NCBI RefSeq assembly: GCF_037976825.1 | Contig: NZ_CP150269.1 | Span: 269,001 to 333,000, forward strand | Length of the DNA stretch: 64,000 nt | Origin: Paenibacillus sp. FSL K6-1330 | GTDB lineage: Bacteria > Bacillota > Bacilli > Paenibacillales > Paenibacillaceae | Reading direction: 5' to 3' | In this document: in pieces, positions 1 through 64,000 of the stretch | Position numbering within the stretch: position 1 is the stretch's first letter | Layout: the number at the start of each line of letters is the position of its first letter | Notes under the pieces: model-generated | What the model saw: the letters and a program-made list of their open reading frames with translations, nothing else | Told to the model about the DNA's origin: nothing | Database searches by the model: none | Translations under genes and position numbers: made by a program

Positions 1-1665
1 GAGGCCCCTTTTGTAGCTTTCAAAAGCTATTGGCCGACCTACGACCAGATGGCCAGCGACCAGTTCAAATGGTATTTTTACTGGCGGGAGGAAGTAAGGT
101 CCGGGCGGTACCCGGATACGGACTTATCCTATTTGTTTGTCTATTTTTACGAGCTGATCCATGGCGTGGGCTGGAGCGATCCCCTGCAGGGCTATGCATT
201 GATGGAGCAGGCGTGGACGGCCTACCGGAAGCGTTATGCCAAGCTGGATACGTACCTGCGGGAGTGGCTATATGATTTTATGATCGTGCATGGTCTGGAT
301 ATGCCGATCCGGGAAACGTATCAGCGCTTCCCGCGCGTCTTGTCCGCTGAGCTGAAGGAGAAGGAATGGAAGCGTCGGTTCTCTCTCCAGCCCGTGGAGC
401 TATCATGGGAGCTGCTGCTGGATTTGCTGGATTATGACGTGGAGAAGAGCCGTTTTTACCAGGAGAATGGCCGCAAGGACCTGGAACAGTACGCCCCGAA
501 GGTGATTGCACTCGTGGACAGTTACTTAGCCAAAATGAAGGGGCAGCGCTTCATCGACCGCTTTCAGCCACGGCCCCGGCAGGTGAAACGGCATTTATTC
601 CGCAGCGCGGTGTACGATCATGGGTTATACGGGCGAAACGTCGTGCTGACGGTGGTATCCTTAAGCGAGTACGCTCCTCTGCGCTCCTATATAACGGGGC
701 TGGTTCGCTTGACCGAGAATAAGCTGCGGGAATTGAGAGGCTTTAAGGGACGGCTGCGCGGCCAGGATGCGGTTGAGCCCGAAGTGGAAGAGATCGTCAC
801 CCGTTATCTGAAAAAAGAGGTTCAGGAGCAGCTGGAGGCTCAGCGCAAACAGGCGATACCGGAGGTTCAGATCGACACAGGGAAGCTGCACAGATTACAG
901 CGGGAGTCGGACCAGGTCCGCGACATGCTGCTTACGGAGGAAGCCGGGCAGCAGGCTGAGGTGATCAACAGCCAGCCGGTACCGGAGTCTGCTCCGTCAG
1001 TTGGAGCCTCTCCAGGCCACTCCGAAGATGCGGGAACAAGCACTAACATGGCTTCGCCTTCCAAAGGCCGTTCCTCCCGAAAATCGGCGGCGAAGAAACC
1101 GGACGTGTTCCAAGCTGTGATGGATTTTGATGCGGACCCTTATGAGCCGGGCGCCATAGAGGTGCGTGAACAGCTTGACGATGCAGATGTCATCGTTCGT
1201 TCCGTGAACACGGAGCAATCAGAATCAGAAGTAACTAACGGAAGGTCTATGGAGCCATCAGGGAACACTGATGATCGCTCAATGCAATCCATGGGCCCTC
1301 TAGATGAACATTCATCTGAGGCTGGGGGTATCCATGTTATAGACCCGCACGTCGTAGATGAAGAGGCCTTTACAATGATGCCTACAGTAGGAGAGCAGTC
1401 GTGGCAATGGGAGGTAGAGGATGAGGAATGGCAGGAGCTCGCAGAGCGTCTTAATCCCATCCACCTGGAAGTTCTCCACGCCCTCAAGGCGGGACCGAAC
1501 CGGCCGGGGCTGCAGCAAATTGCGGAGAAGGCCGGTTCTATGCCGGCGTTATTGCTCGATGAGATCAATGAGGCCGCGATGGATACCATCGGTGATCTTC
1601 TGATCGATGGTGAGGCCATTACGGATGATTATATAGATATGCTGGAAACATTGAAGTCCGTATAA
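1..1665 (+). CDS. sngA: Shango SngA-like TerB-domain protein, 5' end outside the window
   Basis: The frame is open from base 1, so only the C-terminal 554 residues are visible and the ATG at 49 is internal. The first roughly 230 residues are rich in aromatic and charged residues and look like a TerB-N region. A low-complexity acidic, Ser-rich linker covers about residues 310-450. The last 90 residues resemble a TerB-C domain. The next two genes encode a DUF2791 ATPase and a superfamily II helicase, and this order (TerB protein, ATPase, helicase) is that of the published Shango anti-phage system. TerB modules are thought to act as metal- or membrane-linked adaptors in defence complexes, but no catalytic motif is visible here. 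The operon assignment rests on gene order and spacing (62 bp to the next start). The family assignment was made by eye. Confidence 0.8.
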   Translation, partial: EAPFVAFKSYWPTYDQMASDQFKWYFYWREEVRSGRYPDTDLSYLFVYFYELIHGVGWSDPLQGYALMEQAWTAYRKRYAKLDTYLREWLYDFMIVHGLDMPIRETYQRFPRVLSAELKEKEWKRRFSLQPVELSWELLLDLLDYDVEKSRFYQENGRKDLEQYAPKVIALVDSYLAKMKGQRFIDRFQPRPRQVKRHLFRSAVYDHGLYGRNVVLTVVSLSEYAPLRSYITGLVRLTENKLRELRGFKGRLRGQDAVEPEVEEIVTRYLKKEVQEQLEAQRKQAIPEVQIDTGKLHRLQRESDQVRDMLLTEEAGQQAEVINSQPVPESAPSVGASPGHSEDAGTSTNMASPSKGRSSRKSAAKKPDVFQAVMDFDADPYEPGAIEVREQLDDADVIVRSVNTEQSESEVTNGRSMEPSGNTDDRSMQSMGPLDEHSSEAGGIHVIDPHVVDEEAFTMMPTVGEQSWQWEVEDEEWQELAERLNPIHLEVLHALKAGPNRPGLQQIAEKAGSMPALLLDEINEAAMDTIGDLLIDGEAITDDYIDMLETLKSV

Positions 1666-1727
1666 CCGGACGGATTGAAATCGATTGGACTCGTTATGCT
1701 TGTAAGATGCTTGAAAGAGGTGGAACT

Positions 1728-3065
1728 ATGACGAAACTAAAAATACCGAAACGGCTCACAACGGCCCTCGTAAACTCTTTAACGGCAGGGGTTGTGCCGC
1801 GGGTGGGGCTTGAGTTCATCGCCGTCGGCCGGAAGCCGGAGGTGGAGTCGATCCTGCGCGATATGGATAATATCGCCGAGGGCGGCGCTGCTTTCCGCCT
1901 GATTACGGGCCGTTACGGAAGCGGCAAAAGCTTCCTGCTCCAGATCATCCGCAATTACGCGATGGACCGCGATTTCGTGGTGGCGGATGCGGATCTTTCG
2001 CCGGAGCGGCGGCTGGTAGGTACGAAAGGGCAAGGGCTTGCCACTTACCGTGAGCTGATGACCCATCTGTCCACGAGGACGCGTCCGGACGGGGGCGCGC
2101 TGGAGGCCATTTTGCAGAAATGGATCGCCGGGATCCAGCAGGACATCATGCAGGAGACGGGTATGCGCCCGGATGATCCTGCCCTGAACGATCGGGTGGA
2201 GCTGCAGATCTATGCGGTGACCAACGGCATGCAGAATCTGGTGCACGGGTTTGATTTTGCGAAGGTGCTGGCTGCTTACTGGAACGGCTATAAGCTTGGT
2301 GACGATGACCGCAAAGGGGCAGCGCTGCGCTGGCTCCGCGGGGAAGTCCCGACGAAGACGGAGGCGCGCAAGGACCTTAGCGTTGGGGTCATTATCGATG
2401 ACGACAACTGGTACGAGTATATGAAGCTGTGGTCGGAATTCACGGCTGCCATCGGTTATAAGGGATTGCTGCTGTTCATAGACGAAGGGGTGAACCTCTA
2501 CAAAATCACCAACAGCGTGTCCCGCCAGAGCAACTACGAGAAGCTGCTGACCATGTTCAACGACACGATGCAGGGCAAAGCGGAGCATTTGGGCATCTAT
2601 ATGGGCGGAACGCCGCAGTTTGTCGAGGATGAGCGACGGGGACTGTTCAGTTATGACGCGCTGCGCTCCCGCCTGATTGACGGGCGTTACGGCAGTGGTT
2701 CGCTGAAAACCTACACCTCGCCCATTTTGAAGCTGGACATGCTGTCGTATGAGGAGATTTTGATCCTCCTGCAAAAGCTGCGGGATATTCACGCTCTGCA
2801 CTTCAAATATGAAGCGCAGTTAACGGATGATCAGCTGATCGCGTTCATGCAGACGGCCGTGAATCGGCTGGGAGCTGAGGAGCTGCTTACCACCCGCGAG
2901 GTGGTGCGGGATTTCATGGATCTGCTGCATACGCTGCATCAACATCCGGAGGCCACGTTTGAGGAGCTGTTAGGCGAGCGTGCCGCAGTGCTGCCGCAAG
3001 GCAAAGGGGCCAATGATACCAATTCGGATGATCTGGACGATCTGCTGGCGGAGTTTGAGTTATGA
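1728..3065 (+). CDS. sngB: Shango SngB-like ATPase (DUF2791, BrxD-type)
   Basis: This is a 445-residue P-loop ATPase of the family annotated as BREX-system ATP-binding protein (DUF2791). The Walker A motif GRYGSGKS lies at about residues 61-68, and a Walker B-like LLLFIDEG lies near residue 250. I chose the ATG at 1728 over the in-frame ATG at 1707 because GAAAGAGGTGG sits 6 bp upstream of 1728 and overlaps the earlier start. The stop overlaps the helicase start in an ATGA, so the two proteins are probably translationally coupled. The same ATPase family occurs in type 2 BREX with an Lhr-like helicase. The TerB partner upstream, and the absence of BrxA, PglX or PglZ in view, make Shango the better reading. 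Confidence 0.88.
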   Translation: MTKLKIPKRLTTALVNSLTAGVVPRVGLEFIAVGRKPEVESILRDMDNIAEGGAAFRLITGRYGSGKSFLLQIIRNYAMDRDFVVADADLSPERRLVGTKGQGLATYRELMTHLSTRTRPDGGALEAILQKWIAGIQQDIMQETGMRPDDPALNDRVELQIYAVTNGMQNLVHGFDFAKVLAAYWNGYKLGDDDRKGAALRWLRGEVPTKTEARKDLSVGVIIDDDNWYEYMKLWSEFTAAIGYKGLLLFIDEGVNLYKITNSVSRQSNYEKLLTMFNDTMQGKAEHLGIYMGGTPQFVEDERRGLFSYDALRSRLIDGRYGSGSLKTYTSPILKLDMLSYEEILILLQKLRDIHALHFKYEAQLTDDQLIAFMQTAVNRLGAEELLTTREVVRDFMDLLHTLHQHPEATFEELLGERAAVLPQGKGANDTNSDDLDDLLAEFEL

Positions 3066-5281
3066 GTACGAACCCTTTTTCCAGACTGGCCCCGTTCATT
3101 CAGGAGTTCATCTATAAAAAAAGATGGGACACGCTTCGCGAGGCGCAGGTGGAAGCCTGCCGCGTCCTGTTTGATACGCCGAATCATCTGCTGATTGCTT
3201 CGGGCACGGCATCGGGCAAGACCGAAGCCGCGTTCTTCCCGGCGCTGACGGAGCTGTACAACCTGCCTTCCAGCTCGGTCGGGATTCTGTATATTGGGCC
3301 GCTTAAGGCGCTGATTAACGACCAATTTGAACGTATCACCGATTTGTTGAAGGAAGGCCAGGTGCCGGTATGGCATTGGCATGGTGATGTGTCCCAGGCT
3401 GAGAAAACCAAGCTGATGCAGAAGCCGTCCGGCGTGCTGCAGATTACGCCCGAGTCGCTTGAAGGGCTGCTGATGAACCGGCCGAACGCCATCCCGGCGC
3501 TGTTCCAGGATCTGCGGTATGTCATCATTGACGAGGTTCATGCCTTTATGGGGGCCGACCGCGGCATTCAGGTGCTGAGCCAGCTGACCCGGATCGAGCG
3601 GATGGCTTCCTGCTCGCCTCGCCGTATCGGGTTGTCAGCAACGCTTAGCGACTATGAGACCGCAGCCGGCTGGCTGGGTGCGGGCACGAAGAACGCGGTC
3701 GAAGTCATCGCCCCGCAAGGAGGACGGAAGCTGCGGCTGTCGGTCGAGCATTTCTCCTTCCCGGATGCGCGGGATGAGAAGCAGGCGGAGCAGTTGGAGC
3801 TTGCGCGCAAAGCCTATTACGACTTCGTATACGACAACACGCATCTGAAAAAAGCGCTGGTCTTCACGAACAGCCGCTCGGATGCCGAGCTGACCACGCT
3901 CGAGCTGCGACGGATTGCAGCCAAGCGCGAGCAGCGGGATGTCTTCCATGTGCACCATGGAAGCATCTCCGCGATGCTGCGCGAGGAAGCCGAGGCCGCG
4001 CTCCGCGAAGGCCCGGGGCCAGCAGTTGCGGCTGCCACCCTGACGCTGGAGCTCGGTATCGATCTCGGCGAGCTGGAGCGGGTGATCCAGCTTGGCGCGC
4101 CGTACAGCTGCTCCAGCTTCGTTCAGCGGCTCGGCCGCTCCGGCCGGCGCGGGGATCAGGCCTCCGAGATGATGTTCCTCTGTCCGGAGGACGAGGACGA
4201 GGAAGCCATGCTGCCTGCACGCATGCCATGGATGCTGCTCCGGGCCATTGCCGTCATTGAGCTGTATATTCGCGAGAAGTGGGTCGAACCGCTGGCCCTG
4301 CGGAAGAAACCGGTGGGCGTGCTTTACCATCAGACGATGAGCACACTCAAGAGCATGGGCGAGGCTGAACCGCCGGATTTGGCGAGAGCGGTGTTGACGC
4401 TGCCGGCTTTCCGCGGCATTGAGCCGGAGGAATATAAGGAGTTCTTGCAGTATTTGCTCCAAACGGACCATATCCAGCGGACTGAAGAAGGCAGTCTGAT
4501 CATCGGCCTTGGCGGGGAGAAGATCGTGAACAACTACCGCTTCTATGCGGTGTTTAAGGACGATGAGGAGCATGTCGTCTATAACGGGTCCGAAGAAATC
4601 GGATCGATTACGACCGTGCCGCCGCCGGGCTACTGCTTCTCGCTCGCGGGCAAGCTGTGGAAGGTGGAGGAAGTCGATACGAAGCATAAGGCCCTGTATG
4701 TGAAGTCGGCCAAAGGGAAGGTCGATACCTTGTGGCTTGGTGCAGGCGGCGATGTGCATACCCGCGTGGTGCAGAAGATGCGTGAGGTGCTGGCCGACAG
4801 CGCTATCTATCCGTATCTGGCGCCGGGCGCGGTGAATCGACTGGAACGGGCTCGTCGTCTCGCCCGGGAAAGCGGACTGCTGAAGCAGGTGGTCATACCG
4901 GCGGGCGGCGACTCCCTGTTCATCCTGCCTTGGGCGGGCAGCAAACAGTTCCGCACGCTGGAACGATTGCTGAAGCGTAATCTGTCCGAGCGGCTGGCGC
5001 TGCGCTCCATCGTGCCGATGGAGCCGTATTATATGGTTGTCGCGGGTAAGGTCGATAATAAGACGCTGATGGAGGAAATTAAGAAGGAACTGATGGATTG
5101 TGAGGACGCTGGCGCGCTCCTCGATCCGGATGAAGCGCCGTATCTCGGCAAATATGACGAGTTCGTTCCGCCGAAACTCGTTCGCACCGCTTTTGCCGCC
5201 GACGGATTGGATCTGGAAGGACTGGCTGAGGTGCTGGGAATGGCATATGGAGCAGCAGGAAGGGGAGCTATGGATGTGTGA
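3062..5281 (+). CDS. sngC: Shango SngC-like superfamily II DEAD/DEAH helicase
   Basis: This 739-residue helicase has the full set of visible SF2 motifs: GTASGKT (48-54, Walker A), DEVH (157-160, motif II), SAT (192-194, motif III) and QRLGRSGRRG (about 353-362, motif VI). The C-terminal half is an Lhr-like accessory region. It probably unwinds or translocates on nucleic acid together with the upstream ATPase. Its ATG overlaps the ATPase stop by 4 bp. Its own stop overlaps the start of the next reading frame (phosphotransferase, ATG at 5274), so all four genes could share one transcript. The third position in a TerB/ATPase/helicase trio is the Shango signature. A type 2 BREX BrxHI helicase is the nearest alternative. 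Confidence 0.88.
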   Translation: MSTNPFSRLAPFIQEFIYKKRWDTLREAQVEACRVLFDTPNHLLIASGTASGKTEAAFFPALTELYNLPSSSVGILYIGPLKALINDQFERITDLLKEGQVPVWHWHGDVSQAEKTKLMQKPSGVLQITPESLEGLLMNRPNAIPALFQDLRYVIIDEVHAFMGADRGIQVLSQLTRIERMASCSPRRIGLSATLSDYETAAGWLGAGTKNAVEVIAPQGGRKLRLSVEHFSFPDARDEKQAEQLELARKAYYDFVYDNTHLKKALVFTNSRSDAELTTLELRRIAAKREQRDVFHVHHGSISAMLREEAEAALREGPGPAVAAATLTLELGIDLGELERVIQLGAPYSCSSFVQRLGRSGRRGDQASEMMFLCPEDEDEEAMLPARMPWMLLRAIAVIELYIREKWVEPLALRKKPVGVLYHQTMSTLKSMGEAEPPDLARAVLTLPAFRGIEPEEYKEFLQYLLQTDHIQRTEEGSLIIGLGGEKIVNNYRFYAVFKDDEEHVVYNGSEEIGSITTVPPPGYCFSLAGKLWKVEEVDTKHKALYVKSAKGKVDTLWLGAGGDVHTRVVQKMREVLADSAIYPYLAPGAVNRLERARRLARESGLLKQVVIPAGGDSLFILPWAGSKQFRTLERLLKRNLSERLALRSIVPMEPYYMVVAGKVDNKTLMEEIKKELMDCEDAGALLDPDEAPYLGKYDEFVPPKLVRTAFAADGLDLEGLAEVLGMAYGAAGRGAMDV

Positions 5282-6085
5282 CAAGGAAGAAGTACTTCCT
5301 GGTGGCAATGTGAACGAAGTGGTACGTATCGGAAATAACGTTCACCGTACGACTAAATGGAGTTCCTCCGTGCATGACTTGCTCCGACACTTGGAGAAGC
5401 AGGGCTTTGAAGGCGCCCCCAAGTTCATAGGTATTGATCATAGCGGTCGCGAGATCTTGTCCTTCATTCCTGGAGAGGTGCCGGGAAACCAATATCCTGA
5501 TTTTAAGCCCTATATATGGTCGGACCAGGCCCTTATCCAGAGTGCAGCGTTGTTACGGCGTTATCATGACGCCGTACAAGGCTTTGCAGCAACTTCAATC
5601 CAACCGGAGGCTGCGCATAACTCTCAGGCTTCGGAGGAATGGGACGATGAAGTGATCTGTCACAATGATGCGCTTTGTACAATATCGTGTTTAGAGACGA
5701 AGTACCGATTGCGCTGATCGATTTTGATTTGGCTGCGCCAGGTCCACGAATCTGGGACATGGTTTATATGCTGTACACCTCAGTCCCGCTAGCAAGCTTT
5801 GCAATAGATTCCACTACAGGGACATCGATACCTTATCGATCCGAATACCATGCAGCGGATCGCACTCACAGAATATCGCTGTTCTTTAAGTCTTATGGTG
5901 TAGCACCACCTCCCAACATGAAAGTTTGGACTATAAGACGCATCGAGGCATTATGCGATACACTTACAACCGGTGCGGCACAAGGCAACAAGGCATACCA
6001 GAGAATGATCGATGAGGGGCATGTGGCCCATTACGAAAAAGAGATTCAATTTCTGCAGGCACACTTTGAAGAGTGGTACCGATGA
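5274..6085 (+). pseudogene. APH-family phosphotransferase broken by a one-base frameshift
   Basis: The reading frame starts at ATG 5274 inside the end of the helicase gene. It encodes an aminoglycoside/choline phosphotransferase fold: a nucleotide-binding N-terminal part with 'LSFIPGEVPGNQ', then the catalytic-loop start 'EVICHNDA'. At about 5671-5677 the frame is lost. The second half continues one frame over, beginning 'LYNIVFRDEVPIALIDFDLA' and including the metal-binding Asp of the DFD motif. Restoring one base between the GCG and CTTTG would rejoin HND to the rest, so the lesion is a single deletion in the catalytic loop. Without it the protein would be about 270 residues. It may be a real inactivation or a sequencing error. 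The substrate cannot be told from sequence; many such chromosomal proteins do not act on antibiotics. Confidence 0.75.
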
Positions 6086-6117
6086 AGGGTACCGCTTTGA
6101 AGAGTGCCTGCTTTTTC
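6055..6117 (+). terminator. Hairpin terminator overlapping the phosphotransferase stop
   Basis: GCAGGCAC (6055-6062) pairs with GTGCCTGC (6104-6111), followed by five T. Inside lies a second self-complementary pair, GGTACC and GGTACC. The left arm lies in the coding sequence. It would end the Shango-phosphotransferase transcript. Confidence 0.65.
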
Positions 6118-6218
6118 AATATGTCTGACTACCGAGGGGTGGGACTAATCGAAAAAATATTTGAAACCCCTTCCAAAAAAGCATTGTGTTCACCTCACAT
6201 GTATGGTAACTTATGTAC

Positions 6219-6234
6219 ATAAAAACGTTTTTAT
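6219..6234. promoter_or_regulatory. LacI-family operator, copy 1
   Basis: ATAAAAACGTTTTTAT is a perfect 16-bp palindrome with the central CG typical of LacI-family operators. It lies 25 bp before the regulator start. An identical copy lies before the transporter genes at 7353-7368, which points to autoregulation plus control of the sugar genes. Confidence 0.82.
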
Positions 6235-6259
6235 CGCAAAGGAAGAATGGAATGGTTAT

Positions 6260-7279
6260 ATGGGCAAAGTAACAATCAAGGATGTGGCAAGAGAAGCCGG
6301 AGTCTCCATTTCTACGGTTTCGAATGCATTAAATGATGTAGATGTATTAAACCCGGAGACCAAATCCCATGTGCTGAAGGTGGCGGAGCGACTCAATTAT
6401 GTACCTAACCTGAACGGAAAGTTGTTGAAGTCGGGGAAGACCAAGATGCTGGGCTTCTTTACAACAAGCGTGTCAGGGCCTTACTTCTACACATTGGTGG
6501 AGTCGATGTCACGGGAATGTGACCGTCTGGGTTATGGATTGAACGTGTTTGTGACAAAGGATAAACAGGTGATTATGAGCAATATTATGGGCGGCCGGGT
6601 CGATGGCGTCATTATTTTCGAAGAGCTGAAGATCGACGATAGAGACATCGCCGCCATGGAGAAGGACAAGATAAAGGCCGTTTTCCTGGATCGCGAGGTT
6701 CAGAATGAGACGATGGGCAGCATCATATTCGACTCTTACGTAGCCGGTTATGAAGCAACCAAGTACCTGATCAGCCTGGGGCATAAGAAGATCGCCTACA
6801 TTTCCGGCGTGGATACGATGTTTGACAGCGTGCAGCGGAAGGAAGGGTATCTGGCTGCGCTTAGGGAGTGCCAGTTCCCGATCGACGGAGACTACATACT
6901 GCAGGGCTATTTTGAGGAAGAAGGTTCCTATAACGCCGTCAAATCGTTTCTTCACTTACACCCCGGGAAAGTGCCGGATGCTTTTCTTGCCGGTAATGAT
7001 GTGAGTGCCATCGGCTGCATTCGGGCTCTGAAGTCCCATGGATACGAGGTTCCGCAGGACATCAGTGTCGTGGGCTTCGACGATATCGATATCGCGCAGT
7101 ATTTTACGCCGCCTTTATCGACCGTACGCAATCAGATTGCCAGACAGGGGATTCTGGTCGTGGATCATCTGGTGCGCATGATTCAGAAGAAAGAGAAGGG
7201 CAAGATTCAGAAGCTTCCAGGGGAGTTGGTCGTTCGCGGCTCCAGTCATGTGAAGATGAATCGGAATGAATCGGGTTAA
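6260..7279 (+). CDS. LacI-family transcriptional regulator of the GH30 sugar locus
   Basis: The 339-residue protein starts with the classic LacI helix-turn-helix and hinge (KVTIKDVAREAGVSISTVSN, residues 3-22). A periplasmic-binding-protein-like sensor domain follows to the end, with conserved stretches such as 'DAFLAGNDVSAIG' and 'DISVVGFDDID'. I chose ATG 6260 because the HTH begins directly after it. The upstream in-frame extension covers the operator and is unlikely to be coding. It lies directly ahead of two ABC permeases, a binding lipoprotein and a GH30 glycosidase in the same direction. The identical palindrome before both units makes it the probable local repressor, released by a sugar or sugar phosphate that cannot be named from sequence. 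Confidence 0.92.
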   Translation: MGKVTIKDVAREAGVSISTVSNALNDVDVLNPETKSHVLKVAERLNYVPNLNGKLLKSGKTKMLGFFTTSVSGPYFYTLVESMSRECDRLGYGLNVFVTKDKQVIMSNIMGGRVDGVIIFEELKIDDRDIAAMEKDKIKAVFLDREVQNETMGSIIFDSYVAGYEATKYLISLGHKKIAYISGVDTMFDSVQRKEGYLAALRECQFPIDGDYILQGYFEEEGSYNAVKSFLHLHPGKVPDAFLAGNDVSAIGCIRALKSHGYEVPQDISVVGFDDIDIAQYFTPPLSTVRNQIARQGILVVDHLVRMIQKKEKGKIQKLPGELVVRGSSHVKMNRNESG

Positions 7280-7307
7280 GCGAAGAAAAGAAATCACACC
7301 AAGGCGG

Positions 7308-7344
7308 TTTTTTAAAATGATTTTAAAAAATCAGGGGTTTTTTT
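7308..7344 (+). terminator. AT-rich hairpin with T-run, possible terminator
   Basis: TTTTTTAAAAT and ATTTTAAAAAA form an 11-bp AT-only stem with a one-base loop, followed by GGGG and seven T. It lies between the regulator and operator copy 2, so it could separate the two transcription units. The stem is weak because it has no GC pairs. Confidence 0.35.
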
Positions 7345-7352
7345 CGCCCAAA

Positions 7353-7368
7353 ATAAAAACGTTTTTAT
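7353..7368. promoter_or_regulatory. LacI-family operator, copy 2
   Basis: This perfect palindrome ATAAAAACGTTTTTAT is identical to the copy at 6219-6234. It lies 28 bp before the GTG start of the first permease, where bound repressor would block the transporter transcript. Confidence 0.83.
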
Positions 7369-7396
7369 GCGGGTTTTGATCAAAGGAGGCTAAGAG

Positions 7397-8386
7397 GTGA
7401 GCGAAACAGCTGCAGTTCAGTCAACCGGCACAAGCCCGGTTCAACCAAACGGGAAGAAGCCGTTGGGGCAGAGGATCAAGGAATTCTTCATCGATTACAA
7501 GCGGCAATGGGAGCTTCAATCGATGATCATTCCCGGCGTTATCTTCATGTTTATCTTCTGCTACATCCCGATTTACGGTTTGACGATTGCGTTTAAGAAC
7601 TACACCGTTATCGATACGTTGGATTCCGCTCCGTGGGTGGGGCTGGATAATTTCAAAATTATTTTGTCGGACAAGTATTTTTGGGATTCCGTCGTTAACA
7701 CGCTGGGCATCAGCTTCTTGAAATTGGCGATCGGCTTTGTCATTCCGATCATTCTGGCCATTATGATTTATGAGGTCGGCATGGGGCGTTTCAAAAAATT
7801 CGTCCAAACCGTGTCGTATCTGCCTCACTTCTTGTCCTGGATCGTATTGGGCGGCATGCTCATTACCTGGTTCTCGACATCCGGCTTGTTCAACGAGATA
7901 TTGCTTAGTCTGGGCCTGATCTCGCAGCCGCAAAACATTTTGCTCGACCCGAGCAAATACTGGTGGATCGCGACTTTGTCGGATATATGGAAAGAGGCCG
8001 GATGGGGAACGATTCTGTATCTGGCGATCATGGCCAAGATTGATCCGACCTACTATGAGGCCGCAAGAATTGACGGGGCTAGCCGACTAAGACAGATTTG
8101 GAACATCACCTTACCGAACATGAAGATGATTATCAGCTTGAACCTGATCCTGACTGTAAGCGGTTTATTGGGATCGAATCTGGATCAAACCCTGGTGCTC
8201 ATGAATTCGCAGAACCGGGAAAAGGCCGAGGTCATTAACTCGTACGTGTACCGGATGGGTATGACGCAGGGCGATTTCTCTTATGCGACCGCCGTTGGTT
8301 TGGGTGTATCCATCATCTCCGTCATTCTGCTTGTTACGGCCAACAAAGTGACCAGTAAATTGAATGATAATCAATCCGTCCTGTAG
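7397..8386 (+). CDS. ABC sugar-importer permease, LplB type
   Basis: This 329-residue integral membrane protein has about six transmembrane helices. It carries the EAA loop typical of binding-protein-dependent permeases ('YYEAARIDGASRLRQIWNIT' region, about residues 219-238), which contacts the ATPase. It starts at GTG 7397, with AAAGGAGG 8 bp upstream. The long N-terminus and the 'PGVIFMFIFCYIPIYGL' first helix are typical of the LplB/YteP group in Paenibacillus. It pairs with the next permease and the lipoprotein. No ATPase is encoded nearby, so the complex probably uses a shared MsmX-type ATPase made elsewhere. Confidence 0.93.
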   Translation: MSETAAVQSTGTSPVQPNGKKPLGQRIKEFFIDYKRQWELQSMIIPGVIFMFIFCYIPIYGLTIAFKNYTVIDTLDSAPWVGLDNFKIILSDKYFWDSVVNTLGISFLKLAIGFVIPIILAIMIYEVGMGRFKKFVQTVSYLPHFLSWIVLGGMLITWFSTSGLFNEILLSLGLISQPQNILLDPSKYWWIATLSDIWKEAGWGTILYLAIMAKIDPTYYEAARIDGASRLRQIWNITLPNMKMIISLNLILTVSGLLGSNLDQTLVLMNSQNREKAEVINSYVYRMGMTQGDFSYATAVGLGVSIISVILLVTANKVTSKLNDNQSVL

Positions 8387-8410
8387 GTCATGCAAAAGGG
8401 AGGCATTACG

Positions 8411-9295
8411 GTGAATTTGAAAGCAGCAAAAGGGGATCTCGATAGCCGGATCTTTGATACGATCAACATCATTTTACTGGTTACGTTTACCATCATCATT
8501 GTCGTTCCGTTATGGAACGTTGTCGTTTCATCCTTTAGCTCGGGCAGGTCTCTTGCCGAGGGCGGGTTCATCTTCTGGCCTACCGAATTCTCGCTTGAGA
8601 ATTATCAGGCCGTGTTCAGGGATGCAAACATATGGAATGCCTTTTTCATCTCGGTGGCCAAAACCGTGATTGGTGTCATCACGCACGTGTTCTTCTGTGC
8701 CATGGTGGGTTACGGCTTGAGTAAAAAATACGTCCGCGGCCGCAAGTTCTATGTCGCAATGGGTGTCGTCACCATGTTTTTCTCGGGCGGCATGATTCCG
8801 ACGTATTTGTTAATCAAAGACTTGGGGCTGTTAAACAGCTTCTGGGTTTATATTATCCCCGCTCTATTAAGCTTTTACGATGTCATTATTCTGATGAACT
8901 TCTTCCGAAACGTGCCGGATTCCCTGGAAGAGTCGGCGAAGATCGACGGCGGGGGCGACTGGAGGATTTTCCTGAGCATCTTTATTCCTCTTTCCATGCC
9001 GGCCATGGCGACGATTGCCTTGTTTAACGGGGTCGGGCAATGGAATGATTTTATGACAACCAAATTGTATATCACGGACCAAGCGCTCTATCCATTACAG
9101 ATGATGCTGTATGAGATTATTGTGCAGTCCCAGACGCAATCGATGCAAAACATCGGGTCCGTCGCGATCCAGACGACCACCAAAGGGGTCCAACTAGCAA
9201 CCATTGTCGTGACGACGCTGCCAATTGTTGTGATGTATCCAATATTACAGAGATATTTTATCTCCGGCATGATGCTCGGAGCTGTTAAAGAGTAG
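8411..9295 (+). CDS. ABC sugar-importer permease, YtcP/LplC type
   Basis: This is the second permease of the importer, 294 residues with about six transmembrane helices. Its EAA loop is 'LEESAKIDGGGDWRIFLSIF'. GTG 8411 is preferred over the in-frame ATG 8390 because AAAAGGGAGG sits 7 bp upstream of the GTG and overlaps the earlier start region. It begins 24 bp after the first permease. The C-terminus 'RYFISGMMLGAVKE' is the usual ending of this family. It forms a heterodimeric channel with the first permease. Confidence 0.93.
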   Translation: MNLKAAKGDLDSRIFDTINIILLVTFTIIIVVPLWNVVVSSFSSGRSLAEGGFIFWPTEFSLENYQAVFRDANIWNAFFISVAKTVIGVITHVFFCAMVGYGLSKKYVRGRKFYVAMGVVTMFFSGGMIPTYLLIKDLGLLNSFWVYIIPALLSFYDVIILMNFFRNVPDSLEESAKIDGGGDWRIFLSIFIPLSMPAMATIALFNGVGQWNDFMTTKLYITDQALYPLQMMLYEIIVQSQTQSMQNIGSVAIQTTTKGVQLATIVVTTLPIVVMYPILQRYFISGMMLGAVKE

Positions 9296-9390
9296 AGAAG
9301 CTGCTCTTTAAAGGAGTGGAGCAGAAGCAAGCCTGTAAAAGATTGGGGTCTAACAAGTAAGCGCTTTTATTTAAAAGGGAGGGTTACAGG

Positions 9391-11034
9391 ATGTTGATGA
9401 ACAAAGCTTTTGGCAAGAAAGGACTTACGCTGATTACGGCACTGATGGCAGTTGTGCTGGTTGTGAGCGGCTGCGGCGGATCAGGCGGCAATTCCGGCTC
9501 CAAGAAGGAAAATTGGGTTTCGATCGAGGGTCGTTATACACCGGATCCCGAGACGCCGGCTTGGCAGCTGGATAAAAAAGAAGAGACGACCGAGCTGACT
9601 TGGTACGTGAATGCGGACTGGTGGAACACGGATTTTGGCAAGGACGTTGTAACCAAGAAGATTAAGGAAGACCTGAACATCAATATCAAATTCATCACGG
9701 GTGACGACACCAAGCTGAATACGTTTTTTGCCGGTGGGGAGATGCCGGATCTGATCACGACGTTTGACTCCAACTCCCCGGTCGTGCAGAAGGCGGCGAC
9801 ATGGGCGCTGCCGCTGAACGATCTTGCCGAGAAATATGATCCATACTTCAATAAGGTAGCGGCGCAGGATACGCTCAACTGGTTCCAACTGAAGGATGGC
9901 AAAACCTACGGATATCCGAACTACTCCAATACGCAGGAAGACTATGACAGCGGTAACATTCCGGCCAAAACGGCATTTATTATCCGCAAGGATGTTTACG
10001 AAGCGTTAGGTAAGCCTGTTATGGGAACGCCGGAAGAGTTCCAGGCCGTTCTCGCTGATATCAAGAAGCAATTTCCTGCTCTGATTCCACTCGGCTTCAA
10101 CTCCATTGGTGAAGGAACGGGCTCGCTTGGCGACGTGCTGCAGGATTTCATCGGCGTGCCGTTGGAGGAGAATGGCGGTTTCTATAACCGTAACCTGGAT
10201 GAAGATTATCTGACTTGGGTGAAAGCGTTCAATACCGTGTACCGGGACGGCGCGATTAGCGATGACAGTTTTGCCGATGACGGAACGGCTTTTGAAGAGA
10301 AGGTTAAAGCAGGCAAATACGCAACGATTATGCTAGACGGTACGCCGCAGCAGGGCGGTAACCTGCAAAGCTTCTACAGCAACAATAAAGGGAAAGAGTA
10401 CATTGCAATTGACGGGCCGCAAAGCACGGCAGGGCGTAAGCCGATGTTGAATCAATCCGGCATCACCGGCTGGATGATTAGCTTCATTACGAAAAAAAAT
10501 GCAGATCCTGCCAAGTCCATTCAGCTGTTCACGTACCTGCTAAGCGAAGAAGGACAAATGCTGATGAACTATGGCATCGAAGGCGAGACCTACCAAGTGA
10601 ATGCGGACGGAACGGTTGAGTTCCTCCCTGCCGTGAAGGATCTTCAGATGAACAATCCGGATACGTTCAAGAAGGATTACCGCATGGGCGAATTCATGTT
10701 CTTCGGGCATGACCGCCATAAAGCGCTGAGCGGGGATGCTTTCCCGGATGCGATCAAGCAAATGCAGGAATGGGGAAAAGGCAAGCTGACGCCGCACTTT
10801 ATTTTGGAGAATATCAACCCGGATCAGGGAACGCCGGAAGCGCGCTCTCTGACAGCCATCAATACAAAATGGAACTCCACGCTTGTCAGCATGATTCGTT
10901 CCAAGGATGATGCAGCCTACAACAACCTCTTAAACGAATACAAAAAGTTCCTGGACGATAACAACTGGGATAAAATCGTCGAAGTCCGCAATGAGAAGAT
11001 GAAGGCGAACAAAGAGAAGCTGGGCCTGAAATGA
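9391..11034 (+). CDS. Extracellular sugar-binding lipoprotein (LplA/YtcQ type)
   Basis: The 547-residue solute-binding protein of family 1 has a signal peptide ending in the lipobox VVSGC, so the mature protein is anchored through the Cys near residue 29. The mature part is the usual two-lobed fold, with 'AGGEMPDLITTF' near the front and a long C-terminal lobe. The length is typical of the large LplA-like group that binds oligosaccharides. AAAGGGAGGG lies 8 bp before the ATG. It delivers substrate to the two permeases upstream. A following glycosidase without a signal peptide suggests that the imported ligand is an oligosaccharide cut in the cytoplasm. Confidence 0.94.
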   Translation: MLMNKAFGKKGLTLITALMAVVLVVSGCGGSGGNSGSKKENWVSIEGRYTPDPETPAWQLDKKEETTELTWYVNADWWNTDFGKDVVTKKIKEDLNINIKFITGDDTKLNTFFAGGEMPDLITTFDSNSPVVQKAATWALPLNDLAEKYDPYFNKVAAQDTLNWFQLKDGKTYGYPNYSNTQEDYDSGNIPAKTAFIIRKDVYEALGKPVMGTPEEFQAVLADIKKQFPALIPLGFNSIGEGTGSLGDVLQDFIGVPLEENGGFYNRNLDEDYLTWVKAFNTVYRDGAISDDSFADDGTAFEEKVKAGKYATIMLDGTPQQGGNLQSFYSNNKGKEYIAIDGPQSTAGRKPMLNQSGITGWMISFITKKNADPAKSIQLFTYLLSEEGQMLMNYGIEGETYQVNADGTVEFLPAVKDLQMNNPDTFKKDYRMGEFMFFGHDRHKALSGDAFPDAIKQMQEWGKGKLTPHFILENINPDQGTPEARSLTAINTKWNSTLVSMIRSKDDAAYNNLLNEYKKFLDDNNWDKIVEVRNEKMKANKEKLGLK

Positions 11035-11053
11035 GTTAACGTTTATGGATGGG

Positions 11054-11087
11054 AGAGCCCCTTTCTTGACAGGGAAGGGGCTCTTTC
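11054..11087 (+). terminator. Intrinsic terminator after the binding lipoprotein
   Basis: AGAGCCCC (11054-11061) pairs with GGGGCTCT (11077-11084), with further CTTTC/GGGAA pairing and a short T-run. It may reduce read-through into the GH30 gene. Confidence 0.75.
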
Positions 11088-11155
11088 CAAGTTAACTTTC
11101 AAATAGGGCGGGATAGGAAAGCCAGAAGACCATAAGAAACCTGGAGGGAAACAGC

Positions 11156-12496
11156 ATGCTGAACATGACCATCTACCAGTCAAACGGGGAAGAGGAATTA
11201 TTCGTTAGGAAAGACAAGGAGCAGCTAGCTCCCGGAACTTCGGACGCGCAGCATACGGTTGTTATCGATGAGGAGCAGACGTTTCAGGAGATGGACGGCT
11301 TCGGCGCGTCCTTCACGGACTCCGCTGCTTATCTGATCCATCAAGTGCTGGAGACGAAGCAGCGTTCGGAGCTCATGACACGATTGTTCGATCCGAACGA
11401 AGGTATCGGGTTATCCGTACTCCGCCAACCGATGGGCGCATCCGATTACGCGCGAGACTTCTACAGCTACAATGATATGCCTGAGGGCCAAACGGATGTG
11501 GAACTGAATCAGTTCTCCATTGCGCATGACGAGGAAGATATCATTCCTCTCCTGAAGGAAGCGCTGCGGTTGAACCCGGATGTCAAGCTAATGGGTTCCC
11601 CATGGAGTCCGCCAGGCTGGATGAAAACGAGCGGGTCGATGATCGGCGGAGAGCTGAAACTTGAATACTATGCGGTGTATGCTAATTATTTTGTACGTTA
11701 CATTCAGGGGTATGAAGCCAACGGGCTGCCGATTTATGCGATCACGCCGCAAAATGAGGCATTGTATTCGCCAGGACATTACCCCGGCATGATCATGCTG
11801 CCCGAGGCGCAAAGCGATTTCATCAAGAACCATCTGAAGCCGCAATTCGTTAAGAACGGCATTGATACAAAAATCCTTTGTTATGACCATAACTGGGACA
11901 AGCCGGACTACCCGCTGACCGTTTTTGAGCAAGCGGGTGACGCCGTGGATGGTGTCGCTTGGCACTGGTACGGCGGCAAGCCGTCGGCCCAATCCGAAGT
12001 GTTCGATGCATTTCCGGGGAAAGAGGTTCATTTCACGGAAGGATCAGGCGGGGAGTGGATTCCGCCGTTCGAGCAGGCCTTCTCCAATGTGATGCGAACC
12101 GGAATCGAGATACTCCGCAATCACAGCAAGTCTTATGTGCTGTGGAACATGGCGCTGGACGAGAAGAACGGACCTGCCGTGCCGGGCTTTGGCAAAAGCA
12201 CCTGCCGCGGCATTGTGACGGTGAATCAGCAAACGAAGGAGCTTACCTATACGCTGGATTTCTATGCACTGGCGCATTTTAGCAAGGTGATCCGTCCGAA
12301 AGCGGTTCGTATTGCTTCTACCAGCGATGAGTCCATCCGTTCGGTAGCATTCAAGAATACGGACGGTTCGATTGCCGTCGTTATGTTTAACGACAGCGAG
12401 CAAGAGGAGAATGCTGCACTGCATATGCAGGGAACGGAGCGGCTTAACCTCCGCCTTGCACCGAAAAGTGCCGTGTCCGTTTTAATAGAGGAGTAA
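11156..12496 (+). CDS. Glycoside hydrolase family 30 (glucosylceramidase/beta-1,6-glucanase type), cytoplasmic
   Basis: This 446-residue GH30 enzyme has a (beta/alpha)8 barrel followed by a short beta-sandwich. The acid/base Glu is E201 in 'TPQNEALYS' and the nucleophile is E295 in 'VHFTEGS'. Other family marks are 'MDGFGASFTDSAAYL' and 'GSPWSPPGWMKTSG'. There is no signal peptide, so it works inside the cell on imported material. GH30 members of this type cleave beta-1,6-glucan, beta-glucosyl or related linkages. A gentio-oligosaccharide or other beta-linked oligosaccharide is the reasonable guess here, but the sequence does not fix the substrate. CTGGAGGG lies 7 bp before the ATG. It follows the transporter after a terminator. 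Confidence 0.93.
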   Translation: MLNMTIYQSNGEEELFVRKDKEQLAPGTSDAQHTVVIDEEQTFQEMDGFGASFTDSAAYLIHQVLETKQRSELMTRLFDPNEGIGLSVLRQPMGASDYARDFYSYNDMPEGQTDVELNQFSIAHDEEDIIPLLKEALRLNPDVKLMGSPWSPPGWMKTSGSMIGGELKLEYYAVYANYFVRYIQGYEANGLPIYAITPQNEALYSPGHYPGMIMLPEAQSDFIKNHLKPQFVKNGIDTKILCYDHNWDKPDYPLTVFEQAGDAVDGVAWHWYGGKPSAQSEVFDAFPGKEVHFTEGSGGEWIPPFEQAFSNVMRTGIEILRNHSKSYVLWNMALDEKNGPAVPGFGKSTCRGIVTVNQQTKELTYTLDFYALAHFSKVIRPKAVRIASTSDESIRSVAFKNTDGSIAVVMFNDSEQEENAALHMQGTERLNLRLAPKSAVSVLIEE

Positions 12497-12532
12497 TTCT
12501 GAGGCAACAGTTCATAGATTTAGACAAGATAA

Positions 12533-12604
12533 GGCACCTTTGTCGGCGCCGTTAGCCCTTTCGGTTGATGGTTGCCTCGGCGTAGGTGTCTTTTCATATA
12601 TAGA
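12533..12604 (+). terminator. Probable terminator after the GH30 gene, with a competing stem
   Basis: GGCACCT (12533-12539) pairs with AGGTGTC (12594-12600), and CGCC (12547-12550) with GGCG (12589-12592), followed by four T. A second pair, GAGGCAAC (12501-12508) and GTTGCCTC (12581-12588), crosses this stem, so the two cannot form as a simple nest. Confidence 0.5.
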
Positions 12605-12678
12605 GTTGGTTATTTCATATAGAAACGGTAGAATAATAACAAGAATAAGGTTTACCAAAGAAAATACAGGTGACAATC

Positions 12679-14391
12679 ATGACCATTAAAACGTTATTTA
12701 TTGCTCCGTATCCCGCTATGAGCCATTTAATAGAAGAATGCCGGAAGGAAGAGCCGGAGCTGGAAGTCCGAGTCGAGGTCGGCAATTTACTAGAAGCGGT
12801 TCCTCTGGCAAAAGAAGGCGAACGCCTGGGATATGACGTGATCATTAGCCGGGGCGGTACGGCCAAGCTGATCGAGCCCGAGGTGGGCATTCCCGTTATC
12901 GATGTCCATGTTTCAGGCTATGACATGCTGCGCGTGCTCACCTTGGCCAATCATTTTCCAGGCAAAAAAGCCATTGTGGGCTTCTCCAATATTACGCTCG
13001 GAGCCAAAGCCATTACCGATGTGCTGGATATCGAGGTGGATGTGTTCACGGTAGAGAAGGCGCAAGAGGTGGACCGGCTGCTGGAGGATCTGAAGGCGAA
13101 GGGCTTCGAATTAATCATGGGCGATGTGGTGACGATGGAGGCAGCCGCCAAGCACCACTTGGAAGGGATTCTGATCCAATCCGGGCGCGAGGCCATTTTC
13201 GATGCGTTTCAAAAGGCCAAGTCGGCGTTTCGGTTACATGAACGGACGCAGTGGGAAATATCCTTTCTGCAAACACTGCTGGAGGAAACGGCCGCGAACC
13301 TTACCGTATTGGATGCTGAGGGAGAGGTTGTATATGAACAGTGGCCGGATTTCGGTTCCTGTCCGCTCCCTGTGGAAGCCTTACAAGCCGATCTTCGGCT
13401 AAACCGGGAGGCGGAGGCCTCCATCCTGATACATGAAAACGGAACCCGGAAGCTTAAACAGAAAAGGACGCTGAAAGTGATACAGGGAAAACGGTACTAC
13501 CTGTACACTTTTTCCGAGGTGAAGCAGAATGGGGAGGCCGCAGGCTATCATGTCGAGGCGATCACCCAATTGCCGATGTTGATTTCGCAAAGCGAAGCGA
13601 TGCACGGTTGCCTGCAGCGGATCGAGGATCTACTGGACAGCCGCATCCTGATTCTCATCGGTGAAGCCGGAACAGGCAAGCAGCTGCTCTCCCGGTATAT
13701 TCATTACCGCAAGAACGAAGGCCAGGGCTTGTATGTCCGGCTTACCGCAAAGCAGGCCATGGCCTTGTCGGGAAAAGACGAAGAAGAAGCTTGGGACAAC
13801 GATATCCGCACGCTCTACATCCATGGATTGGAAACGATCGCTCCACAAGAAATGACGAATTTGAAGCCGTGGATGAACGAGATGAAAGACCGGGGGTTCA
13901 CGATCATCCTCTCGCTGGAAAAGGATGATTCGAATTATCATCCACTCCTGCTGGACGAGGAGGCGGCAAGAATCGCCGTGCCGGCTCTGCGTGAGCGCAG
14001 GGAGGACATCAAGCCGCTGGTGACTTATTATATTGCGTCCTATCATGGAACGTTAGGGACTTCACCAATCAAGATCAAGGATGAAGCGATTCTCCTGCTG
14101 ACCCAGTACGATTGGCCGGGCAACGTGTCGGAACTGAAAATCCTGCTCCAGGACGCAGTGACGGAGGAGAAGGGCTACGTGATCGGCAAGCCACTCATTT
14201 CCCGGCTTCTAGCCAAGAAGGAAGAACATCCGTCAGCTGCGATGGGCCCTGAGTTTCTTCGCGGTACGCTGGATGAGATCGAGAAGAGGATTATCGACGC
14301 GATTATGGAGGAAGAACAATTTAATCAGACGAAGGTTGCGGAACGGCTCGGAATCAACCGTTCGACCCTGTGGAGAAAGCTGAAACAATAG
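12679..14391 (+). CDS. PrpR-N-domain regulator with degenerate AAA+ domain and Fis HTH
   Basis: The 570-residue regulator has three parts. An N-terminal PrpR_N-like sensor (about residues 1-190) includes 'GYDVIISRGGTAKLIE' and 'GFSNITLGAKAITDVL'. An AAA+ region has GEAGTGK at 328-334 and a well-kept end ('PALRERREDIKPLV', 'YDWPGNVSEL'). A Fis-type HTH lies at the C-terminus ('TKVAERLGINRSTLWRKL'). The sigma-54 contact motif GAFTGA is absent, and the Walker B region reads LYIHGLETI instead of a D-E pair. It therefore probably does not drive sigma-54 open-complex formation. ATG 12679 is preferred over GTG 12670 because AGGTG lies 6 bp before it. It stands ahead of the acid-sugar genes and probably senses their substrate or an intermediate. 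Confidence 0.85.
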   Translation: MTIKTLFIAPYPAMSHLIEECRKEEPELEVRVEVGNLLEAVPLAKEGERLGYDVIISRGGTAKLIEPEVGIPVIDVHVSGYDMLRVLTLANHFPGKKAIVGFSNITLGAKAITDVLDIEVDVFTVEKAQEVDRLLEDLKAKGFELIMGDVVTMEAAAKHHLEGILIQSGREAIFDAFQKAKSAFRLHERTQWEISFLQTLLEETAANLTVLDAEGEVVYEQWPDFGSCPLPVEALQADLRLNREAEASILIHENGTRKLKQKRTLKVIQGKRYYLYTFSEVKQNGEAAGYHVEAITQLPMLISQSEAMHGCLQRIEDLLDSRILILIGEAGTGKQLLSRYIHYRKNEGQGLYVRLTAKQAMALSGKDEEEAWDNDIRTLYIHGLETIAPQEMTNLKPWMNEMKDRGFTIILSLEKDDSNYHPLLLDEEAARIAVPALRERREDIKPLVTYYIASYHGTLGTSPIKIKDEAILLLTQYDWPGNVSELKILLQDAVTEEKGYVIGKPLISRLLAKKEEHPSAAMGPEFLRGTLDEIEKRIIDAIMEEEQFNQTKVAERLGINRSTLWRKLKQ

Positions 14392-14405
14392 TTTCAGCTT
14401 TTTTT
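14376..14405 (+). terminator. Intrinsic terminator overlapping the regulator stop codon
   Basis: AAAGCTGAAAC (14376-14386) and GTTTCAGCTTT (14391-14401) make an 11-bp perfect stem with a 4-base loop and a T-run to 14405. The left arm encodes the last residues and the loop contains most of the TAG stop. It separates the regulator from the kdgT promoter. Confidence 0.88.
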
Positions 14406-14497
14406 GTTTTGCGATCAATAGATCCCTCCGTTTCGGTAGATATTAGGGGAGTAGGAATATATTACAACAAGCTAGAGACAGCGCTGCAATCAATTGT

Positions 14498-14539
14498 TTA
14501 AATTTGCAACAATTAATCCTTAATATGTTGCAAATTTAA
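14498..14539. promoter_or_regulatory. 13-bp perfect dyad, likely binding site of the PrpR-like regulator
   Basis: TTAAATTTGCAAC (14498-14510) and GTTGCAAATTTAA (14527-14539) are perfect inverted repeats separated by 16 bp. The right arm covers the -35 element of the promoter at 14528-14556. The site lies between the regulator gene and the acid-sugar operon. Confidence 0.7.
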
Positions 14540-14556
14540 TTGAATGCACTTACAAT
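14528..14556 (+). promoter_or_regulatory. Sigma-A-type promoter of the acid-sugar operon
   Basis: TTGCAA (14528-14533), a 17-bp spacer and TACAAT (14551-14556) fit a vegetative promoter. I found no clear -24/-12 element (GG and GC 10 bp apart) in this gap. This agrees with the missing GAFTGA motif in the regulator. Confidence 0.6.
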
Positions 14557-14562
14557 TATCCA

Positions 14563-14576
14563 TGCAAGCGATTTCA
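14563..14576 (+). promoter_or_regulatory. Catabolite-responsive element (CcpA site)
   Basis: TGCAAGCGATTTCA matches the cre consensus TGWAANCGNTNWCA at 13 of 14 positions. It begins 7 bp after the -10 box, over the expected transcription start. Bound CcpA there would repress the operon when preferred sugars are present. Confidence 0.6.
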
Positions 14577-14628
14577 AAATGAAATCACTGTTTAATATTG
14601 AAACAATTATTAAAGGGGTGTTACAATA

Positions 14629-15618
14629 ATGAAGATTAAAGCGACGTTGGATCGGATTCCTGGAGGTATGATGGTGGTGCCGTTGCTTATTGCAGCAGTC
14701 ATCAACACCTTTGCACCGGATCTACTCCGGATCGGGAATTTCACGGAGTCTCTATTTGTAAACGGTTCAAGTACATTGATTGCGCTGTTCCTCCTCTGTA
14801 CGGGGGCACAGATTAACGTCAAGTCCTTTGGTGTTTCCGTCGGAAAAGGGGCCACGCTGCTTGTCACGAAGTGGGTGGTCGGCGCAGCGTTCGGTCTGAT
14901 TGCTTACCTGTTTGCCGGAGAGAATGGATTGTGGCTGGGTTTGGCGCCGATTGCCGTCATTGCGGCGATGACCAACAGTAATGGGGGATTGTTCGTAGCC
15001 TTGGTAGGCCAATACGGCAGTAAGGAAGACCGTGCCGCCTATTCACTGCTTGCCCTGAATGACGGACCTTTCCTCACCATGGTTGCGTTATCGATCTTCG
15101 GCGCCATGGGATTCGTGGACGGCATGTTCTCCTTCGTGTCCTTTATCTCCGTTCTTCTTCCGATTATTGTAGGGATGGTGCTGGGTAATCTGGATGAAGA
15201 GATGCGCAAGTTTTTGGACAAAGGCAGCTCCATGCTGATTCCGTTCTTTGCATTTGCGCTCGGAATGGGCATTGACTTCGGAGCGATCGTGGATGGCGGC
15301 TTGTCGGGTATCATTCTTGGATTACTGACGGTTTTTGTTACAGGTACGGCAGGATACTTTGTGTTTAAAGCATTGAAATGGAATCCGATCGTGGGGGCTG
15401 CGGAAGGCTCCACAGCCGGTAATGCCGTGGCTACGCCTGCCGCGATTGGGGTGGCGAATGCATCCTTTGCGGCATTTACCGATATTGCGACGGTGCAGGT
15501 TGCAGCGTCCGTGGTAACGACCGCCATCCTGCTTCCTTTATATGTCGGATTTTTAGTGAAGCGTCTAGAGAAGAAAGGGCACTCATTTGATACAAATACA
15601 GCAGATGCCGAATCATAG
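14629..15618 (+). CDS. KdgT-family permease (2-keto-3-deoxygluconate permease type)
   Basis: This 329-residue membrane protein has about ten hydrophobic segments. It opens with 'IKATLDRIPGGMMVVPLL' and carries 'NSNGGLFVALVGQYG' and 'STAGNAVATPAAIG', all typical of the KdgT family of proton-coupled acid-sugar transporters. AAAGGGGTG lies about 10 bp before the ATG. The first gene after the dyad/cre promoter, it is followed 15 bp later by the kinase. In this setting it more likely carries a four-carbon acid sugar such as D-threonate or erythronate than 2-keto-3-deoxygluconate. That specificity is inferred from the neighbours only. Confidence 0.9.
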   Translation: MKIKATLDRIPGGMMVVPLLIAAVINTFAPDLLRIGNFTESLFVNGSSTLIALFLLCTGAQINVKSFGVSVGKGATLLVTKWVVGAAFGLIAYLFAGENGLWLGLAPIAVIAAMTNSNGGLFVALVGQYGSKEDRAAYSLLALNDGPFLTMVALSIFGAMGFVDGMFSFVSFISVLLPIIVGMVLGNLDEEMRKFLDKGSSMLIPFFAFALGMGIDFGAIVDGGLSGIILGLLTVFVTGTAGYFVFKALKWNPIVGAAEGSTAGNAVATPAAIGVANASFAAFTDIATVQVAASVVTTAILLPLYVGFLVKRLEKKGHSFDTNTADAES

Positions 15619-15633
15619 AAGGTGTGATGAAAT

Positions 15634-16935
15634 GTGATAAAACAAATTGGAATCATCGCGGACGATTTGACCGGTGCGAATGACTCTGGCGTACAATTGG
15701 CGAAGAAGGGACTGGTTTCCACCGTTGTATTCGATCATCGCCATTACCGTCAGGACACCCGTGCCGAAGTGTTGATCGTGGATACGGATAGCAGGGCGAA
15801 ACGCAGCGTGGACGCCTATGAAGCGGCGTACGAAGCCGCTCATTTCCTTGAAGAGCAGGGTTGCCGCCACATCTACAAGAAGCTGGACTCCACCTTGCGC
15901 GGGAATGTTGCAGAGGAACTGCGGGCGGTGCAGAAGGTATTCCAACCGGACTTGGTGCTGATCGCCCCGGCTTTTCCAAAAATGAACCGTACGACGGTAC
16001 AGGGACATCACTATGTTCAAGGTGTACTGATCACCGAGACGGAGTTTGCCAAGGATCCCAAAACGCCCGTCATGGAAAGCTATATCCCGAAGCTGCTGCA
16101 GAAGGAAGGAGAGCCTGAGGCGGTGCTGGTTTCATCAAGTCAAGTGCGACAGCCCGCCGAGCAATTTATGCCATGGCTCCAATCCAAGCTAGCGGAAGGT
16201 CAAACCTGGTTTGTATGCGATAGTGAGACGGAAGCGGATTTGCAGGCGATATCGGCATTATTTTCACAGCTGGACAAGAAGATTCTATGGGCTGGTTCTG
16301 CCGGACTAATCGAATACTTGCCGGAGGCGCTGTCTCTGACTTCCATGGAGAAGGGGAGCCAAGACTGGGCCCAGGCGGATAAGGCGCTGATCGTATCAGG
16401 AAGCTTGTCCCAAACGACCCGGCGACAGCTTCGTGCCGTCGAAGATATGCCTGACTCGTTGATGCTGGAGATCGATCCGGCCGCACTGATTCGTGAAACT
16501 TACGATACAGAGGAGGCCCTGCAGCAAATCGCACAGGATATGGACAAGCGCTACCTGGTCCTGTACGTGGACGCTTCGGAAGAAAACCGCAGACTTGCAA
16601 AAGAAGCAGGGGATGAGCGAGGATTATCTTCAACCGAGGTAAGCGAAGCGATCTCCCTGGGACTCGGAAGAATGACAAAAGCCATTTTACAGGCATACGC
16701 TGAGATCCAGGGGTTGGTATTAACCGGCGGTGATACGGCTAAGGCTATCTGTATCGAACTTGGAATGGGAGAAATGCAGCTGTATTCGGAAGTAGAGCCC
16801 GGCCTGCCGTTCGGAAGGCTTCAGGGCATGGAGAAAGGTTACTGGACCGTCACCAAAGCCGGGGGCTTCGGCAATGATCAATCCCTGGTAGATTCCTTGC
16901 ACTATATAACAAATAAGAAAAAGGTGAGAACATGA
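15634..16935 (+). CDS. dtnK: Four-carbon acid sugar kinase (DUF1537), probable D-threonate/erythronate kinase
   Basis: This 433-residue kinase starts at GTG 15634 after AGAAGGTG. The N-terminal substrate domain opens with 'IGIIADDLTGANDSGVQ', and 'KKLDSTLRGNVAEEL' lies near residue 90. The C-terminal nucleotide-binding domain has 'LVLTGGDTAKAI' and ends near 'KAGGFGND'. DUF1537 enzymes are established as kinases that phosphorylate four-carbon acid sugars. A PdxA2-type dehydrogenase partner marks the D-threonate and D-erythronate pathways (4-phosphate product, then oxidation and decarboxylation to dihydroxyacetone phosphate). The stop overlaps the next start by 4 bp. Which C4 isomer is used cannot be read from the sequence. 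Confidence 0.88.
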   Translation: MIKQIGIIADDLTGANDSGVQLAKKGLVSTVVFDHRHYRQDTRAEVLIVDTDSRAKRSVDAYEAAYEAAHFLEEQGCRHIYKKLDSTLRGNVAEELRAVQKVFQPDLVLIAPAFPKMNRTTVQGHHYVQGVLITETEFAKDPKTPVMESYIPKLLQKEGEPEAVLVSSSQVRQPAEQFMPWLQSKLAEGQTWFVCDSETEADLQAISALFSQLDKKILWAGSAGLIEYLPEALSLTSMEKGSQDWAQADKALIVSGSLSQTTRRQLRAVEDMPDSLMLEIDPAALIRETYDTEEALQQIAQDMDKRYLVLYVDASEENRRLAKEAGDERGLSSTEVSEAISLGLGRMTKAILQAYAEIQGLVLTGGDTAKAICIELGMGEMQLYSEVEPGLPFGRLQGMEKGYWTVTKAGGFGNDQSLVDSLHYITNKKKVRT

Positions 16936-17936
16936 GCCAGCATAAACCGGTTATCGGGATTACAATGGGAGACGCCGCAGGCGTAGGTCCTGAAATTATA
17001 CTCAAGAGCCTCATGAATGAGGAGATGTATCATATTAGTCACCCGGTTGTGATCGGGGACGTGAAGATATTGGAGCGGGCAAAGGCCTTTGTGGGCAGTG
17101 ACTTGGCTATAGAAGTGATTACTGCCGATGAGCTCGAGCAGGTGGACTACCGTTTTGGCACGGTTCATGTGCTTGATCTGGATCTGCTCCCAGCGGACTT
17201 GCCGATTGGACAAGTTGCTCCGGAAGCTGGACACGCCGCGTTTAAATTTTTGGAGACGGCCATCGAATTGGCGAAGGATCATAAAATTCAGGCTATATGC
17301 ACCGCTCCGCTGAATAAGGAAGCCCTGCATAAAGGGGGCCATAAATATCCGGGCCATACGGAGATTCTGGCGGATTTGACCGGAACGACGGACTACTCCA
17401 TGATGCTGTCTGCACCGAATCTGAAGGTCATTCACGTTACGACGCATGTTGGCATCATCGACGCTGTCCGTTCGATAAACCCGGAGCGCGTATACCATGT
17501 CATTAAGCTTGCTCATGAGACACTGCAGAAGTCCGGCATCGCCGCTCCGCGGATTGCCGTTTGCGGAATCAATCCTCACGCCGGCGAGAACGGATTGTTC
17601 GGATATGGCGAAGAGGAAGAGAAAGTCATACCTGGCGTCGAGAAGGCACAGGCGGAAGGAATCCAGGTCGTAGGCCCGCTGCCGGCCGATACGCTGTTCT
17701 TCCGGACGGTTCGCGGTGACTTTGACATCGTAGTGGCTATGTATCACGATCAGGGGCATGGTCCCGTCAAAGTGCTTGGCTTGGATGCAGGCGTCAACAT
17801 TACCGTTGGCCTTCCGATTATCCGCACCAGCGTCGATCACGGAACGGCGTTCGACATTGCCGGTCAAGGCATCGCCGACGAGAAAAGCTTGATGGAAGCG
17901 ATCCGTCAGGCGGCGGAGCTGGCGCCTAAAGTCTAA
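16932..17936 (+). CDS. pdxA2: PdxA2-type 4-phospho-threonate dehydrogenase
   Basis: This 334-residue member of the PdxA family has 'IGITMGDAAGVGPEIILKSL' at the front, the metal-binding histidines in 'YPGHTEILADLTG' and 'MYHDQGHGPVKVLG', and 'TSVDHGTAFDIAGQG' near the end. PdxA proper makes pyridoxine. The PdxA2 branch, found beside DUF1537 kinases, oxidises D-threonate or D-erythronate 4-phosphate, and the product decarboxylates to dihydroxyacetone phosphate. The 4-bp overlap with the kinase and the acid-sugar permease upstream favour the catabolic role. A pyridoxine role is unlikely but not excluded. Confidence 0.88.
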   Translation: MSQHKPVIGITMGDAAGVGPEIILKSLMNEEMYHISHPVVIGDVKILERAKAFVGSDLAIEVITADELEQVDYRFGTVHVLDLDLLPADLPIGQVAPEAGHAAFKFLETAIELAKDHKIQAICTAPLNKEALHKGGHKYPGHTEILADLTGTTDYSMMLSAPNLKVIHVTTHVGIIDAVRSINPERVYHVIKLAHETLQKSGIAAPRIAVCGINPHAGENGLFGYGEEEEKVIPGVEKAQAEGIQVVGPLPADTLFFRTVRGDFDIVVAMYHDQGHGPVKVLGLDAGVNITVGLPIIRTSVDHGTAFDIAGQGIADEKSLMEAIRQAAELAPKV

Positions 17937-18030
17937 TGATGTTGTTGATGGGCGGGTATAGCGGCCGCCATTACCTTTTTAATCGAAGTGACAGCAGAAG
18001 ATTCCGCAGGAATCAAGCTGTCCATGACAA

Positions 18031-18065
18031 AAAGATGACTCCACCTGTGGGGTCATCTTTTTTTA
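18031..18065 (+). terminator. Intrinsic terminator of the acid-sugar operon
   Basis: AGATGACTCCAC and GTGGGGTCATCT form a 12-bp stem with one wobble pair and a very short loop, flanked by A-run and T-run. It lies 95 bp after pdxA2. Confidence 0.88.
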
Positions 18066-18263
18066 TTGTTCCTCCAGTCTGTTTGCTGTAACGGAATTCG
18101 TTCCTCATGACTGGGATAGTCCAAACACGTAAGACTCCCAGCCTGAAAATGTACGGAACCGCTTGAGCAGAGCCCGCAAGAAACTAAAGATGATGCTGGA
18201 GAAGAAGCTGGAAGCGATACGGGATGGCAGGGAAAGGGCGATAAAAGGTGCGCATCCGTCCCC

Positions 18264-18405
18264 TTGACTTTATCCACTGTGAAGTTCAAGTATGATTTTT
18301 CGCTAACATGAAAAGCTCGGATAACCCCAATGAAGAGAAAGGGTGTTTTGGTGACGTCTTTGAATGGGAAGCCTCGGCTGCCGCGAAAAAATCGCGGCTT
18401 TTTTT
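18264..18405 (+). ncRNA. Truncated T-box-like leader remnant ending in a terminator
   Basis: From TTGACT (18264) and TATGAT (18291) onward, this segment resembles the 5' part of the methionine T-box at 24181. Over the 55 bases starting AATGAAGAGAAAG (18329 here, 24243 there) about 41 match, including GACGTCTTTGAA. After GCCTCGGCTG the homology stops, and a perfect terminator follows: GCCGCGA (18380-18386), TCGCGGC (18392-18398), seven T. There is no specifier loop and no GGTGGTACCACG box, and no gene follows directly. It looks like a T-box leader fused to a terminator by deletion, or an orphan attenuator. Confidence 0.6.
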
Positions 18406-19232
18406 GTATAACAATATAAACATCGTGCCCAAGGCCCAATGAGCAAAGAGTGGCCCTTTAGTCTGTTTAGCTCAAAGTGTATCTTTAGTAATGCTTTTCA
18501 TAAATAGAAGATTAGAGTACTAGTAGTGCCGAAATCAAATTATAGGTCCCAGGGAGGGTGGGATTGGTATAATATGGCTGTTTTTTTTGCATTTGAAGGA
18601 CATATGTAGAAGGATGTCGTATTCCCACACCATAAAATCTTTCTTAGTGGGTTACCGTGGGGCAAGTCTTTTTTTGATTAGAGTTCCATCAGAATGGCTT
18701 TCCTTTCATGGTAACTCGCAAGCTTAACTGTCAGAGTGAGAGGGGTGATCATCCGAGTACAACTAACAGCTTGAAATGAATCAAGGACATCCGCTGGGTC
18801 CTGGGCGAAAGACAGCAAACAGCTCTGTTTCATTTGCTACATAGAGCACCTTCATGTTCTTTGTATTTGCACCGGCTGATGCTTTGGTTCATTGATCAAT
18901 TAACGCGTTACATAATGATGCTAAAGGAGACCTCGTTACATACACAAGCGAAGTAACTCTTAAAGAGATCATGCAGAATTTTGAAAAAGGTTAGATTGTG
19001 TGAGGAATGGGTAGAAACGTCGAATTGTGCGGTTTTCGGTATAAACAACAAGGCAGGAAGTCAGTTGTCTTTCTCTTAACTTGCAATTAGCAACACAATG
19101 CCTTTTACCACGCACCCGCCATGCTGCAACCTACACGGTTCGCAATATGGATGTTGGTTTAGTCGACGGATTAATTATTTGACAGCATTGGAATGGCCCC
19201 AAAGCCTTCCCATTGAAGATAGGGAGGAAACA
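18406..19232. other. Intergenic stretch without a convincing gene
   Basis: I see no full gene here. A short open stretch after a stop (18896-18994, 32 codons ending KEIMQNFEKG and TAG) reads like the tail of a lost coding sequence, but it has no start or ribosome site. A TATAAT occurs near 18570 and a T-run near 18670. An upstream extension of the next gene to 19098 is possible on paper. It has no ribosome site, whereas the start at 19233 has a strong one. Confidence 0.5.
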
Positions 19233-22200
19233 ATGAAAAGAAAACCGATAATCAATCGGCGGTTTAAGTATTTGATGGCTGTTTTCATCATTTTGTTTGG
19301 TCAGATTCTACCTCTATACCCTCAAAATGCAGAGGCTGCAGCAGGAAAATGGCTGAATTTTAAATATGATGGATTCCCCGAAGATACTTTCAAACAATCG
19401 TTTACCGTTAATGGCGCTGCCCAGGTGCCTCCAGGGGAGAATTTTATACGATTGACACCGGCGACTACACAACAAAGCGGATCTGTATTTAACAATACCG
19501 CGCTTTGTCCTAGAGATAACTATTCATTCAGTACAGCCTTTTCGTTTAAAATGAGTAATCCAAGTTCTCAAGGTCCAAGCGACGGATTGACCTTTACGAT
19601 CCAGGCTGGAAAGACCAGTCAGCATGCAGAAGGAGGCGGCTTGGGATATTACGGTATCCAACCGAGTTTTGCCGTTAAATATGACACATTTCTAAACACT
19701 GTATATAAGGATCCTTCTGCAAACTACGTTGGACTTGCGGTAAATGGGACGGTAACCAATGATCAAGCAGGCTGGTTTACCGATTTAGGTCCGTATAATA
19801 CGGCGAATAACACGAACTATGTATTGTCTAACGGAACCATGTACTACACGTGGATCGAATACAATGGTTCAACTCAGAATGTTCAGGTTTATCTGGGCAC
19901 TTCGCCGGATAGGGTAAATGCCAGAAAGATAATAGATGTCAATGACATCGATCTTAGTTCGATATTTAACGGACAATCGTTTTTTGCCGGTTTTACGGGA
20001 TCAACAGGGTCTCCGAATTACGAGACTCATGATATCCATAGCTGGTATTTTGTGAATGAGTACGCTCCGATTGAAACGCTCAATCCGCAAAATGATTACG
20101 AACTGAACCAGCCGCCAACCGTGCCGGGTGATTCAAAAATCACGGCGGTAAACACCCCCGTATCCGGACAAGTAAACGGCACGGACCCAGATGGAGATTC
20201 ATTGACGTACGCCAAAGGCGCGACAGATCCTCAGAACGGAACTGTGACGGTTAATGCGGACGGAACTTGGACTTACACTCCAACGCAAGCTTTTATCGGT
20301 CAGGATAGCTTCACCGTCATCGCCAATGACGGCAAATGCGCCAAGACCGAGGCTACGATTAACGTTGAAGTATCGGACTCGGTTCCGTCAACGAATCAAC
20401 CTCCAGTCGTGTCGGATGATCGGGTGACGACGGAGAAAGATACACCTGTATCGGGCGTTGTGGATGCCACCGACCCGGACGGAGATCCATTAACCTATAC
20501 CCCTGGCAAGGATCCAACGAACGGGAACGTCACGGTTGATAAAGACGGAAACTGGGCCTATACCCCGGATCCGGGCTTTGTCGGCGAGGATCGCTTCACT
20601 GTCATAGTGGATGACGGCAATGGCGGTAAGACCGAAGTTGAAATTATCGTTGATGTGACGGATCCGACTACTCAACCCCCACCTAATGTATGTGGAGAAA
20701 GAGTAGCAATGATTAACGGTAGTTTTGAGGATCCGCTTTATACGCCTAATGACCCTAGATTTGATAGATGGCACGAAAGTTATCCATGGTATCAAATTAA
20801 ACAAGAGGATGTTCCAGGATGGCAAACAACGGATTCTCTTGGTGAATTCGACGCTATGAATAAAGACTTGGCAGAGGAAGCCAGAAATGAGTTGCCGCCT
20901 GATGATCCTCATATGGCTTGGGCCGTTGACCCAGCCCATGGCAAACAGTTTGTCGAATTAAACTCAAATGATGCTTCGCAATTATATCAGGATGTTAAGA
21001 CAACGCCAGGACAAACGATATATTGGCGTTTGGCTCACAGAGGTTTACTTGGCGCTGACACCATGGCAGTTAAAATTGGCCCGAGCTCGATGGTGCCAGG
21101 AAATTTGCCTACCGTTGAGACTATCAGCACAGATAATAAAGCATGGAAATATTACTCAGGCACATATACAGTTCCTGCTGGTCAGACCAGCACACGTTTT
21201 GGATTTGAATCCGTATCAACCTCAACTGGAGCTCAAAATGCGGGCAATCTCTTAGACGATATCTTCCTTGGTACGACGCCTTGTGTGACGGCCAACAAGA
21301 CCGCATCTCCACAAGAAGTGAATGCCGGCGATGAAGTAACCTATGAGATTCAGATCAAAAACGAAGGCGGAGATATCGCCGCAAACACGAGTGTTACGGA
21401 TCTCATCCCGGAAGGAACGGAATATGTTCCTGGTTCCATGAAATGGATCCAAGGTTCGACAACCAAGGACCTGACGGACAAGGCTGATACCGATGAAGGT
21501 CAATTCGATGGCAGCAAGGTCAGCATTCAGTTAGGCGACTTGGCCAATACGAGCCAATTGGCTGATGGCGTTACCGTGCAATTTAAAGTCAAGGTTTTAG
21601 CGAGCGCCGCCAATCAGCAAATTAAGAACAAGGCACAAATCAGCTACGATAACTTATTGACAGGCGATACCGAACAAAAGGAAACGAACGAAACCACAAC
21701 ACCGGTCCGTTTCAATCCGCCTGTTCTGGAGTCCAACAAAACGGCCGTCCTTCAAACCAAGGCTGCCGGAAACACGGACCCTGACCATCCTGAACCAGGC
21801 GATACGCTGCGGTACACGATTCAGGCACGGAACACGGTCGATAACAGCTTCGTCAGCAGTTTGGTCATCTCGGACGATCTACCGGCTGGACTGCAATATG
21901 TACCGGGCAGCCTGAAGGTCGATGGCGTTCCCGTCACGGATGACAAAAGCGATCAAGACGACGGTTTTTATACCGATGGTCAAGTGATCGGCCTGCTCGG
22001 GGATATTACGGATACCAAGTGGCATACGCTTGATTTCGAAGCGATTATCGCGACCGGGCAAGCCGGCAAAAACATTCGCAATACCGCTATCGTTGGCGGT
22101 GAGAATGTGAGCACGCCGAGCAATGCCGAGGAAGTCGTTCAGGTCTATCCGCGCCATCCGGTTGTAGAATCGGAGAAGATCGCAGAAAACCTGGATGCGG

Positions 22201-23867
22201 GCAAAACCAATTTTGAAGTCGGCGATACGATTGTCTACACCATTCGGACAAGAACGGTGACGGATGACGCGTATATCTCGAATCTAAAGATTACGGATAC
22301 GCTGCCGGCAGGATTGGAATACGTGCCAGGTTCCTTAAAAGTGAACGGCAAAACCGCTACTGATGCAGAAGGCGACGATGAAGGCCATGTGGTGACCGGC
22401 TCTGTGTATGGCGGATTCGGCGACATCTGGGATAAGGAGTGGCATGAGCTTCAATTCCATGCGACGATCCAAACCGGACAAGCTGGCAAAGATATTCGAA
22501 ATATTGCCGATGTCAGCGGTGACAATTTCGACGAGCCAAGTATGCCGGAAGAAGAAGTCCAGGTCTATCCGCGTAAACCGGTCATCGTATCGGAGAAGTC
22601 CGCAACGAACCTCGAAGCGGGCAAGGATACGTTTGAAGTCGGCGATACCGCAATCTATTCGATACGGACAAGAACGGTAATAGGCGATACGTACATGGCC
22701 AATCTGGTAATCACCGATACGCTGCCTGCAGGTCTGGAATATATTCCGGGCAGCTTGAAGGTAGACGGCGTTTCGGTCACCGATGACAAGGATAGCGACA
22801 AAGGTCATTATGCTTCAGGTCAGGTCGTCGGTCACGTTGGGGATGTATGGGATACGAAATGGCATACGCTGGAGTTCCGGGCGAAGATCGTAGCAAACGC
22901 CGGAGAGTCGATCCGAAATACCGGGGAGATTACCGGGGACAACATCGATCAACCGAGCCGGCCAACGGATGAGATTGTGGTTGAGAACGGTGGCACACCG
23001 CCAGTGGACCCACCGGTTGATCCGCCAATCGATCCACCAGTCAATCCACCGGTAGATCCAAATCCACCGGTCACGCCGCCTGTAACACCACCGACTACGC
23101 CTTCCCCAGTCATCGAGTCACGGAAGACGTCGCGGGATCTGAATGGCGGCAGCACCGCGGTCGGCGATACGATGGAGTATACGATCTCGGCACGCAATAC
23201 CGTTAGCGGCAGCTATGTGTCCAACCTTGTGATTGCCGACATCCTGCCAGAAGGGCTTGCGTATGTAGCAGGCAGCCTGAAGGTGGATGGCGTTTCCGTC
23301 ACCGACAACGCAGATGGCGACAAAGGCCAGTATGTTAACGGCAAAGTGAGTGGTACCTTTGGACGGATTGCCGATACCGAATGGCATACGATTGAGTTCA
23401 AGGCAACCGTCAAGGCGGGACAAGCCGGTAAATCGATCGAGAACATCGGTGAAGTCACGGGTGATAATGTGACAAGTCCGGAGAAGCCATCGAATGTCAT
23501 CGAAGTGACGGACAACGAGAACCATGATGGTAACAATCCGAATCCGGGTGGAACGGGAGATTCCGACGGAGATTCGAATGAAGACCCGAACGGGAATTCG
23601 AACGAAGGCTCGAATGAAGACACGGATGGAGATTCCGACGGGGATTCGAACACCGGGTCACAAACACCGGACGATCATAACGATTCAACATTGGGCGTAT
23701 CGGATTCGACTCCACAAGATCCGGCTCAATCTGGAGATCAGGCAACGAACCAGCTTAACGGAAATAAACTACCGAATACGGCTACGAATATGTACAGCTA
23801 CATGGTAGCCGGAGCTATTCTGCTTCTTGCAGGCTTGCTTCTGCTCAGAAGAAGAAAAAAAGCATAG
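19233..23867 (+). CDS. Large cell-wall-anchored adhesin: L-type lectin, cadherin-like and DUF11 repeats, LPNTA signal
   Basis: This 1544-residue surface protein starts at ATG 19233, 3 bp after AGGGAGGAAA, and has a signal peptide ending near AEAAA (about residue 36). Regions in order: an L-type lectin-like domain (about 38-285), two tandem Ig/cadherin-like repeats (about 292-480, each with 'TDPDGD' and 'DGTWTYTP'-type strands), a jelly-roll-like region (about 486-680, 'INGSFEDP'), four DUF11 repeats (about 682-1250, each with 'LPAGLEYVPGSLKV'-type cores), a Pro-rich spacer, a fifth DUF11 repeat (about 1293-1428), and an acidic Asn/Gly/Asp linker. LPNTA lies at 1513-1517, then a hydrophobic helix and RRRKKA. 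It is probably attached to peptidoglycan and binds glycans. The LPNTA motif rather than LPXTG suggests a dedicated sortase, as for B. anthracis SrtC. No sortase gene is in the window. Confidence 0.92.
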   Translation: MKRKPIINRRFKYLMAVFIILFGQILPLYPQNAEAAAGKWLNFKYDGFPEDTFKQSFTVNGAAQVPPGENFIRLTPATTQQSGSVFNNTALCPRDNYSFSTAFSFKMSNPSSQGPSDGLTFTIQAGKTSQHAEGGGLGYYGIQPSFAVKYDTFLNTVYKDPSANYVGLAVNGTVTNDQAGWFTDLGPYNTANNTNYVLSNGTMYYTWIEYNGSTQNVQVYLGTSPDRVNARKIIDVNDIDLSSIFNGQSFFAGFTGSTGSPNYETHDIHSWYFVNEYAPIETLNPQNDYELNQPPTVPGDSKITAVNTPVSGQVNGTDPDGDSLTYAKGATDPQNGTVTVNADGTWTYTPTQAFIGQDSFTVIANDGKCAKTEATINVEVSDSVPSTNQPPVVSDDRVTTEKDTPVSGVVDATDPDGDPLTYTPGKDPTNGNVTVDKDGNWAYTPDPGFVGEDRFTVIVDDGNGGKTEVEIIVDVTDPTTQPPPNVCGERVAMINGSFEDPLYTPNDPRFDRWHESYPWYQIKQEDVPGWQTTDSLGEFDAMNKDLAEEARNELPPDDPHMAWAVDPAHGKQFVELNSNDASQLYQDVKTTPGQTIYWRLAHRGLLGADTMAVKIGPSSMVPGNLPTVETISTDNKAWKYYSGTYTVPAGQTSTRFGFESVSTSTGAQNAGNLLDDIFLGTTPCVTANKTASPQEVNAGDEVTYEIQIKNEGGDIAANTSVTDLIPEGTEYVPGSMKWIQGSTTKDLTDKADTDEGQFDGSKVSIQLGDLANTSQLADGVTVQFKVKVLASAANQQIKNKAQISYDNLLTGDTEQKETNETTTPVRFNPPVLESNKTAVLQTKAAGNTDPDHPEPGDTLRYTIQARNTVDNSFVSSLVISDDLPAGLQYVPGSLKVDGVPVTDDKSDQDDGFYTDGQVIGLLGDITDTKWHTLDFEAIIATGQAGKNIRNTAIVGGENVSTPSNAEEVVQVYPRHPVVESEKIAENLDAGKTNFEVGDTIVYTIRTRTVTDDAYISNLKITDTLPAGLEYVPGSLKVNGKTATDAEGDDEGHVVTGSVYGGFGDIWDKEWHELQFHATIQTGQAGKDIRNIADVSGDNFDEPSMPEEEVQVYPRKPVIVSEKSATNLEAGKDTFEVGDTAIYSIRTRTVIGDTYMANLVITDTLPAGLEYIPGSLKVDGVSVTDDKDSDKGHYASGQVVGHVGDVWDTKWHTLEFRAKIVANAGESIRNTGEITGDNIDQPSRPTDEIVVENGGTPPVDPPVDPPIDPPVNPPVDPNPPVTPPVTPPTTPSPVIESRKTSRDLNGGSTAVGDTMEYTISARNTVSGSYVSNLVIADILPEGLAYVAGSLKVDGVSVTDNADGDKGQYVNGKVSGTFGRIADTEWHTIEFKATVKAGQAGKSIENIGEVTGDNVTSPEKPSNVIEVTDNENHDGNNPNPGGTGDSDGDSNEDPNGNSNEGSNEDTDGDSDGDSNTGSQTPDDHNDSTLGVSDSTPQDPAQSGDQATNQLNGNKLPNTATNMYSYMVAGAILLLAGLLLLRRRKKA

Positions 23868-23875
23868 GCTAAAGA

Positions 23876-23920
23876 AACAGCTGCCCCCCAGGTGAATTTG
23901 ACTTGGGGGGCAGCTGTTTA
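23876..23920 (+). terminator. Strong intrinsic terminator of the adhesin gene
   Basis: AACAGCTGCCCCCCA (23876-23890) and TGGGGGGCAGCTGTT (23904-23918) make a perfect 15-bp stem with a 13-base loop, 9 bp after the stop. Confidence 0.92.
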
Positions 23921-24069
23921 TTGTATAAGTATCCTTTTAAAGGAGAAATGGTCATTGTAGACGTAGTCTCTCAGAGAGGAACACACTTCTTCAGACTGTC
24001 GAGACTTTCTCGACAGCCATATTATGTCCAGTTCTCACTCTTACTCAGCACACCATTTCTAATAGAGTC

Positions 24070-24092
24070 AAAGCGCATGAAGCGCTTTTTTT
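24070..24092 (+). terminator. Small terminator-like hairpin upstream of the T-box
   Basis: AAAGCGC (24070-24076) and GCGCTTT (24082-24088) with a 5-base loop and seven T in all. No gene ends directly before it, so it may be a secondary stop for adhesin transcripts or a relic. Confidence 0.5.
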
Positions 24093-24180
24093 CGATACCA
24101 AGTGATTAAAACCGACACGAAGCAAGAAAACACTGCAAAAATGAGGCTTAAGATCCGGTTGGCTTTTGCTATACACCCAC

Positions 24181-24210
24181 TTGACACCAAGAGCAGTGTT
24201 CGGGTATGAT
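24181..24210 (+). promoter_or_regulatory. Promoter of the T-box/metG transcript
   Basis: TTGACA (24181-24186), an 18-bp spacer and TATGAT (24205-24210). Transcription would begin just before the T-box stem I. Confidence 0.75.
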
Positions 24211-24215
24211 TTCCA

Positions 24216-24522
24216 GTAACTTGAATAACCTTAGACAAAAGCAATGAAGAGAAAGAGTACCTTGGCGACGTCTTTGAACAGAGAGCCCCGGCCGGTGAAA
24301 AGGGGTAAGGAACGAACCTGGGGAATATGGTCTCTGAGCTGTACACCGAAACCCTGTAAGGGTTGTAGGCTGTACCGGATCCCGCACCCGTTAACGTGCT
24401 AGGGTATACACGCGATATATGGCGTCGTACCCGAAGAGGTGAATGCCGCAAGGCATGAATGAAATTGGGTGGTACCACGTGAGCGGCAAGCTCTCGTCCC
24501 TTTTGGGATGAGGGCTTTTTTT
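24216..24522 (+). ncRNA. Methionine-specific T-box leader
   Basis: The leader has the parts of a class I T-box. Stem I contains AATGAAGAGAAAGAGTA. The specifier region has ATG (24327-24329) next to GGTCTCTG, which pairs back with CAGAGA. The T-box sequence TGGGTGGTACCACG lies at 24466-24479. The terminator is AGCTCTCGTCCC (24489-24500) with GGGATGAGGGCT (24505-24516) and T-run. Uncharged methionyl-tRNA would pair with the ATG codon and stabilise the antiterminator, turning on the tRNA synthetase gene that follows. Confidence 0.93.
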
Positions 24523-24550
24523 GTTGTCAAAAAAAAGGAGGAAGATTGAC

Positions 24551-26196
24551 ATGACGAACATTTTTATCGGCGGTGCCTGGCCTTATGCCAATGGGTCCTT
24601 ACATTTGGGGAGGCTTGCAAGCCTGTTGCCTGGAGACGTATTGGCACGTTATTTCCGCGCGAAAGGCGATCAAGTCTTGTACGTATCCGGCAGTGATTGT
24701 CATGGAACGCCCGTGGCGGTTCAAGCCATTCAGGAGGGCGTGGCTCCGGGGGATATTGCGGATCGGTACCATGGGGAGTTTGTGGATTGCTTCGAACGGC
24801 TGGGTTCTCCTACAACTTATACACGCGAACCGATCAGGCGTTTCATCACGCCGTGGTGCAGGAGCTGTTTCTGAAGCTGCTGGAAAACGGCCATTTGTAT
24901 CGAAAAACCATGAAGCAAACGTATTGCGAAACCGATCAGCGGTTTTTGCCGGACCGCTACGTGGAAGGAGACTGCCCCGTATGCGGCAGCAGGGCCCGTG
25001 GCGATCAGTGCGACGCCTGCTCCACGATACTTGATCCGTCCGACCTGACGAACAGGGCCTGCAAAATTTGCGGAAACCCTCCGGTGGAGCGTCCTACCGA
25101 GCATTTTTACGTATCGCTGTCGCATTTTCAGGGTGAGCTGACGGATGATTTGAATAACGCTCATGGCTGGCGGGACAATGCGGTGCAATTGACCCGAAGA
25201 TACTTGGAGGAAGGGCTCCAGGACCGGGCAGCTACGCGGGATCTGACCTGGGGCGTGGATGTCCCAGTTCCGGGCTTTGAGGATAAGAAAATCTATGTCT
25301 GGATCGAAGCGGTAAGCGGCTATTTATCCGCCAGCAAGCAGTGGGCCGCGGAAACGGGCGGCGATTGGGAATCCTTTTGGCGCAAGGGACGGGGCGAGGT
25401 TACGGCTTACTATGTTCATGGGAAGGACAACATTCCGTTTCATACGTTGATCTGGCCTGCCTTGCTGAAGGGGGCCGGGGGTCTGCACTTGCCGGACCGA
25501 ATCATATCTTGCGAGTACATGACGCTGGAAGGGAAGAAGTTCTCGACCAGTCGGAATTGGGCCATATGGGTGCCGGACCTGTTAAGCCGTTACCAGCCGG
25601 ACTCGATTCGTTATTTCCTCATAGCGAACGGCCCCGAGAAGCGGGATACGGATTTCTCCTGGAGGGAGTTCATTCACAGCCACAATGGCGAGCTTCTTGG
25701 TGCGTTTGGGAATTTCGTCAACCGTACTTTGGTGTTTGTGAATAAATCGTTTGAGGGGAAAGTGCCCGAGGGCTGTATATCTGAAGAGTGGCAGAGCAGG
25801 GTTGAGGCATTGTACTGCGAGTCCGGGGCGCTCATTGAGGATGGGCGACTGAAGGAAGCGTTGGAGTCAATCTTCAGCGTGGTGCGCCTGGCGAACAAAT
25901 ATTTTGATGAACAGAAGCCGTGGATTCAGGTCAAGGAGGATCGCGAAGCGTGCGGGACAACGCTGTATACCTGCGTTCAGATCATAGCCAATTTGGCGAA
26001 TCTGCTGCAGCCGTTTATTCCGTTCTCTTGCGATAGGATACGAGGCTTTCTCTCGCTGGAGAAGCCTGTGTGGGAGTGGTGCCGTGTTCCGGCTGGCAGG
26101 CCGATTCATGACGTAGAGCTTTTGTTTGAGCGGATCGATACCAGCCGGATTGAGGAGGAAACGCGTAGGCTGGGGGAGTTATCCGAAAGGGAGTAA
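24551..26196 (+). pseudogene. metG: Methionyl-tRNA synthetase gene with a one-base frameshift
   Basis: The gene starts at ATG 24551 after AAAAAAGGAGG and encodes a class I methionyl-tRNA synthetase of about 548 residues. The ATP-binding HLGR form of HIGH lies in '[16 protein letters not shown]', the zinc knuckle has CPVC and CDAC, and the KMSKS-type loop is KKFSTSR. At 24804-24810 the frame breaks: the first part ends in 'CFERLG' and the second resumes as '[15 protein letters not shown]'. One missing T in the GGTTCTCC run explains this. The enzyme lacks the C-terminal EMAP-type tRNA-binding domain found on the main MetG of many Bacillales, so it may be a second, T-box-controlled copy. Whether it is truly inactive or a sequence error cannot be decided here. 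Confidence 0.85.
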
Positions 26197-26202
26197 TTGA
26201 TT

Positions 26203-26400
26203 TAAGTGGCTAAGATTCAACTGACCCAAGGAGTGAGTAGTAAGTGATCAAGGAATGTAGTGGATCCAGTGCTAGAGCAGCAAGTAATTAGGGGTCTAGA
26301 GGTCAAAGAAGCAAGGGGTTTAAGTGGTCCAAGGAACAAAGGGGTTAAGCGATCCAAGGAGCAAGTGATTAAAGGGGCCATTAGCGAGTGTCAAAGAAGA
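26203..26400. repeat. Degenerate short tandem repeat tract
   Basis: Imperfect units of about 24-27 bp recur, with the core 'aag-g-tccaagga-caa' (for example around 26321-26345 and 26346-26370) and weaker copies before. No open frame runs through it. It follows metG directly and is A/G-rich on this strand. Confidence 0.45.
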
Positions 26401-26496
26401 GGAGGCTGACCCGATGGTCCATTGTGACTGAGTACGGACTGCGATTTTGAGGACTGTGGTTCCGCTATTCCGTTGTTTCTTGGCATTTCGTAGGGT

Positions 26497-26645
26497 CATG
26501 CGGACAGGAGATCCGCTATTCTTAAGTTTTTACAAGAATGAGCCGTGATTATGGTGCATTAACGGAACCTGTGTCCGCATGGGTTTAAAAAACGATGGAA
26601 TATCAGCAAATAACGGAACCTGTGTCCGTATGGACTTAAAAAAGG
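26497..26645. repeat. Dispersed repeat: two direct copies and one inverted copy
   Basis: AACGGAACCTGTGTCCG occurs at 26561 and again at 26612 (51-bp period), each followed by a T-AAAAA stretch. A related inverted copy, CATGCGGACAGGAGATCCGC, lies at 26497-26516. The arms can fold back on one another. No gene is seen between 26197 and 26808. Confidence 0.6.
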
Positions 26646-26735
26646 AGCGGTTTTCAGCGAGAAGAGCATCCATCCGGACGATGCCGCTGAAGCCGTATGA
26701 AGCGAGAGTTTACCGGTTAATACTCAAGTAGACGT

Positions 26736-26772
26736 AAAAGGAGCCCCCAGCGGAATGCTGAGGGCTCCTCTT
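26736..26772 (-). terminator. Intrinsic terminator of the alpha/beta hydrolase gene
   Basis: AGGAGCCCCCAGC (26739-26751) and GCTGAGGGCTCCT (26757-26769) form a 13-bp stem with one wobble pair. On the minus strand it ends in four T. It lies 37 bp after the hydrolase stop. Confidence 0.85.
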
Positions 26773-26808
26773 CATTACAGTAACGGCATACGTTGTATCT
26801 TCACCGGA

Positions 26809-27663
26809 TTAGTTGTCCGTTTCATGAATCCAATCTGTTAATATGGCATCAAAAAGCTCAGGCTCTTCGAACATCGGATTATGGCCGCTTTTTTCAAAAA
26901 TGACCTTCTTCACGTGTTCCTGCGAGTCGTCTACAGCATCCCAGAGTGATACGGGACTGACCAAATAGTCGTACCGTCCAAGACCGATGAGGACGGGCTT
27001 GGCAACCTCTTTCAACGAATCGATCAGATTGAGCCGTGCGAAGGCTTCTCCCCATAAATGATCCATGACGGGCATGCTGGTGAAGACCCCTTCCCACATC
27101 CAAGCCGCATCATAAGCATAGTCATAGAAGCTGTGCGCTCCCATTCGGATGCACATATGAGCAAAACGACGTTCCGGCTCTCTCTGGATGTCCCCCGCCA
27201 GCAGGGCGATATCCGCTTCAAACTGCCGTTTCCGTTCAGGGCTTGCCGTTTCATTGAAAAAAGCGATGCTCTGCTGCTGCCGCTCCGGGCTGTTGGTCGG
27301 GGCCGTGTTCAGCAGGACCACCTTCCGGACATGTTCCGGATATTTTTTGGCATACTCCAGCGCCATGAAGGCATGGCCCGAATGCCCCAATATAATAAAA
27401 TCCTCCAGTTCCAGCGTTTGCCTTGCCGCTTCGATATCATCCAGAACCTTATCCAGCGCATAGTCTTCCGGCTCCAGTGTCCGAGGGGGCTTCACAAAGC
27501 CTCGATGGTCCAGGAAAATCAGTTGAAATGAAGTGTAGAGTTGTTCCGAAAACAAGCGGGGGTAGTAAATACTGCTTCCCACCACCAAAATAGGCCTGCC
27601 GTTTCCACGAATGGAAACATTCAATGCAAATCCTTCGCTTATTACCGTACTCTGTATGCTCAT
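26809..27663 (-). CDS. Alpha/beta hydrolase, S33-like
   Basis: The 284-residue protein has an alpha/beta-hydrolase fold with the complete triad in view: nucleophile elbow GHSGH (Ser, about residue 95), Asp in 'GLGRYDYLVSP' and His in 'EKSGHNPMFEEP'. The oxyanion-hole region is 'VVGSSIYYPRLF', and 'LDHRGFVKPP' follows. It resembles proline iminopeptidase-type hydrolases, but the substrate cannot be named. It has no signal peptide or membrane segment. It is a single-gene unit with its own terminator. Confidence 0.88.
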   Translation of the reverse strand: MSIQSTVISEGFALNVSIRGNGRPILVVGSSIYYPRLFSEQLYTSFQLIFLDHRGFVKPPRTLEPEDYALDKVLDDIEAARQTLELEDFIILGHSGHAFMALEYAKKYPEHVRKVVLLNTAPTNSPERQQQSIAFFNETASPERKRQFEADIALLAGDIQREPERRFAHMCIRMGAHSFYDYAYDAAWMWEGVFTSMPVMDHLWGEAFARLNLIDSLKEVAKPVLIGLGRYDYLVSPVSLWDAVDDSQEHVKKVIFEKSGHNPMFEEPELFDAILTDWIHETDN

Positions 27664-28008
27664 GTGTATCGTCCTCGTTTCGTTTTTTATTTAATCGCAC
27701 CATCCCCTTTCCTGTTCTGATTCCATTACATTCTCCATAGAACGTTCCAGCATTCTATATCACCTCGATTAGCGTTCGTTCAAGCTCAGTATAGCACCAG
27801 ACATGGGTTCGGTCGACAGCCATCCAAGCTTGCCCGGACCCCACACCCCACACCGTGTGTCTCTACCACCCGGACCGGTATCGTTCCAGGACCGTTGCTT
27901 CAGCCACGGTTTGCATAGGGAGCAGTACACTCGATGTGGCATCTGAGCGTACCGCTGCTGTAAAAAAGCACGGTTCACATTCTTCGAACTGCCCCTTCTG
28001 CAGCTCCT
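27664..28008. other. Intergenic region without a gene
   Basis: No frame here has a start with a ribosome site and no known motif is visible. It holds the promoter region of the hydrolase on the minus strand, and a C-rich stretch with CACACCGTGTGT near 27850. Confidence 0.5.
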
Positions 28009-29127
28009 TTATTCAGCGGTAACGCGGATTGTTAGGGTGAGTCCAGGATAGTCGGCGGCAATTGCGCTCTTGCGCTCCATGATGCGGTCAAATTCAAAGG
28101 CAGAGCTGAATAATTCCGGCTCAGGCTTGAATGTCACGCTGGTACCTGTCTCCTGAGTCATGCCGACAATCTGAAGCCCGGTCTGCGGAATGCCGTGCCT
28201 GTACTCCTGCCGGTATATGTTCCCGTCACGGCGAATTTCCACGGTCAGCTGCTTGGAGAGGGCATTGACTACGGCGATGCTGATGCCTTTTTCGGCGCCG
28301 GGGACCAGAAAGTGTGCGCTGGCGTTCAATTGGTGGACATCGGTTAGTACCGATTGTACGACTGGGATGTTGGAATTCGGAAGGGCCTGCACAGGTATGC
28401 CTCTCCCGTTATCGGTAACCGTCACGCTGCCATCCTCATGCAGGAAAATGCCAATCTGATCGCCATACCCGCTCGTGTGCTCCAATACTGAATTTTCCAC
28501 TACGGCCCAAAGCAGCTGATGAATATCGAAGCCGTGCGAGGTTCCAAAATACATCCCCGGATTGTTGCGGGTTTCGGTCATCTCCAGGTAATCGCTTGTA
28601 TCGAGCAAATCGCCTGCAGCAGACAGCAGCAGCAGGAACGGCAGGCTCCGATGCTTAGGAAGAGCGTACCGGCCGCCCTGCTCCTGCACAAGGAGATCCG
28701 CGCCGAGCAGCGCTTTGAGGTGGTGATACAGCTGACCCGTCGTTCCCATATTCAACCGTTCTACCAGCTCGGAACCGGATAGGGGCTCTGCCATGACGGC
28801 CTTTAAAATATCCAGGCGCTGCTTGTTGCCCAGTGCTGCGAGGATTTTGGCAGCCTTCTCGGTGTTCATGTCCAGCAATTGATCCATTCGCCGTTCCTGC
28901 GGCTCCCAGCGGATGTTTTGTCCGTTCAGGTGCACTTGCCCGGAGTAGAATACGGAGCCGTCTTCGAAGGTTGCTTCATGTATCGTAGGTGCTGTTGCGA
29001 TTTCTTGGCGGTGTTGGTTTGATGCGGATACAGGTTTGCGTTCCATAAGAGCTTGATAAACAAGCTGCTGCAGCTCTGCCATTTGATTCTTTAAGACATC
29101 CATCTCATAAACCAGATCACGTGTCAT
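28009..29127 (-). CDS. ArsR-type HTH fused to a GyrB-like GHKL ATP-binding domain
   Basis: The 372-residue protein has a coiled-coil-like start (1-30), an ArsR-type winged helix (about 86-165, 'ALGNKQRLDILKAVM' and 'GQLYHHLKALLGADLL'), and a C-terminal half (about 178-345) that follows the ATPase domain of type II topoisomerase GyrB. There it shows 'NNPGMYFGTS', 'VENSVLEH', 'TDNGRGIPVQ', 'SIAVVNALSKQLTVEIRRDG' and 'ETGTSVTFKP'. By alignment by eye with the GyrB motif W-E-I-V-D-N, the catalytic Glu is replaced by Ala208 while the Mg-binding Asn (N212) and the G1 box (D239-G243) remain. The lid motif GLHGVG is reduced to GAEKGIS. It may bind ATP without fast hydrolysis and use it as a signal for DNA binding. 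No topoisomerase cleavage domain is present. Twin palindromes lie upstream. Confidence 0.85.
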   Translation of the reverse strand: MTRDLVYEMDVLKNQMAELQQLVYQALMERKPVSASNQHRQEIATAPTIHEATFEDGSVFYSGQVHLNGQNIRWEPQERRMDQLLDMNTEKAAKILAALGNKQRLDILKAVMAEPLSGSELVERLNMGTTGQLYHHLKALLGADLLVQEQGGRYALPKHRSLPFLLLLSAAGDLLDTSDYLEMTETRNNPGMYFGTSHGFDIHQLLWAVVENSVLEHTSGYGDQIGIFLHEDGSVTVTDNGRGIPVQALPNSNIPVVQSVLTDVHQLNASAHFLVPGAEKGISIAVVNALSKQLTVEIRRDGNIYRQEYRHGIPQTGLQIVGMTQETGTSVTFKPEPELFSSAFEFDRIMERKSAIAADYPGLTLTIRVTAE

Positions 29128-29163
29128 GTGGAATCATCAACCTCACTTTATCAATATTATGTT

Positions 29164-29189
29164 ATTACGTAATTATTTTATTACGTAAT
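29164..29189. promoter_or_regulatory. Twin palindromic operator ATTACGTAAT
   Basis: Two perfect copies of ATTACGTAAT lie at 29164-29173 and 29180-29189, centres 16 bp apart (about one and a half helical turns). They lie 37-62 bp before the ArsR-GHKL start and about 104 bp before the divergent GNAT gene, and may control both. Confidence 0.7.
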
Positions 29190-29292
29190 TCCAACATTGT
29201 AAACCCGTATTAAGGAAATAGGTACACGAATAAGCGATTTATTTATCTATAGTTGTTTTTTATCTATGTTTATCATCCCGGGTCGTCTTACA

Positions 29293-30231
29293 ATGAACGC
29301 AAAGGTTGGTGACATTCATTTGGGTGAAAGAATCATACGGAATTTTAAGCAGGACGATATGCCTCTGCTGGGGGAGCTGTATCAGGTTGTATCCGCAGCG
29401 GATGCACTGTTTTGGTGGGTAGGTGACCAGGACAATTGGGGCAACGTGTTCTGTGCTATTGAAGATGGGAAGATGGTGGCCAAGGGACAAGTGGGCATTA
29501 TTAACGTGATCCCGCCTGGATGTGAGCCTACCTGCAAGCATCACATTTATGTGAATCTCAAGGCTGTACCACAGCGGGAGCGGGATTATGATCTGTTAGG
29601 TGAAATGTATAAGGTGCTCTATGAACGTGCCCTTGCGTTAAAGAGGACGCTGCCGGAGACATACGGGACGTATTTGTGCGTGGGCAACTATGCCCATGAG
29701 ATCGGCAACAACACTTTCTTTACAGAGGATATCGGATTTCAGCCGCTGGAGAAGTTGTATTCAATGAAGCGGTCACTTAATGAGCCTTTACATGCCTTGC
29801 CGTTAGATGATCGCTATCGCTATCGACTGTGGAAGATGGAATCTGCGGAAGAGGAAGAGATGTATCTAAAGCTCGAGGCTGAGGTTTGGCCGGAAGCGCC
29901 GCTGGGGCTTGGACGATTACGGGAATACAAAGGGCATCCCAGCTGGACTGCCACGAATGTCCTGGAAGGGGACACGATAATCGGCAGTACCATGGCATGG
30001 GTGGAAGAAGGGAACGTCGGCGTGATTGAAGATGTGTTTGTGAGAGAACCGTGGAGACAACGGGGAATCGCCAAATATCTGCTCTACCGTGCCATGTCCT
30101 ATCTTCAGGCTCATGGATCCGTCTCGGTAAAACTTCAAGTGAAGGCAGCCAATGAGACGGCGTTGTCACTCTATCATTCGGTTGGCTTTGCCAAAGATCA
30201 AGAGGAGCATCGATTTTATCTGCCTTTATAA
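29293..30231 (+). CDS. GNAT-family N-acetyltransferase
   Basis: This 312-residue protein has a clear C-terminal GNAT domain: 'VGVIEDVFVREPWRQRGIAK' with the acetyl-CoA loop R-Q-R-G-I-A, then 'VKAANETALSLYHSVGFA'. The N-terminal half looks like a second, more divergent GNAT-like lobe, a layout known from two-domain family members. The start is uncertain. ATG 29293 is used, the in-frame ATG 29266 is also possible, and neither has a good ribosome site. It is divergent from the ArsR-GHKL gene across the twin palindrome. The substrate cannot be told. Confidence 0.85.
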   Translation: MNAKVGDIHLGERIIRNFKQDDMPLLGELYQVVSAADALFWWVGDQDNWGNVFCAIEDGKMVAKGQVGIINVIPPGCEPTCKHHIYVNLKAVPQRERDYDLLGEMYKVLYERALALKRTLPETYGTYLCVGNYAHEIGNNTFFTEDIGFQPLEKLYSMKRSLNEPLHALPLDDRYRYRLWKMESAEEEEMYLKLEAEVWPEAPLGLGRLREYKGHPSWTATNVLEGDTIIGSTMAWVEEGNVGVIEDVFVREPWRQRGIAKYLLYRAMSYLQAHGSVSVKLQVKAANETALSLYHSVGFAKDQEEHRFYLPL

Positions 30232-30250
30232 CCGAAAGGCCGCTAATACA

Positions 30251-30288
30251 AAGACCACGCCAAGAAATAATCCTGACGTGGTTTTTTT
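30251..30288 (+). terminator. Intrinsic terminator of the GNAT gene
   Basis: ACCACG (30254-30259) and CGTGGT (30277-30282) with a seven-T run, 20 bp after the stop. Confidence 0.75.
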
Positions 30289-30320
30289 CTATATAAAATG
30301 AGGAGTTATGAGGTCGATCC

Positions 30321-31364
30321 TTACCCGCCTGTTACATTCGGATTGGCATCCAGAATACCTTCCGTGACGCTCCACAGTTTTGGCAGGAACCGAAGAACCT
30401 TGTCGGCCCGTTGCAGCAGGTCATCGGTGGACGTTATGCCGAGATCCGCAAGGATGGCCTCAAAAGAAGGGGCATACTGCTCTTGAAACTCAGGAGTCCC
30501 GTCAACTTCCAATATGTTGTGGCATCGAGCGAAGGTGGCCACCATCCAGAAGACGGCCTCTCTATGGCTTCCGTTTAGGATCAGCTCGCGGCTGCCGTCA
30601 ATGGCAATCGGTCTTGCATCCGGCGTAATGTCACTGCTGAAGAAGAAGGGGGTCTTGGCAATCGCAGCAGCGGCATCGAAGGTGCGGGCCAGCCCATTAA
30701 GATGATGGAGCGCTTGTTCGGCACTCATGTCTTTACAACCCAGTAGTTGTAACAGTTCGTCGTAAATTACCTCTTGGTCATATTCCTTGAGCACATCGTG
30801 AACCGCCGCATAGCGCAGCCTGACCGTGGGGTTGCGAAGAGCAGCGACCAGGAGCAAATGGGTGGTTACGCCGGTAGGGAACAGCCATGAGGTAACCTGG
30901 CGATGCCAAGGGGCAGAAGGATCTATGGAGCGGAGTCCGGTTATGATTCGTTCGCGTACGTTCTCACAGCGGCGGGCGACCCATATCCGGTCGGCAAAAT
31001 GACGCGAAACCTCCGTCTGCAGCTTACGCAGCTGCCCGGTTGGATCGGACATCAGGGTATCCACACGGAAGCTGCCCGCAAGATGATAGGATGTTAATAC
31101 CTGCTCGGGCGAGGCGAGGTCCCGCCAGGACAGGTAGGTGGCTTCGATCAAAGCATCCTGGTAGATAAATTTTCCCAGCTTAAGAGGGGGCTCCGCATCC
31201 TGGGTAACAACAACGATGTCAATGTCCGAGGACGGAGCCATCTCTGCTTCATCCGGCTTTCCAACCGTGGAGCCACTAAAATAGGCACCCATAAATCCAG
31301 GCTCCCTGCTGGCATGCTGCAATACCCAATCCGTCGCCGCTGCGCGTGCTGATCCAACGTTCAT
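30321..31364 (-). CDS. Nucleotidyltransferase-fold protein
   Basis: This 347-residue protein has an N-terminal nucleotidyltransferase motif, 'GAYFSGSTVGKPDE' followed by 'SSDIDIVVV', which is the G-S...D-x-D pattern of the pol-beta superfamily. The rest is helical with no recognised catalytic motif. I chose the ATG at 31364 because GAGGAGGAATAAAGG lies just before it; a 12-codon longer version has no such site. Members of this fold include antibiotic adenylyltransferases and toxins, but nothing here points to either. It is a single-gene unit. Confidence 0.8.
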   Translation of the reverse strand: MNVGSARAAATDWVLQHASREPGFMGAYFSGSTVGKPDEAEMAPSSDIDIVVVTQDAEPPLKLGKFIYQDALIEATYLSWRDLASPEQVLTSYHLAGSFRVDTLMSDPTGQLRKLQTEVSRHFADRIWVARRCENVRERIITGLRSIDPSAPWHRQVTSWLFPTGVTTHLLLVAALRNPTVRLRYAAVHDVLKEYDQEVIYDELLQLLGCKDMSAEQALHHLNGLARTFDAAAAIAKTPFFFSSDITPDARPIAIDGSRELILNGSHREAVFWMVATFARCHNILEVDGTPEFQEQYAPSFEAILADLGITSTDDLLQRADKVLRFLPKLWSVTEGILDANPNVTGG

Positions 31365-31672
31365 AACCTTTATTCCTCCTCTACTTGCATGGTGTCTCAC
31401 ATAATTAGAAAAAATATCCTGTTTCTCACTACATTATATTGACTTCAATTCGAATGTACAACCGCTTACAAGAAGAGACTTGAGCTTTCACGTTTATGAA
31501 AATACGGGATTACAGAAGAAGAGAAAATGATACGGGTCCAAGAGATTCGCAAGGGCTTGGCACATATAAATTAAAAGTTAATACGGGTGCGTGCCTGTGT
31601 GAAACCGAAACGGACATTCTCTTATCGTAAACATTCAGCGAGGAGGAACGCCCGTTTTTTTGGTCTTTTATT
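31365..31672. other. Intergenic region without a gene
   Basis: No plausible gene is seen. An imperfect inverted repeat, AAACGGACATTC and GAACGCCCGTTT, lies at about 31608-31656 and is followed by a T-run on the plus strand. No plus-strand gene ends before it, so its role is unclear. Confidence 0.45.
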
Positions 31673-32449
31673 CTATTCATCGGCAATCACTAGCGTTGAA
31701 TTGGTTTTTTTGAATTTTGGAATGAAGCTTGCATGGACATTCGCATCGGTCACGATCATATCAATTTTGTCGAGCGATGCGATGGAAATGGTGACGTCTT
31801 TGCCGAACTTGGTGCTGTCCGCCATGACAACCACCTCTTTGGACAGCTCGATCATTTTTTTGCGCGTAATGGCTTCTTCCAGGTTGTAGTCGGAGATGCC
31901 TTTTTCAATCGTAATGCCGCTGCAGCAGATGAAGGCTTTCAGCACATTCAGCTCGTGAAAGTTGAAGATGTATTCATACGCTACGACGGATTGTTCTTCC
32001 CTACGGATTTTGCCGCCGATCATAATCAGTTCCACATCGCTGTCCATCAGCTCAATCGCAACCGGCAGCGAGTTGGTAACGACCGTCAGCTTCTTCTTAT
32101 GCTTCACGTATTTGGCCATCTGATATGTGGTCGAGCCGCTGTCGATATAGATGCAATCGCCGTCATGAATGAATTCGCTGCATTTGCGGGCGATCCGATC
32201 CTTCTCTTCCAACTGGCTGACCATGCGCTCGTCCATGGAGGATTCGCCGAACCGGGACTCCACGAGTTTAACCCCGCCATATATCTTCTCGATCCGCCCC
32301 TGCTTGGTCAGGGTGTTCAAATCCCGGCGCAGCGTATCTACAGAGACGTTCAGCTCTTCCGTTAGCTCCGTGATCTTCAATACTTTTCGAATCGTTAGCA
32401 GCTCAAGTATTTTCTTCTGCCTCTCCAGTGGAAACATTCGCTCACCCAT
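31673..32449 (-). CDS. DeoR-family regulator divergent from the 2-aminoethylphosphonate operon
   Basis: The 258-residue protein has a DeoR HTH at the N-terminus ('RQKKILELLTI', 'VSVDTLRRDLNTLTKQGRIE') and the C-terminal DeoR sugar-sensor fold ('IYIDSGSTTYQMAKYV', 'TVVTNSLPVAIEL', 'MADSTKFGK'). It is divergent from the phosphonate genes with a 240-bp shared upstream region holding repeated TCAAT/ATTGA motifs. It is therefore the likely regulator of the operon, responding to a phosphonate or aldehyde intermediate, although DeoR proteins usually sense sugar phosphates. ATG 32437 is an alternative start 4 codons inside. Confidence 0.9.
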   Translation of the reverse strand: MGERMFPLERQKKILELLTIRKVLKITELTEELNVSVDTLRRDLNTLTKQGRIEKIYGGVKLVESRFGESSMDERMVSQLEEKDRIARKCSEFIHDGDCIYIDSGSTTYQMAKYVKHKKKLTVVTNSLPVAIELMDSDVELIMIGGKIRREEQSVVAYEYIFNFHELNVLKAFICCSGITIEKGISDYNLEEAITRKKMIELSKEVVVMADSTKFGKDVTISIASLDKIDMIVTDANVHASFIPKFKKTNSTLVIADE

Positions 32450-32546
32450 TCAATCTGCATTAGTAGTTGATGCCTGTATTCATGTCTAGTTTACCGATTC
32501 GCCTGGCTATGTTCAATAGATTTACCTATATTATTCCTGAGTTGGG

Positions 32547-32608
32547 CATCAATTATGGATCAATATGGTCAATAGTTGGTATTGATGTATGAATGATATA
32601 TGCATAAT
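32547..32608. promoter_or_regulatory. Repeated TCAAT/ATTGA operator region and -10 box for the phn operon
   Basis: CATCAAT (32547-32553) and ATTGATG (32581-32587) are inverted repeats, with two further TCAAT copies between them. TTGATG (32582-32587) and CATAAT (32603-32608) could be the -35 and -10 boxes with a short 15-bp spacer. The overlap of the repeat with the -35 box fits DeoR control. Confidence 0.5.
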
Positions 32609-32689
32609 TTACTTACATTTAACAGTTTCCATGATTCTTATTTACATATGGTTTCTATACTGAGGATGTGTTTAAAGGAGGTGAGCCGT

Positions 32690-33442
32690 TTGCTGAAGCT
32701 AGAGCATATTAGCAAACAATTCGACGATAAAGTGGTTTTGGATGACATCAACGTAGAAATCGGTTCGGGCGAAATCGTGTCACTGCTCGGTCCGAGCGGC
32801 AGCGGGAAGACCACATTACTGAATATTATTTTGGGACTCACCCGGATGGATCAGGGAAAAATCGTGTTCCATGACCAAGATCTGAGCAACGTACCGATGA
32901 AGAAGCGCGGGTTTAATATCGTTTTTCAGGACTATGCCTTATTTCCCAATCTGAATGCCTACGACAATATCGTATACGGCCTGCGCAACAAGAAGGGGAG
33001 CGTGAGTCAGCAGGAGGTACAGGAATATATCGACTTTCTGGAGCTTCAGCCTCATGTGAACAAGCGGATCGGCGAACTGTCAGGAGGGCAGAAGCAGAGA
33101 GTGGCCCTGGCCAGAACGCTGGTCACGAAACCGAAAATCCTGCTGCTCGATGAGCCGCTCAGCGCGCTGGACGGCGTGATCAAGGAGTCGATCAAGCAGC
33201 GGATTCAATCGATTGCCAGAGAGTTTAACCTGACCACGATTATTGTGACGCATGACCCGGAGGAGGCGCTGACGCTCTCAGACAAAATCCTGATTATCCA
33301 TCAGGGGCAGATCGCCCAATTCGGCACACCCCAGGAGATTGTCCATCATCCGAGCAATGATTTTGTGAAGCAGTTTATTATCAAGCAGCTGCACATCAAA
33401 AGGCAGAACATCTACAATCTGTTCGGTGAGCAGTATGCATAA
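32690..33442 (+). CDS. phnT: ABC-transporter ATPase of the 2-aminoethylphosphonate importer
   Basis: The 250-residue ATPase has Walker A GPSGSGKT, Q-loop 'IVFQDYALFPNL', signature LSGGQKQR, Walker B 'ILLLDEPLSALD' and switch His in 'IIVTHDPEEAL'. Initiation is best placed at TTG 32690, directly after AAAGGAGGTGAG (32674-32685). The upstream in-frame ATGs lie in the promoter or operator area. It energises the fused permease that follows. Its 3' end overlaps the permease start. The PhnT role is inferred from the downstream phnW and phnX. By sequence alone it could be any Fe/polyamine/phosphonate-type importer ATPase. Confidence 0.88.
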   Translation: MLKLEHISKQFDDKVVLDDINVEIGSGEIVSLLGPSGSGKTTLLNIILGLTRMDQGKIVFHDQDLSNVPMKKRGFNIVFQDYALFPNLNAYDNIVYGLRNKKGSVSQQEVQEYIDFLELQPHVNKRIGELSGGQKQRVALARTLVTKPKILLLDEPLSALDGVIKESIKQRIQSIAREFNLTTIIVTHDPEEALTLSDKILIIHQGQIAQFGTPQEIVHHPSNDFVKQFIIKQLHIKRQNIYNLFGEQYA

Positions 33443-35051
33443 CGTGAAACCGGAAATGCGGGTCATCTTTACCGTCATCCTGTTATTGTTCGCCGTGTTT
33501 CTGTTCTTGCCGCTGCTCATCTTGCTGATCCGTTCCTTCGAATCCGATCAGGGGTTTACCCTCGGGCATTATGTATCCATAGGGTCGAATCGGGAATTCA
33601 TCGCAGCGATTGGCAACAGTGTGAAGATATCGGGCATCACGGCGGTAATCACAACTGTCCTCGGGTTTATACTCGCGTATTCCATTCATTGCACCAAAAT
33701 ATATCGGCCCGTCAAAGGCCTGCTGAAAACCGTCATCATCATCCCCATGCTGCTCCCGACCATTACATATGGGTTCGCCATTATGTATTCGTTCGGTAAT
33801 CAGGGGTTGATCACCCGGCTTGCCGGACGCAATCTGTTCGAAATCTACGGATGGAACGGACTGCTCATAGGCTACGTCATTTACACGCTGCCTCCAGTAT
33901 TCCTGTTGATCCATAACGCGTTTAAATATATTGATAAAAAATTCATCATCGTCTCCAAGTTAATGGGTGACGGAACGTTGAGAAGTTTCCTGAATACGAT
34001 TTTGCGTCCCTTGGCCGGAGCGCTTGGCGGAGCCTTTGTGCTTTCCTTTATCTTAAGCTTTACGGATTTTGGGATTCCGGCTTCGGTTGGCGGGACCTAT
34101 CCGGTCGTGGCAACGCAGCTGTATCAGGTGATGCTGGGCTCCATTCCGGACTTCAACCAAGGCGCCGTCATTGCGGTCATGATGCTGATCCCCGCCGTGT
34201 TCGGCATTTGGCTGCTGAATTACTTGGAAAAATGGAATTTCCACTATGACAAGCTGTCGGATATCGAGCTGCCGCGGCAGCGCGTGCGGGATATCGCCTT
34301 CGGCATAATGTCATCGGTCATCGTGCTTGGAATGCTTTCCATTTTTGCCGTGATGTTCATTGCGCCATGGCTGAGCAGTTACCCCTATGACATGACGTTT
34401 ACGCTTAAGCATGTACGGGACGTGTTTCAATCGAGTGATTTAACAGGGGTATACCGAAACTCCCTCTGGGTCGCCTTCTTGACGGCGCTATTCGGTACCT
34501 TGATGGCGTATGGATCAGCACTGCTCAATGTGCGTACATCGTTAAAAGCTCGATCCACGGTGGATATGGTATCGATGATCACGAATACGGTGCCTGGCAT
34601 GGTGCTGGGGATATCCTACCTGCTCTTCTTTAATGGAAGCAGTCTGAAAGGAACCTTCATCATTATCGTTCTGTGCAATATTGTTCATTTCTTTACGACG
34701 CCGTATCTGATGGCCAAGAACTCCCTGTCCAAGATGAATCCTTCTTGGGAAACCACGGGGGAACTGCTCGGTGACAGCTGGTTCAAGACCGTTTATCGGG
34801 TGATCCTGCCAAACTCGGCTTCAACCGTCATTGAGATGTTCAGCTACTATTTCATCAACGCCATGGTGACGATCAGCGGCATTATCTTTCTTGTATCCGC
34901 CCAGACGTCGCTCGTAGCCAGCAAGATCAAAGAGCTGCAGCATTTCGCCAAGTTTAATGAGATTTTCGTGCTGTCGATGCTGATTTTCTTCACAAATCTG
35001 ATCATCAAGCTGGTGTGCGACGCATTACAGAGGAGAACGGCGCATCGGTAA
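33435..35051 (+). CDS. Fused two-domain ABC permease (PhnU-PhnV in one chain)
   Basis: The 538-residue membrane protein contains two permease modules in a row, with about twelve transmembrane helices and two EAA-type loops (around 'VSKLMGDGTLRSFLNTIL' and 'TTGELLGDSWFKTVYRVIL'). This double layout is typical of FbpB-like and 2-aminoethylphosphonate permeases and replaces the separate PhnU and PhnV of Salmonella. ATG 33435 follows GGTGAG; GTG 33426 is a possible earlier start. The gene overlaps the ATPase gene by 8 bp. Confidence 0.9.
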   Translation: MHNVKPEMRVIFTVILLLFAVFLFLPLLILLIRSFESDQGFTLGHYVSIGSNREFIAAIGNSVKISGITAVITTVLGFILAYSIHCTKIYRPVKGLLKTVIIIPMLLPTITYGFAIMYSFGNQGLITRLAGRNLFEIYGWNGLLIGYVIYTLPPVFLLIHNAFKYIDKKFIIVSKLMGDGTLRSFLNTILRPLAGALGGAFVLSFILSFTDFGIPASVGGTYPVVATQLYQVMLGSIPDFNQGAVIAVMMLIPAVFGIWLLNYLEKWNFHYDKLSDIELPRQRVRDIAFGIMSSVIVLGMLSIFAVMFIAPWLSSYPYDMTFTLKHVRDVFQSSDLTGVYRNSLWVAFLTALFGTLMAYGSALLNVRTSLKARSTVDMVSMITNTVPGMVLGISYLLFFNGSSLKGTFIIIVLCNIVHFFTTPYLMAKNSLSKMNPSWETTGELLGDSWFKTVYRVILPNSASTVIEMFSYYFINAMVTISGIIFLVSAQTSLVASKIKELQHFAKFNEIFVLSMLIFFTNLIIKLVCDALQRRTAHR

Positions 35052-35094
35052 CTTATTTATTAATACAAATAAAAAACAAGGAGTGGAGTTAATC

Positions 35095-36090
35095 ATGATG
35101 AAGACGCTTAAGGGAATGCTGCTGTCATTGATCGCAATCAGCATGGTGTTGGCTCTGGCCGCTTGCGGCAGCGGAAGCGCGGGGGAAGCGAAGAAGGTGG
35201 TCATCTACACCAACGGGGATGAAGAGGCCGTCGCCGCAATGGAAACATCGTTGAAGAATGCCGGATACGAAGGACAGTATCTCGTGCAATCCCTGGGTAC
35301 ATCCGAACTTGGCGGCAAACTGATGGCTGAGGGGAACAAAATCGAGGCTGATCTCATCACGATGAGCTCATACTTTATCGAAAGCTCGCAGACCAAGCAC
35401 TCCATGTTTAAGGATTTGGCTTTTGACACAGGCGCTGTCGGAACTTATCCGAAATACTACACGCCGATTCTGGCGAATACCGGCTCTATCTTCGTGAATA
35501 CACAAGTGCTGAAAGACAAAGGCTTGCCAATGCCAACCTCCATCACGGACCTGACCAAACCGGAATTCAGCGGACTCGTATCGATTCCGAATATTATGGA
35601 TTCCTCCACCGGTTGGCTGCTGGTTCAGGCGATTATCAACCAATACGGCGAAGATGCGGGACGTAAGGTGCTCCATGACCTGATCGCTAATGTGGGACCG
35701 CATCTGGAGAGCTCGGGTTCCGGTCCGATCAAGAAAGTGCAGGCTGGAGAAGTGGCTGCGGGCTTCGGACTCCGCCATCAGGCGGTAGCCGCCAAAGCTG
35801 ACGGTGCACCGATAGATTACGTGGATCCGGTCGAAGGAAACTTCTCGCTAACCGAGTCGGTTGCGGTGGTGGACAAGAAGAATGCCACAACGGATTTAGC
35901 GATGAAAATGGCCGAGACCATCGTGAAGGATGCCAGAAAAGACCTGATCGTGAACTATCCGGTGGCCCTATATGAAGGGGAGACCGTGGATGAAGTCAAC
36001 AAACCTGCGTACTCGATGACCTTCGAGAAGCCGCTGACGGTGGAGCTGCTGGAAAAGCATCAGCAATTCTTCAATGGATCTAAAGAATAA
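35095..36090 (+). CDS. phnS: 2-aminoethylphosphonate-binding lipoprotein
   Basis: This 331-residue binding protein of the Fe/AEP type has a signal peptide and lipobox LAAC (Cys about residue 23). The mature protein opens 'KKVVIYTNGDEEAV', a common start for these iron- and phosphonate-binding proteins, and 'ADLITMSSYFIES' follows. AAGGAGTGG lies 8 bp before ATG 35095; the adjacent ATG 35098 is equally possible. It lies between the permease and phnW, so it probably captures 2-aminoethylphosphonate outside the membrane. Confidence 0.88.
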   Translation: MMKTLKGMLLSLIAISMVLALAACGSGSAGEAKKVVIYTNGDEEAVAAMETSLKNAGYEGQYLVQSLGTSELGGKLMAEGNKIEADLITMSSYFIESSQTKHSMFKDLAFDTGAVGTYPKYYTPILANTGSIFVNTQVLKDKGLPMPTSITDLTKPEFSGLVSIPNIMDSSTGWLLVQAIINQYGEDAGRKVLHDLIANVGPHLESSGSGPIKKVQAGEVAAGFGLRHQAVAAKADGAPIDYVDPVEGNFSLTESVAVVDKKNATTDLAMKMAETIVKDARKDLIVNYPVALYEGETVDEVNKPAYSMTFEKPLTVELLEKHQQFFNGSKE

Positions 36091-36112
36091 GCCAGCATAG
36101 GAGCGATGCGAA

Positions 36113-37207
36113 ATGAATACCTATAAGCTTTTGACACCAGGACCTTTGACGACAACCAAGACGGTGAAAGAGGAGATGCTCTTTGACCGCTGTACATGGG
36201 ATGATGAGTATAAATCGATTACGCAAAAAATCAGATCGCAGCTCCTGGCACTCGCCGGGGCGGATGCGGCACAATACACAGCGGTACTGATGCAGGGAAG
36301 TGGAACGTTTGCCGTCGAAGCAGTGATGACATCCACCATATCGAATGACGATAGAGTGCTGATTGTAACGAACGGCGCCTATGGTGAGCGGATCGTCAAA
36401 ATGGCAAAGTATATTGGATTGAATTATGAGGAGTACCAAGTGAATTACGATGAACATCCAAGCGAGGATGAACTGCGAGCTATACTGCATAAGGATGAAG
36501 GTATTACGCATATCGCAATGGTACATTGCGAGACGACAACCGGGATTCTGAATCCGCTGGAGATGGTCTCGACGTTGTCCAGAGAATATGGAAAGACCCT
36601 CATTATCGATGCAATGAGCAGCTTTGGCGGCATGGAAATCGATGTTCAGGGACTTGGCATCGATTATCTCATCAGCAGTGCGAATAAATGCATCCAGGGC
36701 GTTCCGGGGTTTGGATTCGTCATCGCCAAGCTGGACAAGCTTGCAGCCTGCGAAGGGATTGCGCGCAGCTTGGCGCTCGATTTGTATGATCAGTGGAAAG
36801 GCATGGATCAGGACGGAAAATGGAGATATACTTCGCCGACCCATGTCGTGGCTGCCTTCTCCAAAGCGTTGGATGAGCTGAACGAAGAAGGCGGTGTATC
36901 GGCGAGATTCAGCCGTTACCAGAATAACAATCGCCTGCTGCGTGAGAGATTGGCGCAGATCGGCATCCAGTCTTATATTACTGATGATAAGCAATCTCCG
37001 ATCATCACGACATTCTTATTCCCGAGTGAAGGGTTTAGCTTCGAACACTTTTACGCTTATATTAAAGAAAGGGGCTATGTGATATATCCGGGCAAGCTGA
37101 CCGACGTGGATACCTTCCGAATTGGGAATATCGGAGAAATCTATGAGCAGGATATCGAACAGTTATGTCATATTATCGAAGAATATAGGGGAGTGATGGC
37201 ACAATGA
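36113..37207 (+). CDS. phnW: 2-aminoethylphosphonate-pyruvate transaminase
   Basis: This 364-residue PLP-dependent aminotransferase moves the amino group of 2-aminoethylphosphonate to pyruvate, giving phosphonoacetaldehyde and alanine. Visible marks are the start 'LLTPGPLTTTKTVKEEML', the cofactor Asp in 'LIIDAMSSFGG' (D166) and the Schiff-base Lys in 'SSANKCIQGVPGFGF' (K192). Length and motifs match PhnW. The stop overlaps the phnX start by 4 bp (ATGA), so the two pathway enzymes are coupled. Confidence 0.95.
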   Translation: MNTYKLLTPGPLTTTKTVKEEMLFDRCTWDDEYKSITQKIRSQLLALAGADAAQYTAVLMQGSGTFAVEAVMTSTISNDDRVLIVTNGAYGERIVKMAKYIGLNYEEYQVNYDEHPSEDELRAILHKDEGITHIAMVHCETTTGILNPLEMVSTLSREYGKTLIIDAMSSFGGMEIDVQGLGIDYLISSANKCIQGVPGFGFVIAKLDKLAACEGIARSLALDLYDQWKGMDQDGKWRYTSPTHVVAAFSKALDELNEEGGVSARFSRYQNNNRLLRERLAQIGIQSYITDDKQSPIITTFLFPSEGFSFEHFYAYIKERGYVIYPGKLTDVDTFRIGNIGEIYEQDIEQLCHIIEEYRGVMAQ

Positions 37208-38022
37208 ACCGAATCGAAGGCGTTATATTGGACTGGGCCGGAACGGCTGTGGATTTTGGATGCTTTGCACCGGTGAACGTGTTTGTCGATATTTTTAAGA
37301 ATGCGGGCATTGAAGTGACGATGGCTGAAGCAAGAGCACCGATGGGGATGCTGAAGATCGATCATATTCGTGCCATGCTATCCATGCCGAGAGTGTCGGC
37401 GCTATGGGAAGCGAAGTACGGAAGAGCCTTCGATGAGCAGGAAGTGGAACGGCTGTATGCAGAATTCGAGCCGGCGTTGATGGCTTCTTTATCCGAGTAC
37501 ACGGACCCGATTCCGGGTGTTATTGAGACGGTTGAAGCATTGAAGGGTCAAGGCTTGAAGATTGGTTCTACGACAGGTTATACGAGCAGCATGATGGAGG
37601 TCGTGGTGGCAAATGCCCGGCAAAAGGGCTACAGCCCGGATGTCTATTTCACGCCGGATGACACGAATTCCCAAGGAAGACCTTATCCGTACATGATTTA
37701 TCGGAACATGGAGTCTCTGCGGTTATCGGCATCCTGGAAGGTCGTTAAGGTGGGGGATACCGTCTCGGACGTAAAGGAAGGCGTGAACGCAGGTGTATGG
37801 TCGGTTGGCGTTGTTATCGGCAGCTCGGAAATGGGCCTGAGTTCAGAAGAGTATCATGCCCTGTCAGAATCAGACCGGGAAGCTGCGATCTCGAAAACCG
37901 AACAGACATTTATCCAGCATGGGGCCGACTTTACGATTCGAACGATGGACGAACTGCCGCAGTTAATCGAGAGAATTAACGACATGCTGGCTGAGGGACA
38001 AAGACCGGGGATTCAGCGCTAG
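37204..38022 (+). CDS. phnX: Phosphonoacetaldehyde hydrolase
   Basis: This 272-residue HAD-superfamily enzyme splits the C-P bond of phosphonoacetaldehyde into acetaldehyde and phosphate. The nucleophile is D10 in 'ILDWAGTAVD'. The Schiff-base Lys special to this family is K51 in 'GMLKIDHIR'. The core continues with 'STTGYTSSMM' and 'KVGDTVSDVKEG'. Together with phnW and the importer it allows the cell to use 2-aminoethylphosphonate for phosphorus and nitrogen. Confidence 0.95.
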   Translation: MNRIEGVILDWAGTAVDFGCFAPVNVFVDIFKNAGIEVTMAEARAPMGMLKIDHIRAMLSMPRVSALWEAKYGRAFDEQEVERLYAEFEPALMASLSEYTDPIPGVIETVEALKGQGLKIGSTTGYTSSMMEVVVANARQKGYSPDVYFTPDDTNSQGRPYPYMIYRNMESLRLSASWKVVKVGDTVSDVKEGVNAGVWSVGVVIGSSEMGLSSEEYHALSESDREAAISKTEQTFIQHGADFTIRTMDELPQLIERINDMLAEGQRPGIQR

Positions 38023-38151
38023 GAACCATTCAGGTCTTTCGATACGCGGATGAAGTAAAAATCACGCAAATAGATGCGCAAATTGAACAGGCAACCCGAG
38101 CGCCTGAAAGGAAAGGAAGCAGCGTTATAGGCTTCCCCCTCACCTCGCACC

Positions 38152-38184
38152 AAAAAGAGCAGTCCACTTGGGCTGCTCTTTTTC
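38152..38184. terminator. Bidirectional terminator between phnX and the next gene
   Basis: AAAAAGAGCAG and CTGCTCTTTTT form a perfect 11-bp stem with a 10-base loop. A-run and T-run on both sides let it serve phnX and the converging hydrolase gene. Confidence 0.9.
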
Positions 38185-38194
38185 TTCATTTCTC

Positions 38195-39142
38195 TTATTG
38201 CACGTACGTGCCAATAAACTCTGTTACTTCGCGGTCATATCCCTCGGGGTCGAACTGGCGCGCCATGCCGTGACCTGCTTCGGGGACGATGAACAACTTC
38301 TTTTGCTCCGGACCATTCTCGTACAGCTCATACACCATCTCGGTAGGTACGAACAAATCGCCGCCGCCATGAATGAACAGCATCGGGGTCTTGGACTTCT
38401 TGACCTGCTCCAGGGCGGATGCTTCACCGAAGGAGTATCCAGCGCGGATCTTGGTCAACAGGCTTGTGGATTGAAGCAGCGGGAAGGACGGAAGCTTATA
38501 CATGCGCTTCAGCTGATAGGTCAACTCATCCGTGACCGAGGTATACCCGCAGTCCTCGACAATGGCTTTTACCTGGGCAGGAAGCTCTTCGCCGCTGGTC
38601 ATCATAACCGTTGCGCCACCCATGGACACGCCATGTAGGACGACTTGAGCGCCTTCACTCGTATGCCCGATGACTTGATCAATCCATTTCAGATAATCCT
38701 TGCGCTCCGGCCAGCCGAAGCCGATGTAATCGCCTTCGCTTCGTCCGTGCCCTCGCGCGTCGGGAAGAAGGACGTTGTAACCCAGGTCCTCATGGTACAT
38801 TTGGGCGAATCCGCTCATCTGCTCCGAATGACCGGAGTAGCCGTGGGCAATGATGACGGTTTTATCCGTTGATACTTTGGCAGGTAAAAAATAAGCATGC
38901 AGCTTCAGACCGTCGTCTGAAGTAAGGTTCCATTCCTCGAAGCTCTGCTGGGCCCACCAATCCTTGCTGTCCGCAAAGGGATTGTCGATATTCGAGTTGG
39001 CTTCCAGGTCGGGGTTGCCATTCAGAAAGCCCTTGTCGGCGCGGGCAATAGCGACGTTATAGAAGTAGAAGCTTGCTGAAACAATAATGATAGCTAGTAG
39101 TGCGATGATAGCTGCTGACATGATCATAATCCTTTTTTTCAT
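38195..39142 (-). CDS. Membrane-anchored alpha/beta hydrolase
   Basis: This 315-residue protein begins with a single hydrophobic helix (about residues 5-27, 'IMIMSAAIIALLAIIIV'), which probably anchors it with the enzyme domain outside. The hydrolase fold has the nucleophile elbow GVSMGG, 'IIAHGYSGHSEQM' as the oxyanion region, 'DARGHGRSEGD', an Asp in 'IHGGGDLFVP' and His in 'PEAGHGMAR'. This is the S9/BAAT-like group typified by B. subtilis YqkD-type proteins. ATG 39142 follows GGGGAGG at 12 bp. The substrate is unknown. Confidence 0.88.
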   Translation of the reverse strand: MKKRIMIMSAAIIALLAIIIVSASFYFYNVAIARADKGFLNGNPDLEANSNIDNPFADSKDWWAQQSFEEWNLTSDDGLKLHAYFLPAKVSTDKTVIIAHGYSGHSEQMSGFAQMYHEDLGYNVLLPDARGHGRSEGDYIGFGWPERKDYLKWIDQVIGHTSEGAQVVLHGVSMGGATVMMTSGEELPAQVKAIVEDCGYTSVTDELTYQLKRMYKLPSFPLLQSTSLLTKIRAGYSFGEASALEQVKKSKTPMLFIHGGGDLFVPTEMVYELYENGPEQKKLFIVPEAGHGMARQFDPEGYDREVTEFIGTYVQ

Positions 39143-39358
39143 GTTGATGTATATCCTCCCCGTATTCCATGGAACACGATGAATGAAGGTGATAAGGAAG
39201 GCATATGTCGATACGATATCGTTCCTTCCACCTATCATATCGCACGTACCCTAATTAATCTATGTCGCGGATCACGTTCGTTTCGCGGGTGTTACATCAA
39301 TCCTATCGGTTGGGGTAGCCTAAAGATAAAGAGCTGCAGCAGGAGGCGAGAGAGAAAT

Positions 39359-39796
39359 ATGAACAAACCCTTCATCAGCCTAATCCTTGCCGTCGTTATG
39401 GTTATGGGTTTACCGCTGCCGTCCCATGCCGAGGGGGCCTATTCTTCACCGAAGAAGGATAGTGCACAGCTGCAATATCAGGATATGCTAATGCTATTTC
39501 TGCTTCCTCATATCGATAAAGCGGTTCGCGGGCATTATATCCATACGTTGAAGGAGCAGCCGCTTGTCTATCCCTACTTTGTGGATGTGACCGGAGTGAA
39601 GAGGGTGAACGGATTTCGCGGTTTTCATTTCATCATTACGCTTGAGGCCAGCCCGACGGTCGGTCCCCATATTATGGTGGGAAAGGACCGGCTTGTGTTT
39701 GAGGTGGCTCCGACGATTCCCGGCGGTATGGTCAAGCTGGTGGAATACAAACATCTGGAGACGTATGAGCTCCCCCCGCTTGGCAAGATATCGTGA
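39359..39796 (+). CDS. Secreted DUF3888-family protein
   Basis: This 145-residue protein has a clear signal peptide cut after 'PLPSHA' (about residue 24), then the DUF3888 core ('QYQDMLMLFLLPHIDKAVRG', 'HFIITLEASPTVGPHIMVGK'). AGGAGG lies 12 bp before the ATG. This domain is found as small exported proteins in Bacillales and its function is unknown. It is a single gene with its own terminator. Confidence 0.85.
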   Translation: MNKPFISLILAVVMVMGLPLPSHAEGAYSSPKKDSAQLQYQDMLMLFLLPHIDKAVRGHYIHTLKEQPLVYPYFVDVTGVKRVNGFRGFHFIITLEASPTVGPHIMVGKDRLVFEVAPTIPGGMVKLVEYKHLETYELPPLGKIS

Positions 39797-39836
39797 AGTA
39801 ACGGCGGTGAAACCAATCCAATGTCACATCCAAAAA

Positions 39837-39871
39837 AACAAGCAAACGCAGTTCGCGCGTTTGCTTGTTTG
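39837..39871 (+). terminator. Terminator of the DUF3888 gene
   Basis: AACAAGCAAACGC (39837-39849) and GCGTTTGCTTGTT (39857-39869) are a perfect 13-bp stem with a 7-base loop. Confidence 0.88.
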
Positions 39872-39944
39872 GCATGGACATAACGGTACGTTTATCGGGT
39901 GTCACACCCTCAAGCATTGAGTGGCAGCAGGGTGCCTGTAATGA

Positions 39945-41693
39945 TTAACGCATCTCGAAAATCGGTCGATCCGGTCCAGGATCGGCCTGGATCCAGCCGA
40001 TGGCGAGCAGAACGACGACGGCGATGAAGGCAGCCGGCAGTACCCATTTCCAGGCATATGCGAGCATTCGTACAGCCGGGGACATCATGGCAAGTATCAG
40101 CCCGATCAGTACGACGCTGAATAGGTGAATCCCTGGCGGCAGCATGAGGAACACAATATGAAAGACCGAAGTAAACATCAGAACAGGGATAAGGGACGTT
40201 CCCAGTACAATAGCCGGATGGTTTAAGGATTCGATTGGGTCCCGGGTAAATGCCGCCCATGTCAATGCCGCAAACTGGACCAGCAGCGGAATCGCAAATA
40301 AATAGCTTGCACCCGGCAGGAACCAGGTTGAACCAACAAGCAGCAGCAGGAACAGGAATGCGCCCGCCAGCAGCATCTCCAATTCATTCACTTTCTGCAC
40401 GATCCAGCGGGTGAGTGCAACATGAATGATGAAGGTTACCAGTATAAAGCTGACACTGTACAGAAACGAATCATAGGTTGCGCCTGTGGGCTGCGTCATT
40501 TTGCCGGCCCACAACGTATCGACCAGCGACCACAAGCCAAAGCTTAGCGCTGCCGAGAGCACGACGGCCAGAATCGGGGTTAGCAAGCTGATCAAACTTC
40601 CCTTTAGGAAGAGTCTAGAGATGCGGGCAAACAATACCGCTAAAGCCAGCCATATCGCCGCGAACACCACGGTGATCGGGACCGCCCATTTTGCAGGGTA
40701 ATGAACCAGCAGGCCAAATAGATTGAAGTAAATACGGTCGTCTGTTGAAGCCAGGTCAGTCAAGTCGAGATTGCCAAAATGCTTTGCCATGGCGAGTGCA
40801 TTCTCGCCTTGATGCTGCATGGTTTCAAGGGAGACGTTCTCCGTGTTGTCCATCGGGGTATGATAGGCTACCCACCCATCGCCATAGGCAAAGTTCAGTC
40901 CCGGGAGACCATGCTCAAGCGCCACCGTCAGATCGGTATCGTTCGGCAGTTGTTTGTAGAGGTCCACCAAGAGCGAGTTGCTGACAGGATTGGATACGGC
41001 CTTGGCGTATTCTTCAATGATCCGACTATTGTTGTCGCTGGTCTGGAACATAAGGGAGGATCCTTTTGATCCTCGGGCTTCAAAATTCGCAATCATGCCA
41101 ACCTCACGATGCTGTGGGTCACGGAAGAACACTTCAGCCCCCAGCAGGCCTTTCTCCTCCCCGTCTGTCAGCAGAATCCATATGTCATTCTGCGGTGGAG
41201 GCCCGGCTTGGATCGCTCTTGTCGTTTCCAGCAATGAAGCTATGCTTACCGAAGCATCATTCGCTCCGGGTCCGGTAGGGACCGAGTCATAATGGGACAT
41301 AAGCAGGAGCGGTTTGCCCGATCCGGTGCCCTTAATGACGCCCAGAATGTTCGTTAGCTGAGTGTCGGTGTCGATGTGCTTGGTTGTCAGGCGGTCATTA
41401 AATTCTTGAACGTCCGGGTTCAAGCCGAGTTGCTCCATCTGTTCCACCAAGTAAGCTCTGACTTCCGCATTGGCAGGCGAACCCATCGGATGGGGCTGCT
41501 GTGCGATCTGCTCGACATGCGCCATCGCGCGTTCGGCAGAGAATTCGGTTGCGGGTGCATCGATGCTGCTGGCCTGCGGCGGCTTCTCGAACCACAGCAT
41601 GAGGGAGATAAAGAGTATGACGGTGAGGATGGTTGTAAGCGGCAGCCAATAAGGAGGTTTGTAATCCGGCGGTCTACTCAATTGAATTTGCAT
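39945..41693 (-). CDS. M28-family membrane metallopeptidase
   Basis: This 582-residue protein has one N-terminal transmembrane helix and a zinc-peptidase domain of family M28. Its ligands are visible as His and Asp in 'SHYDSVPTGPGANDA', Glu-Glu in 'TDGEEKGLLGAE', and His in 'YHTPMDN'. About seven C-terminal transmembrane helices follow from roughly residue 330. The layout resembles the ER aminopeptidase Fxna type. The peptidase domain would lie outside the membrane and probably trims peptides. AAAGGAAG lies before the ATG. Single-gene unit. Confidence 0.9.
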   Translation of the reverse strand: MQIQLSRPPDYKPPYWLPLTTILTVILFISLMLWFEKPPQASSIDAPATEFSAERAMAHVEQIAQQPHPMGSPANAEVRAYLVEQMEQLGLNPDVQEFNDRLTTKHIDTDTQLTNILGVIKGTGSGKPLLLMSHYDSVPTGPGANDASVSIASLLETTRAIQAGPPPQNDIWILLTDGEEKGLLGAEVFFRDPQHREVGMIANFEARGSKGSSLMFQTSDNNSRIIEEYAKAVSNPVSNSLLVDLYKQLPNDTDLTVALEHGLPGLNFAYGDGWVAYHTPMDNTENVSLETMQHQGENALAMAKHFGNLDLTDLASTDDRIYFNLFGLLVHYPAKWAVPITVVFAAIWLALAVLFARISRLFLKGSLISLLTPILAVVLSAALSFGLWSLVDTLWAGKMTQPTGATYDSFLYSVSFILVTFIIHVALTRWIVQKVNELEMLLAGAFLFLLLLVGSTWFLPGASYLFAIPLLVQFAALTWAAFTRDPIESLNHPAIVLGTSLIPVLMFTSVFHIVFLMLPPGIHLFSVVLIGLILAMMSPAVRMLAYAWKWVLPAAFIAVVVLLAIGWIQADPGPDRPIFEMR

Positions 41694-41860
41694 GATAAAT
41701 ACTCACTTCCTTTTATGATCATTCAGGCGTTTCGTAAAGCGATCTTTCATCGTATGTAAGAAACGTGCTCTTACACAGCGTAGTTCCAGAATATGACATG
41801 TGTCAACATAAGATTGAGAATGATCAGCTTTCCATGCATAACACAAAGCAAGAGCCTCCA

Positions 41861-42622
41861 TCAGAATGGAAGCTCTTTAGATTTATATTCAATATTCATT
41901 TTTTCATACCATGCGTTCAGTCCGGTCCAGAGCTGTTCACAAAGCTCATATACATGATCGATCTGGAGAAGCTGACCTCGCATGACCAATTGCGCAAGTT
42001 CATCGTATCCGGAAGGCCTGGATTTCAGGGACAGTGATTCCTCCAATGTCTTGGCTCTTGTATTGTAAAATGTTCGGTTGGCAAGTCCAATCAGCTTGGC
42101 GGCCTGCCAGGTCAGATCTTTGGCCCCGAGCGGGAGGTAGCTAAAGTTACCGGATTGGACGTTGTTACGTATTTTGCCCATCGTTTCGTAGGGTTCCCAG
42201 ATCATGAATACCCGCATCGTTTCTTTGATGGCTTCCTCTGAAACCTGGAGGGGCAGCTTCCGAATCTCAGCGAGCAGGTTCGCCGGATCGTAGATTTCCT
42301 GTAGATGGACATAAGCGCCAGCTGTAATCGCCCATGAGTCGTCCACAGACGCGGCAGCCTTCAGTATGTCCTGTTTTTGTTCCATGCCGATTTCGATTTT
42401 GAAAGGGGGGTATATGAATTCGTGTCCGGTAAGGGAGACTCCGTCCTGTGTAACAACTTGAAGTTCAATGTCCGAGTAAGGGCCATCAATCCCTTGCGCG
42501 ATCGAGCCGTACAGGCCAATGGCCAGAATGTCATCGCCGTGCAATTGAAGCAGCCGGTCTTTGATTTGATGAATGATGTTCATTTTCTCTTCTCTGGTCG
42601 TAGCCGCAGGATAAGGTAACAT
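41861..42622 (-). CDS. ANT(4')-I-like nucleotidyltransferase (kanamycin nucleotidyltransferase family)
   Basis: This 253-residue protein follows the length and motif order of ANT(4')-Ia. The catalytic 'LYGSIAQGIDGPYSDIEL' supplies G-S and D51/E53, 'KIEIGM' supplies a further acid (E77), and 'PSGYDELAQLVMRGQL' corresponds to the C-terminal KNTase domain ('PSGYDHLCQFVMSGQL' in the resistance enzyme). ANT(4') enzymes add AMP to the 4'-hydroxyl of kanamycin, tobramycin and related drugs. A chromosomal homologue like this may or may not do so. GGAGGGG lies before ATG 42622. No mobile element flanks it, so it is probably intrinsic. Confidence 0.85.
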   Translation of the reverse strand: MLPYPAATTREEKMNIIHQIKDRLLQLHGDDILAIGLYGSIAQGIDGPYSDIELQVVTQDGVSLTGHEFIYPPFKIEIGMEQKQDILKAAASVDDSWAITAGAYVHLQEIYDPANLLAEIRKLPLQVSEEAIKETMRVFMIWEPYETMGKIRNNVQSGNFSYLPLGAKDLTWQAAKLIGLANRTFYNTRAKTLEESLSLKSRPSGYDELAQLVMRGQLLQIDHVYELCEQLWTGLNAWYEKMNIEYKSKELPF

Positions 42623-42818
42623 AAGGAAATCCCCTCCGAAATAAGTTAGTTATCAATATTATAATATAAATAGAACGGTTGAAAGCGGAGTGGAGTTTGG
42701 GATTCTGTGAATAAATATAAGGGTTATCCGGCATTCCATCATATGATAATATATGCTTACGGATGTGGGAAGTAGTGGTCGCCCCCGCACCCACAATTAA
42801 TAGCTGAGGTGAGAAGAG

Positions 42819-43532
42819 ATGAGTAGAGCTGAGCAGAGTCAAGGCAAGACCAAACAGGAATTGGACCGGGTTGTATTTATTGGCCGCACGTTTGAAGAGT
42901 ACACGTTTATGTTTGATTTGGAAATGTCAGAGCTTACCGGCAAAAGCATATTGGATTGCCCCTCCGGAGCGTGTTCGTTCACCGCTCACGGTTCGAAGCA
43001 TGGTCTCGATATCACGGCCAGTGATATTGCCTATGATCACAAGCCGGATGACCTGGAGGCCAAGGGACTGCAGGATATCGGGCATGCGATGGAAACGATG
43101 GAACAGGCGAAGAGTAATTATGTTTGGGACTATTACGGAGATGTAAAGGGGCTTCGTCGGCATCGCCAGCAAGCGCTCCGTGACTGCGTCCAGGATATGA
43201 GGGAGTTTCCGGATCGCTATGTCGCTGCAGTACTGCCGGAGCTGCCTTTTGCTAACGAACAGTTTCACCTGGTGCTGTCCGCCCATTTTCTGTTTATGTA
43301 CAGTGACCGATTGGATTATGACTTTCATGTCCAGACGATTCGGGAGCTGCTGCGAGTGGCCTCGGAAGTGGTGCGCATCTTCCCGTTGACCGATTTATCG
43401 GGGAGTCGTTACGGCCATTTGGACCGCTTGATTCATGAGCTGGAGGCAGAAGGCTTTCGGGTAGCGGAAGTCACTGTGCCTTATGAGTTTATGAAGAACG
43501 GCAATTCGCTGCTAAGCATTCGTAAGAGATAG
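42819..43532 (+). CDS. SAM-dependent methyltransferase
   Basis: This 237-residue class I methyltransferase-like protein has motif I as 'ILDCPSGACSFTAHGS', a loosened form of D-x-G-x-G, and a later 'LPFANEQFHLVLSAHFLFMY' (motif IV region). 'RELLRVASEVVRIFPL' follows. GAGGTGAG lies before the ATG. The substrate cannot be told. Confidence 0.82.
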   Translation: MSRAEQSQGKTKQELDRVVFIGRTFEEYTFMFDLEMSELTGKSILDCPSGACSFTAHGSKHGLDITASDIAYDHKPDDLEAKGLQDIGHAMETMEQAKSNYVWDYYGDVKGLRRHRQQALRDCVQDMREFPDRYVAAVLPELPFANEQFHLVLSAHFLFMYSDRLDYDFHVQTIRELLRVASEVVRIFPLTDLSGSRYGHLDRLIHELEAEGFRVAEVTVPYEFMKNGNSLLSIRKR

Positions 43533-43579
43533 ACAGACAGACGGATAAAATTAAGATATAGAATGAATGTAAAATAAGG

Positions 43580-43612
43580 GAGGGAGCCGGCAATCAGCTG
43601 GCTCCCTCTTTT
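43580..43612 (+). terminator. Terminator of the methyltransferase gene
   Basis: GAGGGAGCCGGC (43580-43591) and GCTGGCTCCCTC (43597-43608) with one wobble pair and four T. Confidence 0.88.
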
Positions 43613-43663
43613 GGTTGGGATGGTTTTTGCAGAGTGGACGTGCGCTCTAATTCTCTATTAGTT

Positions 43664-44281
43664 CTAATTCTCCTGTCTTACAGGAGCACGGAGAATGGTT
43701 TTCATGGAGGCGGCGGCGGCTTTTCGTGGATCGGACAAATAAATCTCATGATGCAGCCCGTCCTGGACGTAATGATGCTGTTCCATGTAGGCATACATTT
43801 TCGCCAACGTATCAGGCTCCGTGCTGTAGGGGCCGATATGCATGATTTGGATGCATAGTCCCTCATGGATCGTTTCCAACACCACTTGTTGAATGGGTTC
43901 CAGATGGTTTTTCTTGGAGAAGGCTTTGTCCCGCGCGGAACTTACGATCTCCGAGGTGACGAACGCCGGCATCCGAATGAGCAGCTTCCAATGCCATTCC
44001 TCTTTCGGAACCTCCAAACCGTACCGATCCGAGTTAACCCACCATTGTCCTTCAAGTTTAGGAACGGTAAAATCCTGAATTTCCGCCTTGCAATGTCCCT
44101 TAACGCCATAGGCAACGGTATAAAGCGCCTCGGTAGCATCCTCGAAAAGAGAGCTTTCGGGCGCACCTTGACCTTCGAATGACAGATAGAGCAAGGGGTC
44201 GAACTGCACAAGCTCAGGGGTGTTCCCGGCTGTGTAATAGGTTTTATCGCTTTTGGCTAAATCGAGTTTAGGAAGCGTCAT
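43664..44281 (-). CDS. GyrI-like small-molecule-binding domain protein
   Basis: This 205-residue stand-alone GyrI-like (SRPBCC-type effector-binding) protein has 'FDPLLYLSFEGQG' at the front and 'HIGPYSTEPDTLAKMYAYM' near the end, the conserved pattern of this family. AAAAAGGAGAG lies before the ATG. Such proteins bind or hydrolyse cyclopropanoid and other xenobiotics, or shield gyrase; none of this can be tested here. It follows a WYL regulator in the same direction with a 98-bp gap that contains a perfect inverted repeat, so the regulator may control it. Confidence 0.87.
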   Translation of the reverse strand: MTLPKLDLAKSDKTYYTAGNTPELVQFDPLLYLSFEGQGAPESSLFEDATEALYTVAYGVKGHCKAEIQDFTVPKLEGQWWVNSDRYGLEVPKEEWHWKLLIRMPAFVTSEIVSSARDKAFSKKNHLEPIQQVVLETIHEGLCIQIMHIGPYSTEPDTLAKMYAYMEQHHYVQDGLHHEIYLSDPRKAAAASMKTILRAPVRQEN

Positions 44282-44327
44282 ACGTAAATCTCTCCTTTTT
44301 GGTCATGATTTACGGCTATCATAAACC

Positions 44328-44360
44328 AACTTCACTGACTGCATAGGAGTCAGTGAAGTT
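44328..44360. promoter_or_regulatory. 13-bp perfect inverted repeat between the WYL regulator and the GyrI-like gene
   Basis: AACTTCACTGACT (44328-44340) and AGTCAGTGAAGTT (44348-44360) flank a 7-base centre. There is no T-run on the minus strand, so a terminator is unlikely. It lies 47-79 bp before the GyrI-like start and is a likely operator. Confidence 0.6.
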
Positions 44361-44379
44361 ATCTGAAGTTATCGAAGGA

Positions 44380-45357
44380 TCAGTCCTCGTAATATGCGGC
44401 CAGGTCTCGGGCTGTCTCGGAAAGAATGGTTCGCAGCTGCTGAGGCTCAAGTACATTAATTCCTCTGCCATAAGAAAGCAGCAGATAAGGCATGTATTGC
44501 AGCATCCAATCCGGATGCATACGGAATTCGGCTTCGTCGTCAGTTCTTCTTGTGACAAGATAAGGCTGCAGGAACCACTGGTTGCATATCGCGTCCAGGA
44601 CCTCGGTGAGCCCTTGAAGGCGAACGGTTACCAACGTCGTTTCGTTCTCCTTCGTATTCTGATCCTGATACTCATGAATACGGCTCATGTAGTCATGTAC
44701 CGAGAAATGCTCCGGCATTTCAAACGTGCGGCCTGTTAAGGACAGGCTGTTCATCCGGTCTACCCGGAATACACGGAGGGCTTCCCGTTGATGGCAATAG
44801 GCAATCAAATACCATTTGCCGAGCCGGTAGATCAGCCCATAGGGATCAATGTGGCGCTCCTCCGCGGAGCCGCTGAAGGACTTCGCATATTGAAGGATCA
44901 GGGTTTCCCGACTGGCAATGGCTTGCTCTAACTCGCGCAACATAGGGTGAAGCAAGGCACTCTGGGATGGCGAGGGGATATGGATGCTGCCGACATGACG
45001 CCTCAAGTCTTCCAATTGGGATTCCTGAAGACGGTGTTCAATTTTAGTTCGTGCTTTTTCAAGAGCATCCGTAAACGGATAGTCCGCTTGCCGGGCAAGA
45101 AGCACACTATGTTCCATGGCTTTAAGCTCGGTAAGTTCGAAGAACAGCGGCACGCTTAAAAAAGAGTCGGGCAGCCTGAACCCCCCGCCATGCCCCGATT
45201 CGGATATGATGGGGACTCCGCTCATACCCAGTGTGTCGATATATCGGTAGACCGTTCGGACACTTAACTCAAGTCTCTCCGCCAATTGCTCGGCTGTCAT
45301 TTTTTTATGGGATCGAAGCAGCCATAGGATGGATAACAGATAGTCCAGCTTAGCCAT
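44380..45357 (-). CDS. YafY-type regulator with HTH and WYL domains
   Basis: This 325-residue protein has an N-terminal HTH_11 domain ('LLRSHKKMTAEQLAERLELS', 'VRTVYRYIDTLGMSGVPI') and a WYL ligand-sensing domain in the middle ('DPYGLIYRLGKWYLIAYCHQ'), with the C-terminal WYL extension to the end. WYL domains bind nucleic acids or nucleotides, and YafY members act as repressors of neighbouring genes. It probably controls the downstream GyrI-like gene. The start is ATG 45357 or ATG 45366, both after a weak AGAAAGCGAG. Confidence 0.88.
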   Translation of the reverse strand: MAKLDYLLSILWLLRSHKKMTAEQLAERLELSVRTVYRYIDTLGMSGVPIISESGHGGGFRLPDSFLSVPLFFELTELKAMEHSVLLARQADYPFTDALEKARTKIEHRLQESQLEDLRRHVGSIHIPSPSQSALLHPMLRELEQAIASRETLILQYAKSFSGSAEERHIDPYGLIYRLGKWYLIAYCHQREALRVFRVDRMNSLSLTGRTFEMPEHFSVHDYMSRIHEYQDQNTKENETTLVTVRLQGLTEVLDAICNQWFLQPYLVTRRTDDEAEFRMHPDWMLQYMPYLLLSYGRGINVLEPQQLRTILSETARDLAAYYED

Positions 45358-45483
45358 GGACAGCACTCGCTTTCTTCATGTTATTTAGGTTAAATCCGGA
45401 TTAATGAAGCTATTATAACAATCCATGAGGGGGTGTGATCAAGGGTATGAAGAGGGGATTCCAGGTATAACAAATAACAAAAG

Positions 45484-45518
45484 TTCAATATTGATATTGA
45501 ATGATGGTTTGTTATAAT
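45484..45518 (+). promoter_or_regulatory. Promoter and palindromic operator of the TetR gene
   Basis: TTCAATATTGATATTGAA (45484-45501) is an 18-bp palindrome with 8-bp arms. It covers the -35 box TTGATA (45491-45496). The -10 box TATAAT lies at 45513-45518 with a 16-bp spacer. This fits TetR autorepression. Confidence 0.72.
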
Positions 45519-45576
45519 GTGTTCAACAGAGAGGGGGCGTAAAGATGGGCAGTTGGGCGGAAAATCCAAGGTCTCT

Positions 45577-46182
45577 ATGCTCATTGAACCTATGTCACAT
45601 GATCAACCATTAACGAAAGAAGCCATATTGGACGCTGCCGAGCAGACGCTTCGGCGCTATGGCCCTGACAAGACCTCGGTTGTCGATGTTGCCAAGGCGC
45701 TTCAAGTGAGCCATGGATCTCTATACCGGCATTTTCCCAGCAAGGCCGCTCTGAGAGAAGCCGTAACGGAACGATGGCTGCAGCGGATTGCGGATCCGTT
45801 ACAGAAGATTGCAGACGGAACGGAAGGCAGCGCCGCTGATCGCTTGCGATTATGGACGGATACCCTCATCCGGGCCAAACGGGCTTATGTCCTTGAGGAT
45901 CCCGAGATGTTTGCCATGTATACGACCGTGACGCTGGACGCCGTCAAGGTGATTGATACGCATGTGAGGCTGTTAATTGGACAGATTGCCCAGATCATCG
46001 ATCAAGGGATGTTTACCGGTGAATTTAAGCCGGGCCAGTCGGAGTCGGTGGCAAAAGCTTTTTTCATGGCAACGTCCCTGTTTCACCATCCGGCGCATGC
46101 CTCTCAGTGGACCTCGAAGGAGATTGAAGCCGATTTTGACTCGGTGTGGGCGCTATTGTTATCTGGAATCACAAAACAGTAA
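45577..46182 (+). CDS. TetR/AcrR-family regulator
   Basis: This 201-residue protein has the TetR HTH at about residues 15-55 ('TKEAILDAAEQTLRRYG', 'VAKALQVSHGSLYRHFPSKA') and a helical ligand domain behind. The start is uncertain. ATG 45577 and ATG 45592 are both in frame with weak ribosome sites, TTG 45553 is also possible, and the good AGAGGGGG near 45530 leads into a frame that closes. It is followed by a short-chain dehydrogenase whose promoter carries a different palindrome, which this regulator may also bind. Confidence 0.85.
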   Translation: MLIEPMSHDQPLTKEAILDAAEQTLRRYGPDKTSVVDVAKALQVSHGSLYRHFPSKAALREAVTERWLQRIADPLQKIADGTEGSAADRLRLWTDTLIRAKRAYVLEDPEMFAMYTTVTLDAVKVIDTHVRLLIGQIAQIIDQGMFTGEFKPGQSESVAKAFFMATSLFHHPAHASQWTSKEIEADFDSVWALLLSGITKQ

Positions 46183-46290
46183 ACAGGCGAGAATAATAGT
46201 AAGCGGGAACTAAGCAGTGCTCGCGGCCGCCGTTATGCGATACTGCAAAAGCACCGCGGGAGCTAGCGCGGTGAGATCACCACCTACGTT

Positions 46291-46339
46291 AAAAAGATGC
46301 TATTCTTGGCGATACTCGCATGGGATAGCGTCTTTTTTT
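46291..46339 (+). terminator. Terminator of the TetR gene
   Basis: AAGATGCTAT (46294-46303) and ATAGCGTCTT (46325-46334 region) pair with one wobble and are followed by seven T. The 311-bp gap (46183-46493) holds this hairpin and the SDR promoter but no gene. Confidence 0.75.
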
Positions 46340-46349
46340 GTTCTCATTC

Positions 46350-46410
46350 AATTACAAATGACAAAAATATAAAATTGTCACTTGTAATTTGTTATATAGA
46401 GACATATAAT
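46350..46410 (+). promoter_or_regulatory. Promoter and operator of the SDR gene
   Basis: AATTACAAATGACA (46350-46363) and TGTCACTTGTAATT (46376-46389) are inverted repeats with one mismatch. The right arm overlaps the -35 box TTGTAA (46382-46387); the -10 box TATAAT is at 46405-46410 with a 17-bp spacer. A further half-site ATTACAA lies near 46414. Confidence 0.65.
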
Positions 46411-46493
46411 CAAATTACAAAAAAGACGTACAGATCAGAGGATCCATCTGATGAGATATTCGTGCACCTAATTCCTATGCGGGAGGTTGTATC

Positions 46494-47237
46494 ATGGCAA
46501 AGAGTTTATCGGGCAAGGTAGCTATCGTAACGGGAGCATCAAGAGGCATCGGGCGTGAAATTGCGGAGAGGCTTGCGGAAAACGGGGCTAAGGTGGTTAT
46601 AAACTATGCGAGCAGCCCCGCTAAAGCTGAGGAAGTGGTGAGCGCCATTAAGCAAGGCGGCAGCGAAGCCCGGGCCATTCAAGCCGATATAAGTCAGGTA
46701 GCAGCAATTGAACGTTTGTTTAGTGAAACAATCGAGGCTTATGGCGGAATCGATATTCTCGTGAACAATGCCGGCATCATGACAACCAAGCCGATTGCGG
46801 CCATGACGGAGGAAGATTTCGATCAGCAGTTTGCGATTAATGTGAAGGGGACTTATTTTGCGATCCAGCAGGCTTTTCACCATATGAATTCGGGCGGGCG
46901 CATCATCAATTTCTCGACGTCTGTAGTTGGGCAAATGTTCCCGGCGTACAGCGTATATGCTGGCACGAAGGGCGCTGTAGAGCAGTTTACGCGTCAGTTG
47001 GCTAAAGAATTCGGACCCAAAGGAATTAGAATTAACGCTGTGGCACCCGGACCGATTAATACGGAGCTCTTCACGGTTGGCAAATCGGAGGAACAGATCG
47101 CGGGAATCGCAAGCACGAATGCTTTCGGACGTCTGGGGGAACCGGACGATGTCGCAGGGGCCGTCCTTTTTCTGGCCGGCGAAGAATCGAAATGGATCAC
47201 AGGTCAAACGATCCGCGTGAACGGCGGGTTTGTGTAA
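46494..47237 (+). CDS. Short-chain dehydrogenase/reductase, FabG-like
   Basis: This 247-residue classical SDR has the NAD(P)-binding 'VTGASRGIGREIAERL', 'LVNNAGIMTTK', the catalytic Ser in 'NFSTSVVG', and Tyr-Lys in 'YSVYAGTKGAVEQF'. GGGAGG lies 8 bp before the ATG. The substrate cannot be told; FabG-like proteins of this type reduce 3-oxo groups or sugars. It sits downstream of a TetR gene and has its own operator-bearing promoter. Confidence 0.9.
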   Translation: MAKSLSGKVAIVTGASRGIGREIAERLAENGAKVVINYASSPAKAEEVVSAIKQGGSEARAIQADISQVAAIERLFSETIEAYGGIDILVNNAGIMTTKPIAAMTEEDFDQQFAINVKGTYFAIQQAFHHMNSGGRIINFSTSVVGQMFPAYSVYAGTKGAVEQFTRQLAKEFGPKGIRINAVAPGPINTELFTVGKSEEQIAGIASTNAFGRLGEPDDVAGAVLFLAGEESKWITGQTIRVNGGFV

Positions 47238-47261
47238 TACTCGTCAATATTGCAAAACAAA

Positions 47262-47288
47262 AAAGGCACCGGGGGTCCGGTGCCTTTC
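47262..47288 (+). terminator. Terminator of the SDR gene
   Basis: AAAGGCACCGG (47262-47272) and CCGGTGCCTTT (47277-47287) with a 4-base loop. Confidence 0.9.
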
Positions 47289-47403
47289 GTTACGGGATAC
47301 GGTCGATCCGTGGAGAAGGTCATAATTACGCATCAACCTACTTGTGAGTAGAATGCTTCCCCTGAATGTGGGGGGAATGATCGATATTCTCCGTAAACGT
47401 CCC

Positions 47404-47982
47404 TTAATCTAGGTCCTTCCACTTCAAGTCCAGCGTCGGAGGCGTGTAGCTATCCATGAGCTCGAGCAGCTTGAGCGGGTCATCGGAGAGGTTGATCAGG
47501 TTTAAGTGGGAGGCATTGGAGAAACCTTCCGTGATACTGTACTGAATCAGCTTCATGAACGGTTCATAATACTCCCGGACATTGAGCAGTCCGATCGGCT
47601 TCTGATGAATTCCAATTTGCGACCAGCACAATACTTCGAACAATTCCTCAAAGGTTCCAAAACCGCCCGGCATGGCGATAAACCCGTCGGACAGTTTCGC
47701 CATCGTCGCTTTGCGCTCATGCATATCCGCTACTTCAATGAGCTGGGTCAGCTCGGTATGTACAATCTCACCTTTAAACAGTCCGCTCGGCATCACACCG
47801 ATAACTTCACCGCCATGCTGCAGAACGGCATTAGCCACTTCACCCATCAATCCGATATTGGAGCCGCCGTATACAAGCTTATATTGGTTGTGAGCAATGT
47901 GTCTGCCGAGCTCGGCAGCTTTCGCTTGATAGTCTGGGTGTTCCCCCATGTTCGATCCTGCAAATACACATATAGATTTCAA
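47404..47982 (-). CDS. LOG-family protein (cytokinin riboside 5'-monophosphate phosphoribohydrolase type)
   Basis: This 192-residue protein of the TIGR00730/LOG family removes ribose 5-phosphate from nucleoside monophosphates. The motif '[14 protein letters not shown]' (P-G-G-x-G-T-x-x-E) and '[10 protein letters not shown]' at the start are diagnostic. Initiation is placed at TTG 47982 because AAGGAG lies 8 bp upstream; the GTG at 47991 is too close to that site. Confidence 0.9.
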
Positions 47983-48200
47983 TTCGCACACTCCTTGACA
48001 AGATGTTGATATTTCATTTGAGTAATTATACTATATATAGTGATTTATGTCATGGCATCGATGGACTATACTGTTAATGCTCATCAGATGGCACCTACTT
48101 ATATTATGGCATACATGTTAGCATTATCATGAGTTTGATCTTGAATTATGTAAAAAGTAAAGGTTAAGTGATCCCAGGGAATCGCGGAGGTAGCACAAGC

Positions 48201-48518
48201 ATGGATATGAATGAAGCGCAGCAATGGATTAAACAGTTTTACGGGGAGCGAGGCTGGACCCAGTACGGTCCCTTTATTCGCGTTGGTTTTTTGATGGAGG
48301 AGACAGGGGAAACGGCGCGTGCCGTCCGCGCTTATGAGATCGGCAGGGACCGCCCCGACGAGGAGGTTCAATCCAAGGAACAGCTCAAGCAGGATTTGGT
48401 GGAGGAGATCGGCGACGTGCTCGGCAACATTTCACTGTTGGCGGATCTTTATGGCATTTCGCTGGAAGAAGCATTTACGGCCCATCAGCAGAAGCTGCTG
48501 AAGCGGTTTGGTTCTTAA
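48201..48518 (+). CDS. MazG-like nucleotide pyrophosphohydrolase domain protein
   Basis: The 105-residue protein has the MazG-type metal site E-E-x-x-E in 'MEETGETARAV' and 'DLVEEIGDVLGNISLLAD' further on. It probably hydrolyses nucleoside triphosphates, as house-cleaning or all-alpha NTP pyrophosphatases do. GGAGG lies 10 bp before ATG 48201. It ends at a terminator shared with etfA. Confidence 0.88.
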   Translation: MDMNEAQQWIKQFYGERGWTQYGPFIRVGFLMEETGETARAVRAYEIGRDRPDEEVQSKEQLKQDLVEEIGDVLGNISLLADLYGISLEEAFTAHQQKLLKRFGS

Positions 48519-48618
48519 AGGTGATACGCTAGACCCTGTTTTGCATCCCATTGACGAGGCTGCCCCCCAGGAATGATTCATAGTCGAAGGGGCATTATTA
48601 CGGCAAAACTTACGAAGT

Positions 48619-48664
48619 AAAAGGCTGCCCCAGGTCCCTTGGACCTTTTGGAGCAGCCTTTTTT
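48619..48664. terminator. Bidirectional terminator between the MazG-like gene and etfA
   Basis: AAAAGGCTGC (48619-48628) and GCAGCCTTTTTT (48653-48664) with an inner GGTCC/GGACC pair. Confidence 0.88.
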
Positions 48665-48696
48665 GACATATATCGTGGGATAAACCATTAGAAGTC

Positions 48697-49674
48697 TTAC
48701 GATACCAGGACCTTGCGGAATTCCTCCGTCAGCAGCGGGACGATATCGAACAGATCGCCGACGATGCCGTAATCGGCTACCTTGAAGATCGGTGCCTCAG
48801 GGTCTTTGTTAATCGCAATAATGACCCGCGATTGGCTCATGCCGGCCAGATGCTGGATGGCGCCGCTAATGCCGCAGGCAATATAGATCTCGGGCGTGAC
48901 CACTTTGCCGGTCTGCCCGATCTGGAGCGCGTAATCGCAGTAGCCGGCATCACAGGCTCCGCGCGATGCGCCGACGGCCCCGCCGAGCAGGTCCGCGAGC
49001 TCCTCCAGCGGCTGGAAGCCTTCCGCACTCTTCACGCCGCGACCGCCGGAAATGACGATTTTGGCTTCCGAGAGGTCGATTTTTCCCGTGGTTTTGCGAA
49101 CGACGTCCTTTACCACAGAGCGGAGGGAAGGAGCCGGGTAAGCGATGTCCTCAATACTGGTGCCCGCACCTTCGATGGCTTCCGCGGCGGGAATATTGTT
49201 CGGACGCACCGTGACCACCCACGGTCCGTTCTGGAAGACGCGCTTCTCAAAAGCTTTACCCGCATATAGCGGACGCGTGAACACCGCTTCTCCACCTTCA
49301 GTCTCGATCGCGATTACGTCGGAAATTTGCCCGGCATTCAGGGAAGCGGCGACAAGCGGTGCTAAATCGCGGCCGATGGCCGTATGTCCGAAGAGGACGG
49401 CATCAGGCTGCGCTTGACCGATGACCGCTTCAATGGCCGATATATAAGCTTCGGGATTATAGCTCTCCAGATCATCATGCTCAACCGTATAGATCGTGTC
49501 GGCACCGTAGGCTTTCAGGGCCGATACGGCCTCGGTAATATTCGAGCCTGCGACCAGAATGCGGATGCTGTCACCGTCACCAGCAATCAAACGAGCTGCA
49601 CCAAGCGTCTCGAGGGCAACCTGGCGCAGCTTTCCATCCCGGTTCTCGGCATACACTAATATCGTTTTGCTCAT
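48697..49674 (-). CDS. etfA: Electron transfer flavoprotein alpha subunit
   Basis: This 325-residue EtfA binds FAD at its C-terminal half ('[20 protein letters not shown]', '[16 protein letters not shown]', '[20 protein letters not shown]') and passes electrons from acyl-CoA dehydrogenase (FadE) to the membrane. AGGAGGT lies before ATG 49674. An upstream in-frame extension has no ribosome site. It is the last gene of the fadR-etfB-etfA direction and is separated from etfB by an unusual 267-bp gap. Confidence 0.95.
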
Positions 49675-49941
49675 ATCATAACCTCCTAGGATCCATTTGA
49701 GATTGAAGTGAAGAGAGTTTGACGATTTAACCAGCCTGAGCAACCTAAGCGAATTCAGGAGATTTCCTCCGACCGCTGCTGCTCCGGATTCCCGAAACGT
49801 ATCAAGCGAAAAGCGTGCATGACGGACATCCCGTAAACCATACAATCAGAATACATAAGGAATGATGACATGGCCCTCTGTCGGTTCCGTGTAACCGCAT
49901 TCAATAGCGGGTGTCAAAGGGTACACCCGTACACCCGTTCA

Positions 49942-50709
49942 TTAGATCACTTTCGACTGGGTACGGAGCAAGGATACCAGCTCATGTGCTACTTCGGCGG
50001 GCTCACCCTTCAGAATACGTCCGGCACTTCGCTCCGGCGGCAGTGACAGCTCGCTTTGCTTTGTTGCCGGCTGGATATCAGCTTCCGATAGCCCGAGATC
50101 ATCTAGTGTCAACGTCTGAAATGGCTTTTTCTTAGCCTTCATGATGCCAGGCAGCGATGGATAGCGGGGTTCGTTCAATCCCTGCTGTGCCGTGAAGATC
50201 GCCGGGAGCTGAACCTCCAGCACTTCAAGATCGCCTTCGGCATCCCGATGCACTTCAGCCGTGGTACCGTTCAGTGTAAGCTTGGTAATGGAGCCGGCAT
50301 GCGAAATACCGAGAAGGCTTGCCAGGCGAATGGCCACCTGACCCGAACCGCGGTCTACGGAGAAGTTGCCGCCAAGGATCAGATCCGGGCTTTCCTTGGA
50401 CAAATACGCATGCAGCACCTTCGATACCGCATATTCATCGTCCGGAATTCGCTCGTCGGAGATCAGCACGGCATCATCAGCGCCCATGGCCAGCGCAGTC
50501 CGCAAGGCCTCTGCCGTACGATCCGGTCCGACGGACAGGAGTGTCACGCTGCCGCCGTGGTCATCCCGAAGCTTCACGGCTTCTTCCACCGCATATTCGT
50601 CATACGGATTGATTACGAATTTCACCCCATCCTCGGCAATCGATCCGTTCTCAATCGTAATTTTTTCCTCCGTGTCAAAGGTCTGTTTAAGCAATACCAC
50701 AATCTTCAT
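49942..50709 (-). CDS. etfB: Electron transfer flavoprotein beta subunit
   Basis: This 255-residue EtfB has the family start 'MKIVVLLKQTFDTEEKI', 'VINPYDEYAVEEAVKL', and the AMP-binding region near 'DLILGGNFSVDRGSGQVA'. It pairs with EtfA. It lies 38 bp downstream of fadR, as in B. subtilis, where fadR, etfB and etfA share an operon with lcfA and fadB. Confidence 0.95.
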   Translation of the reverse strand: MKIVVLLKQTFDTEEKITIENGSIAEDGVKFVINPYDEYAVEEAVKLRDDHGGSVTLLSVGPDRTAEALRTALAMGADDAVLISDERIPDDEYAVSKVLHAYLSKESPDLILGGNFSVDRGSGQVAIRLASLLGISHAGSITKLTLNGTTAEVHRDAEGDLEVLEVQLPAIFTAQQGLNEPRYPSLPGIMKAKKKPFQTLTLDDLGLSEADIQPATKQSELSLPPERSAGRILKGEPAEVAHELVSLLRTQSKVI

Positions 50710-50747
50710 CGGTTAAACGCTCCCTTCAATATGAATATCAGCGGGAC

Positions 50748-51338
50748 TTATTGTCCGCTGGAAACACCGTTCAGGAAAAAGCTAAGCGTCTCATCCGCCT
50801 GATCGGACAGAGAATACTTGCGGCCGGAGATCAGCCAAGAGGTTACCGCTTCATCCATCGCGCCAAAAATCAGGTTGCGCACCAGTTTGACGTTCAGATC
50901 GGAACGGAATTTCTGTTCTTTGATACCCTGTTCCAGGATATTCTCGATCAGCACAATATATGGCTTCAATGCGCTGCCGATTTCCTTGCGCAGCTCCAAA
51001 TCGCTCTGCCGCAGCTCAATCTGCGTGACATAAGCAAGCTCAGGATTGCTCTCCAGCTCTGAGAAATGGATGCTGCAAACCGTCCGCAGTGCTTCCACCG
51101 CGTCCGTGGTTCCTTCCACGCTTTCGTGGAATTTGCCGACCAACTCGCCAAGCTTTTCCTGAAACAGGCGGATCAGGATATCCTCCTTCCTCTTAAAGTA
51201 TAAATAGATGGTGCCGTCAGCCACGCCGGCGGCCTTGGCGATCTTGGATACCTGGGACCGGTGGTAGCCGTTCTCGGCGAATACTTTCAGGGCGCCCTGG
51301 AGAATAAGGTGGTATTTTTCATTTTTTTTACTTGTCAT
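50748..51338 (-). CDS. fadR: TetR-family repressor of fatty-acid degradation FadR
   Basis: This 196-residue TetR protein is very close by eye to B. subtilis FadR (YsiA): 'AENGYHRSQVSKIAKAAG' and 'VADGTIYLYFKRKEDILI' in the HTH, 'YVTQIELRQSDLELR' in the ligand domain. FadR represses beta-oxidation genes and is released by long-chain acyl-CoA. A perfect FadR box lies 36 bp upstream. It is divergent from the fadF-fadD genes. Confidence 0.93.
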   Translation of the reverse strand: MTSKKNEKYHLILQGALKVFAENGYHRSQVSKIAKAAGVADGTIYLYFKRKEDILIRLFQEKLGELVGKFHESVEGTTDAVEALRTVCSIHFSELESNPELAYVTQIELRQSDLELRKEIGSALKPYIVLIENILEQGIKEQKFRSDLNVKLVRNLIFGAMDEAVTSWLISGRKYSLSDQADETLSFFLNGVSSGQ

Positions 51339-51373
51339 ATGCTCACCCCGATGTTAGAATACAGTTAAAATTA

Positions 51374-51391
51374 TGAATGAATACTCATTCA
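51374..51391. promoter_or_regulatory. FadR operator
   Basis: TGAATGAATACTCATTCA matches the Bacillus FadR consensus TGAATGANTANTCATTCA at every fixed position. It is a palindrome with 7-bp arms in the region shared by fadR and the rightward fad operon. The 467-bp gap around it (51339-51805) holds no gene. Confidence 0.9.
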
Positions 51392-51667
51392 TTTCTTGTA
51401 TCCATCATAAAATACGTTCATGTCGTTGTCAACGATGGGTTACGAAGAAGCGCGAAATGGATGAAGCAGATGGATCAGAGCAGCAGAATAAGGCGTTCAT
51501 ATCAGAGCAATAGACGGCAGTTCAACCGGAAGAAACAAGTCACTGGGTATCCGCAGGCAAGTACAGATGAGAGCGTTGTACGGATGAAGAGATGCAGCCA
51601 GAAAAGATGAAGTTCGGTTTAGCGTGGTCGGCACGGCACGATGTGGAGGTCTATTTTTGTTCTCGCA

Positions 51668-51682
51668 ATGAAAGCGCTTCAT
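51668..51682. promoter_or_regulatory. cre-like palindrome upstream of fadF
   Basis: ATGAAAGCGCTTCAT resembles a CcpA site but is one base short of the usual 14-bp spacing. CcpA is known to repress fad genes in B. subtilis, so a role is plausible. Confidence 0.35.
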
Positions 51683-51805
51683 ATATTATCCCGACCTGGA
51701 CATATGACGAGAGTTAGGAAGGAGTGACAGGAGCTTCGGAAAATGGGACGCTGCACCAGACTACCAGAAGAAAGAAGGATTTTTTAACGCAAGGGGCTGA
51801 GAGAG

Positions 51806-53986
51806 ATGTTTCTAACCTTAATCAACGCACTGCTCTTTGTCTTGATCACCGGTTGGGCGGTGTACATGTTCGCCACCGTAGTGTATCGCCGGTACCTGTA
51901 TATCCGTTTGGGCAAGCCAGCGAATCTGAAGAAGGACCTGAAGGAACGCCTGAGCCAATTCGCTATCCAGGTATTCGGACAGAGCAAGCTCTTTAAGGAC
52001 CGCAAGAGCGGCATCATGCACTTTATCGTTTTTTACGGATTTATCATTTTACAGTTCGGTGCGCTCGACATCATCTGGAAGGGATTGTCCGGCCACAGCC
52101 TGCCGATCCCGGGGCACGCCGGCTTTATCCTTATGCAGGAGATTACGGTTGCGCTGATCCTGCTCGCTATCGGTTATGCGGCCTATCGCCGCTATGGCGA
52201 GAAGCTGAAACGGCTCAAGCGGGGCTGGAAGCCAAGCATTGTCGTGTTTTTCATCACCACGCTGATGGCTTCGGTGCTGCTGACGATGGCTTTTGAACGG
52301 CTCATGGAAGGACTGGCGTGGTCGGCAATGGCCCCGATCTCATCCAGCGTTGCGGCCGTGTTTGCCTGGATGCCGCCGGTGGCGGTGACGGTTTGTTATT
52401 ACCTGTTCTGGTGGCTGCACCTGTTGATTCTGTTGTCTTTCCTCATCTATGTGCCGCAATCGAAGCATTTTCACCTCATTACAGCGCCGATCAACATTCT
52501 GGTCCGCCGAACCGATCCCCCGGGCAAGCTCAGCAAGCTGGATCTGGAGGATGAAGAGGCGGAGGAATTCGGGGTAGGCAAAATCGAGGACTTCACGCAG
52601 AAGCAGATGCTCGATTTCTATGCCTGCGTCGAGTGTGGAAGGTGCACCAATGTATGCCCGGCATCGAATACAGGCAAGCTGCTGTCGCCGATGCATATGA
52701 TTGTGAAGCTTAGGGATCATCTCACGGAAAAAGGTGCCGCGCTCACCTCCAAATCAGCGTGGATGCCAGCCTCGGTGTTTGGATCGCCCGGCGTCCATAC
52801 AATGGCTGCGACAGATCTGGCGCTTGTTGGCTGGAAGGGCGAGGGCGTTACCGATATCGGTCCGACGATGGACGTGCAGAAGCGCTCTTGGCATCAGGTC
52901 GAGGGCGTAGACCCGAAGGACATTCAATTGATCGGCGGCGTCATGACGGAAGAAGAGATTTGGGCGTGCACGACCTGTCGCAACTGCGAGGATCAGTGCC
53001 CGGTCGCGAATGAGCATGTTGACAAAATCGTGGATCTTCGGCGTCATCTCGTTCTAATGGAGGGCAGCGTGCCGCAGGAAGGCCAGCGCGCGATGCAAAA
53101 CATCGAGCGACAAGGCAACCCTTGGGGAATCAGCCGCGCGGACCGGAGCAAGTGGGTGAAGGAGGTCGACCCGGAAGGGACGTTGGATCTGAAGATTCCG
53201 ACCGTGAAGGAAAACCCGGATTTCGACGTGCTGTTCTTTGTCGGCTCCATGGGCTCTTACGACAATCGCAGCCGCAAGATCACCAAGGCTTTTGTCCGGC
53301 TTATGAATGAAGCGGGTGTCAACTTCGCCATTCTCGGCAACGAGGAGAAGAATTCGGGCGATACGCCGCGCCGCATGGGCAATGAATTTCTGTTCCAGCA
53401 GCTGTGCACGGAGAACATCGAGACATTCCAGAAATACGATGTGAAACGAATCGTTACAGCTTGTCCGCATACCTTCAATATTTTGAAGAACGAGTACCCG
53501 GAGTTTGGGCTTGAAGCCGAGGTCATTCATCATACGGAGCTGCTGGACCAGCTGGTGAAGGAAGGGCGTCTTCAGCCTAAATATCAGGTTCAGGAGAAAA
53601 TTACTTATCATGACTCCTGCTACCTGGGACGGTATAACGATGTGTACGATCAGCCGCGCAGCGTGCTTCGCGCCATTCCTGGCGTTGAGCTCCTGGAAAT
53701 GGAGCGGAATCGCGAGAACGGGATGTGCTGCGGGGCCGGCGGCGGGCAGATGTGGATGGAGGAAGACGCGGGCAAGCGCGTGAATCTGGCACGCACCGAG
53801 CAGGCGCTTGCCGTATCCCCGACGATGATCAGTTCAGCCTGTCCGTTCTGTCTGACGATGCTGGAGGACGGCACGAAGCTGAAGGAAGTGGAAGAAAGCG
53901 TAAAAACGCGAGATATCGCGGAAATCCTGGAGTTATCCGTATTCGGTCTATCCGAAATCCATGAACAGGAGGTCGTTGTGCAATGA
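51806..53986 (+). CDS. fadF: Membrane iron-sulfur protein FadF, probable ETF:quinone oxidoreductase
   Basis: This 726-residue protein has about five N-terminal transmembrane helices, then two 4Fe-4S motifs (C-x2-C-x2-C-x3-C in 'CVECGRCTNVCPASN', near residue 274, and 'CTTCRNCEDQCPVANEH'). Two CCG-type cysteine-rich domains follow, with 'ACPHTFN' and 'GMCCGAGGGQMWMEE'. This is the heterodisulfide-reductase-like FadF of Bacillus. It is thought to take electrons from EtfAB and reduce the quinone pool. AAGGGG lies 9 bp before the ATG. It leads the rightward fad genes and overlaps fadN by 4 bp. Confidence 0.93.
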   Translation: MFLTLINALLFVLITGWAVYMFATVVYRRYLYIRLGKPANLKKDLKERLSQFAIQVFGQSKLFKDRKSGIMHFIVFYGFIILQFGALDIIWKGLSGHSLPIPGHAGFILMQEITVALILLAIGYAAYRRYGEKLKRLKRGWKPSIVVFFITTLMASVLLTMAFERLMEGLAWSAMAPISSSVAAVFAWMPPVAVTVCYYLFWWLHLLILLSFLIYVPQSKHFHLITAPINILVRRTDPPGKLSKLDLEDEEAEEFGVGKIEDFTQKQMLDFYACVECGRCTNVCPASNTGKLLSPMHMIVKLRDHLTEKGAALTSKSAWMPASVFGSPGVHTMAATDLALVGWKGEGVTDIGPTMDVQKRSWHQVEGVDPKDIQLIGGVMTEEEIWACTTCRNCEDQCPVANEHVDKIVDLRRHLVLMEGSVPQEGQRAMQNIERQGNPWGISRADRSKWVKEVDPEGTLDLKIPTVKENPDFDVLFFVGSMGSYDNRSRKITKAFVRLMNEAGVNFAILGNEEKNSGDTPRRMGNEFLFQQLCTENIETFQKYDVKRIVTACPHTFNILKNEYPEFGLEAEVIHHTELLDQLVKEGRLQPKYQVQEKITYHDSCYLGRYNDVYDQPRSVLRAIPGVELLEMERNRENGMCCGAGGGQMWMEEDAGKRVNLARTEQALAVSPTMISSACPFCLTMLEDGTKLKEVEESVKTRDIAEILELSVFGLSEIHEQEVVVQ

Positions 53987-56424
53987 GTAATACCATTACC
54001 AAGGAATCCGTCAGCGGTTCCGGTATCGCCAGTCGAAACATAACCAAAGCCGCCGTGATCGGCTCGGGCGTCATGGGGTCGGGGATCGCCGCCCATCTCG
54101 CCAACGCAGGCATTCCCTGCCTGCTGCTCGACATCGTTCCGAGTTCCTTAACCGCGGAAGAGGAAAAAGCCGGATTGTCGCTGGATCATCCGAAGGTACG
54201 AAACAGGCTGGCCTCCAAAGCGATTGCCGCTCTCCCTAAATCCAGCACGGCTCCGCTGTACAGCGCTGATTTTGTGGGCCGGATCACCCCGGGCAATACC
54301 GAGGATCATCTGAGCCAGCTGAAGGACGTGGACTGGATCATTGAGGTGGTCACGGAGCGTCTGGAAATCAAGAAAAGCATCTTCAAACAGATTGAGAGCG
54401 TGCGTAAAGAAGGATCGATCGTCAGCACGAATACCTCCGGCATTTCCGTTAATGCGATGGTCGAGGACTGCAGCGAGGAATTTCGCAGCCACTTCCTGGG
54501 GACCCATTTCTTTAATCCGCCGCGTCATATGAAGCTGCTGGAGATTATCCCGGGCTTTGATACCGATCCGGACATTACGAAGTTTATGGTTGATTTCTGC
54601 ACGAAGCGCCTTGGTAAAGGGGTTGTGCTGGCGAAAGATACGCCGAACTTCATCTCGAACCGGATCGGCACCTACGGGCTCCTGGTCACATTGCAAGAGA
54701 TGGTGAAGAACAGTTATACCGTGGAGGAAGTCGATGCAGCCACCGGTCCTGTTCTCGGGCGTCCGAAGAGCGCCACCTTCCGTACGCTGGATCTGGTCGG
54801 CATCGATACGTTTGTCCATGTGGCCAGAAATGTGTACGACTCCGTTCCGGACGGGAACGAGAAGGATGTGTTCACGGTTCCCGATGTCATGAATGAACTC
54901 GTCACCCGCGGCTGGATCGGTGAGAAGGGCGGCCAGGGATTCTATAAAAAAGTAAAGAGCGAACAAGGCAGCAAAATCTTATCGCTTAACCTATCCACGA
55001 TGGAGTATAATCCGAGCGCCAAAGTGAGCTCTGCTTCCATCGAAGCCGCCAAAGCGGTGAAGGGAGCCAAGAGAAAGATCAAGGCATTCCTCGGTACGCA
55101 GGACCGTTACTCGGAACTGGCTTGGAATGTATTGAAGCAAGTGCTTGTCTATGCGGCCGATAAGTTGGGAGAAATCGCCGATTCCATTCAGGACATTGAC
55201 AACGCAATGAAATGGGGTTTCAACTGGGAGCTCGGTCCATTCGAGACGTGGGATCTGATCGGACTGCCTGAATCCGTGCAGCGTATGGAAGCAGAGGGCA
55301 TGACGGTTCCGGCTTGGGTGAAGGATTGGATTGCCGCCGGCAACAAGTCCTTCTATCAGCAGAAGGACGGCGAGGTGTTCCATTATTTCAAAGGTGAGTA
55401 TAAGGGCGTTGAGGTTCAGCCTGAGCTGATCTCGCTGCAAGCACTCAAATCGCAAAACCGGGTCATTCGCTCGAACACGGGGGCGAACCTGATCGACATT
55501 GGGGATGGCGTAGCGTGTCTTGAATTCACTTCCCCGAACAATGCAATCGGTGCCGATATTCTGGTCATGATCCAGCAGAGCGTAGAAGAGGTTCGGGCGA
55601 ATTATCGCGGGCTGGTGCTCGCGAACGAAGGCCGCAACTTCTGCGTCGGCGCCAATCTGATGCTCATGCTGATGGAAGCGCAGAGCGGCGACTGGGATGA
55701 GGTGGATGACATCATCCGTCTGTTCCAGGGCAGCATGATGAAGCTGAAAGCGCTGGAGAAGCCGGTTGTGGCTGCACCTCACCGGATGACACTTGGCGGC
55801 GGCGTGGAAGCATGCCTGCCGGCCGACCGGATCATCTTCTCGGCGGAGACCTATTTCGGCCTGGTGGAGACGGGCGTGGGCCTCATTCCGGCAGGCGGCG
55901 GCTGCAAGGAGCTGGCGCTCATGACCAGCAACCGTCATCCCGACAAGGACAGCGACCTCCAGCCGGAGATCAACAAAATCTTCGAGATGGTGGCGATGGC
56001 GAAGGCGTCAACCAGCGGACATGAAGCGATCCGCATGGGTTATGGGCGCAGCGGGGATTCGGTGGTCATGAACCAGGACTACCGGATTTATGAAGCGAAG
56101 CAGGCGGTATTAGAGATGGACCGGGCAGGCTATGTTCCGCCGCAGCCGGGCAAAGCCCGCGTTGTTGGCCGTGATGGCCGGGCCGTGCTCCAGATGGGCG
56201 CCATCGACATGAAGCGCAGCGGTTATATCAGCGATCACGATCTGTTGATCGCGAAGAAGCTGGCGCACATCCTGACGGGCGGCGATGTTCCTGCGGGAAC
56301 CGTGGTGAGCGAGCAGCATCTGCTCGACCTGGAGCGCGAAGCCTTCCTCAGCCTGCTCGGCGAGGTCAAGACCCAGCAGCGCATGCAGCATATGCTGGCG
56401 AAAGGCAAGCCGCTGCGGAATTAG
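53983..56424 (+). CDS. fadN: 3-hydroxyacyl-CoA dehydrogenase/enoyl-CoA hydratase FadN
   Basis: The 813-residue bifunctional enzyme has the dehydrogenase first ('AAVIGSGVMGSGIAAHLANA' for NAD, 'GTHFFNPPRHMKLLEI') and the hydratase domain last ('FCVGANLMLMLME', 'LGGGVEACLPADR', 'GLVETGVGLIPAGGG'), the reverse of E. coli FadB and as in Bacillus FadN. It catalyses hydration of enoyl-CoA and oxidation of 3-hydroxyacyl-CoA. The start overlaps the fadF stop in ATGA. Confidence 0.95.
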   Translation: MSNTITKESVSGSGIASRNITKAAVIGSGVMGSGIAAHLANAGIPCLLLDIVPSSLTAEEEKAGLSLDHPKVRNRLASKAIAALPKSSTAPLYSADFVGRITPGNTEDHLSQLKDVDWIIEVVTERLEIKKSIFKQIESVRKEGSIVSTNTSGISVNAMVEDCSEEFRSHFLGTHFFNPPRHMKLLEIIPGFDTDPDITKFMVDFCTKRLGKGVVLAKDTPNFISNRIGTYGLLVTLQEMVKNSYTVEEVDAATGPVLGRPKSATFRTLDLVGIDTFVHVARNVYDSVPDGNEKDVFTVPDVMNELVTRGWIGEKGGQGFYKKVKSEQGSKILSLNLSTMEYNPSAKVSSASIEAAKAVKGAKRKIKAFLGTQDRYSELAWNVLKQVLVYAADKLGEIADSIQDIDNAMKWGFNWELGPFETWDLIGLPESVQRMEAEGMTVPAWVKDWIAAGNKSFYQQKDGEVFHYFKGEYKGVEVQPELISLQALKSQNRVIRSNTGANLIDIGDGVACLEFTSPNNAIGADILVMIQQSVEEVRANYRGLVLANEGRNFCVGANLMLMLMEAQSGDWDEVDDIIRLFQGSMMKLKALEKPVVAAPHRMTLGGGVEACLPADRIIFSAETYFGLVETGVGLIPAGGGCKELALMTSNRHPDKDSDLQPEINKIFEMVAMAKASTSGHEAIRMGYGRSGDSVVMNQDYRIYEAKQAVLEMDRAGYVPPQPGKARVVGRDGRAVLQMGAIDMKRSGYISDHDLLIAKKLAHILTGGDVPAGTVVSEQHLLDLEREAFLSLLGEVKTQQRMQHMLAKGKPLRN

Positions 56425-56656
56425 GGCTTTAAGAGAGCTGCTTCAGCTAAAAGAGATACACCATCTTTCGCAACGTGCGATTCGCCAAATCGACGCTGCA
56501 TACAGCACATGGTGGCAGGTTATCCATGCTGGCGAAGTTTAATGATGGAGACTCTTTAATCAGTTCCGCCGTTACGAATTCATTTCACGGCCGATTAGCG
56601 GCCCGCAATCATATCGGTATTGGATCCAACCATTTCAAGTTGATGAGGTGAATGGC

Positions 56657-57847
56657 ATGAGAGAAGCAGTCATAGTATCCCTTGCCCGTACTCCGGTGGG
56701 GAAGGCGAAGAAGGGCAGTTTTGCCCAGACGCGCGTGGAGGATCTCGGCAAAGCCGTACTGGAAGCCGTCATTGAGCGTGCGCCGGGCCTGAAAAAAGAG
56801 GACGTCGAGGACATCATCCTCGGCTGCGCGATGCCGGAAGGCGAGCAAGGCCTGAATGTCGCGCGGATTATCTCGCTGTATGCGGGATATCCCGTGACGG
56901 TACCCGCGCTGACCGTCAATCGTTTCTGTTCCTCGGGACTTCAGGCGATCGCTTTCGCGGCGGAGCGCATTATGCTCGGTTATGCCGAGGTGATCGTCGC
57001 TGGCGGCGTCGAGAGCATGAGCCATGTGCCGATGACCGGCTTCAAGCCGGCGCCGCATCCGACGATTGTCGAAGAGATGTCAGAGGTGTACATCGGCATG
57101 GGGCATACCGCGGAAGAGGTGGCTCGCCGCTTCGGCATCACCCGCGAGGCGCAGGATGCCTTCGCGGCCAGCAGTCACCGTAAAGCTGCCGCCGCTATCT
57201 CCGAAGGCAAGTTCCGGGACGAGATCGTACCGGTGAACGTAACGCTGGCTGCGGCCGACGAGCAGGGCAAGGTGCGCAGCAAAACCTTTGCCTTTGATAC
57301 GGATGAAGGGGTTCGGCCGGACACGACTCCGGATGTGCTGGGCAAACTGAAGCCGGCCTTTGCCCTCGGAGGCTCAGTTACCGCGGGTAACGCGTCGCAG
57401 ACGAGTGACGGCGCGGCGGCGGTTGCCGTTATGAGCCGCGAGAAAGCGGAGCAGCTGGGCCTTACCCCGCTGGCTACCTTCAAGTCGTTTGCCCTGGCAG
57501 GCGTAGAGCCGGAAATTATGGGCGTCGGCCCCGTCGAAGCGATCCCGAAGGCGCTGCGCATGGCGGGGATCGAGCTGGATCAAGTGGATGTGTTCGAGAT
57601 TAACGAAGCGTTCGCTTCGCAATGCCTCCACATCATTCGCGCTTTGGGTATCGACGAGAGCAAAGTCAACGTCAATGGCGGCGCCATTGCGCTCGGCCAT
57701 CCGCTCGGCTGCACCGGTGCCAAGCTGACCGTCAGCCTCGTCTCCGAGCTCGCCCGCCGCGGCGGCGGCTACGGCGTCGTGAGCATGTGTATCGGCGGCG
57801 GTATGGGCGCCGCGGGGGTGTTCGAGGTGCACGCCGCAGGGGCGTAA
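56657..57847 (+). CDS. fadA: Acetyl-CoA C-acyltransferase (3-ketoacyl-CoA thiolase)
   Basis: This 396-residue thiolase has the acyl-accepting Cys91 in 'VNRFCSSGLQAIAF', 'VNGGAIALGHPLGCTGAK' with the second-site His, and the C-terminal Cys in 'MCIGGGMGAAG'. It performs the last step of the cycle, releasing acetyl-CoA. ATG 56657 follows GAGGTG at 6 bp; GTG 56648 overlaps that site. It lies 232 bp after fadN without an obvious terminator. Confidence 0.95.
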   Translation: MREAVIVSLARTPVGKAKKGSFAQTRVEDLGKAVLEAVIERAPGLKKEDVEDIILGCAMPEGEQGLNVARIISLYAGYPVTVPALTVNRFCSSGLQAIAFAAERIMLGYAEVIVAGGVESMSHVPMTGFKPAPHPTIVEEMSEVYIGMGHTAEEVARRFGITREAQDAFAASSHRKAAAAISEGKFRDEIVPVNVTLAAADEQGKVRSKTFAFDTDEGVRPDTTPDVLGKLKPAFALGGSVTAGNASQTSDGAAAVAVMSREKAEQLGLTPLATFKSFALAGVEPEIMGVGPVEAIPKALRMAGIELDQVDVFEINEAFASQCLHIIRALGIDESKVNVNGGAIALGHPLGCTGAKLTVSLVSELARRGGGYGVVSMCIGGGMGAAGVFEVHAAGA

Positions 57848-58118
57848 GGAGTAGGTTGTGGCAAGAAGAAATTTCCTTCCATACCCCAAAGGGGCTTGGG
57901 GAGGGATTCCCGCATTAGTCCTTGCCGCTGCTCAGCGTGGTTCGATTCGCGCTATCAGTTCTCAAGGAACTAGTAGCTCCCAAGCAAGGTGCTAGGGAAT
58001 TTTAGTTCAACAATGCTTCTGAATGTATTCAATGAACCAGATCTAGGTTTTCGATATCTAAGTTCAATGATCTTCTAATGATGCATGACTAGCCAATTCA
58101 CACTGAGATGTAGTCTTA

Positions 58119-58156
58119 GTGCGGTGTCCGTTCCGTACCCGGACCGGACACTGCAC
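58119..58156. repeat. GC-rich hairpin in the fadA-fadE gap
   Basis: GTGCGGTGTCCG (58119-58130) and CGGACACTGCAC (58145-58156) pair along 12 bp with one wobble. No T-run follows, so it is not a typical terminator. The 617-bp gap (57848-58464) has no gene. Confidence 0.55.
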
Positions 58157-58236
58157 CACTCACTCCAACCACAGGGGAGTGCAAGGATAGCCGTCGGTAC
58201 GGCTCAGGACCTGAGTGCTCTAGCCTAGCGGAGAGA

Positions 58237-58346
58237 GCGGAATTGTACTGGAGAAACGAAGTGGTCGCCTTTGAGTTTGGATTTCTTCTACTTATAGAGC
58301 CATTCCTTGAAATCCAAACTCAACAGCGATCGGAAGTACAATCCGC
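58237..58346. repeat. Long imperfect palindrome, candidate dispersed element
   Basis: The inner arms TTGAGTTTGGATTTC (58271-58285) and GAAATCCAAACTCAA (58309-58323) are perfect. The outer arms GCGGAATTGTACT (58237-58249) and AGTACAATCCGC (58335-58346) match with one bulge. The whole could fold into a hairpin of about 110 bases. It has the look of a repetitive palindromic element, but only one copy is in the window. Confidence 0.6.
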
Positions 58347-58464
58347 ACGCGGAGCGCCACTAATGAGCCACGAGTTATACCTCTATGCCCAGCCCGCAAC
58401 CTAGCAATACCAAGGCAGTCCTTGCACTCCACCTTATTCCACATTCCGAAAGGGGAAATCAATC

Positions 58465-60255
58465 ATGAGCGATAACCAAACCAAAGAACCGAAAATCAAA
58501 GGCGGCAGCTTTGTCATCGATAATCCCGATATGCAGCGCATCCTGACACCTGAGGATTTCACGGAAGAGCACCGCATGATCGGCGAGACGGTGCGTGATT
58601 TTATCGATGGGGAAATCGTGCCGCACGATGAAGAGCTGGAGAAGCTCAATTACGAGATGACGGTAGATTTGCTTCGCAAAGCAGGCGAGCTGGGCCTGCT
58701 CGGGGCCGATGTGCCGGAGCCGTTCGGCGGGATCGGTCTGGATAAAGTCAGCTCCACGATTATTAACGAAAACTTGGCGAAGGGATCGTCCTTCGCGCTT
58801 TCCTTCGGGGCTCATGTCGGGATCGGTACACTGCCGATCGTGTTCTTCGGCACGACCGAGCAGAAACAGAAGTACCTGCCGGATCTGTCGACTGGCGCGA
58901 AAATCGCGGCTTATTGCTTGACGGAGCCAACCTCCGGCTCGGATGCGCTGGGTGCCAAAACGACGGCACGCCTGACCGACGACGGAGACTATTATATTTT
59001 GAACGGATCGAAGCTATATATAACTAACGCCGGATTTGCGGATATCTTTATCGTCTACGCCAAGATTGACGGAGAGCACTTCACCGCGTTCATTGTCGAG
59101 AAGGAGATGGAAGGCTTTACACTCGGACCGGAGGAGAAGAAGATGGGCATCAAGGGCTCATCGACGCGTCCGCTCTTTTTCGAAGATGTGAAGGTGCCGA
59201 AGGAGAACCTGCTCGGCGAGATCGGCAAAGGCCACCGGATTGCATTTAACATCCTCAACATCGGAAGGTATAAATTGGCAGCCGGCACCGTCGGTGCGGC
59301 AAAGGAATCCATCGAGCTGAGCGCGAAATATGCTAACACCCGTAAACAGTTCGATACGCCCATCTCGCAGTTCCCGCTCATGCGCAAGAAGCTGGCCGAG
59401 ATGAACATCACCACCTTCGTGATGGAAAGTATGGTGTACCGTACGGCAGGTCTGCTGGAGGAAGCGATGCAGGACATCGATTACAACAACGAGGATGCCG
59501 GAATCCACTCGGCTGCCGCGATCTCCGACTATGCCATTGAATGCTCGATCAACAAGGTGTACTGTTCGGAAGGACTGGATAACGTAGCAGACGAAGCGGT
59601 GCAGATTCACGGGGGCTATGGGTATATCCAAGAGTACAAAGTAGAACGCATCTATCGGGACTCCCGCATCAACCGCATCTTTGAAGGCACGAACGAGATC
59701 AACCGGCTCCTGATTCCGGGCACGCTCGTGAAGAAGGCCATGAAAGGTGAAATCGCACTCCTGCAAAAAGCGCAAGGTCTCCAGGGTGAGCTGCTGCAGC
59801 TGGTACCTGGTCAAACCTTTGAAGGCACACTGGAGCAGGAAGCGCACTTCCTGGACATGAGCAAGAAGATTTTCCTCCTCGCAGGCGGCTTGGCGGTACA
59901 GAAGTTCGGCACGAAGCTGGAGAAAGAGCAGGAGGCCTTGTCTAATCTGGCGGATATGATGATTGATATTTATGCCCTCGAGAGTGCGCTGCTGCGTACC
60001 CGCAAGCAAATCGAACGCACCTCGGAGGAAAAGGCAGCCAGCATGATCGAGATGACGCAGGTGTTTGCATACGAGGCGTTCCAGCGCATTGAAGCACTCG
60101 CAAAAGAGACGCTGGCCTCGGTGGAAACCGGTGATATGCTCCGCATGCAGCTGTCGGTGCTCAAGAAACTGACACGCAGCACGCCGGTCGATACGGTGGC
60201 CCTCAAGCGCAGCATCGCGGCCCGTGTCGTCAAGAACGAACGGTACACCGTGTAG
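58465..60255 (+). CDS. fadE: Acyl-CoA dehydrogenase FadE
   Basis: This 596-residue acyl-CoA dehydrogenase of the long Bacillus type has FAD and substrate motifs 'YCLTEPTSGSDALGAKTTA' and 'IHGGYGYIQEYKVERIYRDS', then 'RINRIFEGTNEINR'. An additional C-terminal helical region (about residues 430-596) is usual for this subfamily. It introduces the double bond into acyl-CoA and passes electrons to EtfAB. AAAGGGGAA lies before the ATG. Confidence 0.95.
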   Translation: MSDNQTKEPKIKGGSFVIDNPDMQRILTPEDFTEEHRMIGETVRDFIDGEIVPHDEELEKLNYEMTVDLLRKAGELGLLGADVPEPFGGIGLDKVSSTIINENLAKGSSFALSFGAHVGIGTLPIVFFGTTEQKQKYLPDLSTGAKIAAYCLTEPTSGSDALGAKTTARLTDDGDYYILNGSKLYITNAGFADIFIVYAKIDGEHFTAFIVEKEMEGFTLGPEEKKMGIKGSSTRPLFFEDVKVPKENLLGEIGKGHRIAFNILNIGRYKLAAGTVGAAKESIELSAKYANTRKQFDTPISQFPLMRKKLAEMNITTFVMESMVYRTAGLLEEAMQDIDYNNEDAGIHSAAAISDYAIECSINKVYCSEGLDNVADEAVQIHGGYGYIQEYKVERIYRDSRINRIFEGTNEINRLLIPGTLVKKAMKGEIALLQKAQGLQGELLQLVPGQTFEGTLEQEAHFLDMSKKIFLLAGGLAVQKFGTKLEKEQEALSNLADMMIDIYALESALLRTRKQIERTSEEKAASMIEMTQVFAYEAFQRIEALAKETLASVETGDMLRMQLSVLKKLTRSTPVDTVALKRSIAARVVKNERYTV

Positions 60256-60354
60256 CATCCGGCACCGAAAGAGATGTGAATGTAGTCTGAAAAGAGAGAG
60301 ATTTTTCTTGGAGTAGGAAAGAAGGAGCATTCCTTAGGAAAGGGTTGGTTTTGT

Positions 60355-62031
60355 ATGGATACAAAGCCTTGGCTGCCGTTTTATCCGCCCGAAGTAGCCC
60401 CCGCTTTTGATTATCCGAAACAGAATTTGGCATCATTTCTCGTGACGTCGGCACAGAAATTTCCGAATCGGCCGGCCATGTATTTCATGGGCAAAACGAT
60501 CAACTATAGGAGTCTGCTGGAGTCGTCCTATCGTATGGCGAACGCGCTCCGCAGCAAAGGGATTAAGAAGGGCGACCGGGTAGCGATTATGCTGCCCAAC
60601 TGCCCACAGGTAGTGATTTCGTATTATGGCGTGCTGCTCGCAGGAGCCGTGGCCGTTATGACCAACCCGCTCTATATGGAGCGGGAAATTGCACATCAGA
60701 TGAAGGATTCCGGAGCTAAGATCATCATCACGATGGATATGTTTGTGTCCCGCGTTGAAAAAGTCATCGAGGAGACGGAACTGGAGCATATGATCGTCAC
60801 ATCTGTGGCGGATTATCTACCATTCCCCAAGAATCTCCTCTACCCGATCAAAGCCAAGAAGGAGGGTCCCCTTCCGGTCGTCAACTATGGAAGCCGCGTT
60901 CATGCCTTTAAAAAGCTGCTTGCCAGTGCGCCGAATGACCCGATCTGCGAATCCGTGAAGGCGGAGAAGGACTTGGCCCTGCTCCAGTATACCGGCGGCA
61001 CGACCGGTGTTCCCAAAGGCGTCATGCTGACGCATATGAATCTGATCGCCAATACTGTGCAGTCTGCGAACTGGTGCTTTCAGGTGGAGGATGGGAAGGA
61101 GCGGTATTTGGCGGTTCTCCCCTGTTTTCACGTATTCGGGTTGACCGTACTGCTTAACCAGGCGATCTACCGTGCCGGCATGCTGATATTGGTACCGAAG
61201 TTCGAAGTGACGATGATTCTGAACCTGATCAAAAAAATGAAGCCGACGCTCTTCCCGGGCGCGCCGACCATGTATATTGCACTGATTAATCATTCACGGA
61301 TCAAGGAATATGACCTGTCTTCGATCAATGCTTGCGTCAGCGGCTCTGCCGGGCTTCCGGTCGAGGTGCAGGATAAGTTCGAGGAACTGACCAAAGGGCG
61401 GCTGATCGAAGGCTACGGCCTGACCGAAGCGTCCCCGGTTACCCATGTGAATCCGATCTGGGGAAGGCGCAAAATCGGTACCATCGGCTTACCTGTCCCG
61501 GATACGGACGCCAAGGTGGTCGATCCCGATACGGGCGAAGAAATGCCGGTCGGCGAGCCTGGCGAGCTGATCGTGAAAGGACCGCAGGTGATGATGGGGT
61601 ACTGGAACCGGCCGGAGGACACGTTCGACACGCTGCGCAACGGCTGGCTGTTCACGGGCGATATGGCAACGATGGACGAAGAGGGGTATTTTACGATCAT
61701 CGACCGCAAGAAAGACATGATCATTGCAAGCGGTTTCAATATATACCCTCGGGAGATCGAGGAAGTGCTGTATGAGCATCCATCCGTGAAGGAAGCCGTC
61801 GTGGTCGGAACGAAGGACGATTATCGCGGCGAAACCGTGAGAGCTTATATTGTGCTGAAGGATGGCGCGTCTCCGGACCCTTCGGGCCTCGAGAAGTTTT
61901 GCCGCAGTCAGCTGGCTGCCTATAAAGTGCCGCGTGAGTACGTGTTCCGTGATTCGCTGCCGAAGACAATGGTAGGCAAGGTGCTGCGCCGCAAGCTGCT
62001 GGAGGAGGAAGAGGAAGGCAGAACGGGCTGA
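60355..62031 (+). CDS. fadD: Long-chain fatty-acid-CoA ligase
   Basis: This 558-residue adenylate-forming enzyme has the AMP-binding P-loop 'LLQYTGGTTGVPKGVMLTH', 'IEGYGLTEASPVTHVNP', and 'FTGDMATMDEEGYFTIIDRK'. The C-terminal Lys needed for adenylation is in 'SLPKTMVGKVLRRKL'. It activates fatty acids to acyl-CoA, which also act as FadR inducers. It is the counterpart of B. subtilis LcfA. Confidence 0.94.
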   Translation: MDTKPWLPFYPPEVAPAFDYPKQNLASFLVTSAQKFPNRPAMYFMGKTINYRSLLESSYRMANALRSKGIKKGDRVAIMLPNCPQVVISYYGVLLAGAVAVMTNPLYMEREIAHQMKDSGAKIIITMDMFVSRVEKVIEETELEHMIVTSVADYLPFPKNLLYPIKAKKEGPLPVVNYGSRVHAFKKLLASAPNDPICESVKAEKDLALLQYTGGTTGVPKGVMLTHMNLIANTVQSANWCFQVEDGKERYLAVLPCFHVFGLTVLLNQAIYRAGMLILVPKFEVTMILNLIKKMKPTLFPGAPTMYIALINHSRIKEYDLSSINACVSGSAGLPVEVQDKFEELTKGRLIEGYGLTEASPVTHVNPIWGRRKIGTIGLPVPDTDAKVVDPDTGEEMPVGEPGELIVKGPQVMMGYWNRPEDTFDTLRNGWLFTGDMATMDEEGYFTIIDRKKDMIIASGFNIYPREIEEVLYEHPSVKEAVVVGTKDDYRGETVRAYIVLKDGASPDPSGLEKFCRSQLAAYKVPREYVFRDSLPKTMVGKVLRRKLLEEEEEGRTG

Positions 62032-62129
62032 TGCGCAGAATAGCGGAGTAGGCACGATAAGCGATTCATGTTATCCCGCTGGAATGGATACAGTACTAAC
62101 GACGTCAGAAGAAAAAAGGAGGCGGCCTG

Positions 62130-62579
62130 ATGAATCATACCAATGCCAATCCGGAGACGAAGGCCGGACAGCCGGAATTCGACCGGGAGGCGTACATTGA
62201 AGCCATGACCCAAGCGGCGGAGCCCACCTTCTGGGGATATCTCGGCTGCAAGCTTGCGTCTGCCAGCTCGGAGGCGGTTGTTGTGACGCTGGATGCCCAG
62301 CCTCATCATATGAATATGGCGGGCATCGTGCATGGCGGCGTACTCTCCTCATTGATGGATAACGCCATGGGCATTGCCGTCATGCTGGAGCGCCCTGGCG
62401 AATCAACAGTGACGAGCAATTTGAATGTGCATTTTGTCATGCCAGCCAGAGCAGGTATTCTCACCGTAACGGCAAGCATCGTGCATCAGACGCACCGTTC
62501 GGTCACGACGGAATGCAGAATTACGAACGAGAAGGGCGAGCTTGTGGCGATCAGCACAGGATCCTTCCGAGTGAAATAA
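62130..62579 (+). CDS. PaaI-type hotdog thioesterase
   Basis: This 149-residue hotdog-fold protein has 'AGIVHGGVLSSLMDNAMGIA', the active-site helix of PaaI-like acyl-CoA thioesterases. AAAAAGGAGG lies 8 bp before the ATG. At the end of the fad locus, it may release CoA from stalled or excess acyl-CoA. Its membership in the operon is inferred from the 98-bp spacing. Confidence 0.9.
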   Translation: MNHTNANPETKAGQPEFDREAYIEAMTQAAEPTFWGYLGCKLASASSEAVVVTLDAQPHHMNMAGIVHGGVLSSLMDNAMGIAVMLERPGESTVTSNLNVHFVMPARAGILTVTASIVHQTHRSVTTECRITNEKGELVAISTGSFRVK

Positions 62580-62715
62580 AGCAGCCTTGGCTGCTATGAA
62601 ACAGGTGGTCTGCCAACGCTGGAGGGGCAGGCCATTTATTTTTTTGGTGAGCTGGAAATTTTGTGGGTGAGTAGTTTGAGTAACTATTGGTCAGTAGCTT
62701 CCCGTCAATTGAGCT

Positions 62716-62880
62716 TATGACAGGAGGGGGCGCTAACCCCCGTCCTCTCACACCACCGTACATGCGGGTCCGCATACGGCGGTTCCAAAAGGTTAACAAA
62801 GCTCCAGATCCACCTGGTACGGGGTCTTCTTTATGGGATTAAAGCCGAGAAGCAGAGATGGCATGTTCGTGGTTGGAGTT
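62716..62880 (-). mobile_element. Remnant of a group IIC intron 3' end (domains V and VI)
   Basis: On the minus strand, 62786-62751 reads as a domain V hairpin: GGAACCGCCGTATGCGG, then CCGCATGTACGGTGGTG, with the CGC triad of class C introns. It is followed by TGAGAGGACGGGGG...CCCCCTCCTG (62750-62719), a domain VI-like stem. The upstream part to about 62880 resembles sequence next to intron reverse transcriptases. No reverse transcriptase gene remains. The 436-bp gap (62580-63015) holds only this and the secG promoter. Confidence 0.6.
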
Positions 62881-62903
62881 ATGAAGCGATTCCCCCGTAC
62901 TCC

Positions 62904-62932
62904 TTGTCAGGTCGATAAAGCTGTGGTACAAT
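62904..62932 (+). promoter_or_regulatory. Promoter of secG
   Basis: TTGTCA (62904-62909), a 17-bp spacer and TACAAT (62927-62932), 84 bp before secG. Confidence 0.7.
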
Positions 62933-63015
62933 AAGAATGCTGTTTTTCATGTAGAATCTAGAATGTCTCTTAAGATAATAAATTCAGATGTTTACATACG
63001 TAGGAGGTGGAAGTC

Positions 63016-63246
63016 ATGGTTGTATTTTTTGAAGTGTTGCTTGTTATTTTCTCCATCGGGTTGATTACTGTCGTTCTTCTCCAAAAAGGGAAAAGCGCAG
63101 GTCTTGCCGGTGCCATCTCCGGCGGTGCGGAACATCTTTTTGGTAAAACAAAGGCTCGCGGTATGGATCTCGTACTGCAGCGTACAACGGTAGGTCTTGC
63201 AGCAGGATTTATGATTTTGGCCATCGTTGTTGCTATGTTGAAATAA
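63016..63246 (+). CDS. secG: Preprotein translocase subunit SecG
   Basis: This 76-residue protein has two transmembrane helices joined by the conserved loop '[20 protein letters not shown]'. SecG assists the SecYE channel in protein export. TAGGAGGTGG lies 6 bp before ATG 63016. It is followed by a terminator and then rnr, an order common in Bacillales. Confidence 0.95.
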
Positions 63247-63258
63247 CAATGAACGTTA

Positions 63259-63296
63259 CCCTCGCTTTTTCACTCTTGGAAGAGCGGGGGTTTTTT
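63259..63296 (+). terminator. Terminator of secG
   Basis: CCCTCGCT (63259-63266) and AGCGGGGG (63283-63290) with one wobble pair and six T. Confidence 0.82.
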
Positions 63297-63442
63297 ATTT
63301 GCCTGAATTTTGGAATACATAGGTGAAGACGGTGTTCGGAAGGATACCGGAGATTAAATTCGTGTATACTAGGGTATGAGTATATGAAGGTAAAGAATGG
63401 ATAGCGGAACGATGAAATTGCAGGTTCCCCGAGGTGATAATG

Positions 63443-64000
63443 ATGATAACTGAAGAAATATTACTGAATTTTATGCGGGAAACTGCATACAAACCGATGA
63501 CGTACCAGGAATTGGAGCAGCATTTTGCCATTAAGGATGCTCATGAATTCAGGGAATTCTTGAAGCTGCTGAATGAACTTGAACAATCCGGAAAAATCAT
63601 TCTGACCAGCACCCAGCGTTATGGCGTGCCGGAACGGATGAATTTGCTGCGCGGACGTCTGCAGGCACATGCAAAGGGTTTTGCCTTCTTGATTCCTGAT
63701 GATCGCGAGCACCCGGATGTGTACATTCATGCCAATGACTTGAAGAGTGCGATGAATGGAGATATCGTGCTTATCCGGATCAGTTCCAAACAGAACGATG
63801 GCGGCAAAATGGAAGGCGAAGTGGTCCGTATCGTGACGCGAGCCGTCACCCAAGTCGTGGGTGTATTCCAGAACCATGAAGCCTATGGCTTCGTGCTGCC
63901 GGATGATAAGCGGATCAACCGGGATATTTTTATTCCGAAGCATGCGATTAACGGAGCCGTTGATGGCGTGAAGGTCGTGGTGAAGCTGGTCAGCTATCCG
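63443..64000 (+). CDS. rnr: Ribonuclease R, N-terminal part (runs out of the window)
   Basis: The frame is open to base 64000 (186 residues visible). It starts with the RNase R winged helix ('MTYQELEQHF', 'EFLKLLNELEQSGKIIL'), then the first cold-shock-type RNA-binding region ('GRLQAHAKGFAFLIPDD', 'DVYIHANDLKSAMNGD') and a second ('HEAYGFVLPDDKRINRDIFI'). The catalytic RNB domain lies beyond the window. RNase R degrades structured RNA from the 3' end. GAGGTG lies just before; ATG 63440 or 63443 are both possible starts. Confidence 0.93.
   Translation, partial: MITEEILLNFMRETAYKPMTYQELEQHFAIKDAHEFREFLKLLNELEQSGKIILTSTQRYGVPERMNLLRGRLQAHAKGFAFLIPDDREHPDVYIHANDLKSAMNGDIVLIRISSKQNDGGKMEGEVVRIVTRAVTQVVGVFQNHEAYGFVLPDDKRINRDIFIPKHAINGAVDGVKVVVKLVSYP

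Follow-up and report, generated by a model that had tools for sequence, protein, structure and literature searches.

What might a protein do that joins a DNA-binding winged helix to the ATPase domain of a topoisomerase? The question is raised by a gene on the minus strand (28009..29127) of the window, the whole 64,000-nucleotide stretch of Paenibacillus DNA analysed here. The gene is a single open reading frame with an ATG start and encodes 372 aa; coordinates of its parts refer to the same strand. A preliminary description had read it as an ArsR repressor fused to a GyrB-like domain, and the single frame, with Pfam and GyrB/ParE matches, confirms this architecture.

Profile matches place an ArsR-type winged helix at residues 93–156 (28660..28851), the query exceeding the curated cut-offs of HTH_5 (residues 102–145; 25.2 bits, cut-off 22) and HTH_20 (residues 99–148; 29.3 bits, cut-off 27), as it does that of HATPase_c (residues 201–336) in the other half. 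When 35 fusion members were compared with the HTH models, 31 matched HTH_20 and 23 matched HTH_5 (E ≤ 0.001); the NCBIfam model HTH_metalloreg matched all 35 at E ≤ 1e-4, the query scoring 35.1 bits, below its cut-off of 55. The stretch GTTGQLYHHLKALL within the winged helix is highly conserved, and the HTH also matched Csa3 models in PADLOC, a match that bears on a possible anti-phage role. Although the fusion resembles ArsR/SmtB-type repressors in its HTH_5 and HTH_20 matches, it differs from them in having a large C-terminal domain and in lacking the cysteines of their metal site. The query contains no Cys at all, and at least two occur in the winged-helix half of only 3 of the 120 homologues that we aligned (the best 120 of 7935 matches, each matching at least 77% of the query length; this alignment is separate from 27 further relatives among the 245 reported in a wider search). 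ArsR proteins that do not bind metal exist. By sequence, the winged-helix half gave weak matches to two solved ArsR-type or HlyU-type chains (E = 0.003 and 0.006); folded separately, it was modelled poorly (mean pLDDT 53), and the matches listed from a structure search with the full model span the GHKL half only.

The C-terminal half, residues 184–368 (28024..28578), is a GHKL domain of the GyrB/ParE 24-kDa type by profile, sequence and structure matches, with E-values from 1.6e-45 to 6.2e-37 for the GyrB/ParE models. The query scores far below the full-length cut-offs of these models because it contains only this one of their domains: a gyrB-type model was covered only at positions 22–209 of 641, the frame ends at residue 372, and the transducer and Toprim domains of GyrB/ParE are absent. 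In the AlphaFold model, a long predicted helix (residues 158–188; 28564..28656) leads from the winged helix to the GHKL domain and stands where GyrB has its N-terminal arm, whose residues are lost in the alignment. An N-terminal helix (residues 5–28) and a predicted beta-hairpin (residues 58–80; 28888..29115 for the two) form a possible dimerisation part, pLDDT in blocks of residues 1–80 ranging from 30 to 86; the lid is poorly modelled, with pLDDT below 50 at residues 246–255. Compared with the 24-kDa subdomain of type IIA topoisomerases, the fusion thus has a winged helix attached and lacks the catalytic Glu, the ATP-lid, the N-terminal arm, the transducer and Toprim.

The loss of the catalytic Glu, reported for this gene in the preliminary description, was borne out. 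Ala208 (codon GCC, 28504..28506) occupies the position that we take to be E42 of Escherichia coli GyrB, with numbering anchored on the alignments, and WAVVEN of the query lies without gaps on WEIVDN or YEIVDN in three alignments (Staphylococcus aureus GyrB and two ParE entries). Among the best 120 of the 7935 matches this column contains A in 108, S in seven, P in three and E in two, so that Glu is replaced in 118 and its loss is a trait of the family, beyond the query. By comparison, E occupies the column in all 21 GyrB/ParE references (the usable copies of 30 loci named), and it is kept in the GyrB- and ParE-type proteins of the window's own genome, as labelled in this analysis. The two homologues with Glu (P0015 and P0028) do not regain a complete active site, because their lid is still altered. 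A shifted alignment that would bring the Glu back was rejected, given the gap-free motif in all three alignments and a change common to the family. Strong GyrB/ParE similarity might still suggest that the protein is catalytically active, as a GHKL ATPase or protein kinase, or belongs to a topoisomerase. We give this hardly any credence, since the Glu is missing from nearly all homologues, the gyrB match stops at position 209 and the frame ends there, and GyrB- and ParE-type proteins are encoded separately in the genome, in open frames 656 and 659 aa long.

Losses and retentions in the remainder of the domain follow a pattern. Of 76 columns that are at least 95% invariant in the 21 references, 25 remain at least 90% conserved in the fusion family and 51 do not, many of the latter lying outside catalysis. 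The equivalents of N46, E50, D73, G75, R76, G77, I78 and P79 are kept, with several others, those of N46, E50, D73 and R76 in 120 of 120 homologues. The preliminary description had noted that the N-box Asn and the DNGRG box remain, and this stands for the family: Asn212 (codon 28492..28494; E. coli N46), Asp239, Gly241 and Arg242 are each found in 120/120 and Gly243 in 119/120, so that the N-box Asn and the D-x-G-x-G motif of GHKL proteins are present, the DNGRG box (D73–G77 in E. coli) spanning residues 239–243 (28399..28413). Arg occupies the R136 position in 116 of 120 members versus 16 of 21 references, and Thr the T165 position in 116 of 120 versus 19 of 21. Conversely, E42, H38, D45, D49, the N-terminal arm, a Lys-Phe pair of the lid and the motif GGLHGVG are lost. 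The query has GAEKGIS in place of this last motif, within a remodelled ATP-lid (PGAEKGIS, residues 276–283, 28279..28302; SGGLHGVG in the references) in which the His is found in none of the 120 homologues and a Lys is near-invariant (107/120); the helper His persists in only 45 of 120. In E. coli GyrB we take E42 to be the general base, H38 its helper, and K103 and K337 phosphate contacts.

Absence of ATP turnover by the GHKL domain, as the preliminary description had predicted, is well supported by these losses. ATP binding, the other half of that prediction, appears weakened and is less certain than was held: the triphosphate contacts are largely gone because the lid is changed, one Lys of it is deleted, and neither the N-terminal arm nor the transducer is present. 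Judged by its residues, the predicted adenine/inhibitor pocket is retained while the triphosphate contacts are largely lost, a pattern that argues for a pocket that would bind some ligand without hydrolysing ATP. One tentative candidate for the ligand is an adenylate, ATP or ADP bound without turnover, with repression following the energy state of the cell. The equivalents of the adenine pocket are kept (Asp239, Asn212, Thr329 and the DNGRG box) and the Lys of the new lid could meet a phosphate, but every triphosphate element just listed is gone. On its own, moreover, the 24-kDa fragment of GyrB shows poor ATP binding and no hydrolysis, which also weighs against an adenylate.

The same pocket could instead sense natural products directed against GyrB, such as aminocoumarins, as the preliminary description had suggested; the drug would then derepress the gene, together with its neighbour where there is one. 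Titles of structure entries record 24-kDa subdomains of GyrB and ParE crystallised with novobiocin; a passage of one paper describes this drug as binding the GHKL domain of GyrB, overlapping the nucleotide site, and one of its figure legends describes the 24-kDa fragment with novobiocin (PMC7956263). R136, the position altered in a novobiocin-resistant mutant according to the title of PDB entry 1aj6, is among the retained residues, and the pocket is as conserved as in the references. These points favour a drug sensor, which we nevertheless consider rather unlikely, because R136 and other residues could be retained for the fold and because the inhibitor pocket is the adenine pocket too.

The fusion forms a family of its own. 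At E ≤ 1e-60 it was matched in 50 of the 295 genomes sampled from its taxonomic family, in 97 of 392 of the order (a sample overlapping the former) and, across the phylum, in one of 398, the window's own genome; five or six candidates were scored per genome, so that misses are possible, and some matches are partial. One match (G103) contains an internal stop. With the N-terminal half as query, matches came from 2 of 398 genomes sampled in the class; one of the two (G992) lies outside the order and likewise encodes the complete fusion, its Glu column holding Ser and its upstream region repeats of ACGT type. In a tree of 21 family members and the 21 references, the two groups were split with support 100 by a branch of 1.22; the point at which the family joins the references, GyrB or ParE, is not fixed by this tree. 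In full-text searches of open-licence papers, no study of such a fusion was recognised among the papers listed, a weak negative result. Neither 72,556 plasmid records (four with a match at E ≤ 1e-30) nor 50,697 phage records (68 with a match at E ≤ 1e-10) contained a place covering 80% of the query, and we rejected a mobile-element gene on these grounds. The four plasmid matches and the 10 listed of the 68 phage matches all lie within residues 183–368, the GyrB-type half.

Both halves of the protein look to be under purifying selection, with dN/dS between 0.075 and 0.235 in nine of ten pairs; the tenth (L089/L104), at 0.36–0.50, has very low divergence and is little informative. The open frame and low dN/dS also led us to reject a pseudogene. 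Selection on the GHKL half bears on a further reading, in which this half serves purely as a module for structure or dimerisation and binds no ligand. Loss of the lid and of catalytic residues, with 51 of the 76 reference-invariant columns unkept, would suit such a module, but it would have to coexist with selection on this half, with four pocket residues unchanged in every homologue and with the near-constant Arg and Thr at the R136 and T165 positions; we regard it as decidedly unlikely.

A clue to function lies upstream of the gene. Two perfect ATTACGTAAT palindromes of 10 bp each, 6 bp apart, flank the −10 box at 29164..29189 and form a proposed operator, which overlaps a sigma-A-like promoter assigned by consensus match (TTTACA-17-TAAAAT; 29175..29203, minus strand). 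Here too the preliminary description had pointed to the right DNA: the site is an exact palindrome pair on the gene's own promoter, and relatives carry related repeats in the same place. Allowing up to two mismatches, its pattern matched once in the window and never in 100 shuffles. We scored the upstream regions of 53 loci, of which two pairs (L005/L060 and L007/L062) are identical gene copies, leaving 51 distinct, for in-phase TACGTAAT octamers (maximum 32). Scores ranged from 18 to 28 and exceeded 21 at 48 of the 53 loci; 21 was the highest value reached in each of two controls, 837 stretches drawn at random from the same loci (mean 15.8) and 1060 dinucleotide-shuffled upstream parts (mean 16.0), and 52 loci scored above the best of their own 20 shuffles. 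At 42 of 53 loci, in a count made without a shuffle control, a promoter-like pair with at most two mismatches of 12 lies near the operator. Two arrangements occur, one group having the −10 box between two sites and the other having the sites after it; one locus (L081) has no near operator by the pattern used.

Elsewhere in these genomes the site is scarce. The window's genome has the exact site once, at the fusion's own promoter, and two further sites at three mismatches, as compared with one for a reversed control. Among eight genomes, seven had matches, the best at the own promoter, with two off-site matches against one for the control. Across 30 genomes (one, G207, also among the eight) the own-promoter site was found in 28, G182 and G288 being without it by the pattern used; the 12 off-site matches, none exact, compare with 35 for the reversed pattern, while a scrambled pattern of the same composition gave 61, of which five were exact. 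Both controls are imperfect, as ACGT, TGCA and other short words are not equally frequent. The surroundings of the fusion gene at the 53 loci contain two further sites in 789,618 bases. We found no wider regulon in the 30 genomes with this pattern, which degenerate sites would escape, as off-site matches were fewer than those of either control. With an operator-like site conserved at its own promoter, putative autoregulation is the only clear regulatory signal.

From these results we propose, with a probability of roughly 0.65, that the fusion is a one-component autorepressor which senses its ligand through a gyrase pocket retired from hydrolysis; this ligand may be an adenine nucleotide or else a natural inhibitor fitting GyrB. 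The winged helix would bind the conserved repeats flanking its own −10 box and block transcription. The C-terminal half would be an ATPase subdomain of the GyrB/ParE 24-kDa type, no longer able to hydrolyse ATP after the loss of catalytic residues, and its adenine/inhibitor pocket, to judge from residue conservation and dN/dS, is kept by purifying selection. A small ligand in this pocket, an adenine nucleotide or GyrB inhibitor, would shift both the lid and the long helix that connects the two domains and thereby alter DNA binding, the signal travelling along predicted helix 158–188 in place of the GyrB arm. The switch would probably raise the level of the protein itself and, where present, of the gene behind it. 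The ATP- or drug-sensing repressor of the preliminary description was thus right in outline, a catalytically dead sensor repressor with a promoter site, as the family-wide Glu loss and the repeats at the own promoter suggest, and overconfident on ATP. If our proposal is right, a transcription factor has acquired its sensor in evolution from the ATP pocket of an essential antibiotic target, which would be a clean example of a pseudo-ATPase serving as a switch. It would also give a Paenibacillales family a testable job, and possibly offer a ready-made sensor of GyrB ligands or adenylates.

To have itself as the only clear target is odd for a regulator, and the physiological output is not obvious, because no other target stands out and the next frame called downstream, by crude gene calls of which some are clearly spurious, is on the other strand at 26 of the 53 loci. 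A self-inducing decoy is a further reading: a GyrB-directed antibiotic would bind the dead pocket and lift repression, and the additional decoy would soak up the drug. If true, this would combine sensing and protection in one gene and explain both a pocket kept without catalysis and an own promoter as the only clear site. The example of STM3175, an HTH regulator with a drug-binding domain that is described as trapping a gyrase poison, makes the decoy plausible and no more, and we judge it quite unlikely.

The proposed autorepressor has partial counterparts among known systems. Like AlbA and STM3175/YgiV, which are described as binding the gyrase poison albicidin, it combines an HTH with a putative ligand domain. 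STM3175 is described as trapping the drug, and autoregulation is among the explanations that its authors raise (PMC10414762); its ligand domain is described as GyrI-like, whereas that of the fusion resembles the drug target, gyrase, itself. CapK/CapS, a GHKL kinase with a STAS-wHTH repressor, likewise links a GHKL domain to control by a wHTH repressor, but CapK is described as an active (PMC13373217), anti-sigma-factor-like kinase acting on a separate repressor, unlike the fusion, which is one protein of GyrB type without the catalytic Glu.

Neighbouring genes were called crudely, as open reading frames of at least 70 aa, some of them spurious antisense frames. In the window, an alpha/beta hydrolase gene (26809..27663, minus strand, by Pfam) lies 346 bp downstream of the fusion on the same strand and is possibly co-regulated with it in this clade, and a GNAT acetyltransferase gene (29266..30231, plus strand, by Pfam) diverges from it 139 bp away, across a common intergenic region. 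The next downstream frame is on the same strand at 27 of the 53 loci, within 150 bp at 19. Downstream we found a SAM-dependent methyltransferase at 11 of 53 loci, an alpha/beta hydrolase at seven (five distinct) and YnfA at three, and small multidrug pumps occur at 10, upstream on the other strand at nine and downstream at one (L090); Pfam was used to check one methyltransferase, one YnfA and one pump. Such neighbourhoods are compatible with a detoxification theme and would favour a sensor of GyrB-directed drugs, against which it counts that neighbours differ by clade and that many loci share no common neighbour.

At nine loci (L084, L091, L093, L095, L096, L099, L100, L102 and L103) the genes upstream on the other strand comprise a TetR-like gene, identified by eye, and one or two small multidrug-resistance pump genes. 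A 359-aa frame at 30321–31400 of the window (minus strand), nucleotidyltransferase-like by eye, matched no model of Pfam at E ≤ 0.1 or of NCBIfam at E ≤ 1; at six loci, two of which are duplicates, a relative of it is found upstream of the fusion on the same strand. At 24521–26196 (plus strand), a methionyl-tRNA-synthetase-like gene is split over two frames, which match PF09334 at positions 2–82 and then 78–391, by frameshift or sequencing error; its relatives have one open frame of 558 aa (L005/L060) or 556 aa (L007/L062). Finally, the window encodes a surface-type protein of 1589 aa (19098–23867, plus strand) with repeated stretches and, by eye, an LPNTA-like sorting signal near its C terminus.
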